From positions 119,958-183,957 of the forward strand of contig NW_026516298.1 of assembly GCF_025602895.1 (NCBI RefSeq): DNA of 64,000 nt, written 5' to 3'. A model generated the notes under the pieces. The model was not told where the DNA came from, searched no databases, and was given only the letters and a program-made list of their open reading frames with translations. This stretch comes from Polychytrium aggregatum (lineage: Eukaryota; Chytridiomycota; Chytridiomycetes; Polychytriales). A program made the position numbers and the translations under genes. This document shows positions 1 to 64,000 of the stretch, in pieces. Numbering within the stretch: position 1 is the first letter of the stretch; the number at the start of each line of letters is the position of its first letter.

Positions 1-998
1 GAACGGCAAGCCGGCAGCTTGGGCCAGCAGCTTGGGCCAGCAGCGGTGCCCTCGGGTCGATGTATGTCCAGGAACGGCAACATCATCGGCAGGCGCCGTC
101 TGCACGCCCGGACCCAAAAATAGCACCCAGGGCTTTTTTCGGCCTGCCTCTGGACTGATCCGTTCGCCTGTCTGTCTCTGGACTGATCCGTTCGCTTGTC
201 TGTCTCTGGACTGATCCGTTCGCTCGTCTGCCTTCTGCTCTACCTCCTGCCCTGCTCGATTCACCGTCCACTGGCGTCCTCGTCCTGGTCCTGATCCTGC
301 CGCTGTCCACGAAGCCACATCCGCTGTCCACGAAGCTACATCCGCTGCCTTCCAAGAAATGAGAATCCTGCGTCCGTTTGTCGCATTCGGGTCCCGCGCG
401 AGCGTCGAGAGCATCCATCTCCCGACAGAACCTCACCTTGCTGCCCGCCTTCCTTCGGGGGCCTCGAGATGGCTCGGCCCGACGACGGAGTCTCAGGGAA
501 GCCGCATCGTCCAGAAGCCGTTGCGATCTCGCTCGTTCCTCCGCAGGATCTGGTCGTTTCTGGTTCGATAGCCCGCAAACTCTTGCAGGCCGGGTAGTTG
601 CCAGATGATTCTCAGGAATCCTGTGCACTGCCGTCCGACGAGCACCGCTTGCCGCGCCATCGGTGTCAATGACCCTGTCGTTTCCACCTGTGTCTCTTGG
701 ATTGCATCCTTTTCCGGTTTTGGTATCGAGTTGTCGCCTCGTCGAATGAATACCTCGGCTGCACTGATTTTGTCACTTTCCCAGCGCAGTCTCTCTCCCT
801 CCCTTCACGACGCTGTTGGTTCAAGCTGGAAGCAGCTCCGTGAGGCGCTGGGCCGAAATATAGCATCTAGCACCATGCGTTTGTTCCGGATGGCCGTCGG
901 CTGCGTATGGCTGGGCGTATCACGGTCTATATTTGAGGTCAGCAAATTAGATGCTCGGAAAACGGAGGCAGCTCCCGATTGCGCTTCAGGGCTCGGTC
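1..998. other. Region without a supported gene
   Basis: Open frames here (the longest runs on the minus strand from 628 to 83) are rich in Arg, Ser and Gly, have no recognisable domain and overlap each other in several frames, so I do not call a gene. The stretch holds short direct repeats: a unit containing ggactgatccgttcgc occurs three times at about 153-225, and a unit containing ccgctgtccacgaagc occurs at about 300-345. The last 100 bases are probably the 3' flank of ILV1, which ends at 999. Confidence 0.5.
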
Positions 999-3650
999 TC
1001 AGTTGGCAAAGCCGGCGTTGAGAGTCAGACGATAGACCTTGTTGTTGGTCTCTTCGACGTACGGGTACTTGAGCTCGCCCAAGAAGGTCTCGAAATCGGC
1101 TTGGCTGTCGGGAGGGACCTGGAGACCGACAACAACCTTGCCGACGTCGCCGCCGTAGTTGCGGTAGTGGAAGAGCGAGACTGAAGCGGGAGAAGCGGGA
1201 GAAGCGGCTGGTGAGACACGGACGCATCGCAACAACGAAGGTGTCGATGGGGATGTCATGGCCACCGCAATCGCAATCATGATCATCGCAACCACCACCA
1301 CCACCGCCCAAAGCCTCCTCCGTCGAACGCGCGCCCCCGCCCGGCTGCTGTCCCGGTCCCATGCCGCCCACCCTGCCCCCGTGCCCCACCCGTTCCGCGC
1401 GCCCTCCCGTCCACGGCACCAACCCCCGACGCCTCGCCCCGCCCGCCTTGTTGTCCGTCCCGACCGGGTCCTGCCCTGGAATCCTGCGGCACAAGCAAGC
1501 CCACGCTGTCCATGTACTCACTGTTCCACAGCGGGCACTTGACCGAATTCAAAAAGTGGTTCAGCGCTCCCGGCCGCTCCGGGAACGAAAATCGAAAGAT
1601 ACGTTCGTGCGGGACCTCCTTCCGGCCACCGACAAGGTAGCGGGCGTGGGCCTTGGCGAGCTCATTGTGGCTTGCATCCATGGCGCGCATCCCAAGGGCT
1701 TGCAGCTCCGCAAAGATCTGCTTGAGCTCGGCGTCGCGGTCGTTGACCACAAAGCTCATGAAGATGTGCGCCTCGTGGGCGTCGCCATACCGATACGAGA
1801 ATTCGGTCACACTTCGGGGATGGATGACCGAGTGGAGCGTCAAAAAGCTGGAGATGAGGTGAAATCTTTTTAGTACCAAGGCCAGGAGCAGAGGGCATGA
1901 TGAGGGGGGGGGACGGAGAAGAAAAGGCGTTGGTTGGTCATCCCGTACAGGATCCCTCACCAAGCACCACAGCCGCAGCCGCAGCCGCAATTGCAGCATC
2001 GACGGCTTACCTTCCAGGCTGTTCGGGGATAACGACGCTGATGAGGGCCTCCTTGTTCTCGCCCAGGTCGGCTCGCTCGGCCACGAATCGTAGCCGGTCA
2101 AAGTTCATGTTGGCGCCGCTGCAAATGGTGATAAAGTTCTTGCCCTCGCAGCCATGTGCCTGGATGTACTTCTTGGCTCCAGCAACGCTGAGGGCTCCGG
2201 CGGGCTCGAGGACACTGCGGGTATCCTCAAAGACGTCCTTGATGGCGGCACAGATTTCGTCGGTGCTGACCAGGATCATCTCGTCCAGCAGCTGCTCGCA
2301 GATTCTGAAGGTCTCCTCTCCAACGAGTCGGACGGCGGCTCCGTCGGCAAACAGGCCAACCTGAGGGAGGGTTACCCGCTTCTTGGCGAGGATCGAGGTG
2401 GTCATGCCAGCGGCGTCCAGTGTCTCCACGCCAATGATTTTGATGCTGGGATTCAGGCGCTTGATGTAGGAGGCCACGCCTGCAGCCAGGCCGCCACCGC
2501 CAACGCACACAAAGATGGCGTCGATGTTGCCAAAGGATGCCTGACGTAGCAGCTCGACTCCAATGGTGCCTTGTCCGGCAATCACATACGGATCGTCATA
2601 GGGGGGAATGTTGGTCAGGCCGCGCTCCTGTGAAGAAAGAGAGTGCGGTCAGCGGACAGAGCTGTGGTGCAGTTGACCTGCCACCTACATGCCGTAGTGC
2701 TGCTGCCCAGGGCACTGGAGAAGCATTCGGACTGGACCGGGCAGGTCATTGGTCCGGTGCGTTGGTCCGGTGGGCTCGCACTCGTCCATCAGATCAGAGC
2801 CCCAACCGATGGCACCCGGCCGACCTCGAGCATCATGGCCGCCCCCTTCGGACATGCAACCCTCCCCGGATGGGCGATCGCTTCGAAGAGGTCATCCCAG
2901 AAGGCCCACAGAGGCACTGCAGCGGCCGTTACCTGCTGGAGCCGTGCGGCCTCAGTCTTGGCCTCGTCAAAGTCGTTGCCAAAGAGCACAACCTCGGCAC
3001 CCAGACGCTTGACATTTCTCCACTTGATGGGAGGAGTCGCCAGAGGCATGACGATGGTGGCTTTGATGCCCATCTTGGTGGCCGAGAGCGCAACTCCTGA
3101 CAGATTCGCCGGCCGAGCAAGAATAGGGGGGGGGTTAGGCCTCCGAGCCTGCCAAACCCAGCCCGCCCACTCCGAGCAGTCGCATACGCAAGCCGCATAC
3201 GCAAACGCCCAGAGAGCCCGCTGGAGCCACAGCCTTACCCTGGGCATGGTTTCCGGCCGAGCAGGCAATGACACCACGCTTCTTCTCCTCCTCGCTGAGC
3301 TGCTGCATCCTGTTGTAGGCGCCTCTCAGCTTGAACGAAAAGACCGGCTGGAGGTCCTCGCGCTTGAGGTAGATGTTGTTTTTGATGCGGAGCGACAGGT
3401 TGTGCGCGGGCTGCAGGGGGGTTTCGCTAGCGACGTCGTAGACACGGGCCGTCAGAATGAGATTGAGGTAGTCCGGGTATCCAGGAGCAGCGTAGACGGA
3501 GGGAATGTCGGAGCCGTAGGCCGAGTTCTTATAGATATAAGTCTCATCCGTGGGCTCGCTGGGGGAGCCGCAGGCAAGGTTGAGTCGCTTGGTTGGGCTC
3601 GAGGGAGCCGAGGTCGGGGCCGATCGCTTCATGGCTGAATCTGGCGGCAC
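999..3650 (-). CDS. ILV1: Threonine dehydratase (threonine deaminase), mitochondrial
   Basis: This enzyme converts L-threonine to 2-oxobutanoate and ammonia with PLP, the first committed step of isoleucine synthesis, normally in mitochondria. Five exons fit in phase: 3239-3650, 2933-3096, 2011-2627, 1522-1847 and 999-1180 (566 aa). The PLP fold shows the lysine motif SFKLRGAYN, the SAGNHAQG loop and the phosphate-binding GGGGLAAG. Two C-terminal ACT-like regulatory repeats follow, around [11 protein letters not shown] and [11 protein letters not shown], the part that senses isoleucine and valine in this family. All introns are GT-AG. The first Met (3650) gives a Ser/Pro/Lys-rich leader; Met7 is an alternative start. 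An E-box-like CACACGTGACG lies about 370 bases upstream at 4021-4031. Length and domain order are normal for a fungal ILV1. Confidence 0.96.
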
Positions 3651-5040
3651 GTTCGGTATGAGGGGTGGTGGGAAAGCAGGTTGATGGGAAGAAGGTCAGG
3701 CCGAGGTGCCGGTGCTGGCCGTGGGAGCCGGTCCAGGAGACACGCCCGTTTCCTCCCAGCAACACCGCAGCAGGCAGACCCCGCCTGTCGGGCGCTGCGC
3801 TGCCCCGGTGTCGTGCCGCATCCGCAGCCACTTACTCGTTTCTTCCGGGGAGACGGCAGGGAGACCAATGCTGCTCTGGGGCAAGGAGGGGCACGGCGAT
3901 GGTCGGGGCTTGCTTGGAGCTGGTGGATGCGAGCCAGGAGCACAGCAGGGGCGGATTACGCTGTGTGCCAGGCATAAATCCTTTGGCTGTTTGCGAAAAA
4001 ATTTTGCGATAAGGCGGTGACACACGTGACGCCGCCTGGTCATCCGGGCTTGCCCGCAGGGACCAATCAGGGCCCGGGGCGGCGGGCGGCAGGGCATGGG
4101 CCGCCGGCGATGGGCCGCCGCCCGGCCTTGCCTGGTTGGGCTCGCACGCTGCCCATGATGATCTTTGTTTGGGTCGGCGGCCAGCTGCTGCTGGCTGTGG
4201 TGTTCCTGCTGGTGCTCGTGTTCATAGGTGAGCCGCGAGTATCAGACACGATCGGCTGGATGCGGCTATTGGATGCGGTCGTTGGGTGTGGCTGTTGAGC
4301 AGAGACTGCGCCCGACATGAGTCACAAGATGGTGCGTGGCGTGTTGGGTGCTGGATGCATGATAGGGCATGCAGGATGCGGAATAGGGCATGCAGGATGT
4401 ATGATACAGGGCACAGGGCGGATCTGCAAGTCGGCTCTCTGGCCGTGAGCCGAGCAGCGCTCACGGAAACGCAGCTCATCCGCCTCCATGTCATGTCGTA
4501 TCCCCCACCAGTCTGGGCCCTGGCTTGGATCATGATTCTCAAGAGGATTCCGGTTCTCCACGAATTCGTCACCAACCTGGCCTCTTCGTCAGTCGACGAG
4601 ACGCCGAAGCCGCCGGTCTTGCCACGACGGGGAAAGTTCATCATCCGATGAAGCGCACAAGCCAGACGGGCACGCCCGCGATCCGGTCGCGATCCTTCGC
4701 AGCGCAGTGTTGCCGAGAAAATACAGCGCACGCTCCAAACTTCCCGGGCAAATACCACTTGAAAGAGCGGCATATATGCGCGAACAGGACGTGGGAGTTA
4801 TGTTTTGTATTTCGCGGCCCAGGTCCTTTGCTGGTCGTCCCTCTCGCTCATCAGCACGTTCGCTCACTGCTCATCGCCCCACGAAGGAGCCTCAGGCAAC
4901 GGGGAACAATGATCATGGGAGTGTGGTGCATTCACTCGATGTGGGAGCGTGGTGCATTCACTCGATGTGGGAGTGCGATGGACGCATTCGACCCTTTGGA
5001 CAGCTCCATGGTTCCTCGATATCAAGATGCTCGACCTTCT
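3651..5040. other. Intergenic region upstream of ILV1
   Basis: GC-rich sequence with no confident gene. It holds the probable ILV1 promoter, with CACACGTGACG at 4021-4031. A direct repeat of about 26 bases containing gtggtgcattcactcgatgt occurs twice at about 4923-4976. A possible first exon of a small membrane protein on the plus strand (Met at 4154, about 25 residues dominated by Leu and Val, then a GTGAGC donor near 4228) is described separately. Confidence 0.4.
4154..4651 (+). other. Possible two-exon small membrane protein (weak)
   Basis: A Met at 4154 opens a stretch encoding MMIFVWVGGQ followed by a Leu/Val-rich membrane segment and a GTGAGC donor near 4228. A second open segment at about 4525-4651 ends with LPRRGKFIIR and a stop. 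Together they could encode a short protein with one membrane helix, but I cannot fix an acceptor site with a clean phase and recognise no family. This is a suggestion only; it could equally be chance open frame in GC-rich DNA. Confidence 0.15.
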
Positions 5041-5215
5041 CGAGTCGCTTGGCTTTCCGGCACTGTGAGCACACCTGGGATGTGTTGAACTCGTTCACCG
5101 AGCACACATGGGTGAATTGCTCGAATTACCGAGCAAATCTGAGTCTCCGCGGGCTGGAAGCATATCCCTTCCCTTGCTTCCAGGAGGCATTCCCAAAGGC
5201 AGCCACAACGCCAGT
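5041..5215 (-). pseudogene. Fanzor (TnpB-like nuclease) relic
   Basis: The minus strand matches the 3' third of the Fanzor at 59049-61422. In one frame it reads AFGNASWKQGKGYASSPRR, almost identical to the RuvC-II segment of the large copy. In another frame it reads VNEFNTSQVCS, the alternative-glutamate and zinc-ribbon start. Roughly 40 bases between these two segments are missing, and the frames do not connect. Only this fragment is recognisable; the rest of the gene is absent or too diverged to see by eye. It is a decayed copy and shows that the family has moved in this genome before. Confidence 0.85.
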
Positions 5216-5295
5216 CTCCTTGGACACGCTGCTTGGCCACGACAGACAATCGGTGTGTGTATTCAGGACAAGAAAACTGAACCCCAGACTCATAA

Positions 5296-5332
5296 CAGGG
5301 TGTCCCATTTCGTTTTGGGAAAGCTGTACCTT
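5296..5332 (+). repeat. Dispersed TIR-like motif, copy 1
   Basis: The sequence cagggtgtcccatttcg followed by ttttgggaaagctgta resembles the end of a Tc1/mariner-type element. A diverged copy lies at 14302-14330 (same strand). It starts about 80 bases from the Fanzor relic. Confidence 0.4.
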
Positions 5333-5507
5333 TGCCTGTAGCAGCGTGCAGCATCAATGCAGAAACACCAGACCAAAGGCGGCTGCCAGCATAGATAACC
5401 CCAGCCCTGGAGGTCAAGAGTCCGAGCACAACCCGAGTCCCATGTCGCTTGCGGACGCTGTTGATCTCAACGAGCCCGCTTCTCATCATTTGGTTCAGGG
5501 GGCTATG

Positions 5508-6746
5508 TTATAGCATGTCGGTTGAGAAGCCAGAACAAGAATATGTCAATGCGGGCGGCAGTGCTGGAGTGTGGTCGGTGATCGCTCTAGGCCGCACCGA
5601 AGCGGCTACTGCAGCGCTCGCACATTTCGCCGCGACTATACCACGCCCGGATGCACCATACGTACCCGACTCCAGTACAAACTCTCCATCGGCTACCACA
5701 TCATCCGGGTGGTCTGTTTGTGCAGCCGCGATTCTGAAGACCATCGATACTCCTCGGGCGATACTAAGGTGGTCGGAAAAGATGTGTGCGAGCTCCGAGC
5801 TCAAGCAGTCGTAGATTCCGAGCCCCTTGACCACGAGTTTGAATGTGTCGGCGTCTGATGGGACGAAGGTTGGCTGTCAGGACGCTTTCGCTCGCCGCGT
5901 TCCCACGGTCCCTTCCACGACAGCGCAGAACGACGCGACTTTGATCATACCTTTGAACCGTTTACGCAGCGACGTCTCGAGCTGCATGCTCTCCGATAGC
6001 ATGCTTTCAAGAACCTTGACGTTGCTTTTGACAATGTGGATGCTCGTAATAATGTCGGATCGCCAGACTTTGTAGATCTGCTCGATTGGTGCGTTGACGG
6101 CTATCAGCTCGAGCACGCGCGGCATCTGGGCTGGCATTGTGAGCCGCTCCCTGCACTTGCTGTCGGCCTTGTAGGTCGTGTCGGCGCTGGCCAAAAGATC
6201 CAGGTCGGCCTCCAGGTTCACCGTGCTCCAGTCATGCACGATTCTGTGGTACTGGCCCAACAGATCGTCGATATGAAGCAGAAGCTCACGCGTAAAGCAG
6301 TGGCTCGGAGACGGGAGACTTCGGATGGGCTGCGAAAGCACCTCTTGGCTCAGCGCCGTAATGTTGGTGAACACAGACGCCGGCTGGCCCTGGTATAGCG
6401 CGTGGAGAATCCTGAATGCTTTGATGAAGTATGTCTCTTGGATTTGCATGTCTGTCTTGTATGCCATAAGGAGGACGTGTGCGGGCACTGCTTCCCGTGG
6501 CTTCACAGGGACATACTGCGACAGGAAGACAGGATGCGACAGAGCTGCCGATCTTCGCTTGCAAGCCATAGGTAGGACCTTGAGCCCCAAGTGCTGCATG
6601 AAATAGGATGAGAGTTTGTCGTGTTTTGTGACCGGCATGGTCAGAGCCCTCCCACCCATTGCTGGGCAGACGAGAAGCAGGACCAGCAACAGCACCGCCG
6701 TCATCCTGTGACTCCAAGCATGGCTGGCGAGCGCGATAGGCCGCAT
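5508..6746 (-). CDS. Predicted secreted protein of unknown function
   Basis: Two exons fit in phase: 5951-6746 and 5508-5854, joined by a 96-base intron with a GTATGA donor, a CTGAC branch-like site and a CAG acceptor (381 aa from Met at 6746). The N-terminus has a strong hydrophobic segment (MTAVLLLVLLLVCPAMGG from the second Met at 6704), a likely signal peptide. The rest looks helical, with Leu and charged residues regularly spaced, and no domain is recognised. The last 60 residues are Ala/Ser/Thr-rich and could hide another intron. The long uninterrupted frame, signal peptide and clean splice phase support a real gene, but its function is unknown. Confidence 0.6.
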
Positions 6747-7483
6747 TGTCGAGGCGCGATGTGGGGCAAGATGGAGCGACAAAACCAAGGAGATGCTGCC
6801 GTCTCCGAGAGCGCTGCGTGCTGAGAGCTTCGGTGTGCACACGCAACACAACCCATAGCCGCTTGGACAGGACGCTTGGCACGACAGGACCAGGACCTAA
6901 CAGAAAGAGCGGGCCTGCGACGCGGGCTGGGCGGGCGCTGCAAGCCAATGTCTTGCCCGTTGTGCTTGACGCTCTGGATTGGTATGGACCCCTATTGAGG
7001 AGCGACGCAGCGCTATCCATCAAGCAAGGAGCCAAGACCCGGACGACAAGGTGGTGCTTACGGGGTCAGGCAGCCATCAGGAGCCATCGTGAGAACTGGC
7101 GGTATTCGTGGAAACCGCTCGTGCATTGAATGCAATCTTTGGACCGATATTGCAGTGATACCACCCGTCCGTTGGAACAAACCAGTCCATCCTGTTCACC
7201 GCATCGTGCCTGTCTGTTGTTCGACGGCCTCCTCGTCCCAGCCGGGCCATCGCCGACCCGTTCACATGCAATGCGGGCCGGCTGGGGCCGGCAGCCGCCA
7301 AGCACCGCCCGCACACGTGACGTCCAGGCGGCTGCCGTTTTTGGACAAAATTGATGCACTCTGTTCTGTGGTCTGCCCATCATCTGCCCAGCATCCTCCC
7401 ATCATCTGCCCAGCCGTCTTGGTCCTGTTCACCAACCCCGATCTCTGTCGGCCCAGGCATTCCACGCACATACAAACAGCCTA
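6747..7483. promoter_or_regulatory. Divergent intergenic region with E-box/CRE-like site
   Basis: This is the shared upstream region of the secreted-protein gene (minus) and the HEH1-like gene (plus). At 7312-7322 the sequence CACACGTGACG combines a CACGTG E-box with a TGACG half site. The same 11 bases occur upstream of ILV1 at 4021-4031. No gene is evident inside. Confidence 0.35.
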
Positions 7484-10400
7484 ATGGAGTCTAACAGCGA
7501 CCTGCTCGGAGATGCTCTGCCAGAGTACCTCGCCGAGAATTTCGATCCCAGCAAGCTTTCTGTGCCGGCGCTCTCATCCCTGCTGTCCCGCGAAGGTGTT
7601 GTGCTGCCCCCAACCAAGCAAAAGAAGGACGTCTACATCCAGCTCTTCAACAACCAAATCGCAGCCAACCGGAAGCGCCTCATCGACAGCCACAGGAAGA
7701 AGTTGGCCATCCAGAAGGACATTCAGAAGCGCAAGCGTCCGTCGGAAGCCTTTTATACCGTCCCAGCCTCGTCCAGAGATCACATATCGTTTGGCAATGT
7801 CCGCGACCAGGACCAACCAGTCGATGATACAGAGCGGGCCTTGGAGCTTGCGAGTTCCTCCCTCGTTGCCGTTTCAGTCGACTCTCAGGATTCTGGTATG
7901 TGCTCAAACCGATAGCCGTCAGTGCATTGGCGCATTCTGGCAGTGTTGGCACATTCTGTCGGCGTTGGTACATTCTGTCGGCACTGGCAATTTGCTCCAA
8001 GGGCTGGGCTGATTGCCGCCGCTTTTGGCGATGCCCATACAGCCACTAACATCACACACAATCCACCCCCCCCATCAACCTGTATAAAACAAGACTTTGA
8101 TGAATTTGTCGAAGAGTCCGAGGACGACTCCACCGCGGTCGAGGCTCACTCCGGCCCGCACACACCCAACCACAGAGGCTCTCCCAAGAAGACCAGCGAC
8201 ATTTCATACGATAACCCCTTCCAAACTCCTCCAAAGGCGACTCCATCGTCGGCGTCTCGGAGAAAGTCCACCGGCGCCATCTCAAACCCTCCGTCCGCCA
8301 ACCAGTCGGATGTCGACTCAGATGTTGCCATGCTCAAGACGCCCAAGAAGAAAGTCCGTGCGTCGTATGCCCCTGGAGCGCATCGGCCTGCGTCGACTCG
8401 GCCGCTGCAAATTGCCGCAAACCCGTCACCGCAGCCGTTCAACTTCCGAGCTCACACCCCAAAGGTGACTGTGCCAAGTTTCTCGAACACAGACGAGCCC
8501 CCGCCGTTTGACTCGGCCCCCCGCGGATCTGCAAGTGCCGTGAGCGCTGCACATCCGCACGCCTCCGCTGGCCCACATTCTGCCAGGCCTTCTGCGTCGT
8601 CTCGTCGAAAGTCTGTCAACGACTTCCGAGCAAAAGGCTCCTGGACCGAGGATCCTCAGCACTCGGCTTCTCGCCGATCTCTGGACCAGCGCTCGGTTGT
8701 GCTGTCGGCATATCACGAGATCGATACCATCGACGAAATCGAGTCTCTTGACACTTACGAGGGCCACATCGCTCTCGAGGATGCTGCTGCCTTGGGCGAA
8801 CCGGACACAGTGGATGATTCGCCGGCGGCGATGGAGGCGCACGCCCTCCCGGCCACCATCCGTCCAGGGAGAAAAACAATGGATCCCAGTCTACTTGCCG
8901 AGCACAGCTCCCAGTCCAGCTCTGTGGCCAGCGTCAGGCGCAACTCATCCTTTAGCGAGCTGTCCAAGACTCCGAGAAAATCGCTGGGCGTCTACACCCG
9001 CTCGACCGACGGAATCGATGGCCCCCTGGTCGCAGCCAGATCCAACGCCGCTAGCTCCCCTACCGCACCAGGCGAGGCTGTTTCTGGACTCAAGAAACGG
9101 GCTCCCGCACCCACGACCCCGCCGGCAGCTAAGCACAGTGTGGCCGAGGCCACCACGGACGATGAGCGCCCCAAGCACGCCCACGCCGCTGGCGAGGCTC
9201 CCGCGACACCCAAGCCTCCCAAAAAGAAAAAGGCTGGCAGGCGCAGCTCGGTGCGAAGAAAGGATACCACACTCCCACCCAAAGGATCTGGGCTCTGGAT
9301 GCTCTGGTTGGCCCTGGCCGTGCTGCTCGGATACGGCTATTTCGACTGGCGCAACGGCATCGAAGGCGACATGGGCTACTGCGGCCCCAACAAAGAAGAT
9401 CAGCGACCCAGCTACAAAGGCTACAATCCATTTGGATATGCCCTGCCGACCTGCATCCCATGCCCGGAGCGTGGCACCTGCACCGAGAGCAACCTTCTGG
9501 CGTGCGAAGGTGACTACTATCTGGCTCCCAACTGGGTCACTTCTGTTGTCGGCACCCGGGGCTTGATTTACTCGCTCCTGCCTTTCCCCTGGACCGAGCC
9601 CACCTGCAAACCCGACCTTAAGAAGATAGCCAAGGAACAGAAGGAAGTCCAGCAGATCCGTAGCATGACCAACGCTCTGGAGGAGATTGTGCGACGATGG
9701 ACTGGTCAGTTTGAGTGCAAACGGATCCTGCAGATCCGCAGCGCCCTCCACTCGCCCAAGAAACAAGACCCCCATCTCTCGGCTGAAGGCAACATTTGGT
9801 CCGAGGATGGTAGACACGTGCTTGGCATGCCGCTGTCGACCGCCAAGAACAGCCTCAAGGCGCTCATTGGCACTCGCTGGGACGATGTCCGGTTCGAGGA
9901 GCAGTGGAAGCTTGTGCTCAAGCGAATCAACACGACCGAGTGCCTCTTTGACGCTCCGCCGCGGCCTGAATCAGAGTCGGCTGCGTCGACATCCGTGACT
10001 TCAGCCACGCCAGCATCCAGCCCGACCCTCACCGACGCCAAGACCAAGCCGGAGGCAGCAGTAATCGATTCGGATCTGTCCTGCATCTATGCCAACCAAC
10101 AACGCATGCTCCGATCCAGCAAGCCCCCGATCATGCCCCTGAGCTGCCGCATCAGTAGAAGTTTGCTGGACTGGATCTCAAAACACTTTCTGGAGCTCTC
10201 CGTGGCCGGTTTCACGATCTTTGGCGTTGCCTTCTATTGGGGCCAAGCGCACTATGCTCGACAAGAGTCCAAGATGATCTCGGAGCTGGTCGACGATGTG
10301 CTCGAGGCGCTCCACCAGGAAGGTGACAATCACTTCCGAGATCCCGTTCGATATCCCATCCCCGGCCTCAGCACCAACCAACTTCGCGACCACTTTCTGC

Positions 10401-10711
10401 CCGTCCACAAGAAGCTCGGATCGCCGTCTCTCGGCCGCAGCGAGAGCGCTGTTTCTGATGGGGAGGGCCTCGAGTCTCCCTCGGCTCTGGCGTCGATGAT
10501 GAACAAGAAACGGTTCAACTTGGATCCACAGCAGCGCCAGAAGGTTTGGATCAAGGTTTCTGAGATGGTCCTCCTCAACTCGAATGTGCGCGAGACAAGC
10601 ATGGACATATGTGGCGAGCAGCACCCGGTCTGGCAGTGGATCGGCTCACAAGCCCTGGCTCCCAAGAAAGCCATGAGCAGTATCGGCACGGGCGGCCCCT
10701 ATGAGCTGTAG
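7484..10711 (+). CDS. HEH1: Inner nuclear membrane HeH/LEM-type protein (Src1/Heh1/MAN1 family)
   Basis: This family anchors chromatin at the inner nuclear membrane and recruits ESCRT for nuclear pore surveillance. Two exons, 7484-7895 and 8094-10711, join in phase (1009 aa); the intron has a GTATGT donor. Residues 1 to about 60 form the HeH helix-extension-helix motif (VPALSSLLSREGV, then a Lys/Arg-rich helix). A long Ser/Pro-rich linker with basic patches (KKKKAGRRSSVRRK) leads to a first membrane helix at about residues 536-556. A Cys-rich lumenal MAN1-Src1 C-terminal domain follows (GYCGPN, CIPCPERGTC, LLACEGDYYL), then a second helix at about 835-855 and a nucleoplasmic winged-helix-like tail. 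Domain order matches fungal Src1/Heh1. The start is the only Met before the HeH motif. Confidence 0.93.
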
Positions 10712-11162
10712 GGGCTCAACAGATCACTCGCCTGCCTTTGGCGTTCCAAACCACACAAGGCACCACCGCACGAGAACAGTGGCCCCGATGGCGCCGATGC
10801 CACAGCACATGCCTCTGCACCCCTTCATCAACATCAAATCCAACCACTCCACTCTTCACTTCATTCTGTACTCCTAACTTTCTTTCATTCGCTCATTGGG
10901 CCAGCTTGGCTGCTCCACACAAGGGCCATATCTTTGCAAAAGCACACTGATGTGGAGTCCACAGCGAGTACCGTTGTTCCCCTGGGCTTGCCGACGAAAT
11001 AAACATCAAAGACCCGTCTGGATCGGCGATGACGATGTGCCGACACTGCTGCACTGGGCGTGGGTGACGTATGTGGGGTGAGAGCGTTCAGGGCCGCGAA
11101 TCGATTCCGGTTACCGCCATCGAGCGGCGAGCCGACTCGGCAAACACCCTTCACCGTTTGCC
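10712..11162. other. Convergent intergenic region
   Basis: This lies between the stop codons of the HEH1-like gene (plus) and RMT2 (minus) and is probably both 3' UTRs. No open frame of note. Confidence 0.5.
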
Positions 11163-12771
11163 TCAGAGCTCCATAAACTTGCAGATCGGTAGGTTGTAAG
11201 TGTTGAGGCTCCAGTACGGCCGCTTGGTGCCCTGCCAGACTTCATCGCCGAGAGCTTCGAGATCCAATTGGACGTATTCAGTCTGGATGCACATGTCCTG
11301 CAGATCGAGATCTGCGATCTGGCAGTAGACGTCGTGGAAGAACCGGTCGGTGCCTCCGAGGCCGTTGAAGTACGAGTAGATGCCGTCCTGTCGAAGGATG
11401 TTGGGCAGGACTTCGTGGAACTCTGAACACAGATGCCACGGTCAGTCCGATTCGGCGAGCAGGCCAGCGTTCTGTGCGGCGCCGACCATGCAAATCCTGC
11501 TATCCCGGCGGCCATACCGCCACTTTGGACACCACTTACCTTTCAGGTCGGCATAATACTCGCCAAAGGTATCTGGAACCAGGATCCATGGACATAAAGT
11601 TGAGCCGGAGGAGCCAGAGATGATCGGATACTGGAGTTCCGGCCAGCTGCTCGTCTGGTCAAGCCAGGTATGAGCACTCACCAAAGAAGATACCGTCGTA
11701 GGTCTCGAGTTGAGGAACGACATCTTGCCACCGACCAAACAGGATCTTGACTCCGGGGATCTTGTCCCAGCCTTCCTCGAGCATGTGCTTGTACACGTCC
11801 GGGTGTGCTTCGATGATTGTGTGCGTCCGCGGCTTCAGCTTCTGCAGCTCCTTGTCGACCAGTCCAAGGCCAAAGCCAACTGCCAGTCGGTGGACGGATG
11901 CGAGTGGTGAGCGAGGGTGTATCAGCCGCATCGGTGCCGGTGCATTGCCACGCTACGTCGCTGGCTGTAGTTGGTGGCTGCAGACAATCTATCTGCTGGA
12001 CCTGGCCTCACACAGATGATAGAAGCCGAACCGCCTGCCAACGAGACATCTTCCGCTCTTGATCTCACCATTCAGCACGTCCAGGCCGGGTTTGGGAGCA
12101 ATCACTTTGGCGTGATGGATCATCAGCGGATGCTCCCATCCCATCATGACGGCATTTCTTTCGCTATCCAGGAGTCGGCCCTCGGAAAAGACAAGCGGGC
12201 TCGCCAGATACTCGGCATTCGAGACCTTGGTCTTCTTCTTGGGAGGCTCTGCGGCAGCATCAGGTCCCGGCTTGGTGTCCTGGCGAAGTGCTCTGTCCAC
12301 GCCGACTTGATCGGGTGCTTGTGCATTGTCATGCTCGGTCTCGTGGATCTCCTCGCCGCCATCTTTGAGATTGCCATCGGCATCATCATCTTCCTCGGCA
12401 CCATCGTCATCTTCATCGTCATGGTGGCGAGAAACAGCCTCAAGAAGCAGCTCGGATCGGATGCCTTCTTGTACGAGGGCATCGTACACATCCATGTGGC
12501 CGGCCTCAAGGGCGGCCTCGCCAGCGCTCTTGTGGGCGAAATCGACCGAATTCCACGGCACGCCGATGCGGATGAGGGCTTGGACGGCATCAAGGCTTCC
12601 AGAGCCGCAGGCATCGTGGAGAAGCGTTGCTCCGGTCTCGGGATCGACATAGTGGATGTCGGGCTTGGGGGTGGCCTGAAGCAGCACGGCGATCTGCTCG
12701 ACATTGCCGTCGCGGCAGGCCTGGACGAGCAGCAGCGTGTTTTCGTTTGTGGAGACAGGCTGGTCGCTCAT
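11163..12771 (-). CDS. RMT2: Protein arginine N5 (delta)-methyltransferase Rmt2
   Basis: Rmt2 methylates the delta nitrogen of arginine, classically in ribosomal protein Rpl12, using SAM. Four exons join in phase: 12069-12771, 11682-11879, 11540-11572 (33 bases) and 11163-11422 (397 aa, close to the yeast protein). The N-terminal ankyrin-like part reads GATLLHDACGSGSLDAVQAL; an acidic linker (EDDDGAEEDDDADG) and PPKKKTK follow. The methyltransferase core shows GWEHPLMIHHAK, the SAM motif VGFGLGLVD split by intron 1, and EAHPDVYKHM. The C-terminus ends YNLPICKFMEL. Met at 12771 is the natural start. It is transcribed divergently from a second methyltransferase gene 297 bases away. Confidence 0.94.
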
Positions 12772-13007
12772 GCTGTCGTCGCCGCAAACGGGTCGGGGTG
12801 TGGGTCCGGAACGGTTGTTGGGTCTGAGCAGATCAGCAGCAGGCGCACTGGCGCTCGGTCCAAACGCCAAACAAAAAAAGTGATTGCTGGCGCCTCTGTC
12901 GGCGGCGCGGCCGTGGCGCTGCCGTTTGCGGCCAGCCGTCACCGGAATGCGAGGATTTCTGGAGCGAGCGCCCTCAGACCAGACCAGACCCGGCCTTCCT
13001 CTCTGCA

Positions 13008-13066
13008 CCGCTTCGACCCATCGCTTCGACCCATCGCTTCAACCCATCGCTTCGACCCATCGCTCT
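13008..13066 (+). repeat. 13-bp tandem repeat in a divergent promoter
   Basis: The unit tcgcttcgaccca is repeated about 4.5 times with single-base differences and ends two bases before the Met codon of the downstream methyltransferase, so it lies in that gene's 5' leader. Confidence 0.85.
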
Positions 13067-13068
13067 CC

Positions 13069-14082
13069 ATGCCCAGCGCCCCAGCAGCCAGCTCCGAAAC
13101 TGCTCCGGCAGCTTCCAAAGCCGCCCCGCTCCGCGGCTTCTACGGCATCGACGACATCAGCGTGCCCTGGACGCTCCTCGCCGTCTCCATCGCTGTCATT
13201 TTCACCGCAGCAATGTGCCAGTGGATTACCCGGGTGATGTTTGCCGTTGCAGAAGAAAAAGCCAAGGCTCCGCTCTACCTGCGATCAACCTCCCAAATCC
13301 TGTACATCTTTGCGCTCTACAACCTCTACAAGGCTGCCCTCCATCTGTTCGGGTCATTGTCCACCAAAAAGACGCAGGCTCTCGAAATCGTCGATCGCCT
13401 CAAGGCGTCTGGCGTGCTTGTCAAGCCGGGCTGCCAGATCCTTGATGTCGGCACGGGACGGGGGCTGCTTGCCTGTGCTCTCGCGAGGGAATTTCAGCAG
13501 CTCGACCAAGAGCCAGGATCCGATCCAGCCTCGGAACTCGACGTGAATGTCAAGGGCAAGCGAAGGCAAGCCGGCGAGGCCCAGAGCACCGAGGCCCCGT
13601 CGATCCGCAGAGTGGTCGGCATCGACACCTGGGACACAAAGGATCTCTCGCATCAGGGCGGGGAGAAAGCCGTATTCCGCAACGCTCTCAAGGAAGGAAT
13701 CGCCGATCCAAGCCGCTTCATTTCGATCCTGACCCAGGATGGCCGCAACACCGATTTTGAATCGGGTCAGTTCGACGCCGTCGTTTCGTCGCTGACGGTC
13801 CACTGCTTCTCGGAAAAGTATGTTGGCCCCGGGTCAAGCCAAGGCGGGGCCAGCTCAGAATCTGCGGCTGAAGCCCGGCTGCAGCGAGATTATGGGCTCC
13901 AGGAAATGGTCCGAGTGGCCAGACCCGGCGGCACGATCATGGTGTGGGACATTGCCCACTGCGACGAATACGAGGAATATCTTGCCAACCACAAGGACAT
14001 CGACAGCTGCCAAAGCCAGGAGGCTGGCACGCTGTTTGGCACCACGGCGCATCTTATTATTGCCACCAAGAAAGCCAAGTGA
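13069..14082 (+). CDS. Membrane-anchored SAM-dependent methyltransferase
   Basis: An intronless gene of 337 aa. Residues about 30-55 (WTLLAVSIAVIFTAAMCQW) and 70-90 (SQILYIFALYNLYKAALHLF) are predicted membrane helices. A class I methyltransferase domain follows: motif I ILDVGTGRGLLACAL, post-I VVGIDTWD, and FDAVVSSLTVHCF in the motif IV region. ARPGGTIMVWDI fits motif VI. The fold is that of Methyltransf_11/25-type enzymes; the substrate cannot be told. The frame stays open far upstream, but that part overlaps RMT2 on the other strand, so I start at Met 13069, just before the first helix. It shares its promoter region with RMT2. Confidence 0.85.
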   Translation: MPSAPAASSETAPAASKAAPLRGFYGIDDISVPWTLLAVSIAVIFTAAMCQWITRVMFAVAEEKAKAPLYLRSTSQILYIFALYNLYKAALHLFGSLSTKKTQALEIVDRLKASGVLVKPGCQILDVGTGRGLLACALAREFQQLDQEPGSDPASELDVNVKGKRRQAGEAQSTEAPSIRRVVGIDTWDTKDLSHQGGEKAVFRNALKEGIADPSRFISILTQDGRNTDFESGQFDAVVSSLTVHCFSEKYVGPGSSQGGASSESAAEARLQRDYGLQEMVRVARPGGTIMVWDIAHCDEYEEYLANHKDIDSCQSQEAGTLFGTTAHLIIATKKAK

Positions 14083-14614
14083 GCCTTTCAGGCGAGCTCG
14101 GCCTCGTCGCCTCTGCCAGCCCCGCCACCTGATCCTATCTCAGCAGAGACAGCTCGGTGTGGCGGGCGGGTGATGCTCTCGATGACGGCTTGCGAGAGTG
14201 TGCAATCTGATGCAAGTTCAGGCGTTGACGCATCAGCAGGCAGCAGATTGCCACAGCAGCACAAGAGCATCCAAGCCAGGGCTGAACCTGGCGGGACACA
14301 TGGTACCCATTTCATTTTCGAAACGCTGTAATAGCAGGCTCCCACTCGGATCCAAGCCAATCTCGCACCGCAATACACCAGCACTATCACCCACGGGCCT
14401 GTTTGATTTGCCTTTACAGTACTCTAGTTTCTGTTTAGGAATAGAAAGGGGCCGGAGACAATCGTGTGCCAGCGGAGATGCCAAAGCGATGGGGGGGCTG
14501 TTCGCGCCCATAGGCGGCACGGCACCAAGGGGCAGCGAGGATCTGTCTGCCCGGATGGGAAGTGATGCTGCAGTGATCGACAGACACCCACAAAAAGCGA
14601 GCACCGCCGCAGGA
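14083..14614. other. Convergent intergenic region with a transposon-end-like remnant
   Basis: This separates the methyltransferase stop (plus) and the SAPS-gene stop (minus). At 14302-14330, ggtacccatttcattttcg followed by aaacgctgta is a diverged copy of the TIR-like motif at 5296-5332. No gene is apparent. Confidence 0.4.
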
Positions 14615-17600
14615 TCATTTGTGAATGCTGCTCTGGGCTTCGAATGAGGAAAAGTCGGCCCATCCAGTGCTAACGGGCGGCCGGGCCGGAGGCGGTGGAC
14701 TCGATACTTTGGCGCCGGATGCATCGGGCCCCGAATAAGTGATCGAAGGAGCGTTGCCACGGGCATCCTCAATAGGCCGCTCGATCCACTCCTGCAAACA
14801 GAGACCGCACGATATCGGTAAGTTTGCTCCACTGTCGTCTGTCTCGTCAGGGAGGGTTGTCCACCACGGACTCGTCTTGCAAGCGGCTGGTCCATCTGGC
14901 AGCAGAGCACGGCGGCTTTCGGCTGGCTGTCCCAGAAATGGGTCGTCAGACTCAAAACTCGTACCTCGCCACTGTCGCCGCCACTGACACTCGAGATCTT
15001 GGAGAGACGCGTGGCGTCTGGGTGCTCCTCGGTCGCGGGCTGTTCGTCTTCATCGTCATCGTCGTCGTCATCGTCGTCGTCGAATTCGCCAGAGTCTCCA
15101 CCTTCCTGGCGTGCTCCCGGGACTCGAGTTTCCACGGCCAAGTGTCCCTGAACATTCCACGAATGCGAGCCAGCAGTAGTGCTTTGCGTCAGTCGACTCG
15201 GCGTCAATGTGATTGCATGTTCATGGCTATTGCAAAGCGACAGGTACGGTGCTTACCGAGATCTGGAATGTTGGTGAGATTGCAGAGTTCTTGTTGTCCA
15301 GGTCGCTGTTATCATTGCAAGAAACGTGGGTGTCCATACGAATGTCAGCCCACTACACATGTTGGGCCGAGGCAATCAAGCAATGTGGCTCGGGGCCGTT
15401 GCAGTGACACAGCCACCCCCGCATCACTCGGCAGTGCCCAACACCCGACGCTTTGATCATACTCTATCCAGCCTTGCTCGTCTTCTTCGTCGTCTGAGCT
15501 TTCAGCCCCGAGCAGCCGGTCGGGCAAGTCGTTGACGATTTGCTGGCACAGGTAGCGCGCGAACTGGTCGGTTGTGGAGGAGCGGGATCGAATCGAGAGA
15601 AGGGGAGGGTGTCGGTTGATTCAGTTCGGAATAGTATCGATGTCGAGTTGTGGGCAAGTTGGTAGTTGGAGTCCGGTCGGTCGCATCGTATCGTATCGTA
15701 TCGTATCGTATCGTATCGTATCGTATCGTATCGTATCGTATCGTATCGTATCGTATCGTATCGTATCGTATCGTATCGTCCGCAGTTACAGTGAGAGTGG
15801 GGGGGGGGAGCCGTTTGCAGGAAGGGGTTGGAGGCAGAAGGGGAAGCAGGTCAAAAGTCAAATTAGTACTTTTATTCGTGCACACCGACACCCAGGCGGC
15901 CACGGAGAATTGACAATAAATAGGAAGGCGTGGCGAAGGAGAGAGGAGGAAAGGGGAGGAGAGGAAAGGAGGAGTAACCAGCAAAGACACTCTGGCATGG
16001 GAAGGAGCGCGGGTGAGAAAAGGAATGAATGCTCGTCCTGCTCTCCTACGCCTTCTGACAACCAAGTTGCTTTAATAAATATGACTACAAAGGAAGAGCC
16101 ATACGCCAATACATTCATATCGCTCGGTATGAAATACACAAGGCTTGCCGACAAGCACAAACGAAAGCCAGGAAGGAGGGAGGACAAGAGTGGCACCGCA
16201 AGTAACAGTGGGGTCCTCGTCATCGAACCGAATCCAGTGAATGGAGGGGGGGATGGGAGGGCCAAGCAACCACAGACATGCCAAAGCTCAGAGAAAACCA
16301 AATCATCATCATAGCACCAAGAGTGGAGGGACAACAACAACAAAGGAAGATGGATAGACGCCCATACGAAAACGGCAGATGAAAGGTGGCACGGGCGAGT
16401 CATGGAGCGCAACCAGGCGGCGGCTAGTCCCAGTTGCTGCCGGCCCATTCATCTTGCATCATCACCAGTTTCCTCACCTGGTCGTTCGAGGCCTCCCCTT
16501 CCCCACTATACCTATGGTCTCTATTCGCGACTCCATCAATATCATCATCTTCATCATCACTCAGCCCTGTGATGCCACTCATCGCGTAGCTTGGCGCGTT
16601 TCGGTTGATTATGACGCCGGTATCTGCGTCGTCGAAGGCTCCTGACATGGGCGGCATGGCCGACGGGTTGCTTGCAGGGCGGACGCCGCCAAGAGGCTGT
16701 CGGTCTCGCTCCTTGGTGTCCTTGAGAATGCCGTTCACATAGTCTTGCCAGTCGGATGAAGCAATGGTGTCTTGGTGGCAGAGGGAAAGCAAGGGCAGAG
16801 AGTCAGGCCAGTGATTGTCATCTTCACAAACGGCACACAAGCGCCGCCAGCGATAACTTGAACATAGAGACACCTGTTCCGGAATACACAGTCGAGGAAG
16901 GCAGAGGCACGACCAAACAGACCTTTGATATCATCCATGAGTTCAGGACCACACTTCTCCAACAGCTTGCTGACCTCGTCGGAAATGTAGGTCAAATGGC
17001 CCATGTAGCCAAGCCGGACGCCTTTAGGTTGCTCCCTATGATCGATGCAGGCAAATATGTGCGCGTGAGTGAGGACTGTGGCGATAACGGAGCATCCACT
17101 GACGAGGTCCACGGAACAGGCATCCGGACAGGCCACATTGCGAGTTGCAGACTTACTCTCCGGCGTCGTTTCGCCGTTGGGCCTCGGTGATCCTCTTGGT
17201 GAGGGCGCCGTCGCGCAGGATCTGGGCAGGAAATCGAAAGAAGGATCGTCAGTCACAGCATCAGTCGCTGGCCGCCAGGAAGGCGACGGATCAACCCGAG
17301 AGCAGAGCAATCCAAGCGCAATTCGACACCATGGATTACTGGACTCGATTCTCTGCGGAATCAAGAATGGGTGCACAGGCACAAGAACAGCACGTCGGGT
17401 GAGGCTGAGCCAAGTCCCACCAAGAGGGCACCACCCCAATACTCACCGAAACCACAGCCCTTCGCACGGTGGTCTGAACCCGCTCGATCTTGGCGTCGAA
17501 GGCAGGGTTTGGCACAAAGTCTGCGGGAGGAGCGTCCGTGCCCTGGATAATGGCGGCGCGCTGCGCAGAGAGCGAGCTCGTGAACGAGTATGTGTTGAAA

Positions 17601-20600
17601 ACCTTGGCGATCATATCGTACACAACCGAGTGCAAAAAGTTGTTCCATTCGTGCTGGAAAAACAGATTCTGTGTCCGACAGAGCCTCCTGTCAGCATCGG
17701 GCAACGCTGTTCTCGTCCGCCCACCTCCTCAAACGGCATCGCCACATCGAGACGTGTAAATGCGCCTCTCCCCCAACGTACCAGACAGGTCGGCAGAATG
17801 TTGAATGTAGAAAAGATTTCGGTGATGCGGATGAGCTCGTCCACGATGGTCTGGTCGCACACTTGCATTGGATCTACTCCGTTCACGAGACCCGCGGTCG
17901 GCGACAGCCCGGGATATCCGGCGGGGTTTAGCGAGCCGCTCTCGGTGAGACGCTCGAACAATGGGCTGGAGGTGTAGAGGTATTGCAGATGGAGTATCTC
18001 GGCAAACAGCTCGCAGGTTTTTAGGCGCTCGGGGCCAAGACGCTGCGCAGAGGCGCGGACGGTGGGAAGGCTCTGAAAACCACAGCGACCGGCATTGTCA
18101 GCGCAAAGCAGACGGGAGGCAGAAATAGCAAGGAGTCATGTCAAGTGCAAGTGTCGCCGGCGCTTGGTCAGGACAAACGGGCTCGAGCGATGAGAGTGCT
18201 TACACTCGTCCATTGGTGGTCGAGGAGCTTGGCAAAGTCGGTCAGGCGCTCTCTCAGCACCGAGAGCATGTCGCTGAGGTCGATGGCCAGCATCCGGATT
18301 CGCGCGGGCGAAGGCTCAGTCGTGCTAAGTTGCTGCTGGTTCTGTTGCTGGAGCTGCATTTGATGCTGCTGGTACTCGGCTTGCTCGATATCGCTGGAGC
18401 AAACGTGTTTGTCAGGACATGGGCGAGCCGAGGCAGGCTTGGATGGGACCAGTGTGATGGACATGTGCAACCATACCTGCAGTATCTCCGGATAAGCTCG
18501 ATAAAGATGTTGATGCCGTTGGTCAGCGAGCTGGATGTATTGGGGGCAGCCGTGTCGAGCATGTAGGTTACAAGGACCAGAACGATTTCCTTGCTGTAGA
18601 TCGTACGGCGAGATAACGAGAACGGAGAGTTAAAGTCTGTACCCGTGCAATGCAAACCGCTCGCCAATGGCAGACGGCGTGTAGAGGACATACCTTTTGA
18701 GCTCGTTTACGAGCGAGTTTCCAAGGAAATCGCTCTGGGGCATGGCGTCGCCTCCGCCGGTTGGGTCGGCAATGTTGCTCTGATAGCTCACAGCGATAAT
18801 ATCGAGCAGAGTTTGGGCGGCGGTGTTGTGCATCTAACGACCAGGAGGGCAGACGTGAGTGGGCGACCTGGCCGAGCATACGAGAATAGGGGTGGATTTT
18901 GTGCCGCAGTTGCACGGCCGAGTCATTACCTCGGGATCCAGGTTTGGGTCCAAGCGGCTGACCAAATGTGCAATAAGGCCTTGGGCATTGAGCCACTGAA
19001 TTGATTGCGTCGCAGATCGAAGATTGGTCAGAGACGAAGCCGCATACCCATTCCGATGTATCGGCGCAGCGGCCGAGGAGGCGAGCGAGCCAGGAAGCAA
19101 GTCGCGCATGTATACGATGAACCACAACGTAGATGAGGAGCAACAAAAGACCATGATCAAGCCATAGGTCAGGGTGGTCGATCTTTGGAGCAGCCTTCCA
19201 TTGGGGGGGGGAGCAAGACATCAGGATGGGCCCATTTCCGGTGAATGCGCTGTGGTTACCTCGACGATGCCGTTGCCTTCTGGGAGCTCGGCAGCGCTAA
19301 TCAGCTTGAGCAGCAGGTCGGCGATCGCTGACGAGCCAATGTGCCGGAGGATATTTGTTACAAAGTTTGGGACGCTCCGGACGAATTGGATAAACTGGTA
19401 GAGTTGGCAAGGTGCGACGGATGTGTAGGTGAGTGTGAGAGTTCACAGCCAAGGACACCCGGAAGGCGACGGGACGCGGGAGGCTGGTTTGAGGCGACAA
19501 AGGTCGAGATGTGAAGCAGTGCGATGCATCCTTGGAGACAGAAACGTCGTCTCGGCACGGAGAATCACCTCGGCGGTTTTCTTTTGCAGCAGCACGCCGT
19601 TGACCTTGCAAAAGTAGCTGGCCTGCAGAGGATTGATTCCCACGGGCCCCTCGAGTATGGACCAGAAGTGGTTTAGCAGGGAAATATTGGACATGATTCC
19701 TTCGCAGATCGAAAAGATTTCGCAGCTGACAATTTCGCTTGCTAGATATGGATATCTAGGGTTTGGACGAGGAGACTGCTGTTAATGGACAGGCTGGCCT
19801 GGGATCGATCGCAGATTCGCGACAGAACTGCACAGCGAGAAGATCAATAAGCTAGCAGTGGTAGGAGGAGGGGGAGCGCATGTGTGAATAATGACGGAAT
19901 GGCTCGGCGACAAGGATCTGGCTGCAGGACTCGTGGATCATGGTCCGGACGATTGGCATAGAAATCAACAGCTGACAGAGGCCAGCCAGAAGCTTCCAAT
20001 GCGCTCTGTCGGCCGACGCCAAAGAGTGAAGGCGGATGCATAGATGAACCAAGATAATCCAACGGGACGCGAAGCCAAGGGCTCAGGAGACAGGAGCAGC
20101 CGTGCCATCGCTAAATGACCCCGGTTGTCGCGCCCGAGGATCGATTCGAGGATCGATTCGAGGACCCAGAAGTAACCGCCGAGCGTGATACTGAGCGAGA
20201 GGGGAGGGGCATGCGAGCACGAGCCGACGGCGGAACGACGGATACTTGAATGCCTTTGTTTCGTCCAGATTGTTATCGACGATGTATCCGAGGAGCTTTG
20301 TGAGCGATTCGGGTTTGCAAAGGCTGGCGGGTGGGATAGGAAGAGGAGGATGGGGTGAGTTCCGCGGCAAAGGAATGGCTCAGAACCAAGGCCATCGTCC
20401 ACACCGGCAGGCAAAGCCAAAGGGATCCAAATGCCGGGTGTGATCGCTGAATGAAGACAGGGTGGGTCCCGGGACAGGTGGAGGGGGGAGGGTGAGGACG
20501 AGATCAAGCAGTGATGGGTGGAGAGCATCGAGCGGACAAGGGTCTGGGCCACACGAGAGGGGGGAAAGGGTGGCAGATGCGACCGATATCGGGATGCATG

Positions 20601-20972
20601 GCGAGCACATTATGCAGGAATGTGATGCCCATGCCTGGGTCCGGAGACGAGCCAAGAAGAGAAAATACACGTAACCCAGGAGCAGAGTGCAGGCAGCAGA
20701 CGCCCTTCTGTTCTGAGTCAACAGGCAGCCGAGCACCACGCGGCAATATCGGCATCGACAGCACCGGCGGGAGCAACAGCAACAGAAACAGCAGCAGCGC
20801 GAGATAGGACGATCGGCACGGCAACATACAAATCGATAAGCTTGGTGTTGTGTGCCTTGCATTCCTGCAGGAGCTCCTCCTCCTCCATCAGCTCATCGAG
20901 GGTGACGCCTTCCTTCTCGAGCAGGGTGTCGATCGCCGAGGCAGCGTTGTGGAATCCAAATCGCCAGAACAT
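14615..20972 (-). CDS. SAPS-domain protein (SIT4/PP6 phosphatase-associated regulatory subunit)
   Basis: SAPS proteins are regulatory subunits of Sit4/PP6-type phosphatases, linked to G1 progression and stress signalling. I resolve 17 exons, all phase-consistent: 20830-20972, 20246-20323, 19569-19755, 19260-19394, 18930-18995, 18694-18833, 18477-18593, 18204-18393, 17782-18072, 17447-17668, 17157-17221, 16923-17035, 16478-16770, 15463-15563, 15257-15305, 14965-15147 and 14615-14791 (849 aa). The start [18 protein letters not shown] is the SAPS signature, followed by [12 protein letters not shown], the SICEGIMSN region, [13 protein letters not shown] and [16 protein letters not shown]. An acidic tail (GEF then D10) ends [12 protein letters not shown] 914-base intron (15564-16477) contains a pentanucleotide array. 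If this intron is retained, translation stops at 16424. The donor after 16923 (GTCTGT) is the weakest boundary. Confidence 0.88.
15685..15779 (+). repeat. (ATCGT)19 pentanucleotide microsatellite
   Basis: A perfect 95-base array of the unit atcgt, lying inside the long intron of the SAPS-domain gene about 120 bases from its acceptor. Confidence 0.98.
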
Positions 20973-21466
20973 GTGGGGCGCGGCAGAATGGTGCGAGAGG
21001 CCAGGGGTCTTGGAGACGGAGAGACAGGGCCGTCGCAGGCGGGGAGAGCACGATCGGGCAGGGGTGCTTGCGTCCTGGGAAGGAGGACAGGGTGATGTGG
21101 ATGCCCAAGCGAGCGGGTGGCAGACGGCCGTCTGGCGGCCCCAGGAAGGCAAGGGAGCGGCGAGGGGCGAGAGCGGCGGCGAGACAGCGGCGAGCGAGAG
21201 GTTGGTGGGTGGACTATTAATTTCATTAGGCGGCCGGCTGTGCGATCTGGCGGGGTGGACAGCGCCGACGCCGCTGGCCGCACAGCACGACGACCGCAGA
21301 TCTGGCCGAACATTGGGGAGAGCAGCTGGATGTATATCTGATTGATTGCATATCTGATTGATTGCATATCTGATTGATTGCATATCTGATTGATTGCATA
21401 TCTGGGTGCATAGTTGGTCAAGCAGCAGCACGGGCATCGCCATCCGACTGAATAGCAGCGCAAGCC
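20973..21466. promoter_or_regulatory. Divergent promoter region SAPS gene / CGI121
   Basis: 494 bases between the two start codons. GC-rich near the SAPS gene, then AT-rich with a 16-bp minisatellite at 21335-21404. No gene is apparent. Confidence 0.45.
21335..21404 (+). repeat. 16-bp minisatellite tatctgattgattgca
   Basis: Four perfect copies and a partial fifth in tandem, 60-130 bases before the CGI121 start codon. Confidence 0.95.
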
Positions 21467-22594
21467 ATGGCCACCACCACCACCACCACGCTGCCGCTCC
21501 CAGGATTTCTGGTGCCTCCTCCCAGCGACCATCCGTATCCGTCTGTCGCTGTCCACCAGGACGCCAGCGTCGATCCATGCTCCATCCATGTGTCGCTCTT
21601 TGTCAAGGTCCAGAATCCCGCCCAGATCAAGAACACAATCATCAAGAGCCCTGACACGATTCCACAATGCTCGATGTTGGATGCTCGCAAGGTTCGGGCC
21701 GCCTCGATGAAGAGCCGAGAAAAGCCGGGGAAAGCCGGGGGAAAGCCGAGGAAATACGACCCTGCAGCTCATTCTCCATCTCCATCCCCCTCCCTCGGTT
21801 CCTCACAAACAATCGCGCAGGTTCTGGACCCGTCGCTGATCCAGCTTGCGGCGCAGAAGGCCATCCTCGCGCGAGTTCAGGGCAAGATGAAAACCAAATC
21901 GATCTATTCGGAACTGCTATTCAACTTTACGCCAGGAACGAGTGTATGTACAATGAGAAGGGAAGGTGGGAAGGAGGCCACGTGCGACTGCACATCAGAG
22001 GCGTATGTCGACATGCAGCAGCTTCACGGACGAATATGCAAGGCCGGCCAGGACCGGCGAGCCAGCGGACTCACCCGTAGCCGTCGCCTCTGCTCGGCGC
22101 TCCTGTTTCGGGACGCAGATTACCGAATCGCTCAAGTTCTTTGGAGTCTCGGACAAGACCAATGCCATATTTGTAGTTTTCATCGGAGAGCCATCGGCAG
22201 AGGTATGGCTGTGTGCATCCGGATCGGCGTCGCTCTCTTGTGGATTCGCCGGACGGCGAGCTGCCATAGAGAAGGCTTTGCTCCAAGTCTGAACAGCATG
22301 CTTGGCGGTCCTATTCTCGAAGGGATTGGCCAAGATCCAGTCGCTCGTGCAAGGAGAACTTGTGCCGCTGAGTCGCCACGCCGAACTGGTGGACCTGCAG
22401 GCGGTTGAGAAGGTAAAGTGCAGCCCGCGCACGATTGCTCCCCGAAAAGCAGGCCTGGATCTGCCAGGATGTGTGAACTGAGAGCCCCTGTATGCATTCG
22501 CTCATTCCGCCAGATCTACAAGCTCGGATCGAGCAATGCAGCAGAGCGACTATCGCTGGTCACAAGCTCGATGGCGCTGAAGGGATACCAGTGA
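21467..22594 (+). CDS. CGI121: EKC/KEOPS complex subunit Cgi121 (TPRKB homolog)
   Basis: Cgi121 binds the Bud32 kinase in KEOPS, the complex that makes the t6A37 modification of tRNA and influences telomeres. Five exons, all phase 0: 21467-21691, 21821-21943, 22119-22202, 22341-22412 and 22514-22594 (194 aa, family about 180). Conserved parts are [34 protein letters not shown] (the family hallmark, close to GKMKTR.L.SEI.FNLSP), [18 protein letters not shown] and the C-terminal IYKLGSS. The Met at 21467 is followed by a Thr run that may be specific to this species. The donor after exon 1 is GTTCGG, weaker than the others. Confidence 0.9.
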
Positions 22595-24536
22595 CGATCC
22601 GAGGGCAGGGTGGACGAGGCACGACCAGCGCAGAACGGGCTTTGAGACAAAACCACAGCAGGTGTCCGCGCCCGTCTGAGACTCGCTCTGCGGCGGACGG
22701 AGGTGGCCGCTGCACGTTGCTGTCATGAATGGAACTATCAAGTCGTTGGCCCATGTCTTGAGACAGAGCGGCCCGAAGCGAGCAGCGTGATGGCAACCAG
22801 GAACGCCCGCGAACCCTGGCACACATGGTCCTTGGCACACATGGTCCTTGGCGTGGACGGGAGGCGACCAGAGGGGTGATGCCTTTGAGCCTCGAGACGA
22901 GAGCGTTGCCAGGACCAACCCACGCCAAGTCACGCGCCTGTCCTGCCACAGCCACAGCCACTGCCACAGTCACCGCCCCGCTCGTGCGACACGGTCTCTG
23001 AGGCGCGACCCCCCAGCCTTGTACCTCGCGGAGCGCGATCATGTGCGAGACCGGCCAGGGACACGGCGCGACGGCGCGGCCACATGAGCAACCATGCAAC
23101 GCGCACACTTGATCCTTGGGGAGGTGCAGCAAGGGCGCTCACGGCTTTTCCTTGCGCCGTTGCTATCTGGGCACACTGCCTCTGCACCCGACAGACCAGC
23201 AGGCCAGGCGACGCTCGCGCTGGGCAACGCTTCCTTTGCCCCTCCCCACTGCAAGGGAGGCACGCCGCGGACGGATACCGGCATCACTTGTCCTCCCGAG
23301 CGACAAACCGCTCGTGCGGAGCGGCCTTGCTGGCCCGTTCATCGTTGCCGCGGCAGAGTCCCGTTCCCACGCTCGGCCGATAACGAGCGACCGCTCAGCC
23401 GGACAGCGCGAATGCGAGCCATTGGTCTCGCCCTTGTGTCGAGCCGCAGCCTGTGCGGATGCACCGCCGAGGGCGAGCCTGGCAGAGAGGCAGTTGCTGG
23501 CTGCTGGTCGTCGCCGCAAGCACGCAATGCGGCGCCAAACACGTTCTGCTCAGTCTGCACCGCTGACCACAGCCATGACGATCTCTGCTGCAAACTCTGC
23601 TGCCAAGATTGTGCACCAGACCAGCACCAGCATCATCACCAGCACCTGCGGAGGAGCCGAGGCCAACGCAGACATGGTCAGCGGGCACACGACCGATTCA
23701 GGAGCCACGGGTCTCATAACATAAACCAGGCAGTTTGTATTACAACGCGCAAAAGCTCGGGGAGGACGTTTCCGCGATGAGGGTGCATTGATACGAGGGA
23801 GGAGAAACATCCGCGGGGTGCTTTTGGGGGGGGGTTGGGGTTTCCTATTGATTTTCTGGGGGGGGGAGTTTCGCCTGACTGTTTTGAACAATAACGAGGG
23901 GGGTTTTCCAGAATCAGAACTTGAGTGGCACATAGGAGAGTTGGTAAGGCAGGAAGAAACGAGGAAAACAACCCGTTTTGTGGGGGCAAGAGAGAGAGAG
24001 AGAAACGGATCAAGCTATGCAATCAAAATCACACAGCGTCCTAAGAGGGATGGATAAGGAGACGAGACAAAAGCCACAACCTCGACGAGAAAGCCCATTA
24101 AAGACGACCAGCAGCTAAGAAAAGGAAAAGAGGAGAGAAAAAAAAAGGATAACAACAGCGACGAGTATATGTTGACGGAGAGACGAGAAAAGCAGAGGGC
24201 GGGGGAGTCGACAAAGCAGCAACCGACGAGAACTGTTAACTGGGTACATGAGAGTCCCTCTCGACGGCCCTCAGTGCCAGGATGTAAAAGGTACATGCAT
24301 AAACAGGCCAAACAATGAGATCAGTCGAGGATACAAGGAGGGAGGTTGTCGAGGGCAGGACTGCGATGGACGTGCTATGTATAGCAGGGGGGAGGGACAA
24401 TGATACGATGCGTGCCGTTGTCATCAAGACGTAGCCAAACAAAACTGGTTCGATGAGAGGAGCGAGCGGCAATGGCGAGGCTGTGCTTGCCGTCGGGAAG
24501 GGTTTCACACCGTCGCCGTGTCTAGCCGTGGTATGG

Positions 24537-24585
<49 letters not shown>

Positions 24586-24656
24586 CATCAACAGTCGGCG
24601 GGGCTGGTGAGGGCCTTCTCTGGAGACGACGGGAAAAGCCAGCCGGGGTCGACCGC
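22595..24656. other. 2-kb region without a supported gene
   Basis: Several overlapping open frames of 100-230 codons exist at 23084-23780, but they are Arg/Ser/Ala-rich in every frame, which is what high GC produces, and none has a recognised domain. One frame near 23545-23605 is Cys-rich (FCSVCTADHSHDDLCCKLCC) but is not supported by splice sites or a clear start. From 23800 the sequence turns purine-rich with G runs and GA repeats, probably the long 3' flank of the zinc-finger gene that ends at 24657. Confidence 0.4.
24535..24587 (+). repeat. (GAGCCA)n hexanucleotide array
   Basis: About nine perfect units, roughly 70 bases beyond the stop codon of the first zinc-finger gene, probably in its 3' UTR. 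Confidence 0.95.
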
Positions 24657-25793
24657 TCAGAGCTTTCGGGGCAAAGGTTTGCCCTCGTCTCGCAGCTTGG
24701 CTTCGTGGGCGATTTTGAAGATGGCATCGGGGGTACGCAGAGGATCCTTGGGGTCAACGCAGTTGATCAAGACGGCCTTGCCGGAGAGTAGGTGCTTTCG
24801 CAGCCCGTCCGCTCGGGCAAAGGGCGACTGACATCCGGGGCAGACCCAGCGCTTGTCATCGGGGCCGCCGTGGAGCGACTTTGTGTGGCGACGCAGCTCC
24901 TGCGGGCGGCGGAAGGAGATGGAGCAAATGGAGCACGAGTAGGGTCGCTCGGAGGAGTGGCTGATGAGGTGGTTGGTGAGGTTGTGGCGACGCTCAAACT
25001 TGGCACCGCAGACGTTGCAGATGAAGTTGGAAGCCCCCGAGGCCGTGGTTGCGCCAGCCGAGGTCTGATTGGCAGAGGTGGGTGAGTTGAGGGTCTGCGG
25101 CGAGCCGTAGCAGGCATCCATGTCCATGTCGTTGATAGAGGCGAGGTCGATCGAGACAGCGCTGCTCTTTCGTCTCTCGAGGTAGTGCGACTGGCCGTGG
25201 GGGCTTTGGTACGGGATCGATCGACTCGAAAGGGCGGGCGAGTTGATTGACATGGGGGATTGACGAGAGTGAGCTGCATGCGGCACAGGCGAGCTCATGT
25301 GGTCGGCAGAGCAGCAGGCGCCATCGTGGGCGTGGAAGGACGAGGCAGCAGATGCGTCGGACGACTTGTGAGCATCCTGATGGGCACCCTGATGGGTACC
25401 GTGGCTGAGAGACTGGAGCTGCTGGAACGACGGGAGCTGGTTCAGAGGGGGAAGCTGCTGCAGCGGAGGCAGCATCGGACGGATCGGTTCGTCCACAGTC
25501 GCAGAGATCGAGCGGTTGGAAGCAAAGTAGCTTGGCAGCGGCAGCGAGGGTCGTCTGTTGGGGCTGAGGTTGAGCTGATGCGGGAATCCATGTGACTGGG
25601 GCGTAGCGGAGACGGGAGCATCGGGGGTGTAATGGTGATGATGATGGTGATGGTGGTGATGGTGGTGCTGGCCAAGGAGCGACGATTGCGACGGGGTGGC
25701 CATCGAATCGTCCTGAGACACAGTCTGGTCGTTCAAAGGCTGCAGAGTCGAAGGGGTAGGATCGGTGTTGACGATATCTTGGATGCGCATCAT
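24657..25793 (-). CDS. C2H2 zinc-finger protein, putative transcription factor (paralog A)
   Basis: An intronless gene of 378 aa. The N-terminus MMRIQDIVN matches the start of the neighbouring gene at 28845-29909. A run of 12 histidines lies at about residues 44-55, then a Pro/Ser/Gln-rich region and a Ser-rich middle. Two classical C2H2 fingers follow, CNVCGAKFERRHNLTNHLISH and CSICSISFRRPQELRRHTKSLH, the second with an RRPQELRRH recognition helix. A third finger-like unit has CPGC and FARADGLRKHL but an unusual spacing, followed by a conserved tail (INCVD, IFKIAHEAKL). The fingers and Gln/Pro/His-rich body suggest a DNA-binding regulator; targets are unknown. ATG at 25793 is the first in frame. 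Confidence 0.88.
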   Translation of the reverse strand: MMRIQDIVNTDPTPSTLQPLNDQTVSQDDSMATPSQSSLLGQHHHHHHHHHHHHYTPDAPVSATPQSHGFPHQLNLSPNRRPSLPLPSYFASNRSISATVDEPIRPMLPPLQQLPPLNQLPSFQQLQSLSHGTHQGAHQDAHKSSDASAASSFHAHDGACCSADHMSSPVPHAAHSRQSPMSINSPALSSRSIPYQSPHGQSHYLERRKSSAVSIDLASINDMDMDACYGSPQTLNSPTSANQTSAGATTASGASNFICNVCGAKFERRHNLTNHLISHSSERPYSCSICSISFRRPQELRRHTKSLHGGPDDKRWVCPGCQSPFARADGLRKHLLSGKAVLINCVDPKDPLRTPDAIFKIAHEAKLRDEGKPLPRKL

Positions 25794-26020
25794 CTTGGCA
25801 GACAGAGACAGGGGGGGGTGAATGCCAGTGGGGGGGAGGTGGTGTTGGTTGCTGCAGGAGTGTACAGCGCAGATGAGGGTGTCTTTCTCTTGGGAAGAAG
25901 GGGCGGGCAGGCGAGATATCTGGCAGTCGAATCGAAGCGTTGAGGGGTTGAAATGTTAGCGGTTGGGGCGTTGGTGGGGAGACACTGACAGAAAGGTGTA
26001 GAGCACAACGATGCAGGGGA

Positions 26021-26108
26021 AGCAGCAATCCAGGACAACCCAAGACAACCCAGGACAACCCAAGACAACCCAGGACAATCCAGGACAACCCAGGACAATC
26101 CAGGACAA
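26021..26108 (+). repeat. Decamer minisatellite (caggacaacc / caagacaacc)
   Basis: About eight tandem units alternating mainly between caggacaacc and caagacaacc, upstream of zinc-finger paralog A. Confidence 0.9.
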
Positions 26109-27717
26109 GACTCACTGCTCACGGGAGAGAGACGAAGCGGAAAGCAGCCCACCAGACGACCGTCAGAGCCGAAGAGAAAAAGGCACTTGGGGGGTTGCCG
26201 GGCGGCGTGGTGCAAGAATATAAATCGAGCGGGGGGGGTTGCGAGCGACAGCGGGGGCGGCGAGGGGCTCGGCCGTGGAACGAATGGCAGGCCGCGGTTG
26301 GTCCTGCAGCGCAATGGGCGGCCACAGCGTGCGGGCGGGTGGGTGGCCCCGCACGGCCGCGAGTGGGCAGCAAGCGGGCAGCAAGCGGGCAGCGCGCACA
26401 AGGGCCGACCCCGCAGGTGCAACGGGTGCTCGCCCGTGGAGCCCACTGACCCGCCTTGCCCGCGACAGCAAGGCGCTCGACGGCGCAACAAGGGGCGGCC
26501 ACATGATGCCGCAGACTCGCACGGCAAGGGGCGGGTGCGCCTGCGAGTGCGAGTGGGATCTGCGAATGACAAATGTGTTAATGGCAGTGTTAATGATGAT
26601 GTGCTAATGATATATGTGTTTATGCTAATGATATGTGTGTGTGTTAATGATATGTGTGTGTGTTAATGGTATGCGACCAATGATACATGCTCGTGGCCCA
26701 TGTGTTAATGATACGTGGCCCAATGCTCCATCTCTGAATGGCCGGCGCTGCTCTCGCATCTCATCCACTGCCGCTGTCGACACAACGGCGCGGCAGACAA
26801 CAAGCCGGCGAACGGGGGCATGTGAGCGCGTTGCCTGGTCTGTGCGGCCGCGCTCGGCCACACAACGGGGCTGCCCACTCGCACAACGCCGATAACCTTG
26901 GGCCAGCCGCAGTGGTGTTTGTGGCGGCAATGTTACCGCATCGGGGCACGGCACTTGAACAACATTAACGCACGTTGGCCACGCTCCAGCAACATGACCA
27001 CACTCTCGCAACGCTCGCAACACTCTCGCAACTGCCCCCACTCTCCAGAAACAGCACCAACACAACACAACACACCACCAACGCAATACAACACCACCAA
27101 CACACCACCACATCTCCACAACAACGTTACAGCCCAGCACCAACCCCCACGGACCAATCGCATCGCCCTGCTCAGGCACTGTCCGGGCTGCCCACGTCCT
27201 GCTTCTCCACAGCCCCCCACGCTGCTGTTGGGCTGCTCGCCGTCCTGCCCACGGCGTCTGTTGCCGTGCCAAGGCCCTGTGTGCTCGCTCGACGGCCTGG
27301 TCTGACCTGGCCTGACCCAGACCAGCGCCTTGTCGCTCGGCATCCCACACCGGCTCGCCGTGGCCGCCTCGGTTGAGCAAAACCTGCCCTCGTCGGCCCA
27401 GATCCGCCACGGTCGCAGCCATGACCAGTCGCAACCTACCAGCCGAAGCCGCCCTATCTTCGCCGCCACACGCACCTCTATCTCTCTGTGCAACTCCACC
27501 AGCCCCCACCTCTGTGGCCCCCTCTGCTCCTCGTGTGCGAGAAAACAGCCTGATCCTGTCTCGTGTGTGGGAAATGCATGGGGGGCTGCTGCCTCGAGCA
27601 GTGCGCGGCACTGCCGGGGAGATGTCTGGCCAGGTCCAGATAGCGTCTCATGGGGGCCCTCACTCTCACAGATGCCCATGGTGCTGGGAGCTGGAGGTCA
27701 GTTTTTTTTTTCTCTCC

Positions 27718-27775
27718 TTGCTCACTCACTCACTCACTCTCTCATTCACTCACTCACTCACTCATTCACTCGCTG
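27718..27775 (+). repeat. (CTCA)n tetranucleotide microsatellite
   Basis: An imperfect CTCA/TTCA array of about 55 bases in intergenic DNA, preceded by a T9 run. Confidence 0.9.
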
Positions 27776-28844
27776 GTGCCCTCTCCGGCTCCGGACCCGC
27801 ACATGCTGGCAGCAGTGACAGATTGTCGAACCACCGCCTCTTGGCGAACAGAGCCGTCATCGGGCAGCATCAAAGGAAAGGGGGTCCTCGCAAATTTGGG
27901 CGTTTTCGTGGTCGAGAGCGGGAGGGTTGACTTTGGCTTGTGCGGCCGTGGGATTAGGCGCTGGTGGGTTCTCCGCCAGAACAGCCGGGGGGGGCACGCA
28001 TCGTGACGAGAATAACCAGCAAATGTGAAGAGAAACAAAAAGACAAGACAAAAATATCATTTGTACATGCAAAGAAGCCATAATTCGTAGGGGAAAGAGA
28101 CGAGGCAAGAGCTGGACAAAACACGGAAGGATGAAGCCGCTTGGGGGTGGCGCTCAGGGCTGGTATGCGATACACACCGCGAGTGCCGAGCAGACGGTAG
28201 AAGCGAGAATCAGGCAAGCGCACATAAAATAGGAATGGCAAAGAACAAAACAAAGCAAGGCAAAAAAATAACCCGGACCAGACGAACATCGGACACGAGT
28301 CTGCCAGGGCAGCAGCAGCAGCCGGTCCACCATCGATAGCATCCAAACAACCCGTGGCCAAACCGAGACACCACTACCAGACCAGAACAGAAATGCGCAA
28401 ATGTACAAGCACTGCAGGGCAAGCCGTGGGACCAGCCCGCCCCCGAGCGAGATCATAATCAGGCATGCATGCACAGCAGGATCAGGCCGTGGCTCCCACG
28501 ACGGATCGAGGGGCGTGGGAGGAGCGCACCGGTCGAGCCTATGATCTCGTTGGGAGGGGGATCACAGGCCATCCCGTCCGGACGCTCCCCCCCCCGCGAC
28601 GAACAAGAAAAAAAAATAACCATGATAAGCAGGTGCCAACTTGGAAGCGCAATTCGATTCGTGGTATGCGGGGTGCGCTGGCCTGGGCACATGGCGAGCA
28701 CCAGACAGGCTTCCCACGGTCTTGTCTATGAGCCTCGGTGGAGAGCGTGGCTGGGAGAGCCTGGGGGTCATGACAGCTGCCCTGGTCCGAGTTTCTAATG
28801 CCACCCACCCATTCCGCTTCTTGGTCTGGGGAAGGGCGGGCCCT

Positions 28845-29909
28845 CTAGTTGCTCTGGCTCTTCAGAGACTTGACCTTTTGGCGCTTGAGCTTGTTTTCGT
28901 GAGCCAGATTGAACACATGGTTCGGGTTGCGGGCATCAATATCGACACAGCCCTTGAGCAGTGCCCGGTTCGAGTTGAGATGCTTCCGCAGCCCGTCCGC
29001 CCGCGCAAAAGGCGCCGAGCATCCCGGGCAGACCCATTGGCGCTCCTCGGGGCCGCAGTGGATCGACTTGGTGTGTCGCCGCAGCTCCTGCGGCCGACGG
29101 AACGAGCGGCAGCAGAACTCGCAGACAAACGGCTTGGAATAGTCGGCAACGGCAGTACCTCCGTGGTGATGGTGGTGGTGATGGTGGTGGTGGTGGTGGG
29201 GTTGGTGGGGTTGGTGATGGTCGGGCCTTGGTGGCGCCTTGATTTCGCCGTTGTCCTGGGTGTGGGCGGCAGCGTGTTCAGGGGGCTGCGACGCCGGGGG
29301 CTGTGGGAGAGCGGCAACGCTTGGCAGCAGGAGGCGAGCAGTGTCCCGCGAGCGAGACCAGGGGAACTCATGGTCGGGCTGGCAGTCGGGGTCGCTACTG
29401 TCCAGGTCGTCGGGCCCTCGCTTCTGGCGGTCGAGTTCTTTGCTCGGATGCTCAAAGTCTTCCTGGTGCTGGCTCTCGCCGCCATCGGAGCTGGTGGCGA
29501 GAGCCCGGGACCGCAGCTGGCTGTGGAAGGCATGCGGGCCAGACTCTTGGTGGGCGCAATCCGGGCAGCTTGGGTGTGCTGCTGGCTCGGTCCTGGGTCC
29601 GGGACGGCCGGCACGCCCCGGTATGTCGGCCAAGAAGGTTGAGGCAGGCAGAGAGGCCGGTTGCAGGGAGCTGGCAAGGGTGCGGCTGGGAGGAAACGGC
29701 GCATAGATGGTGGTGTCCGAGGGATGCACGACGAGCTCTGAGCGAGCGTGGAGACCAGGGAGTTCGACCCAGGGTTGGGTGGCGGAGCGGAGACGGCGGT
29801 CAAGCGAAGTGCGAGCTGGAATGCTGCTGGCATCATAGAGCCGAACGCCGGAGGGCCGGAGGATGGGCGAAGTATCTTCGCGGTTGACGATGTCGGCAAT
29901 GCGAATCAT
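28845..29909 (-). CDS. C2H2 zinc-finger protein, putative transcription factor (paralog B)
   Basis: An intronless gene of 354 aa, about 3 kb from paralog A and on the same strand. It starts MIRIADIVN, like paralog A, and also has a histidine run of about 12 residues, here just before the fingers. It keeps one classical finger (CEFCCRSFRRPQELRRHTKSIH) and the third finger-like unit with tail (WVCPGC, APFARADGLRKHL, KGCVD, NLAHENKL). The first of the two C2H2 fingers of paralog A is missing. The frame is open upstream of Met 29909, but there is no ATG-supported extension, and the shared N-terminus fixes the start. The pair probably arose by tandem duplication. Confidence 0.85.
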   Translation of the reverse strand: MIRIADIVNREDTSPILRPSGVRLYDASSIPARTSLDRRLRSATQPWVELPGLHARSELVVHPSDTTIYAPFPPSRTLASSLQPASLPASTFLADIPGRAGRPGPRTEPAAHPSCPDCAHQESGPHAFHSQLRSRALATSSDGGESQHQEDFEHPSKELDRQKRGPDDLDSSDPDCQPDHEFPWSRSRDTARLLLPSVAALPQPPASQPPEHAAAHTQDNGEIKAPPRPDHHQPHQPHHHHHHHHHHHHGGTAVADYSKPFVCEFCCRSFRRPQELRRHTKSIHCGPEERQWVCPGCSAPFARADGLRKHLNSNRALLKGCVDIDARNPNHVFNLAHENKLKRQKVKSLKSQSN

Positions 29910-30902
29910 GATAGGGGAGAGCAGTTGGGGACGACGAAGAGTTGGTGGGCTGGTGGAGACCAGGACCGATATAGACAGGGAGACAGGGAGACAGGGAGAC
30001 AGGGAAACGGAGCAAGGTGTAAGCCCGGGGGTTCGGAAAGCCAAGACGGCGCCCAACACGATGCCGGACGATGGCAGAGGACGCTGCTGCATCGCCCACG
30101 GCTCCCGCCGCAGCACCCACAACATGATGCCGGGCCATAAGCACATGGCGGCGGCTCTCTCCATGGCGCTGGCGACAATTGCTTTCTGCATGTCGCTGGC
30201 TCAGATTCCCGTGGTCACGATGGGGGTGGCGAGCGGCCTGGCATGGTGTCATGCTTCGGACTTACAGGCGGAGATGACGACACCAGCAGGTTGCGAGTGG
30301 CAAAGGGAAGTGGCAAAGGGAAGTGGAGGAGCAAGAACCACCAATGTGCTGGGATGGACTCGGCCGAACAGATGAGGCAAATGCAGGAAAATGCAGGAAA
30401 ATGTAGACAAATGCAGGCAAGACCAATGCAGACGAGACAAGTGCCAGGACCAGAGTCGCCAGAGGGAGGCTGGAGAGCAGTGGGCTGGAGCAGATGGGTG
30501 TGGATGCGCTTGTGCCTGGGCCGACAAGGAGAGGGGGGAACGAGAGCGGGCGGGGGGAGGCAATAAATGCAAGATTCCGGTCACGAAGGTGGGCGATACT
30601 GACTCGCGCATTGGGGCCGTGCGCCCCCCGGAGTTGTACTCGCAAGATAAGACCAGAGCGCTTTGCGCCCCCGCGGCAGGTGGGCGACAAAGAGTGCGAC
30701 GCAGGCGGGCTGTGTCCATTTCGCAGCCTTCGACAGCCGCCAGCAGCAGCGGGACGAAGTGCCCTGGCAAGGACATGGGCCGTCTGCTGTCTGGTCGTGG
30801 TCCACCGAGCAGGCAAGCAGGCAGGAGAGGAGGAAGGGGGGGGGGCTCGCACGCCAAGGCTGTCGGCAGACGGTGTTGCAATTGCACTGCTCGTTGCTCA
30901 GC

Positions 30903-30952
30903 CAGGCATGCCTGCCGTGCCTGCCGTGCCTGCCGTGCCTGCCGTGCCTGCG
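30903..30952 (+). repeat. Decamer minisatellite tgcctgccg-type
   Basis: About five tandem units of the decamer tgccgtgcct in intergenic DNA. Confidence 0.9.
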
Positions 30953-32883
30953 GCGATTCCGGAGCCCGAGACGGCCGGGCATCGGTCGGGCATCGGCCAC
31001 GACGCACACGCTGCCAGGCATCGATGCACAGAGGGCGCGCGAGGGAAGCAGCGCAGGACGCATGGCTGATCGATGGATGTTGTTGAAGAGGGTTGCATTG
31101 AAATGCCATGGGAGGGCGATTCCTTGGAGGGTGATATCATTGAAAAGCGGTTGATCGACAGCGGCTGCATCAGAAAATGGATACATCTATATTACTGGTC
31201 CTGCTCAACGGCAATGACTACCTCCATCGATTGCACATTGCGCATCGCACATCGTACATCGCACATCCCCGATTTTCCCACACCCTCGGCCGGCGCCGCT
31301 GCCCAAGTGTGTCGGCGGCGGCCTTGTTCGGCACGCGCGCCCCACGCCCAACAAGGACGCACGCTTGTGCTGCCTGCCCGCCGGCCCCGTGATCGGTCAT
31401 CCCAGCCAGCCGTACCCCCGACCAATCCCGGTTTCGTCCGAGGCCCTGTTCCGCCGAGGCGTGTCCAGCCCATTCCTGGAGGGGCCAGGCGAAGGGCCAG
31501 GCGAAGGGCCAGGCGAGGGCCGGTCGACGCAGCCGCAACCCAAACTCTATTGCTGGCTGGCAGTCGGCCGAGGTGTGTTGTCCTTGGCTGGAGCGAGTTT
31601 CTGGTGCAGAACATCAGGTTCGGCGGCGCTGGGCTGGGCTGTCGGGGACAGGGTCGCTCTCTGCAGGCACGCGTCCGTTGTTGCCGCGGCGCTGGTGATC
31701 GCATTTGGTGCGAGGCTGTTTTGGGCTCGGATTGCTGTTGCGTCACAGCGCGTGCTGCCGGACGCTGCGTTTGTGGATGTGTTTCGTGCCTTGCTGATTG
31801 CTTGAGATTGGGGTTGAGATTGGAGTGAGATTGGGGTTGAGATTGTGGTTGAGATTGGGATCGAGACTGAGACTCGCATTGGCAGCCTCGATCCGTCTCT
31901 GGCGATCTCGATTCCAGTCTCAGAGATCGCCCTATAGTGCCACAGTGCCGCTGTGTGTGGGCACTGCCCCATTCCAGAGCCCCCTTGTGCCTGCTCTGGT
32001 GACCAGCGGGGGGCGCGATTCCCCCTTGCCTTCAAAGCCCCCCTCCGCTGTGCACCCACCATCCTGGTGCAACCGCCCTCGGCTTCCTTACCGGCCATGC
32101 AAGCCGGTGGGGTCGGAGCTGCAACGAAGGACTCTCCCGAGGACGCAGGCGTGCTTCCGCTGGCAAGCCGGAGGAAAGCCGATGGAAGGCGCAAGGACGG
32201 AGGAAGAGGCTGGCTCTTGCGTCGCAGATGGCGCGCATGTCGGCTTTGCGAGCGGGTCATGCCCTTTCGCCGCTTCATCCCCAGCCAGCCCCCGATCTCC
32301 ATGGCGAGAGGCCACCGGCAAAAAGCAGCAAGACCAGCAGCAGCCATGTTGGCGCCTGCAAAAGCCGCAAGCGGCACCTCCCACGCCGATCATGTGGGCA
32401 GCTTCCCCCAGTTGCCCCAGTAGGCCGATCTCGAGATAGCAGCGACCCATTGCGAGCCGGAAAGATATCGCCGCTCCACGGCGCTGTCGATGCTGCTGGG
32501 CAAGTTGTCCCATGACATGAAACAGACGGCACGCAGAACCACCCGCCGGCGCCGCCTGCTTGTGTAAAAACCGCTCCCACCCAGCCAGGCCCCACTGGCC
32601 GGGGATATCGAGCACTGGCCAATGCCGAGGATCTGCCCGACCGAGAGCAGCGAGCAGTGAGCACGCCAAGTACTCTGCTGCCTGGTCTGCACTTGGCTGC
32701 TCCTATCGACCTTGCTGCTTTGCCAGCATGGCCGAGCCAATGTCCCACGCAGGTCAGCCGGCCACATCGCTCGCCCGCCCGTCCGGCTGTCCACATCCCA
32801 CACACTTGCACCATTCGCCCATCTATCACTCGCTGGGGGCTCTGCCCTTGATCAGTTGTCCGGCTCGTCCTCGCCATCTGCAC

Positions 32884-32942
32884 ACCACTCGCAGGCACCA
32901 CTCGCAGGCACCACTCGCAGGCACCACTCGCAGGCACCACTC
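32884..32942 (+). repeat. 13-bp minisatellite accactcgcaggc
   Basis: Four near-perfect tandem copies and a partial copy, with no gene near. Confidence 0.9.
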
Positions 32943-33145
32943 GCGCCGTCTCGACTGGCGGCCGTGCGAGTGGTGCAGAGGTGATGGTGTTATCTTGGTT
33001 GCGTCGCTGTCGCATATCCGGCCTCGTTACGATTGCGCTGCTGGCCCTGCGCCGCCATCGCCTGGCAGCTCGTCATCGCCACGGCCCCTGGCTCTGACAC
33101 GCGAGGAGGCGCAATATTCGGACTCTGCGTTCTTGGGCGGCTCCG

Positions 33146-33153
33146 TGACGTCA
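33146..33153. promoter_or_regulatory. Perfect CRE palindrome TGACGTCA
   Basis: The 8-base palindrome bound by bZIP factors of the CREB/ATF class. No downstream gene is assigned, so its role is uncertain. Confidence 0.3.
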
Positions 33154-33735
33154 CCGCGGGAAATGGGGGTTAGTCCCGTTGGCCATGGCAATGGCGCCGG
33201 TGATGACGCCGATGTCGATGCTGGTGCTGCTGGTGGTGGTGCTGCTGGTGGTGCTGGTGGTGCTGGTGCTGCTGATGGTGGCGGCTGCTTTCGAGATCGA
33301 TTGGTTTCGCACAGCACACCAGCCGCTCTGCACAGCCGACCCTTCCCCGCTTTCCCAATTCGACAATCGCCAAATCGCATCAGGGTCCGTCGCTGTCATG
33401 CCCTGCTGTTCGCTCTCTCCTCTCCCCCCTCGAAGGAGTGTGCGAGCCGAATCGGGCCACCGGCTCATCCCCGTCCTCGCATCGGCAGCAAACTCTACTC
33501 TGCTGCTCAGCTCTCCGTCCAAGGCAGGGACGACTGACCCCCTCATTCCCAACACGATGGACCCTGGGGATAGCCACAGCCGCTCCCAGCGGCAACAAGG
33601 CCTGCTCAGGCAGTACTCTCTGGATCACACCAAGCACGATCCCCCGGCTCCAATCGATGTCGACGAGGGGCAGGCGCCATGTCCCGCCAAGCCAGACATG
33701 GTCATGAGTTCCGCCCATAGAGTGCTCTCGGGCAA

Positions 33736-33771
<36 letters not shown>

Positions 33772-33896
33772 TGTAGCATATGAGACCAGGGTTGTATTTG
33801 TGCATCTCGGAGCAGCGCAGTTGCGGTCATGCATAGTCATCCAGGCCACGGCTGGTCTGCTTTTGGAGGCGAGAGGAGGGACATGTTTTGTCGTCC

Positions 33897-33961
33897 TTGT
33901 GGTTGTGGTTGTGGTTGTGGTTGTGGTTGTGGTTGTGGTTGTGGTTGTGGTTGTGGTTGTG
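33897..33961 (+). repeat. (TTGTGG)n hexanucleotide array
   Basis: About 11 perfect units, 45 bases beyond the stop codon of the EMP65/TAPT1 gene. Confidence 0.97.
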
Positions 33962-34004
33962 GGAATGGGGCAGGATCCCCTCCTCTCGGCCTTACAGCGT
34001 TCGG

Positions 34005-37000
34005 TCATACGATGCGGTTCTTGATCATCATGAAGCGGTCTATCTTGTCGAGTTTGGCGTCCTCGAGCGATGCGGGTGGCTTGTCCTTTGCGTGGTGGCT
34101 CTCGCCAGCGCCTTCGCCGCTGGTTTTCGAGACATCTTTGCCAGAGTCGGGTTCGGGATGGGGCTTCCGTCGGCTCAGGTCCAGGACCTCAAAGTTTGGC
34201 ACGGGATCAGGCACACCCCGGCCCTTGGCCGTGAGCTCGAGGATGCGAGACCGAGCAACAGACGCCAGGATGTACCCGACGCTCAGTTTGGCCACCACCA
34301 GTCTGCGAAATGGGGTAGAGACCGGAAGCAGCGAGAGTACGCAGATGGATGCATATCAGCGATAGACAGGCTTTCTGCGACGCAAAGAGCCGCAGTGGTC
34401 TACCCACGGCCTTTCTGCCGGAAAAAAGGCTTCCACTCCGGGCGAGCCTCACACTTACAGCCCATACACGGCAAGTCCATAGAGGACGTAGGCCGTGCCA
34501 TCTTCAATATCCTGCCAACGATAGCGCTCCGGAATCGAGTTGAGAAAGCCAAGGAGGTCATCTTGCGTGCGCGGAATGGCCGCAAAGAATCGCCCAACAC
34601 TGGCGGTCTCGAACTCGGAGACGATTTCGCCCATTTCCAAGGCCTGGATCGATATTCGGACGACCACGCACGCCAGCGGGATCGAGACAAAGCCTATTCT
34701 TCGGGCGACAAAGGGGGATTGATCCGGAACCTGCCGATGCCAAGCAAGGTGGGATGGTGCCCGATTAGTTTGCCCGTTTGCGGAAACAGGAGGTACGTTA
34801 TCCACTGGGTTCGGGGTGCTTCGACTATGACTGCTTCGACTATGCATGCTCGACTATGCATGCTCGACTATCCATGCGGAAAGTCGTGGATTGTTGCGCA
34901 AGTAGGGTGACGAAATAGGGCTGAGAGGAGGATCAAAGAGTAGTCCAACTCCCACACAGCGCATGCTGTGGAGCAGAGCACAAAGGACACCACAAGACAC
35001 ATCGCAGATGTTTCGGTACACTCATAAAGTCGATCGAGACGTAGGAGTAGTAGTCTCGAAGCAGATATAAAGCCGCCAGACCGCAAGCATAGCCAAGAAC
35101 ACTTTAGCAGCGCCCCAAGGGCGACACAGACGCACCATGGTCGTTTTCAGACGAACGCCCATCAGATCGCGGAACAGGCTGTCCCTGAACTCCTGATAGA
35201 CTTGCGGTTTTGTGTGGTTGAACTTGGTGATGAAGGCATGCTTGAGATTGTCAACCAGAATCTCGGTTCCCATGACGAAAAACACGGGCGTGGCCAAGGT
35301 CTCGATGAGCTTGTAGGTCGGCGACGATACCAACACAGCCAGCCGAGAGACCATGACAGCCAGGTCTTGGATGTTGGCGGGAAAGCGCAGCTCCAGCGAC
35401 TGATACAAAGCCAGGGGCGAGATCTGGTACAAGTAGCCAATGACCGTGTCCATGCTGCCGTCTCCAGAGATTTCCACAAAGTTGAGAACCGTGATCATGC
35501 ACAGGAACGCGGACAACTGAAATCGCTCGACCATGTCTGCGGACCCAAGGGTACCATTCCAAGCGCGGGGCCATCAGATCGATATACAAAGGAACAGAAA
35601 ACCCACGATCCACATCCACATTCGCATGCACATTCGCATGCACATCCGCATCTGCGTGCGTGGTGGCAGTTGTGCATTCGGAATGCGGTTGGTATACCAC
35701 AGTCGCTTGCCAGGGGGGTTCCGTTGTCTTACCTCCACTAGCCAGCTGGAAGAGATTCTCTCGCTCGAATCGCTTAAACACGTGGCTCTTGATTTCGCTA
35801 AAGTGGTTGCTGAGGAGCAGCGTCAGCAGTGCGTTGGAGAATGAGTTGATGGCCACGTTGAGGGTCATGACTTCGTAAAAGAGGATGATTGAATGCACAT
35901 AGACATAGACCATGGCGATGCAAAAGTGGGGGATCCGCCCCCAGTAGCGATGGCGCGTGAAGCTCTCATTGAGCCGTTCGTTGGACTGCCGCTTGACGGT
36001 CGAGAACAGCGAGTCCAGGATATCGTGGCCGAACGCGCTACAGAGCTTGTCGCAGATCTACCACACCGAGAGCAAAAGTGATGTGATTTAGGACAGATGC
36101 CCACAGCCATTAGCTCCTCGGTTGCAGATGCCTAATGATATCTATTGAGGCTGCTTCGAGCTTTCAATGCACGATCCAAGTCGGGCGAGGGGAGGGACGC
36201 CATCAATCCGCCAAGCGCCAAATGCCGACATCGCACCGGCGCTTCTTTGCATCGAGCACGACCCACCTCCAGGGAGCTGAAAATGAAGTAGAGCTTGATG
36301 ACGGACTGTCCGCGGATCGAATGGTATGCATATGACGTGTCGGTGTACTGCAGTGCGTAGCAGCATATAAATATGATGATGCCTTTGAGCAGGTCGATGG
36401 TGCGCACGCCCTTCATGGGCTTGCCGCTGTCCCAGGAGCGATGAGAGGGAGAGAGAGAGACAAGGGCCATCAGCACTGCGTTCCAACAAATATCTGCCAA
36501 GGGTGAGCCAGCTCGCACCGGGTGCTCGAGTCTCGACCACCACGAGACGCACGAGCCAGCCCGGGGAGCAGCCGACGCAAATTCTCTCCAAGGCAGCTCC
36601 GCCTACCAAAAGACAATGCTCTTCAGGAGGGAGCCGACCGAGATAAGGATGCGGACGGGCAGCACCGTGAACAGATACAGGAATGAATCTAGACAAATAA
36701 AGTAGCCAAGCAACATGAGCTGGAGCCATCAGAAGCCGGATGGTTAGGACACGGGCATGCTCAACACGTCGCTTCGCTGTCGCTGTCGCTCTGCCCCTCT
36801 GAGCATCATCATTATGCTGCACAATTTGCAGAGCATTCAGCTTGGCTCAAAGTCCAAAACCAACGACCGCACCTTCTCCAGCTCATAGGGAACCCGAAGA
36901 AAGTTCTGCACTCGTTCGCGCTTGCGCTCGTCGACGTGCTCTGCCTGTGCGGGGAAGAGCTCCAGATGCCAGTAGCTTTGAAGGTCGCGGGAGGCCAACG

Positions 37001-37601
37001 ACAGCTCGGTAATCTCAGGATCCGGCGGGTCGGCGAATGGCTGGCTGCTATTCAAAAGAGGCTCGGATACGGGGCGTTGTATCGGCGGCAACGACGCCAG
37101 TGAGGCTGCCAGCGGTGCCGACGTGGACTCGGAAGGCGGCTTGTTTTCGGGCACAGGCTCGCTTGCTGATGTGAGGCTGCCGTCGATCCCCTTCGACCGA
37201 GGATCGGCTGGTGGAAGCGGCAGCGGCGGGACGGCTTGCGGTTGTGTATGCGACGGCAGGGGGTCAGAGGACGACGATAGCGACGGGACGAGCTGATCGG
37301 CGTGTGAGTCGATTGAGGCATGTGAGTGCGCCGCCGATAAGAGTCCGTCGGTGCTATATGCAGTTTCCATATCGGCGGGTGCAGGTGGTATAACTTGGAT
37401 GGCGGCAGGAGTGCCCCAGGCTGGGTCTGGAAGGGCAACAGCGGCGATGGCGCCGAGAAAAGGCCGATGGGTCCGGAGGATGCGCGTTTGGGCGAGGAGG
37501 TCCAGAGGGTCGCCAGCGACTTTTTTTTGGGGGGGGGGCATCCGATTTGGCAAAACGAGATTGGCGGGCTGAAGCGTTGCAGGCCGGCCAGACAGAACCA
37601 T
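34005..37601 (-). CDS. EMP65: Tapt1/EMP65-family multi-pass ER membrane protein
   Basis: The Tapt1 (DUF747) family includes yeast Emp65, an ER protein implicated in folding and quality control with Slp1. Seven exons join in phase: 36873-37601, 36607-36719, 36267-36426, 35733-36057, 35136-35536, 34459-34730 and 34005-34302 (765 aa). A Pro/Ser-rich N-terminal region precedes the conserved core: ERVQNFLRVPYELEK, then LDSFLYLFTVLPVRILI, RTIDLLKGIIIFI, SIRGQSVIKLYFIFSSLE, NALLTLLLSNHFSEIK, ERFQLSAFLCMI and LVDNLKHAFITKFN. FVARRIGFVSIPLACVVVRI lies near the end. These are the family's diagnostic blocks in the right order. The start at Met 37601 is the first ATG of the open frame; internal Mets are possible. 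A direct repeat at 37801-37857 lies about 200 bases upstream. Confidence 0.92.
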
Positions 37602-38856
37602 GATTCGCTGGGGCTGCGCCCTGGCCCGCCTGGATCGATGCTGGTTTCCACTCAGATACCCTGCTGCGGCCGTGAAAATACATGCATTCGAGGCCAAGCA
37701 CAGGCCGCTGGCGCTGTCGACCTTGACATGATTCCTCGCTGCTTCAGAGCGGGCTGTGGCTGTGGAGGAGAGCCCTTGGCGACACCACACGCCGTGACTG
37801 CCGATCCAATCCCAGATCCAATCCCAGATCCAATCTCAGATCCAATCTCAGATCCAGTGCCATATGCCTTGGCAATCTTGGTTGCTGCACGTGTTGCATG
37901 GCCGGCTGGCAGGACGAGCCAAAGGAGCCACACGCCGCACTGCTCGGCAGGTTGGTGCGTTGGATTCAGGCAACAGAGAGGGCGATGGCGAAATGCGGCA
38001 GAGACTGGAATTGTGAATGCGCCGCGACCCGCAGCGACAATGAACAACCGATGCCGCTGGTGGGTGCCCTGCTGTGGATGCCGCTGGTGGAGGAGCTGGA
38101 TCCGCGATGTTGCCGGCAACGTGCAGCAGGCCACGTTGAGCGGCTCCCTGGGCCGCAAGGATTGCCTGCCTTGCTGTTACTGCCCGCAGCGATCTGCGCC
38201 AATCACCCCTCGGCCGTCACATCGGCAACAGGATCGGTGTACAGCGCCAGCCACGGGCGCTGTTTGGCCCAGCACATGTCGCCGTGTCCGCGCCCACGAA
38301 GCGCGTCCCCAGCAGCGCTGTCCGCGACTGGACCGGTGCCGTCGCACACGCCCTCGCGCCGAACGCGTCCGCCAGCGCGTTTCACTCAACCGTCGCACCC
38401 ACAGCGCGACAAGCACCGGCCAGACGCGACCAAGGCACAAGGCAGGGGAAAGCGAGGCGGCAGCGAGGGCCGGCCGTGCTGGACTGCCTGTGTTGCTGTG
38501 TAGACAGAGAGCCCTCTCGCTGCAGCGGGGACCCACCGAGAGCGGCCTGACGCCGTCGCTCGGGGGGCCTTCACCAGGCGTTCGCGGCCAAGGCCCTTTT
38601 CTCCTGCTTTGGCTCCTCCTGGGCTCGCTTGGACTGGCGTTCTTGGGCATCGCTTGCTTCGTCAACCGCCTTCTCCTCCTCCTCTCCCTCCATCGCGAGC
38701 CGTGGTGGTCGCAGCCCGACTCTGTGGATCCGTCCAAACCTCCCAGGCGCCTTAGACACATTCGCAGAGCAACCCCGTTCGATCCAATACTGCAGCCATG
38801 TCGGGTAAGGATCCCGGCCATGCAGTTTTAATACTCGTCGTTCACGGACCGTTTTC
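37602..38856. other. Divergent intergenic region
   Basis: This lies between EMP65 (minus) and the Cys-rich membrane-protein gene (plus). An 11-base unit around gatccaatccc is repeated five times at 37801-37857. Long open frames here are GC-driven shadows with no domain. Confidence 0.4.
37801..37857 (+). repeat. 11-bp tandem repeat upstream of EMP65
   Basis: Five units of gatccaatccc or gatccaatctc in tandem. Confidence 0.9.
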
Positions 38857-41290
38857 TTGGAGGAACGGATGTCATTTTTCAGGAGTCGCCGCCCCGTCCT
38901 GCCGAGAGCCAGCATCGCTCCTCCTGGTTTGGCTGCGATGCGAGACAGCGGGGCAATCGGCGGCAGGCCTCTCAATGCAGCCAGCAAGTCTGAACCAGAT
39001 GCCGACTTGTCTCGGCTGCTCTGGGATCTCTGCCACCTCTCTTGCGTCCGTCGTCCGACTCTGCTCTCCTTGGCCCTCGTCTTCCACGCAATGTGCTCCC
39101 TGTTGCTCAGGACGACCGGAATTCCACCCAAACTGATACATTCTCTCGATGCGACCGCAGCCCAAAGCAGCACTTGTTCGAGCATCGGTGTCTCGGCACC
39201 CAATACATGCATGGCAAACGGAAACTGTGTGTATTGCTACGCCGCCACCCCAGGAACGTCGTCAAGCGGCTTCACTGCAGGATGTAACGACATCAACAGC
39301 GCCGGGGCGTGCACCAGTCTCCAGTACCGTACGTATCTACAGTTACCATGATCTTGGACAGCCGGGCGGGCTGTGGGATTACGGGTTTGCTGTGTTGCCG
39401 CCCAATCCGGCCACACCGCTTTTTGAGCCAAGAGTCCGAGAGCTCGTTCAGCAAGCCGGGGGGGGCCTCTGGTTGCTAACTAGACTGGTCTCTGTGTCGC
39501 TTTGCTTGCCTCAACCATGTGCCATCGGCCCATCGAACATATGGCGGACAAACCCGTATGGGCTTGTGGAATCTGCAGTGCCGCCGACTCTGGAGAACGA
39601 CCCCAAGTCGCTCCAGACCATGTGCTCGGCGGATGGCTCAAACTGCATCCAGTTCTCCAACAGCACTTCGAGCTGCAGCTTCAACAAGGGATGCCAGAAA
39701 GGTAAGCCGTTCGTCCGCTGAGCAGCGAGAGAATCGACCGCCACAATGTCAATTTGCCCCCCCCCATTTCTCACACGGTGTCTATGACTTGCTTTCCAGG
39801 CCAGGGATCCTGCTACATCTGTGATGCCGTTTGCCAGAGCACCCTTGCGAACAACAAATGGTGTCAGGGTAGGTGGATGCAACAGTCAAAAGCTTGCCGA
39901 TGGATAGCTGTTGGATTGATCAGCACACACTCACGTTTCTCTATCGATCCGCTCTATCGATCCGCTCCATCGACCCAACATACTCCATGCCTTCCGCAAC
40001 TGCTGTCCTCTTCGCGAAGCTCTTTCGTCTATTGCGCCGCTCCCGACCACGAGCTCGGTTCAGACAAGCAACTCTCTGCTGACTCTGGTCCTGCCAATCT
40101 GCCTCGGAGCCGTCGTCCTCATTGGCGCCATCTTTGGCTGGATCTACACCAAGCAAACCCGCAAGAGAAACCTGAGCTACAATATGACCAACCGCCGCAA
40201 GTCTATCTTGGCCATCCTCCCCTCGTCCCGGGCAGCTACGGTCTCTGCTGGTGGCCAGCCGCCGGCGCAACAGCAGTACCGCAAGCGACAGAGCTTCTTT
40301 GGCGCTGCTGCTCGACTCTCGGGCTTCCCGCTGCCTCCCAGCGACGCTGTTGTCAAGCCCGACAACGATATCCAGCGCACCGATAGCCAGCGCATGCGAG
40401 GTCCTCGTGATGCCGCCTTCCGATCCTATGCCAGCATTGTCAGTGACATCAACGAAACCCCCGAGCCGCCTGCGTCTCGTCGGGGCAAGGCAAAGCCGCT
40501 GCCCAACCGCCCGATCTCGCAGCTCTTTGGCGACAAGGGCCGCCGTCTCTCGTTCCTCGCCAGCGCCAAGACCAAGCCCACGGACATTGAGATGGCTGAG
40601 GAGCCTGTGCCCAAGCTGCCCTCCCTGGCGCGCAAGCACAACGAACAGCTCTCCAAGATCACCGAGGAGACAGAGCAGCCCGAGCCCGTGGACATCTTCT
40701 CGGACAAGCACTCAATCGAACCCGAGGGAAGCCCCTTTGCGGACACCCACTCGGTCAGCGTTGGAAAGGACAATGTCTTTTCGGACTCGCATGCCGTCAG
40801 CGGACAGAAGCTTGCCAAGAAGCCGTCAGTTGCATCGTACACCTCCCCCTCGCTACCACCCCTGTCGATTAGCACCACCATTACTCTGCCTAGAACCGGC
40901 GGCAACTCGAACAGCGACAGCTTTGGCGATTTTCTCAGTACTGTGGGTGAGGAGGCTCCTCCGCCTATGCCCGCTATGCCCACGGTACGGCCTGCGCTGA
41001 AGCAGACCTCGCAGTCGCAGTTGAAAACCACTACCCAGACGACCAAGGCCACCCACCAACCGGTGCAGCCGCTCCTGACGACCGCCAACATGAAGGTCAC
41101 GGTGCCGACGGCCAAGTCTACCCATGACGACACTGGGTCCGTTGTCTCCAGCGTCTCGCGCCGGTCGATCGTCTCCAGCTCAAATATTGTGGTTGCCTCG
41201 GGAAACAACAGCTCGCTCTCGCGCAAGACCTCTGTTCCTTCGACCAAGATCATGGTCGTCTCTGCTGAGAAGCCCGAACGGGACTCTTGA
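38857..41290 (+). CDS. Cys-rich single-pass membrane protein, unknown function
   Basis: A type I membrane protein by appearance. My model has four exons: 38857-39323, 39484-39701, 39800-39868 and 40020-41290 (674 aa). The last three are well supported by phase; the first junction (GTACCG donor) is uncertain. The extracellular part has regularly spaced cysteines (NTCMANGNCVYCYA, MCSADGSNCIQF, CSFNKGCQ, GSCYICDAVC) and N-glycosylation sites. A membrane helix follows (LTLVLPICLGAVVLIGAIFG), then a basic stop-transfer (YTKQTRKRN) and a long Ser/Thr/Pro-rich cytoplasmic tail with many SP/TP sites. A hydrophobic segment near residues 68-83 may be a signal sequence, which would argue for a later start. 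The layout resembles a cell-surface sensor or adhesin-like receptor, but no known family is recognised. Confidence 0.68.
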
Positions 41291-41972
41291 ACGGGCATCG
41301 TGGCATGAGATGTGCGACCTTTGTCTACCTCCCCTCTACTTGCTTCACTCCCCCCCCCTCGCTCTGCTTGCCCATGTTCCTGGGCCCACAACTGGCCTGT
41401 TTTTGTTATTATTCTGTTTGTTCGTTTTGTTTAGGGCTTCGAAATTGTTTTGAACTGAGCCGTTGGCAGTCACACCGAGGAGTCATGGTCCGAGACACTG
41501 CCCCAGACTCCCTCCCCCTCCCTTCCACAGCCGTGGCGGCGGTTGTCTCTCTGGTGCCAAGAGCCTGCTCCCAACACGGATTGTCTGACGACCATAACAA
41601 TGAAACGGGGACACCTTGCGCTTGTTGTTTTTATTTTTGAATTGAAATACACATACATCGATCATCCACATTAGCCGTCTGTCCCGTGGAAGCAGGAGGC
41701 CAGGGGGACAGAGATATGGCAATGCTTGTGGATTGGCACGGAGTGGACATGGAGAGCAAGCCATGGGTTTTGGAGAGCGAGCCATCTCCGCCATGAGCCG
41801 AGCGCGCCCCCGGTCTTGGGCGGCTGGTGGCTGTTGCTCGCCGGGGTGCCTTGGATCCTGCCTGCACCTTCCCCGTTGGGTGTCCATCTTCTGTCGACCG
41901 ATCTATTGGCAGCACCCAACCACGCACGCCCGTCTTCGCCAGCAGCCTTGCGAGCCTCCCACATCGTCTCCC
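41291..41972. other. Intergenic region, 3' flank and promoter
   Basis: The 3' end of the Cys-rich membrane-protein gene and the upstream region of the DsbA-like gene. T-rich stretches at about 41395-41450 may be a 3' UTR. No gene seen. Confidence 0.4.
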
Positions 41973-42740
41973 ATGCCCGCTGCACTCCCAAGACCAGCCC
42001 GCATCGAATGGTATTTTGACTTCATTTCGCCATACTCGTACCTGCAGTTCCATGTGCTCAAGCGCAAGGGCCTGTTCCAAGCCGGCACCGGCTGCGAGGT
42101 GATCCTGAAGCCCATCGTCTTTGGCGGCTTGCTCGACCACTGGAAGCAGCGGGGCCCCGCCGAGATCCCGCCAAAGCGAGTGTGGACCTACCGACTGTGT
42201 CAGTGGCTCGCATACGAGCACCAGATTCCCCTGACGATGCCAAGCACCCACCCATTCAACTCGCTCCCGCTCCTGCGACTCTGCGTCTTCCTGGGACCCA
42301 CGCCCGAGACGGTCGAGCGCCTGTTCCAGTTTGTTTGGCGAGACGGGTATACCCCGACCGAGCCGCAGCATCAGGCTCGCTGGGCGGATCTCTTGTGCGA
42401 GATGCAGGTGGCCTCGCCCGAGCTGATCCATCAGGACTCGGTCAAGATCCGACTCCGGCAGAACTTTGACGACGCCGTTGGACTGCAGCTCTTTGGGGTG
42501 CCCTCTGCCGTTGTGCATCACCACCCCGGTCGCAACACCAACATCGACGACAAGAGCGACAACAAGAGCGAGGGCAGCGCCGTCGTTCCGCCAAAGGTGT
42601 TTTTCGGGTTTGATGCCACGACGATGATGCTGGCCTATCTCGCCGGCGATTCGTTCTTTGTGGGCCCCGAGAGTCCAGACGACAGCGAGCGACTCGATCG
42701 ACTGCCGCAGGCGCATCGCAAGGGCGTGGCCAAGCTCTGA
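41973..42740 (+). CDS. DsbA-fold protein, 2-hydroxychromene-2-carboxylate isomerase-like
   Basis: An intronless gene of 255 aa in the thioredoxin-like DsbA/HCCA-isomerase/GST-kappa family. The N-terminus IEWYFDFISPYSYLQFHVLK has the FDFxSPYSY motif of HCCA isomerases and lacks a CxxC redox pair, so a glutathione-dependent isomerase or transferase is more likely than a disulfide oxidase. The conserved FGGLLDHWKQRGPAEIPPKR segment and GVPSAVV near the cis-proline (FGVPSA) support the fold. A short Asp/Lys/Ser-rich insert lies near residues 185-200. The frame is open upstream, but Met 41973 sits just before the first strand and is the best start. Substrate is unknown. Confidence 0.88.
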   Translation: MPAALPRPARIEWYFDFISPYSYLQFHVLKRKGLFQAGTGCEVILKPIVFGGLLDHWKQRGPAEIPPKRVWTYRLCQWLAYEHQIPLTMPSTHPFNSLPLLRLCVFLGPTPETVERLFQFVWRDGYTPTEPQHQARWADLLCEMQVASPELIHQDSVKIRLRQNFDDAVGLQLFGVPSAVVHHHPGRNTNIDDKSDNKSEGSAVVPPKVFFGFDATTMMLAYLAGDSFFVGPESPDDSERLDRLPQAHRKGVAKL

Positions 42741-43261
42741 TGGTGATGGGGGCTTCCCTGTGGGCTCGGGATGTCATGTCTGTCTGTGGCTCTGGGTCTG
42801 AGGTCCACTCCAGACCAGGGGGAAAGTCATCTCCTTCAAAATACAGTCAATCCAACCCGCCCACTCTCATCAGCACACCGAGTGGCAACAGGGCTCGACT
42901 CGACTCGATTCGCAGTAATTACGGCGTTTTTATTCCGGGAAACTTTGGGTGTGAGCCCCTGGGGCTTTCCGGACGAGAGCAGCACCATACATACGAGGAG
43001 CGCCGAATAGAACGATAGACAGATAGAAAGACGACGACGGGAGGCGGACACAGTCAAAGAAAAAGGACAGAGGAGCATTACGTGATCGGCATTTTCAGCT
43101 TATCATAGGAAAACTCAGACATCTACGGAGCAGTCAGGACGTCGACAGGGTTTGGGTTTTTGGTTTTGGGGCGGGGTTGGGACCGACGACTGTGAGCGGA
43201 GGGAGCGCGCACACATCAGGGGGAGGAGTCGGCCCCAGCCAGCATCATAATCATGATTGCT
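42741..43261. other. Convergent intergenic region
   Basis: This lies between the stop codons of the DsbA-like gene (plus) and the Atg22-family gene (minus). Probably 3' UTR sequence; nothing else is seen. Confidence 0.45.
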
Positions 43262-45036
43262 TTAGGCGGAAGCCTTGGCCTTGGCCTCGGCGGCCTCAGC
43301 CTCCTCGAAGGCAATGACATCGCGCTTGGCCTTCTCGGGGTTGGTCATCTGAATGATGACAAAGCCAATGAACATGAAGATGGTGGTGGGGATGAAGGCG
43401 ATCCAGGTGGACTGGGGAGCACCGTTGGTGTTGTTGGCGGGGACGACGGCGGTGATCAGGGCAGAGATAAGAGGGCCAATGGCGGCAGAGAAACGACCGC
43501 AGATACCAAAGACGGAGAAGAAGAGGTAGGCCTTGCTGGGGGGGATAAGATCGGAGAGGTAGGTGTTCTGGTAAGCCCAGAAGGGAGCCTGGAAGAAGCC
43601 GAGGAGGGAGTTCTCGATGTAGAACTCGATGGCGGTCTTGTAGCCGATGCCGGGGGCCCAGATACCGACGACACCCCAGATGCTGACAAGGAGGGCAACC
43701 AAGTTGGTGACCTGGAACATGCGCTTGGTGGGGACCTTGAAGTGGTTGCCGACCCACCAGAAGACAATGCAACCCAAGACGGAGGTTCCGGCCTGGGCAA
43801 AGGTGTACAGGTTGTTGGTGAGGGTGTTGAAGGAGACAAAGTTGTTCTGGAGGTTGCCGACGAGGATACCCATGGTGGCGTTGCCATCAGCAAAGAAGAA
43901 GAAGCCGATGATGTAGAGCCAGGCCTGGGGGAGACGTCTCCAGAGCTTGACGGCGTGGCCAAACTCGCGGTAGCCGAGGGCGGCGATGTTGACATCCTTG
44001 GGGACGGGGGGACCGGGGCGGGGCTTGTTGAGGACGATCCAGGGCAGGGCAAAGACGAGCCAGTAGGAGATCAGGAAGAGCAGAATCCAGTTGTTGGTGA
44101 CGAGGGAGGTCGGGTCGCCGGCAAGAATGTTGGCGGTGGGGTTGGCGGCGAAGATGAGACCGAAGGTCAGGACGGCGGGGACAAAGTAGCCGATGTTGGA
44201 CCAGAGGGTCGAGATCATAGAGATACGGGAGCGCTGGAAGGCAATCTCGTTGTAGATGGACTCCTCCGAGTCACCACGCTCGATGGCAGCGCGGACTTCG
44301 GGCATGGCAGGGGCGAGACGGGGGAACAGGGCAAAGAAGTAGACAAGGGAGCCGGAGTAGGCGATCTGCTGGACACCCTGGAGGAAGAAGTGGAACCAGA
44401 CAGTGCTCATGGGGGTGGTGTAGGGAAGGGCTGGCGGGGCAGATCAGGGTTGGTTAGTTGCGAGGAACCGGAGCAGCGCGACGCGAGGCAACGCATGAGC
44501 GACATGCGGCATGCACAATGCAGCATGCAATGTAGCGAGCAGTGCCAAAGGATGCCAGTGGATGCCATGGACACGCGAGGGGAACAGCAGGCGCACTTAC
44601 GATCAGCAGAGCTACCGGGGAAACGGTAGAACATGAAGGCGGCTTGGGCAATCAGAGACAGGAAGGTGAAGAAGATCAAGAGGTTGCGGCCGTACATGGC
44701 GTAGTCACCATAACCAGAGATACTGATGAAGATGAAGGCAGCGAACAGGGAGGTGACGGACTGCTGGATCAGCACAAAGGTGGTGGTAGGCATGCCACCG
44801 CCGACGGGCAGGTTGCAGTCGGTGGAGTCGGCGGTACAGGCACCACCGCCGTTGGAGGGCGAGCGACGGGCATCGTTCTGGTAGAGCTGGACGATGGAGG
44901 CGATCCAGCCGTTCTGGACACCGGCGTCGCCGTTGTAGAAGAGGTAGTAGGACCAGAGCTCGGCCCTGGAGACAACGGGGTGGTCGGTGTTGATGTGGTC
45001 TTCGCTGACGTGGCCTTCGACTTGCTTGGCACCCAT
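43262..45036 (-). CDS. Atg22/UMF1-family MFS transporter
   Basis: Two exons in phase, 44601-45036 and 43262-44430 (534 aa). About 11-12 hydrophobic helices are evident, for example TTFVLIQQSVTSLFAAFIFI and IGYFVPAVLTFGLIFA. The start of the first helix region (ELWSYYLFYNGDAGVQNGW) and the late LSDLIPPSKAYLFFSVFGIC with the GPL motif match Atg22/UMF1 proteins, where LIPPG...FFG is typical. Fungal Atg22 exports amino acids from the vacuole after autophagy; here the family is firm, the role inferred. Codon use is strongly biased to C/G-ending codons, far more than in its neighbours, which suggests high expression. A TATATAA box lies on this strand at 45116-45122, about 80 bases before the start codon. 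Confidence 0.85.
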
Positions 45037-45115
45037 GGTTGCGGGGACGAGGAGGGGGAGGCAGAAGGTGGAAGGAAAGCTGCAAAGGGGGAAGGAGGGG
45101 GCATCGGCAGCGCGG

Positions 45116-45122
45116 TTATATA
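45116..45122 (-). promoter_or_regulatory. TATA box of the Atg22-family gene
   Basis: TATATAA on the minus strand in an otherwise GC-rich stretch, 80 bases upstream of the ATG at 45036. Position and strand suit a core promoter. Confidence 0.6.
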
Positions 45123-47238
45123 GCGAGGGGCGAGGCAAATTTGACTGGAGCGGCCGGCTGAGGCATTCGCCGGAGCATCGGGGCGGCAGCAAGGGGCGGC
45201 CGTGGGGCGATCGGCGGCCTTGCGAGGGCAAACAGCCGACGCCCAAGCACACACATGCCCAAAGGCGATGTACTCGCCCCTTCTTTGCGCCGCGACCGCG
45301 GCCGTCAGGCGGGCGGGCTTCGGCTTGTGCGCAGGCCGCGTGAGGGGTGGGGGCGGGCGGCAGCGACAGTGTCCGCTGTGTGTGCGCAGTGCGGCGGGCC
45401 CGCGCCTGAGAGGCATCCCCGCAAAATATTTGGTGCACACACGCGACACCGTTGTGCGACGGCTGGGCCGGCCGCGTCGAGGCGATCGGCGAGCGCGACG
45501 CGCACAGAGACGCCGGCGCGCACGGGCAAGCAAGGGCAAGCAAAGGCAAGCAAGGGCCAGCAAGGGCAAGCAAAGGCAAGCAAGGGCAGGAGCAAGCACA
45601 CACACAACCACATGCCGCACAAGCCAGCACAAGCAAGCACAAGCACATGCTGCACTCGGACTGTACAGAACACACCGGCGCGCCAGTGACACACGGTGAA
45701 GCATCTTCTGTCGGCTGAGCGCCGTCACACGCAAAAGGAAAAGGCTTGCTCGGCGGATGACACAGCACAGCTCGACAGAACACAGGCAACAGCAGTCAAC
45801 AGGGACTGCAGCTCACCGACGAAATACACCGACAGTACACACCAACAAGCACACCGACAATCCACATCGACAGCACACATCGACAAAACACACCAGCACA
45901 GCACGGCCCCCGCCTCACACAGCCGCCAGAGGGACAAACAAAGAGGAAAGGCCGCCGCACAGCACCACTTTCTTGCCCGCCACGCAGCCCACCGCCGTCG
46001 CACCGTCTTGTTTTCGTGTGTTGCCCCCCATGCTTGCTCTTGTCGGCTGTGTCACCGAAGCCACGGCGCCATGGGCCCCTGTCCCCGCCGCCTTGCTGTG
46101 GCTGGCTGTCCACTCCCGCGCAGCCGTCTGGCTTGCCTGCCATGTCGCGCCCTGCCGGTCTTGTGAGTGGTTCCCTCCCTGGCGCTGGCGCGGGCTGTCA
46201 GGCGAGCCGGTCATGTGTGCGACGGGATCGGGCGACCTCAGCTGCATTGTCGCTGCCCCTGTGGGCCCCTGTGCATTCCTGTGCGAGGCGTCGGCTCTCT
46301 GTCCTTGCCTCTTGTTGTTTCTGTGCTTCCAAAACACCAGCACAAGAGGCTCAGCCGCGGACCAATCAGCAGCGTGCTCAGGATCAAAGGGCCAGCCAAC
46401 CACGGCAGCCCCAGTCGAGCCGAAGCCAGCTCGCGTGCTTCGGCTCGGCATCCGGTCCATGCTCCTGTCAGCATCCTGGTTGGCATCCTGGTTGGCATCC
46501 TGGTTGGCATCCTGGTTGGCATCTGGCAGCAACACTGGCAGCAACACTGGCAGCCTGGCACACATGTGCAGGCCGACATGCAAACATGCAAACATGCCGT
46601 CACCGCCAAACAAGCTCGCCCAGCCATCCAACCACCCAACTGACCTTCAGCCCCAGAACCGGCGACACACCAACCAGCCGCCGCGCCGTCGCTCCCCTGG
46701 CTGGCTGTCTGCGAGTGGGTGTGCATCGGTGGCGTCCAAACACCCATGTTCATGGCAGCCAACACTGCGGGTGTGTTCGTGGCTGTGGGTGCCTGTTGCT
46801 TCCAGCCCAGCCCAGTCCAGTCCAGCATCGTGTCCCCCTGGGATCGCTGGCTGCTCAGCTCGGTTGAGTTCGGTTCTGCTCTGCTTTGGCCCGTGTGCTG
46901 CCTGATCCATCATGCTCTCGCCCTTATCTATGCCATCGGTCCCCAACGCCATCCAGGAGACATCCAGGCGACATCCACCCCCCGTCCCTCTCCGACTCAT
47001 CCTGCCAGCCATCGGTGTCGCTGCTCCTCACTCAGCCGTCGCGGCTTGGTAACCCGATCACAAAAACCTTCTCTCGCCGCCAGCCGGCTGTTGTGTTGCG
47101 AACAAGTCCCCACCTGGCTTGTTCGGCCTCGCCGCCCCGTTTCGCTCGCTCGTGCAGCATGGTGACCGTCGGCTGTCAGTCAAGTCGCAGCCCACGGCAA
47201 AGGGCGCCAAAGTATATTGGAGTGCCCGAATCATGCTC
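45123..47238. other. 2-kb repeat-rich region without a supported gene
   Basis: This lies upstream of the Atg22-family gene and downstream of the cyclophilin gene. It contains gcaag-type repeats at about 45530-45592, ACAC/CAGC-rich sequence to 45900, a 12-mer array at 46471-46526 and cagcaacactgg units after it. Open frames across this stretch are low-complexity and lack domains. Confidence 0.4.
46471..46560 (+). repeat. 12-bp minisatellites (ggttggcatcct)n and (cagcaacactgg)n
   Basis: Four copies of ggttggcatcct followed directly by about three copies of cagcaacactgg, two adjacent arrays with the same period. Confidence 0.9.
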
Positions 47239-49049
47239 CTAGAGCTCCTTCTTCTCCTCCTCCTCCTCCTTGGGAACAGGGAGCTCGCCGCTGTCGGCAA
47301 TCTCGATGGGGGTCTTGGGGCGGTCGCCTGCATCGCACCATCGTCCGTTAGCGCCAGCGGCTGCAGTCCCTCGGATCCAATACCCCGCTCCGGCCGTGCA
47401 CAGCAATTCCCGCTACCTTCCCGCCACCTCCAAACCCGAAACGGAACCAAGCTCAATCGCGCTGCTCTGCAAAATGGATACATACTGGGGCCGGTAGGAG
47501 TGTTCTCGATCTCTGTATCAGCGAAACAGCAAATTGCGACAGGAATTGTCCAATCAGAGGCTGTCCTCATGCCAGTCCGGCTCAAACCAACACTGCAGGC
47601 ATGTCGCGCATGGACATGGATCCAGAGGCAGAGGCAGAGGCAGAGGCAGAGGCAGAGGCAGAGGCAGAGGCAGAGGCAGAGGCAGAGGCAGAGGCAGAGG
47701 CAGAGGCAGAGGCAGAGGCAGAGGCAGAGGCAGAGGCAGAGGCAGAGGCAGAGGCAGAGGCAGAGGCAGAGGCAGAGGCAGAGGCAGAGGCAGAGGCAGA
47801 GGCAGAGGCAGAGGCAGAGGCAGATACGTACTGGTAACAATGTCCATGCCCTTCAGAATCTTGCCAAAGACAACGTGGCGGCCGTCGAGCCACGGAGTTG
47901 AGACAGTGGTGATGAAGAACTGGGAGCCGTTGGTGTCTGTAGCGCCGCGGCATGGGAAAAGTCGACCGCCAAGGCGCGCCATGAAGCAACGAAGACGCAG
48001 CGACGAAGCGGATCAGAAAAGGAGCAGGCCTCCGTTTTCCCATGACCAGTGCTCTAACGCCGACACCCAGAATACGGACACAGACAAATGAGCAGAATAG
48101 GCCAGAGGCACCACCGCCTGTGCTCGGCCACCGACAGCATCGCCCTCTAGTCTGGCTCTTACCCTTGCCAGCATTGGCCATGGAGAGAATGCCGGGACCG
48201 GTGTGGCGGAGCTTGAAGTTCTCATCAGCGAACTTGTTGCCATAGATCGACTTGCCGCCAGTACCGTCGCCGCGGGTAAAGTCGCCGCCCTGGATCATAA
48301 AGTTCTGCAGCAGGCACGAGCAAGAGTACACAGACCCGTTAGCTGCACAGCAGACCGCCGTATTTCTGGCTCTGAGCCAGCACCAGCACCAGCACCAGCA
48401 CCAGCACCAGCACCAGCACCAGCACCAGCACCAGCACCAGCACCAGCACCAGCACCAGCACCAGCACCAGCACCAGCACCAGCACCAGCACCAGCACCAG
48501 CACCAGCACATAGCCTCTTCACCGATCGCCGCCGGCGTTGGGTCGCTAGATCGCTCCGATCACCTCTTGTAGTTCCTCAACGCCCCCTCCCTCTCTCCAG
48601 AGCCGATCTCATCCCCGAGCATCCAAGAATCTTAGCTCCTCGTCGCGGCGTCCATCCGTCACATCGCTTTGGGGGCACTGCCAGCTGATCGCAGCCGCAG
48701 GGGCTGCTCGCCTTTTGATCTCCCATCCAAACACCCCCCCCCAGCCAACTCAGCAGTGAGCGCTTACCTTGATGACACGGTGGAACTTGGATCCCTTGTA
48801 GCCAAAGCCCTTCTCGCCGGTGGCCAGAGCTCGGAAGTTCTCGACGGTCTTGGGAACCGTGGCGCCATAGAGACCAATCTCGATGCGGCCGAGGCTCTCG
48901 TCTCCTTGCTTAATGTCAAAGTAGACAATGTTGGTGACGACGGGGCCCTTGGCCGCAACGACCGCGTTCTGGTCGAGGCAGCCGAGCAGGAGCAGGAGGG
49001 CCAGGGGGACACAAACGAATGCGACAATTGCGAAAGGCATGCGGGCCAT
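47239..49049 (-). CDS. ER cyclophilin, peptidyl-prolyl cis-trans isomerase (cyclophilin B type)
   Basis: This enzyme catalyses proline isomerisation during folding in the secretory pathway. Five exons in phase: 48768-49049, 48163-48304, 47832-47936, 47486-47512 (27 bases) and 47239-47327 (214 aa). A signal peptide ([20 protein letters not shown]) opens the protein. The cyclophilin core has [57 protein letters not shown] and NGSQFFITT, including the catalytic Arg in FHR, and [10 protein letters not shown]. The usual C-terminal end is replaced by a short acidic tail, [13 protein letters not shown]. The final KKEL resembles the KDEL/HDEL ER-retrieval signal. Introns 1 and 3 each contain a long hexanucleotide array. 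It is divergent from SNW1/PRP45. Confidence 0.93.
47624..47823 (+). repeat. (GAGGCA)33 hexanucleotide array in cyclophilin intron 3
   Basis: About 200 bases of nearly perfect gaggca units. On the gene strand the array begins about 8 bases after the 5' splice site (donor GTACGT at 47831). Confidence 0.98.
48377..48509 (+). repeat. (CACCAG)22 hexanucleotide array in cyclophilin intron 1
   Basis: About 132 bases of nearly perfect caccag units, near the middle-to-3' part of intron 1 (48305-48767). Confidence 0.98.
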
Positions 49050-49477
49050 AATGAGTGCTTTCTTGGTGCGGCGACGAGGCGGCGGGCGTTAAAAGCAAAA
49101 AGCAGATGCGCTCGAGGGGGTGTGCCGATCGGGTCGCCGCCGAAGGGCGAGGGGGCGCCTGGTGCGGCGGCCGGGTCCCAGCCACGTGTCGGTCACGCCG
49201 CTGCGCTTGCGCTGGTGGTGCCCGGCGATTGGCTGCCGACGACGCAACCGCCGGCTCGAGCCAGGCGGGTCGATCCGGATCCAGGGAGGCGCCGCCCGGC
49301 TCGAGCCGGCTCGTTCGAGATCCCGTTTTGCGGCGCCTCCCAGCCAGGCAAACGCAGCATTCCGACCCAACAGAGGCGGCCTCACCCCATCCGATCCGCA
49401 TCAACAGCCCACCCATCCACATCCACATCCCATCCAGCCGCAGCCTCCTCCGTCCCGACGATCGTGTCTGCACACAC
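49050..49477. promoter_or_regulatory. Divergent promoter, cyclophilin / SNW1
   Basis: 428 GC-rich bases between the two start codons. It holds a CACGTG E-box at 49193-49198 and two copies of cggctcgagcc (a palindromic ggctcgagcc) near 49253 and 49295. No TATA box is apparent. Confidence 0.4.
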
Positions 49478-51825
49478 ATGTCTCGGCTGTCCAGGTGCGT
49501 GTGCATAGTCTGTCGTCTCCATTGTGCATGATCTGTCAGCCCGCAGCACCAAAAGCCTGCATCTGACGCCGCCCTCTCTCTTTGCAGCGTCCTGCCCGCC
49601 CCCAAAAACGCCGGCTTCCACTCCACTTCCCGTTCGAGATGGGAAGACTCGGAGGATGAAGACGAAGCGGCCCAGCTGACATCGACATCCCACAAGAGCC
49701 AGACGCAGTCTCTTCCTGCGGGCCCGCCGCCATATGGAAAGCGCAAAGGCTTCATTCCCCGAGTGCCGTCGGTAAGAAGCCCGTCTGAGGCAGCCTGGGC
49801 AAATCCTTCTCGCATGCGATCGATCGCCACGCTGGCACATGTCGGAGCCGGAAAGGCAGAAACATGCTCTCCAGCTCTCTAACCGGCAGCAACTGCACTC
49901 CTTCCCCACAGGACTTTGGCGATGGCGGCGCCTTCCCGGAAATCCACGTTGCCCAATACCCGCTCGATCTCGGCAAGAAGAGCCAGTCCTCGGCGCTGAG
50001 CAACTCCTCTGCCATTCCGCTGCAGACTGATTCGGAGGGAAACATTCGCTATGACGTTGTTCTGAGGGGACAGGACAGCGACGCCTCCGGCAAGAAAGTG
50101 ATCCACTCGCAGCTGAGTGCCTTGAAGGAAAAGGATATTCTGGAACACGACGACTCGCTCGCCCGGCCCGACGAGGAGACTGTCAAAGCCACAACCGAGA
50201 AGACCAAGCAGGCACTCGAGAAGCTTGTCGAAGGTGTGTATTCGCCAAAGACCCGTACCCTCGTCCACTACGAACTTGGTGATTATGTGGCCTTGGCCCA
50301 GCCTTCCCTGCTCTGCCTCTTTGCTGACTCGCCCATTTCGCTTGCTGTCTTGCTTGTCACGGACACGATGCTGCCACATACACCCAGGCCGTATCAAGTC
50401 TGCGCAGCCCACCCAAGTCGCATCAGCAAAAACCAACGAGCCCGAATATCTGCGATACACGCCCTCCGGCTCCAGCTCCGGCCCAGCACAGACCAGGATC
50501 ATTCGCATGGTCGAGGCCCCGGTCGACCCGATGGAGCCGCCAAAGTTCAAGCACAAAAAGGTCCCGCGGAAAGCGCCCTCGCCGCCCCCGCCGGTGATGC
50601 ACTCGCCTCCCCGAAAAGTCAGCGCCGAAGAGCAGAAGAACTGGGTCATCCCGCCGTGCATTTCGAACTGGAAGAACGCAAAGGGCTACACCATCCCTCT
50701 GGACAAGCGTTTGGCGGCGGACGGCCGTGGCCTCCAGACGGTACGGACCGCATCAGTCCCATTGCGTTGAACTACTCAGCGATCCTGGGCATCGTGGGCC
50801 TGTTCACAAGCAGCCATACATTCCCCGTGTCCTTTCGCTCGTATTGCTTGCCTGTACTTTGCGCTCGCTCGTTTTCTCATCCACAATTGCTTCGCAGATC
50901 ACAGTAAACGATGGCTTTGCCAAGCTGACCGAAGCTCTGCTGATTGCCGACCGACACGCCCGCGAGGAAGTTCGAATCCGTGCTGAAATGCAGACCAAAC
51001 TCGCCCAGAAGGCCAAGGCCGAGAAGGAGCAGCAGCTTCGGGATATTGCACGCAAAGCCCGCGATGGCCGCGTTGGCCTCTCTGCCTCGGTCGGCGAGAC
51101 CCAGCACGACCAAGGAGAAGGAGAGAGCGCTGAGGATGACGATGACGAGGATGAAGAGGACGACGAGCGCCTTCGTGAGCGCGATGCTCTACGACGGGAG
51201 CTGAGACAGCAGCACAAACGAGAACTGACACTGAGTCACATGGGCCGCGAGACCAAGGCCAAGGTCATGAGCAAGATGTAAGTCGGCCTGGGCCGCTGTG
51301 CTAATGATGGTGTACTCTGCTTGGGCAATATCGCCTGCTATCTGTTTCTCACTGCTGCTTGTTTGCTATTTCAGGGCCGATCGAGACATTTCCGAGAAGG
51401 TGGCTCTGGGTCTTGCCCAGCCAACCATGTCCAAGGAATCCATGTACGATCAGCGTCTCTTCAACCAGTCTGCTGGATTGTCCTCTGGATTCGGAGGCGA
51501 GGACGCCTACAACATCTACGACAAACCACTGTTCTCTGGCACGTCGGCGCAATCGATCTACCGGCCCACCAAGGTCGCAGACGACGAAGTCCTGCCCGGC
51601 GTGTCGACCGCAGGAATCGAGAAGCTGCTGAGCAGCAGCGAGCCTGCCCGTGGCTTCAAGGGTGCGGAGGGATCGGGCGGTAGTGGTGTGAGCGGGCCTG
51701 TCCAGTTTGAAAAGGACGTTGCCGATCCGTTTGGTCTCGACGAGTTCATGGCCCATGCCAAGCGCGGCCGAAAGGACGACCATCGCGCCAGCGCTCCCGA
51801 GGAGAAGCGGAGCCGACGGGACTGA
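49478..51825 (+). CDS. PRP45: SNW/SKIP-domain splicing factor (Prp45/SNW1)
   Basis: SNW1/Prp45 is a core spliceosome protein of the NineTeen complex, needed for the catalytic steps. Six exons in phase: 49478-49494 (17 bases, MSRLS), 49588-49771, 49912-50233, 50388-50740, 50898-51277 and 51375-51825 (568 aa). Conserved blocks are PPYGKRKGFIPR, the SNW signature within PPCISNWKNAKGYTIPLDKR (normally the S-N-W-K-N core), and FKHKKVPR. NDGFAKLTEALLIADRHARE follows, then a Lys/Glu-rich helical region, RDISEKVALGLAQP, and YDQRLFNQSAGLSSGFG near the end. Length is typical. The 17-base first exon rests on phase and on the GTGCGT donor. It converges on PRP28, another spliceosome gene, with 316 bases between stops. 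Confidence 0.94.
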
Positions 51826-52141
51826 CATGGGAACTAGGACCATCCGGTTTACTTGGCTGAAACACGAGACATGCAGCTCTGTGCCGCTGCATTCATGTCC
51901 CTCAACACTGGCTTTGTCAGCCGAAACCGATCCTGGGAGCAGCCTGCTGTGCCGCGTTGTCCTTCCGGCGTTGCGGCTTGGGGCGACATGCACACCGGGT
52001 GCCAGTGGTACGTTTGTCATGATGCACGGACTGCTGTGGCCGTCACCAGCTTTTTATTCAGCCAATCGGATGCCCGGACGCAGAGAGGATGGGTGCGCGG
52101 CTATCCTTTCGGGGCGGGCAGAGTAAGAGGGGAGGGGCGCC
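51826..52141. other. Convergent intergenic region SNW1/PRP28
   Basis: 316 bases holding both 3' flanks. Nothing else recognised. Confidence 0.5.
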
Positions 52142-55100
52142 TCAAGACTGGAAGATGGTTTCTTCCTGCTTTCTCTTTGGCTTGAAGCTGCCAGGCTTGT
52201 TTTGAGCAGCCTGTGTGGGAATATTGGACGGCCTTGTGAGCCTCAGATGCGCACCAGGACCACATCCGATCCTGCACGGTCCCCAGATCACTCCGCGAAC
52301 GCTGCTGCATATTTGGCTCAGCCAGTGATCACCCACCTCGTGGTTGGCGAGCTCAGGAGGGCAGCGCGACAGGGGCGACTTGAGGATCATCTGTTTCAAG
52401 TCGTACATCACATCGGTGTCGCCGTTGCCGAGGAAGGTGATGGCTACACCGTCTTTGCCAGCACGACCAGTGCGGCCGATACGGTGGGTATAGTCTGCAA
52501 AAACGACGGAGATTAGACAAGGGTGCCAAGCGGCCCTCCCACAGCACTCTGGGCCATCCATCGCATTCCCGACATCACGGTGGCGCTGACGAGGACAGAG
52601 AGTCGCTGCAGCGCCCGCTGCACGCGCAAACCCACCTTCGATCTTCAGAGACATGTCATAGTTGATAACCAGCGACACGTTCTTGACATCGATACCTCTT
52701 CCAGCGACGTCTGTGGCCACCAGAATGTCCTTGGTGCCGTTCTTGAGGGCAGCAAGCGAGGCCTCGCGCTGCTCCTGCGACTTGCCACCGTGCAGGGTCG
52801 TGGTGCGATACTGTGCCAGCCCATCGTTTGAGAAGAAAAGGGTCAGCCGAGCAATATAGATCGTCTAGCAATATCGCACATCTGCACAGCAACAAGCACG
52901 TTGCACATACACCAAGTCTCTCAAGGGCTTTCGAGAGGACATCGCACCCCTTCTTCTGGTTGACAAAGACAATGATCGGAGGCTCGAAGCGACCGTTGAG
53001 AATCTCAATGAGACGGTTCTTCTTCTTGTTCTCGTCGTTGATGAACTCGACACGCTGCTCGATACGGTCGACAACCTGGCCGGCCGTACCAATCGTGACC
53101 ACAGCAGGCCGCCGCAAGTACCTGCATCCAGCAGCAAAGCAAGCGACGTCAGCAAGGAGAGCCTTTCCCACACCAGCGAGAGACCCCTTGCCCCCCCCCA
53201 CACACCACCACAGTGAGCTTACTTTTTAGCGAGGCGTTCCACAGCAGCGGGCATCGTCGCCGAGAACATCACGGTTTGTCGGAAGCGATCCTTCATGCCC
53301 ATGATCGCCCGTAGCTCCTCCACATTCTCGGCGTCCTCCGTGTCGGGCTTGACGTTCGACACAGGCAGGGCATCCAGGATAAAGTTGACGTCGGTCTCGA
53401 AACCCATATCGATCATGCGATCGGCTTCGTCCATGACAACGTAGGTGCACTGGCTGAGGACAAGCATACGACGATCCAGACAATCCTTGAGGCGACCAGG
53501 CGTTGCAATGATGATTTCGGCGCCGTTGCGGAGGGCGATAGCCTGCTCCTCTATCGAGTGACCACCGACGATCGAGACACAGTTGAACCCAAGCGGCCGA
53601 CAGAACTTGTGCGTCTCCTGCTCGATCTGCTGCGCCAGCTCACGAGTGGGGGCCAGGATGATGGCATAGGGACCATCGTTTTGGTTGCTTTCGTCCAGTG
53701 GCGGCAGCTCGGTGATGAACACGAGCATCGGAATCAAGAACGACGCCGTCTTGCCGGAGCCTGGAAGCAAAAATATGTCAGCCAAAGCAACATTCCGTCG
53801 CCAAAGTGGTCCACCCTAGACTAGCCAGCCACGCCGTAGTCGGTCCCACCGCGCAAAAGACGCATCTGCTCACCCGTCTCGGCAATGCCGATGATGTCTC
53901 GGTTCTGCAGCCCAATTGGAATAGCCTGGCGCTGAATAGGCGTGGGCTCCTTGTAGCCGACTTCGTTGATGACCTTGTGAAGGCGCTCCGGCAGCTCGGC
54001 TTCCTCCCAGGTGCGAAGCGGATTCGGGATGTTGCCGCCCTTGGTCGAGATGTTAAAGTCCTCTTTGAAGATACGCCAATCGCGCTCCTTCATCTCCGAG
54101 AGCGGTTTTTCGGACCAGTGGCGGTCGTCCCAGGCGGCCTGCCGCTCTCGGCGGCGGTCAATCTCTATGAGCTCGCCAGCCCGATCCTTTTCCTCGATCG
54201 TTCGGCGCTCCTCGAGGAGACGGCCGTAGAACTCGGAGCGCAGCTTTTTCTGGTGCTTGATGTCGATGCCGGCGATATGGCCTCGTCCAAAGAGCTGTAC
54301 GTCATGTTTCTGGATGTAAAGCGGGTTGATGTCCTTGGCGGTGTCCTCCTGGGCGTCCCAGTCAAAGACAAACTTTTTGTCGTTCATCTTGCGGATTCGG
54401 CGCTTCTTTTGCTCTCCGCCCATGTATCGATCCCTGATCGCCTGGAGCTCCTTTTCGCTGAGATTGTCTGATGATTTTGGCATATCGTCGTCACTGCTCG
54501 GACGGGCTCGGCGTCGATCCGGGCCGCGCTCGTCGACATATCGACCGGAGGAGCCTCGGCTTGGCTCGTCCCGTGGGCCGCGGGGGTCTCTCGGCCCGGC
54601 GGCGCTGGGCTCGTCTCTTCGGCCGGCAGAGAAGTGGTCTTGCACGGATCTTCGCTCCTGCTCCTGCTGCTGTCGAAGCTGCTCGACCTCTTGGGCTCGC
54701 TTCTCAAGAGCAAGCTTAGCGCGCTCTTCCTTGGAAAGGAACACAGGCTTGTCGCTTGCAGCCTTCTCTTCGGCCTTCTTCTTGAGCAGCTCCTCGAGAG
54801 AAAGCGGCGCTTTCTTGACGGGCTTGTTTGATTCGTCTTCGGCGCCCTCCATCTCGACATCATCGTTGGCTGGCCGGGACACTTCGGAGGGCCGACTCCT
54901 GGCGAACGGATCGTGCTCCGAGCCTCGAGCATCACTGCTGCCCCGAACGCTGCGGTCTACGTCGTAGCGATCGGCGTCTCGTCTGCCATCGTCTCGTCTG
55001 CGGTCGTACTCTCTCCTTGGCGGTTCATCGCGGCCACGGCGGTCGTCTCGGGACCCATAGCGAGCATCGTCGTAGTCACGGCGGCGATCTCGATCTCGAT

Positions 55101-55366
55101 CCTTATCCCGATCTCTATCTCGCTCGCGGTCGCGGTCTCGGTCTCGGTCTCGGTCTCTATCCCGATCCCGGTCTCGGTCTCTATTCCGGTATCGGTCGCG
55201 GTCTCGATCCCGGTCTCGTTCACGATCCCTGTCGCGGCCGTCTCGATAGTCGCTGCAAAATAGCACATGGAAGACCGAGGGAAGCGGCGGGTGAGATGCT
55301 GGGTGTGGCAGAGCAATAATGGCTCACGGCGTCGCACTGCAAGCGCATGTACCTGCGCGAATCCAT
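52142..55366 (-). CDS. PRP28: DEAD-box RNA helicase Prp28 (DDX23 homolog)
   Basis: Prp28 displaces U1 from the 5' splice site so that U6 can bind, before spliceosome activation. Seven exons in phase: 55353-55366 (14 bases, MDSR), 53874-55252, 53223-53760, 52911-53121, 52636-52810, 52337-52494 and 52142-52210 (847 aa). The N-terminus is a long Arg-Asp dipeptide region like the RS/RD domain of human DDX23. Helicase motifs: [14 protein letters not shown] (Q motif), AETGSGKT (I, split by an intron), PTRELAQQ (Ia), ATPGRL (Ib), DEAD (II), FSATMP (III), VFVNQKKG (IV), [10 protein letters not shown] (V) and [10 protein letters not shown] (VI). All are intact. The tiny first exon is inferred from phase and an ATG just before a good donor. 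Confidence 0.94.
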
Positions 55367-55685
55367 CGCTGTGTGTTCGTGTGCGGTGCGTTTGCCGGGG
55401 GGGGGTGCTGTCTGTTGATGGGTATCGAGCCCAAGCAGCCAGCAGGACAAGCAACGGACGAAGCTGGGCTGCGGGATCTCGGTTTGGCTTGTCCCCGTGG
55501 GCGTGGCTGGCCGCGGTCTGGCTGGCTTTCCGTGCAGCCGCGACACGGAATCCGGCTGCGCGACGCAAGCCAAAATGCGATCCAGGCCGTTCTGCCTGCC
55601 CGCAGTCGACGTTGTCCATCCCTCAGCCGGCAACCAAGACCAACATCCAGCAGCCAGCAGCCCAAGACCGGCAGTCCAAGGCCAT
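55367..55685. promoter_or_regulatory. Divergent promoter PRP28 / DUF3128 gene
   Basis: 319 bases between the two start codons, with a G9 run at about 55399-55407. No specific motif is recognised. Confidence 0.35.
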
Positions 55686-56460
55686 ATGCAAGATCCCCCG
55701 AAAGCCGAGCAAGCCCAGACCAATGGCGGTGACACAGCCGACAGCACACCCGCAGCATGCAGCGTCTGGGATGCCTTTGACAAGATGCAGCTCTGCTACA
55801 GTAGGCATGCGGATCCAGCTTCGTTTCTCTTGCTGCTTCGTTTCTCTTGCAGCGCATCCAGAGAGCCTTCTGGACTGAAAAGGCTCTGCCATGCTTCTGC
55901 CGTTGCGCCTCCTGGTCACTGCAGCCTTGATCCCTCAGGTCAAGCACTACTATCGATACGGCAACTTTCGTGACTGCACGGCCGATCGAGAAGAGTTCAA
56001 CTTTTGCTTGAAGATGAAGATGAAGAGCCGGCCTGTCGCAGAGGCAAGGACAGCAGCGCCAAGCAGCGGCGCTGGATATCTCTTGTGCGGACGGTGAACA
56101 AGTCTGCTTTGAGCGTCACCGCACTCGACTCACCGATTTTGTACTGATCACTAGAAACTGATTCGGGAACGGCGAGATCTCAAATACCAGCAAAAGATCA
56201 CTGAGCGGAGCTCGCTGGATATCTGGGAGGTGGGTTTTGGAGCGTATGGTGATCCTCCGATGCATGCTGTCATCGACCGCTCTCCTTCGCCCGTCGTCGC
56301 TGCTCATTCTCGGCCAAACTCGGGCGTGTCGTGCAGCTGCGATCAAGCCCGCCGGAAAACTTCCCTCCAGCCCCGTCGACATCATCGACATCATCGACAT
56401 CATCAACACCATCGTCGTCGACGTGATTCCAGACGCTCTCTGTCTGAGCCGCGACTGTAG
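55686..56460 (+). CDS. DUF3128-family protein (Emi1-like)
   Basis: Three exons: 55686-55800, 55925-56043 and 56155-56460 (179 aa). The DUF3128 pattern is clear: SVWDAFDKMQLCY, then VKHYYRYGNFRDCTADREEFNFCLKMKMKSR with its paired cysteines, and IRERRDLKYQQK leading to RSSLDIWE. In yeast the family member Emi1 affects early meiotic induction and mitochondrial function; the biochemical role is unknown. Intron 2 is best read as GC-AG (GAG, then GCAAGG, to CTAG), which keeps phase 0. A GT donor three codons earlier is an alternative. The Ser/Arg/His-rich C-terminal extension beyond DIWE is unusual and could instead be an intron starting GTGGGT. Confidence 0.82.
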
Positions 56461-56607
56461 CGATAAACCGGCCAAGACTGCTGTTGCATTTCAGCTGGGA
56501 ATGAAGTCACAGGTGCTCCCTGAGCGACGTTGTGGCACGCCGGCCCGGCATTCGCAACGGCATGTCGTTTTCGCCACACCGGGCCGTTCCGCCGACACTG
56601 TGTTGGG

Positions 56608-57404
56608 CTACATGTCCATTTTTTCAAAATCTCGGAGATTGATTGCGCCATCCTTGTCTGCATCGAACTTGTCCAGAATACACTTGATGTCGCCCTTGTA
56701 GGGCAGGCCGTACGGGTTCATGGTCTTGATGAGCCGCACCAGCGTCTCGTCGGAGACGGTCGTAGGGGTGTCTGATGGCTCCATAATCTTGTTTGCCGTG
56801 GGAAGGAGAGATGGAAAGGTGGTCGGTGTGGTTTCATGGAGCCGCATCGGAAACACGCTGGTGAATGAAGCAAGCGAGCCAGTGTTGAAACGGCACCCCG
56901 AATGCGAGCAAGCCATGCAGAAAGTCGGCGACAGTCGCCAGCAAGTACCTTGAAAGTATCCTCAAACGGCACGCAAGCCAGGGGTTTGTGCAGCAGCATG
57001 TTGGTGAGAGCTTCCTTGGTGAGCTCTTCCCTCCCTGTTCCCAAGAGCTTGAGGACTTTCTTGTTGCAGTTGTGGTGGAGCGAGTGCGGAAAATACTTGT
57101 CGAAGAAGTTCTGGATATTCTTGACCGTGATTTTTTTCCCGTCCTCCGAAAGCATCTGGAAGGCCATCTCGATATCGCGTTTCTGCATCGGGGGCTGCTC
57201 TTGCGCCTTGGCCGATCCTCGTACTCGGTCGACAATGGAGCGCGTACGGGCGATCGACTCCCGTCGGCCTGTGTCAGGGTTGCGGGCAATCGATTCCCCT
57301 CTGTGCATATCTGGAAGACGAACGATCGATTCTCGTCGTGGGCCGTCGGCCGCACGGGCGCTCACAGGTCGGCTCTTGCTGGCGGACGGATGCAAGCTGG
57401 ACAT
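56608..57404 (-). CDS. EF-hand domain protein
   Basis: Two exons in phase 0, 56949-57404 and 56608-56787 (211 aa). The N-terminus is basic and Ser/Arg-rich, with RRESI repeated three times (RRESIVRL, RGESIARN, RRESIART), which look like basophilic kinase sites. A helical region follows (FQMLSEDGKKITVKNIQNFF). The C-terminus has a canonical calcium loop, DADKDGAINLRDF, within LDKFDADKDGAINLRDFEKM. Only this loop is fully canonical; an earlier degenerate EF-hand likely pairs with it (SEDGKKITVKNIQ). The family member is not identified. The frame is open upstream to 57587, but Met 57404 begins the conserved-looking part. Confidence 0.72.
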
Positions 57405-57772
57405 GGCTTTTGGTGCGACTTGCTTGTTCCCAGGGTCGGTGCGAGCGGTTTTGATGCAAGTCCGAGGACATTGCCGTTGGCTCTCGGAGCCGCCGTTCGC
57501 AAGGCCTGAGACTCCGATTCGTGGCCCCCTCGGGGCATGATCCTGTGGCACCCTAGCGATATCGATGAGCACACCACCACAACCCACGAGGCTATATCGT
57601 AAGCAGCATGTGGGAATTGGAGCATATTGCTGACTCGAGCTGTGCTGAATGCAGATTTGCTGAAGTGTCCGCGATGGATGGCTCTGTCAGAGTCACCGAG
57701 ACGAGAGATGGCTGTTCGCAAGACCCACAAGCCGACCAAAGCGAATCTAGGCCAGCGCCGTTCAAAGTGAGC
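57405..57772. other. Intergenic region upstream of the EF-hand gene
   Basis: 368 bases, the promoter side of the EF-hand gene and 3' flank of the CBM9-like gene (both minus). No gene is apparent. Confidence 0.4.
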
Positions 57773-58767
57773 TCAGTAATCAAGTTTATTCATTGCATCC
57801 AGGTTGTCCAACATCTTCAGCACAGCAGCAAACACTGGCTGTTGCGGGAGCATGCCGGAGCTTGATCTTTTACAAAAGTGTCACAGCTAGAACATACCCA
57901 CAAATGAAACAGGAAGCCACAATCACGCAGAGAGGGAGAGAGAGCCGGCAGGGTCCTCCCCCGTCACCAGTCAGGCCAGTAGCCGGAATGGCGTGTCGCC
58001 AATCACACGATTCACCAATCAAACAAGAATCGTCCAAAGCACGGAACAATGTGGAAGCTTACGACGTTGGGGGCATTCCAGGCGCCGTAGTGCTGAACCC
58101 AGTTCTGGGTGTTATCCTGAACCATCACGGTTCGGAAAAAGTTCATTCGCCAAAAGGTGCCTTCGGGGCTGTTGACGTTGAAGAGACTGAGGGGAAAGCT
58201 CACTTGAGACGACCAAGTCTTTGCCGCGGGATTGGTGTTGGTGTTTGCACTGATTCCGATGAAGGCACCTTGGTTTCCGTTGTCATAGACGGGAACGAAG
58301 AAATGACCAAAGGGAGCACCGGCGGCCCTGACAAGAGAGGGATTATACACAAAGGACGAGTACGTGACCCCGTTGGGTGCAACTTCGAACTCGAGGTAGT
58401 TGCTTGGGTCGTCGGTGCCAGTCTGAAGGAACGTCTCCATGACGGTGTACGCCCAAATGTTGTCGTTGTGTCCCAGAGTAGAGTTCACATAGTACGACGG
58501 CTCGCCGGACGCAACAAATTTCATGTTGAGATTGGTTTGGTTGTAGCAGAGCTGGACCGTGGCAGGAGGGAAGTTGAACTGGGGCTCGGAGACAAGGTCA
58601 GTCGCAATCTGCAAGGTCAAGATGGGGTTCCACTCAGACTCGGTCCCGCACTTGGTGATGCGGTAAGTGTTCGGGTTGCTGCAGCCATATTGGGCGGCAA
58701 GGCTCGAGCCCGTCGAAGCGGAGATCAAGGTACCAAGAACAACGGCGACAGCTCCAGCGATTCTCAT
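57773..58767 (-). CDS. Secreted protein with CBM9/DOMON-like carbohydrate-binding domain
   Basis: Two exons in phase 0, 58063-58767 and 57773-57838 (256 aa). A signal peptide (MRIAGAVAVVLGTLISASTG) is followed by a single domain with the family-9-like pattern: WAYTVMETFL, SNYLEFEVAPNGVTY and TFWRMNFFRTV. Such domains bind soluble sugars or extracellular polysaccharide and are common in chytrid secretomes. Several N-x-T/S glycosylation sites occur (CYNQTNL, YVNSTLG). The C-terminal exon adds a hydrophobic Ala/Val/Leu segment and ends MNKLDY. Its start codon lies 281 bases from the Fanzor stop on the same strand, so its promoter abuts or overlaps the mobile locus. Confidence 0.75.
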
Positions 58768-58953
58768 TTTGTAGTGGCGATAGAAAGTGGTTAGGAGAGA
58801 GGTGTTGGTTTGTTGCGGCAATCAAGACCCAAACGTTGAAGGCAAAAGTGTGTCCTCGGGAACCCGTGGGAATCAGGGGCAAAGTCAGAAGGGGAGATGG
58901 CGATCTGAGCACTGGTGGCTACTTGACGACTCGACTGCTCGAGCTATTTACAC

Positions 58954-58959
58954 TTTATT
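58954..58959 (-). terminator. AATAAA poly(A) signal of the Fanzor transcript
   Basis: AATAAA on the minus strand, about 90 bases after the Fanzor stop codon, in the only AT-rich stretch before the next gene. Confidence 0.5.
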
Positions 58960-59011
58960 CAGAAAAAAACGGGACAATATAGCCGTTTCCATGAACATGT
59001 AGTATGTGCTG

Positions 59012-59026
59012 TGCTTGCGTCAAGCA
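59012..59026 (-). other. Perfect stem-loop just 3' of the Fanzor stop
   Basis: The inverted repeat TGCTTG-nnn-CAAGCA forms a 6-bp stem with a 3-base loop, 22-37 bases beyond the Fanzor stop codon. In TnpB and Fanzor systems the guide RNA comes from the 3' end of the gene and its flank, so this stem may belong to such an RNA. That is inference from position only. Confidence 0.4.
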
Positions 59027-59048
59027 AAGCCACAAGAAATAAAACAGA

Positions 59049-61422
59049 TCACTTTGGCAGCCTCCGAGTGAAGACCACCGGTCGCTCTCCGATCTCCACA
59101 ATCGACCTGCATACTGTGATCATGTTGCGCGCCGCATTGACGTCGCGATTCCACACTGTCCGGCAGCTGGGATTCTTGCAGCTCCTGACAAAGTGGGAAT
59201 TCGCAACACTGGGCGCATCGAGTCCTTCCAACCGAACTGGCTCCAGGCACTTGGAGCACACTTGCGAGGTGTTGAACTCGTTCGTCGAGGCCACCTTGAC
59301 GCTTCCATGATGGTGATTGGGACGGCGTCGGTGGTGCTCGAATTGCTCAAAGTACCGAGCGAACCGCTGCCTCCGAGGGCTGGATGCATAGCCCTTGCCC
59401 TGTCGCCATGACGCATTGCCAAAGGCGATCACCACATCGGTCCGTATCGGGGCGTGCTTCAGGACGGCCTTGCACATCCTGTCGACGGCCACTTGGCGCC
59501 TCTTGTGGCCTGTGAAGCGATGGTGACGGGCCTTCTTGCCAAGGTGGAAGTCGAGCTGCACTCGCAGCTCCGGTCGCAGGACATGGGTGAGATGGACCTT
59601 GAAAGCCTCCGAGGACGACACCTTGGGCGAGGGGGTGGTCGACATCCAGGTCTCGATGCTGAGTCGATACTTCATGATATTGTGCCACTTGGTGTTGGAC
59701 GTATGGCCACACATGTGCTGGTAGTGACCATTGGAGAATGAGACCACCTCGTCTTGGTGACCCGGTGCTTGGATGACCGCCGTGAAGATGGAGCCGACTC
59801 CAGGATCGATGCCAATCCAAGTGGTGCGGTTGGGGTCTGGGTCGCCGATGTGGGCCTGGATGCGCTGCTCGGAAGTCGGAGGAGGCTCGATGGTCTCGGT
59901 GTGATCGGTTCGAGGCAGAAACTTGACGAGACCGATGGTGCATCCAATGCCATCGGTGCTGATCTCGTAGTTGAACAGCTTCTTGTCCCTGACCCGCTCT
60001 TGGAAGAGGGAACTACGCAGCTTGAAGCAACTGCGCCAGAGACGATCCTGGTTGTTGATGCCGTCATCACCTTGTTCCTTGAGCATGTCCCTGGTGAGTC
60101 CAAGGCGTTTCTTTGGACCAAGGAGCTCCCAGAGAGTGACCGTGTCGATCTTGACATACTTGGCCTTGGTGGTGCACAGAGGAACCATCGTGCACACGGC
60201 TGGAGGAGTGTCGAGAGCGAGCTGCTTGAGTGCCCACTTGAGCCTGGATGCCAGCTTGTTGATCTTGGACTTGGTGGTGCCGAGCTCAGACTTGGCCTTG
60301 GTGAACCTCTTGTCGTCGGAGGGAATGCCTTGGGTAGTGAGCTCGTCTAGCTTGACCTGGCGCTGCAGCTCGGTGACTCGGAGGGCGGGCATGTCACAGT
60401 CGATCCACTTGTGGACATTGTCGACCATCTTGTCTCGGGCGAGGATTCTCACATGGTGTGAGAGGCGGTAGAGGGTCCGGAAGCGGTCCTGGTCGTTGCT
60501 GTACCGAAACTCGTCCAGGATGTGACCAAAGTCGGGGTAGAGGAACTCGAGATCGGCCTTGGGTGGAGTCTGCCCTGGTTTCTCGAAGAGCTCGAGACAG
60601 GCCTCGATGGCTTCGTGCTTATGCTTGTTGGCTGGGAAGACGGCAGCACAGAAGCGACGAAGGAGTCGCCAGTAGGCCAGGTCGAGGTGGGTGGTGCAGT
60701 TGGTAGCATAGGCATTGACAGCCAGTGTGAGAAGCTGACTGTGAGCACCATCAGGCAGACAAGGGGCCGGAGGCAGGTCTGCATGTCGAGTGGTCTGGTA
60801 GTCGCGAAAGGAAGCGACCAGATGCTCGTTGTATTTCTCGTTGTCCCCGGTCGGGGAGAGGGCATCGGCCTCGACAATCGTGAAGCATTGGCGGATGAAT
60901 GCAGGGGTGGACTTGGAGATGACGGGGACGGGAAGATCCTGCTCGATGCACCTCAGGATGTGCAGGTTGAGCAGCCTGGATGCCTCGAACTGGATCTGGG
61001 TCATGGCCTCGACGGTGGCCTGGATCTTGTCGCGGAGAGCGGGATTGAGACAACAGCCATCCATCGTCTGCTTGAAGCAGCTGAACTGAGGGGCGGATGA
61101 CCTTCCATCCACGAGTGGGACGACAGAACTCTTGAGGGGCCGGTATTTGGGACATTTGCTGGTGTTGCAAACGTTCGTGATCGGTGCCATCGCACTTGGG
61201 ACATCGCTTGCCGGTACTCGAGGAAGTAGATGGACCAGGCTCGGTGGGATCGACATCCATTGGATCTGCAGAAGCAGTGGTGGTGAGCGATGGAGCAACA
61301 GACGACCAAGCATGCGTGGGGTCAGAATACGAACCAGAGACAGGCTCCGACTGTGACTTGGCTTTCTTGGGCCTGGGTGGCCGAGGCTGGCCATCACCGG
61401 CACCCTTACGCTTCGGAGGCAT
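59049..61422 (-). CDS. Fanzor (eukaryotic TnpB-like RNA-guided nuclease), one frameshift
   Basis: Fanzors are transposon-borne RuvC nucleases related to TnpB and Cas12. Start MPPKRKGAGDG at 61422 gives a basic, NLS-like leader (PPRPKKAKSQ) and a Cys/His zinc-knuckle-like KRCPKCDGTDHE. A single extra T in the run at 61169-61171 then shifts the frame; the rest is open to 59049, about 790 aa in all. RuvC-I is WIGIDPGVGSIFTAVIQ. RuvC-II reads VVIAFGNASW, with Gly where TnpB has the catalytic Glu; a Glu 47 residues later (TNEFNTS) fits the rearranged site reported for Fanzors. The zinc ribbon is CSKC plus CKNPSC, and RuvC-III is NRDVNAARNM. An alternative reading starts at Met 61403 in the long frame but loses the NLS and knuckle. 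A decayed copy lies at 5041-5215. Confidence 0.9.
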
Positions 61423-61550
61423 GGGGGCAGAGAATGCTGGATGTCTGCCAGTGGTACTGGTCAGAGCAGAGACTTTTTTTATCGTACAATAGCGCGATGA
61501 TCAGATCAAGGCGAGATGAGGGAAGAAAAGCAGCAGGACGAAGGTGTGGC

Positions 61551-61557
61551 ATTTATA
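61551..61557 (-). promoter_or_regulatory. TATA box of the Fanzor gene
   Basis: TATAAAT on the minus strand, about 130 bases upstream of the Fanzor start at 61422 and downstream of the transposase stop. It suggests the Fanzor has its own promoter rather than reading through from the transposase. Confidence 0.5.
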
Positions 61558-61676
61558 CCCGAGAGCAGGAACCCGTCTGCGCGGGCTGGTTGGGGGGGGT
61601 GACCCTGTTCAAAAAATCGCCGAGAGGTTCAAGCCAGGGATTTGAGCGTGAAAATGGCGGCGTGATTGGAGGGAAC

Positions 61677-62607
61677 TCAACCCCAGAAGCGCATCGCTCG
61701 CTCAATCAGCCGTGGGAAGACATCTGGAAGCACCCTCCGAACGGCAGACTCAAACAGGGTCACCATTCCGACTCTGAACCCCTCGGACGCATTCAGCGCT
61801 GCTGCCTTCCTGTACTGATGCTTCACAATCCCAAAGAAGTTCTCGATGGGATTGAAGTCGGGTGAAGCAGGTGGGGTGAAGATCACTGACCATCCTCGGC
61901 GATCGATGCAGTCCAGGACAGCCATTGTCTTGTGCATGCTGACATTGTCCATCACAATCACAGAGCCATCTGCGAAGGTCGCTCGCTCAAAGAACTCGAC
62001 CATCGAGTGTGTCTTGAATGATGTGGGGATGTACATGCGATGCAGCACACCAGAGTGGTTGATTGCAAATGCAGCCGAGACAGACTTGTGCTTCATGTGA
62101 TTGCGCTGGCGAAGCGGAGCACCCTTCGGTGAGTATCCGTAGAGAGGGAAAATGGATTTCCTGATCCCTGTCTCGTCGACAAAACGAATCGCCGCGGGTC
62201 AATGGAGCGGGCCTGGTCCCTGACTGTGCCACTCGCTCATCCAGTCGCTTGGACTTGTAGAGGTGTGTTGCCCTCTTGTGTGAGAGACCTGCTCGGTGGA
62301 TGGCAGTGTGGCAGAGTGAGAGTGATACTTTCCTCTGGAGGATGGACTCGAGCTTGCACCGCAACACAGGACCAGTCTGGAACGGGTCCTGTTCAATCAG
62401 GGTGCGAATGACTGGACATGCCTGCTCGAAGAAAGTGGATCTGCGAGCTGGGACCCGGGATGGGTCATCCAGCTTGCATCCTCGGTGCCATCGATGGATG
62501 GTGCTCTTGGACACACTGAATATGGAGGCGACCTTACGCAGGCTATGGATGAGGGCGTAGCATCGCAATGCGGCGGTGCGAAAGTCGGATGTGTGGCGAA
62601 TGGTCAT
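61677..62607 (-). pseudogene. Tc1/mariner (IS630-like) DD34E transposase, two frameshifts
   Basis: A cut-and-paste transposase of the DDE_3/Tc1 group. It begins at Met 62607 with a helix-turn-helix region (HSLRKVASIFSVSKSTIHRW) and continues to DERVAQ. Near 62222 the frame must shift to read RDQARSIDPRRF, and near 62184 it shifts again to VDETGIRKSIFPLYGYSPKG and stays open to the stop at 61677. Catalytic residues are present: D in VDETG, D in VIVMDNVSMHK and E in NPIENFF, with 34 residues between the last two (DD34E). Both shifts equal a single missing T in or beside a T run. The Fanzor start lies 254 bases downstream on the same strand. Confidence 0.87.
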
Positions 62608-63526
62608 GGCCAGCGCGCGATAACATTGGGTAGCAAAATATTCGGAGAATGGTCAAAATCCCGGGTGTCCGTTTTTTATTGATTGCCCGTAAGGTCATCC
62701 CCAGTGCAGCCACGCCGTGATCATTAGAAGCAACGAACACTTCTATGAAGGCGCAGTGGGGTGATCACCGAGTGCACGAGCTCTCTGCGCGGAAACTCTG
62801 GAAGGACGATGGGGAACCTTGCGATGGCGTGGGTATCCGTCTGCCGTGCACGCAACTCGGGATTGGGTAGAACCGTCCGATTCCGGTGATACCACGGAGA
62901 GAAAGTCTGTTAGTGTGACACAATCGCTTCTCTGGGGTGATCGGCTCCGCGGGTCGCTTCACCCGGTTCTCAAAACGAAACAGCACAGCACAGTTGCGCG
63001 CATCCACCGCCCTCCGCAACACGCCCGAGGCCGGCATTGCCGCTGTGCGCTGGTGTGGGCGCCCTCTATTCGCTCGAGGCCGCCTCCATCGTCGCAGTAA
63101 GCGTCAAACGTCGCAGCAAGAGTCGAACGCCGCTCGTGAGAATCGATATCATGTATTCGAGACAAGGTTGTCCAAAAAGTGTTTGCCATCCGCAACTGAC
63201 AGCGGCGGCGGGAGCAGCCAAAGTAAAGCAACGAGCTCTTTCCCGTCAGTGAGCACCACTCCGAAGCTCGGAAGGAGTATCGATGCGGGCGTCTGACTGG
63301 GAAGGAGGCACAGCGGACATCAAGATCCTCTGTTTGTGGCGCTCGTCTGGCACCGCTTGTGTTGTCCAATGTCGCTTGACTCCTTGGCGCCGACTGGCGG
63401 GGCGCTGTGGGCTCGACGTTCTTGGTGCCATACGGAGCGAACTTGCTTTCGACGAGTCTGCGGGCTCCATCGATCCTCGGCTCGGATGTGCAGCCATCTC
63501 CCGCATCAGAATTCATCCCGCGGCAT
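62608..63526. other. Region without a supported gene beside the mobile locus
   Basis: Open frames (for example 63516-62959 minus) have no domain, no splice logic and Arg/Ser-rich composition. The first 100 bases may hold the outer end of the transposon. The remainder is 3' flank of the gene entering from the right. Confidence 0.4.
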
Positions 63527-64000
63527 TCAGGACTGAGATGACGCTCCGAAAAGCTGGCTGCCTTCGCCGGGGCGGCTCAAGAGATCCATCCAGTGCATGC
63601 CGCGAGGAGACATCTTGTCAAAAGCGTTGCTGTTTGTCCCAAAAACATCCGCTGACGAAGGCGTCTCCGATGGGTTAGAGCTGAAGGGATAGGTCCAGGG
63701 AGATGGGCTCTGGGCGGCGCCCGAAAGGATCGCAGTGTTGGTAACGATGGCTTGCGTCGGAATCAGCATTCCCCCAAAGCCGGTGGAGGCATTCTGGAAC
63801 GGCCGATTAAACTCTCCGCTCCATGTCATTGGCGATGCAGCTGTGGATCTGGGGCTGGCTGTCGAGAGTCCCAAGTGCGCGGTCGGCGCCATGGTTGCGA
63901 CATGCTCATGGGGTAGTCCCACATGAACTGAAGACTGGGCGTTGAATAGGTGTTGGCGACGAGTCGATTGCAAGATCTGCGAGTATTCCAAGGTTCTGAG
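63527..64000 (-). CDS. 3' end of a gene truncated by the window edge
   Basis: An open frame enters from the right edge and stops at 63527, giving at least 157 residues. It is Ser/Pro/Thr/Asn-rich and low in Arg (for example MTWSGEFNRPFQNASTGFGG and SSADVFGTNSNAFDKM), unlike the GC-driven shadow frames around it. This composition suits the disordered C-terminus of a regulatory protein. No domain is visible and the start is outside the window. Confidence 0.5.
   Translation of the reverse strand, partial: LRTLEYSQILQSTRRQHLFNAQSSVHVGLPHEHVATMAPTAHLGLSTASPRSTAASPMTWSGEFNRPFQNASTGFGGMLIPTQAIVTNTAILSGAAQSPSPWTYPFSSNPSETPSSADVFGTNSNAFDKMSPRGMHWMDLLSRPGEGSQLFGASSQS

Follow-up and report, generated by a model that had tools for sequence, protein, structure and literature searches.

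The window, a 64,000-nt stretch of the Polychytrium aggregatum genome, contains a Tc1/mariner (DD34E) transposon in which genes for a transposase and a Fanzor1 protein lie within terminal inverted repeats and between TA duplications (Table 1). As a preliminary description had stated, the two genes share one strand and lie 254 nt apart; they are on the minus strand with the transposase first, and the gap runs from the transposase stop (61677) to the Fanzor ATG (61422). The element span it had given, 58946–62703, is corrected to the boundaries in Table 1, with the TA duplications immediately outside. Its view that both proteins are nearly whole does not hold for the window copy, which is frameshifted in both genes: the N-terminal part of Fanzor (ATG 61422) is out of frame with the remaining 784-aa frame (59049–61403), and the transposase is divided between frames 61987–62607 and 61677–62096.

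Table 1. Parts of the transposon, in window positions
Feature	Position	Strand	Remarks
Whole element: transposase, Fanzor1, predicted guide RNA; TA insertion	58951..62689	-	3739 bp; ends aligned over 40 copies, 84 loci
TTA, transposase side: conserved T next to the TA target duplication (62690-62691); predicted target-adjacent motif	62690..62692	-	T at 79/84 loci
TA target duplication, Fanzor side; outward from 58948 downward, predicted guide-encoding flank	58949..58950	-	TA in 77/81 guide-side flanks
5' terminal inverted repeat	62666..62689	-	tip CGGG in window copy; CAGG in most copies
3' terminal inverted repeat	58951..58976	+	end comparison across copies
Tc1/mariner DD34E transposase gene	61677..62607	-	frameshifted in window copy; 310 aa when intact
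Fanzor1 gene	59049..61422	-	frameshift near N-terminus in window copy; 790 aa when intact
Predicted guide RNA (omega RNA) scaffold	58951..59035	-	last 85 nt plus TA; predicted terminal stem takes in TA duplication

Encoded proteins and predicted guide RNA

Pfam DDE_3 (PF13358) matched the C-terminal part of the window transposase (E=4.8e-16) and the transposase of an intact sister copy, L012 (E=2.8e-24), and the D-to-E spacing, counted by eye, is 34 residues. The features that place an element among Tc1/mariner transposons are present, namely a DD34E transposase of the DDE_3 type, terminal inverted repeats and a TA duplication. The window Fanzor matched Cas12f1-like_TNB (PF07282; E=2.4e-9). 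The pattern defining Fanzor1, D-X(125,275)-[TS][TS]-XX-C4 zinc finger-X(5,50)-RD (Bao and Jurka 2013, excerpts of PMC3627910), was found in L012 as D539, 178 residues, TSQVC.. and RD, and the carrier, as for other Fanzor1 proteins, is a eukaryotic non-IS607 transposon, here Tc1/mariner. The catalytic residues would be D539 (DPG, RuvC-I), E692 as the candidate alternative Glu, assigned by spacing, and D760; the D-E-D spacings of 153 and 68 compare with 158 and 65 in SpuFz1 (D383/E541/D606). A TDG sequence at 489 matches the motif described for the WED domain of Fanzor1 (PMC10711439). The comparison with characterised Fanzors that had been proposed at the outset thus found the sequence motifs of Fanzor1 (pattern, DPG, TDG). 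The sequence match to SpuFz1 (8gkh) was weak (E=0.37), and a single-sequence structure model of the window Fanzor reached a mean pLDDT of 38, too low for use. Of 8000 candidates that were scored, none qualified as a Fanzor homologue at E<=0.001, and viral contigs held none either; the transposase had 31 homologues, every one distant (best 38% identity).

Both genes are under purifying constraint. For Fanzor, pN/pS was 0.32 in copies with an intact transposase and 0.31 in those with a broken one, and 22 of the 27 long copies whose transposase is broken still have an open Fanzor frame.

The 3' end of the element is predicted to encode a guide RNA, with the repeat and the target duplication within its scaffold; this prediction falls in the region (58950–59100) where the preliminary description proposed to look for small-RNA reads. 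The fold signal is modest (z = -2.5 for the terminal piece but -1.2 when the piece is lengthened, and -0.9 and -0.2 for two related families), and a terminal stem including the target duplication was predicted by free energy in two of three families, this one and one of the two related.

Copies of the element and sites assembled twice

A search of the genome with the element returned 67 matching pieces; at 23 places, including the window, the alignment ran practically end to end at 95–100% identity. When exact left ends were paired with exact right ends among those listed for contigs C1–C141, 64 elements resulted, 52 of 3.1–3.75 kb and 12 short ones that are internally deleted ghosts. Of the 100 left ends in this list, 36 could not be paired with an exact right end; among eight of these that were fetched, six have a mismatched right end at a plausible distance. 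The left-end pattern matched 461 times in the genome. Among 45 long copies examined, 39 have an open Fanzor frame of about 790 aa and 18 an open transposase, and at least the terminal 166 nt were retained in all 13 short elements compared. The copy search and end alignment called for by the preliminary description therefore yielded many copies and confirmed the inverted repeats and TA duplications, and the end-to-end matches and end-paired elements bear out its reading of the two genes as one mobile unit. That the unit is recent holds in part: the mean divergence between copies is 3.8%, and the window copy speaks against it, being broken in both genes. Elements with a transposase alone or a Fanzor alone may occur elsewhere in the genome; in a genome search with DDE_3, 150 of 335 candidates were scored.

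Joined flanks of 37 of 40 loci (L038, L039 and L048 left out) found no match to an empty site. This lack is weak evidence, because flanks of sites present in two versions differ by only 0.11%. At L067, a second contig seems, by its coordinates, to be without the element.

Several sites occur in two assembled versions. Across nine version pairs, 554 of 27,286 interior bases differ, as against 6 of 5,340 flanking bases; at seven of the nine, the flanks nearly agree and the interiors differ by 0.9–4.3%. In seven pairs, 434 of 557 differing bases have each of the two variants represented in two or more further copies. The differences were judged not to come from repeat-induced point mutation, since most variants occur in other copies and only about two thirds are transitions. 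A reverse-transcriptase family was uninformative as a control, most of its 150 scored copies scoring alike, so the interior swaps have no control.

The interior differences may be assembly error. It is possible, although we consider it less probable than not, that the second versions as a whole are artefacts (duplicate contigs with misplaced repeat copies), in which case neither the swaps nor the missing empty sites would carry any meaning; this would be compatible with homing of the element. Contigs C415 and C46 have unique DNA identical over 5 kb, and L011 and L036 share one flank and not the other, both as expected of artefacts. Against this, the two versions agree in two pairs (L021/L023, one mismatch; L051/L052, none), while at 11 of the 25 sites found twice the versions are unequal in length by more than 20 nt. 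The two versions of L035 measure 3.6 kb and 307 bp. Moreover, the TTA bias and tip scars described below lie within single contigs and are untouched by such errors, and two scarred loci, L091 and L035, carry the same scar in both of their versions.

Oriented TTA motif and captured target bases

On the transposase side, a T precedes the TA at 79 of 84 loci; at L067, the TA itself reads CA. The counts of flanks and tips given here leave out 14 loci whose left flank is common to another, and L010, which is L009 in its second version. On the guide side, the base after the TA is unbiased, with A at 16 of 77 (Fisher p 3e-23 for the two sides). Such a one-sided T is expected of a 5'-TTA target-adjacent motif. 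All 58 readable right ends terminate in AGTG, and the occupied junction is therefore not TTA. An older related ghost family shows a weaker bias, with TTA at 9 of the 16 loci whose TA is intact (A at 5, C at 2).

Could the transposase alone account for these features? It would then have an orientation-specific preference for TTA, odd tips would stem from mutation of the tip or from aberrant insertion with a longer duplication, and Fanzor would be a passenger. The element does encode a transposase, its TA duplications are regular, six of seven distinct short ghosts that lack any protein gene also have the TTA, and TTACAG-like targets are enriched (7/78). As a rule, however, the target preference of Tc1/mariner elements is symmetric, unlike the one-sided pattern seen here, and the constraint on Fanzor speaks against an idle passenger.

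The tips argue in the same direction. The outer tip on the transposase side is altered at 16 loci, and in nine of them it equals the first 4–9 nt of the guide-side flank of the same locus, with canonical tips defined after inspection of the data and CGGGCGAT classed as canonical because it recurs at five loci (none matching its own flank by 4 nt); if CGGGCGAT is taken as non-canonical, the score is 9/21. Random pairing of tips and flanks gave a mean of 0.26 and a maximum of four matches in 20,000 runs, and none of 66 canonical tips matched its own guide-side flank by at least 4 nt. The first set of loci contributed 6/11 and a second set, collected once the pattern had been noticed, 3/5. The scars at L063 and L077 alter length and are therefore not point mutations. 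The seven altered tips without capture are those of L009, L039, L040, L047 (2 nt), L060 (3 nt), L071 and L087. In the older ghost family, read by eye, one of 21 loci (L147) has a captured tip. Mutation predicts no match to a locus's own flank, and a shortened tip joined to TA gains no target bases; we therefore regard the transposase alone as an unlikely explanation.

Ordinary ectopic or allelic recombination among the hundreds of copies, with no Fanzor cut, could swap interiors and occasionally convert a tip to the sequence of an empty allele; the interiors do resemble mosaics of variants from other copies and the many left-end matches offer ample templates, but random breaks should scar both ends, whereas the scars lie on the transposase side, directly after the TA, making this account improbable. 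No comparable change was found among 58 right tips; some scars there may have been missed, because loci of the second set were selected for an exact right end and L065 and L068 yielded no such end.

Proposed homing and relation to known systems

We interpret the TTA bias and the captured tips as traces left when the element homed, guided by RNA, into sites that lacked it. Our main reading, to which we assign a probability of about 0.6, is that the element is an autonomous Tc1/mariner transposon with Fanzor1 and a guide RNA, and that Fanzor cleavage of empty sites drives its copying. New insertions at TA would be made by the transposase. The Fanzor-side end would supply the guide RNA, whose last stem would include the TA and whose guide would be the adjoining host DNA, and Fanzor would therefore recognise an uninterrupted 5'-TTA plus guide sequence. 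Its target would be the empty site on the homologous or sister chromosome, while the occupied site would be spared because the G at the end of the element makes the junction GTA. Once the site is cut, the left side of the break, consisting of TTA and at most some 16 nt of target, would invade the element-carrying chromosome and copy the element. Non-matching target bases would usually be trimmed to TTA; where the target resembles the repeat tip by chance, synthesis could begin within the tip and a few target bases would stay as a scar. Ghosts, which retain the predicted guide RNA, could be driven in trans, and template switching among the many copies could swap element interiors. Simple homing copies the allelic interior, so that swaps need such an extra step or are assembly error; two of the nine version pairs show no swap. 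At slightly better than even odds, we would go further and see a natural eukaryotic RNA-guided gene drive, in which Fanzor cuts beside TTA, repair copies the transposon in, captured tips are homing scars and ghosts are driven in trans.

Elements of this kind have been known since 2013, when mariner elements carrying Fanzor1, such as PGv-1 and PUl-1, were described (Bao and Jurka 2013, PMC3627910); what is new is the evidence on function, namely the TTA bias, captured tips and interior differences. Like the present element, PGv-1 and PUl-1 hold a mariner-like transposase and Fanzor1 inside inverted repeats with TA duplications. PGv-1 is a virus-borne single copy, whereas the present element has hundreds of ends in one genome, and the excerpts of PMC3627910 used here do not mention an oriented TTA or target-capture tips for either. 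SPu-1 of Spizellomyces punctatus, with SpuFz1, shares inverted repeats, TA duplications and ghosts, and its 3'-end guide RNA corresponds to the one predicted here (PMC3627910, PMC10432273, both in excerpt). The conserved CA before its 5' repeat fits the TA-ending motif CATA that SpuFz1 requires, as against the TTA predicted here; SpuFz1 cuts the non-target strand after base 16–17 (PMC10432273). Unlike the present element, the SPu-1 repeats enclosed no transposase according to those excerpts, and SpuFz1 has 633 aa compared with 790. GtFz1, from the alga Guillardia theta, has the motif TTAA(N), near the predicted TTA; it is likened by motif, not by protein alignment (excerpts of PMC10432273, PMC11423790). 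In the IS200/IS605 TnpB gene drive in plasmids, the guide records the insertion site, empty copies are cut and the element spreads, as is proposed here (PMC11870625, in excerpt). That system is bacterial, uses another kind of transposase and has experimental proof; here, the element encodes a DDE transposase in a eukaryotic genome and the evidence is from sequence.

The native role of Fanzors is stated as unknown in the excerpts of PMC10432273 consulted.

To our knowledge, help by Fanzor in copying elements into empty sites was suspected earlier and never demonstrated. If the scars are read correctly, that native role is legible from genome sequence. In any Fanzor element with enough copies, one could then look for an oriented motif and for target bases captured on the motif side only, and the present element supplies a ready motif (TTA) together with dozens of natural guide-target pairs for biochemistry.

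The element and its copies in the genome

The element in the window belongs to a familiar kind: it is a Tc1/mariner transposon carrying a Fanzor1 gene, a combination first described in 2013 (PMC3627910). A gap of 254 nt separates its transposase and Fanzor genes. The inverted repeats read CAGGCAATCCAATAAAAAACGGGACA at the 5' end (in the majority of copies) and CACTTTATTCAGAAAAAAACGGGACA at the 3' end, and TA adjoins them at both ends of the element.

Position and coding state of the element's parts in the window
Feature	Position	Strand	State
Whole element, 3,739 bp	58951-62689	minus	
Transposase gene	62607 to 61677	minus	frameshifted in window copy
Fanzor gene	61422 to 59049	minus	frameshifted in window copy

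In the 64.7-Mb assembly (418 contigs), we found near end-to-end matches (95-100%) at 23 places including the window and 67 matching pieces in total, both counts among the 40 of 1,281 candidates that were scored. With end patterns (up to three mismatches), 461 left, transposase-side ends and 279 right, guide-side ends were detected, while the reversed control yielded none. Exact-end pairing among the first 100 left and right ends listed, mostly on contigs C1-C141, gave 64 elements (52 of 3.1-3.75 kb, five of about 1.1 kb and seven of a few hundred bp); 36 left ends lacked an exact right partner. The near-full-length matches and end-paired elements bear out the preliminary description, which had taken transposase and Fanzor as one mobile unit. 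All 13 short elements compared carried internal deletions, none of which reached into the first 97 nt or the last 166 nt. A reverse-transcriptase element with many similarly scoring 1284-aa frames was also seen, clustered at C1:1275-1320 kb and on C115, C201, C366 and C11.

We compared 45 long copies, of which 40 are the window's best matches (second versions of a site count separately). A Fanzor frame of 788 aa or more was present in 39, an intact 310-aa transposase in 18 and both in 17; Fanzor was kept in 22 of the 27 with a broken transposase. Fanzor pN/pS was 0.32 in 14 copies with an intact transposase vs 0.31 in 22 with a broken one, and transposase pN/pS was 0.23 (18 intact transposases). 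Transposase deletions with recurrent breakpoints (105 nt and others) were seen in some of copies L037-L048 and in L061 and L067; these copies, most of which retain an open Fanzor, are likely non-autonomous subfamilies. The Fanzor protein bears the Bao-Jurka signature, DPG, TDG, a C4 zinc ribbon and RD; by sequence it matches solved structures only weakly (LaTranC, E=0.44; SpuFz1 8gkh, C-terminal part, E=0.37).

Predicted guide RNA and a one-sided TTA

The last 85 nt of the element plus TA gave a fold z of -2.5 (an equally good fold arose in 1 of 200 shuffles), and z was -1.2 for a longer piece. In the predicted terminal stem, the TA-containing end pairs with an upstream segment; for Fanzor1, a scaffold that includes repeats and TSD has been described (PMC10711439). 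By free energy, one related family has a like stem of different bases; a third has no such stem, though the matching segment is present. With moderate confidence, we predict a guide RNA at the element's 3' end.

The two families whose ends and Fanzor 3' parts are related to those of this element were seen in the right 1.5 kb of L004, the left flank of L067 and L147-L172. One was encountered only as ghosts of ~170-330 bp (pattern hits: 248 for left ends, 96 for right ends). In the older related ghost family, read by eye, nine of the 16 loci that have TA show TTA, and 1 of 21 loci shows a captured tip (see below; L147, 6 nt).

On the transposase side, the base preceding TA at 84 unique loci was T in 79, A in three and C in two; at L067, CA stands where TA is expected. 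Guide-side flanks started with TA in 77 of 81 cases, followed by C (28), G (21), A (16) or T (12). As a symmetric preference would need A after the guide-side TA, the T preference is one-sided. In addition, the right end was AGTG in all 58 elements where it was readable, and the guide-adjacent junction of an occupied site is therefore not TTA. From these sequences, we infer that TTA is the predicted target-adjacent motif of this family's Fanzor. The same logic applies to SpuFz1, where the conserved CA before the 5' repeat fits the motif CATA (PMC10432273). Separately, targets reading CAG after TA, resembling the repeat tip, occurred at 7 of 78 loci (L031, L055, L073, L101, L107, L139 and L145), vs ~1.2 expected under assumed base frequencies.

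Captured target bases at left tips

After TTA, the element tip was CAGGCAAT, CAGGCGAT or CGGGCGAT at 68 of 84 loci. Sixteen loci with an available guide-side flank had deviant left tips, nine of which are identical to the opening 4-9 nt of the guide-side flank at the same locus (L013, 4 nt; L024, 7; L027, L028 and L035, 5 each; L063, 6; L077, 8; L091 and L107, 9 each); L060 showed a 3-nt match. None of 66 canonical tips matched its own flank by at least 4 nt, and random flank pairing (20,000 runs) gave a mean of 0.26 and a maximum of four tip matches vs the nine observed. The pattern was first noticed in a first set (6 of 11 deviant tips), and a second set, picked without regard to the left tip, had it in 3 of 5. 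Capture has altered the tip length in L063 and L077. Such changes were found at none of 58 right tips, although an exact right end was a condition for inclusion in the second set.

If Fanzor cuts an empty site about 16 nt past TTA, only the left of the two broken ends would carry such target bases, and repair could then copy the element in. We favor this homing reading mainly because such a cut would leave bases exactly like the captured tips, and on the left side only.

Paired sites and implications

A full match to the joined flanks, i.e. an empty site, was found for none of 37 loci in three queries (40 of 61, 40 of 43 and all candidates scored); by count of listed places, 25 were occupied at two places (for L047, the second right flank was taken from outside these queries) and 11 at a single place where both flanks were present. 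At L067, C22 holds the element, whereas C375, judged by coordinates, lacks it. There (635899-636200, again by coordinates), the guide-side flank of L067 directly follows a related-family ghost; on C22, the two are separated by an 18-nt filler and the element.

Element length differed by more than 20 nt between versions at 11 of the 25 doubly occupied sites; L035 and L173 (3.6 kb vs 307 bp) share the same scar, with flanks differing at 1 of 202 bases. In nine pairs read, flanks differed at 6 of 5,340 bases and elements at 554 of 27,286; two pairs were nearly identical (0 and 1 base) and seven differed by 0.9-4.3%; non-allelic copies differ by 3.8%. At 434 of 557 differing bases in seven pairs, both variants were present in at least two other copies. 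These interior differences may represent real ectopic exchange or assembly error; the argument for homing is independent of them. Copies L011 (C23) and L036 (C334) have a common guide-side flank and different other flanks, which suggests either an ectopic crossover or a chimeric contig.

In the accessible portions of the literature searched, we found no description of an oriented TTA with Mariner/Fanzor1 elements or of captured target bases at element tips. With the oriented TTA, and chiefly with the captured target bases, Fanzor's native role becomes open to direct testing.
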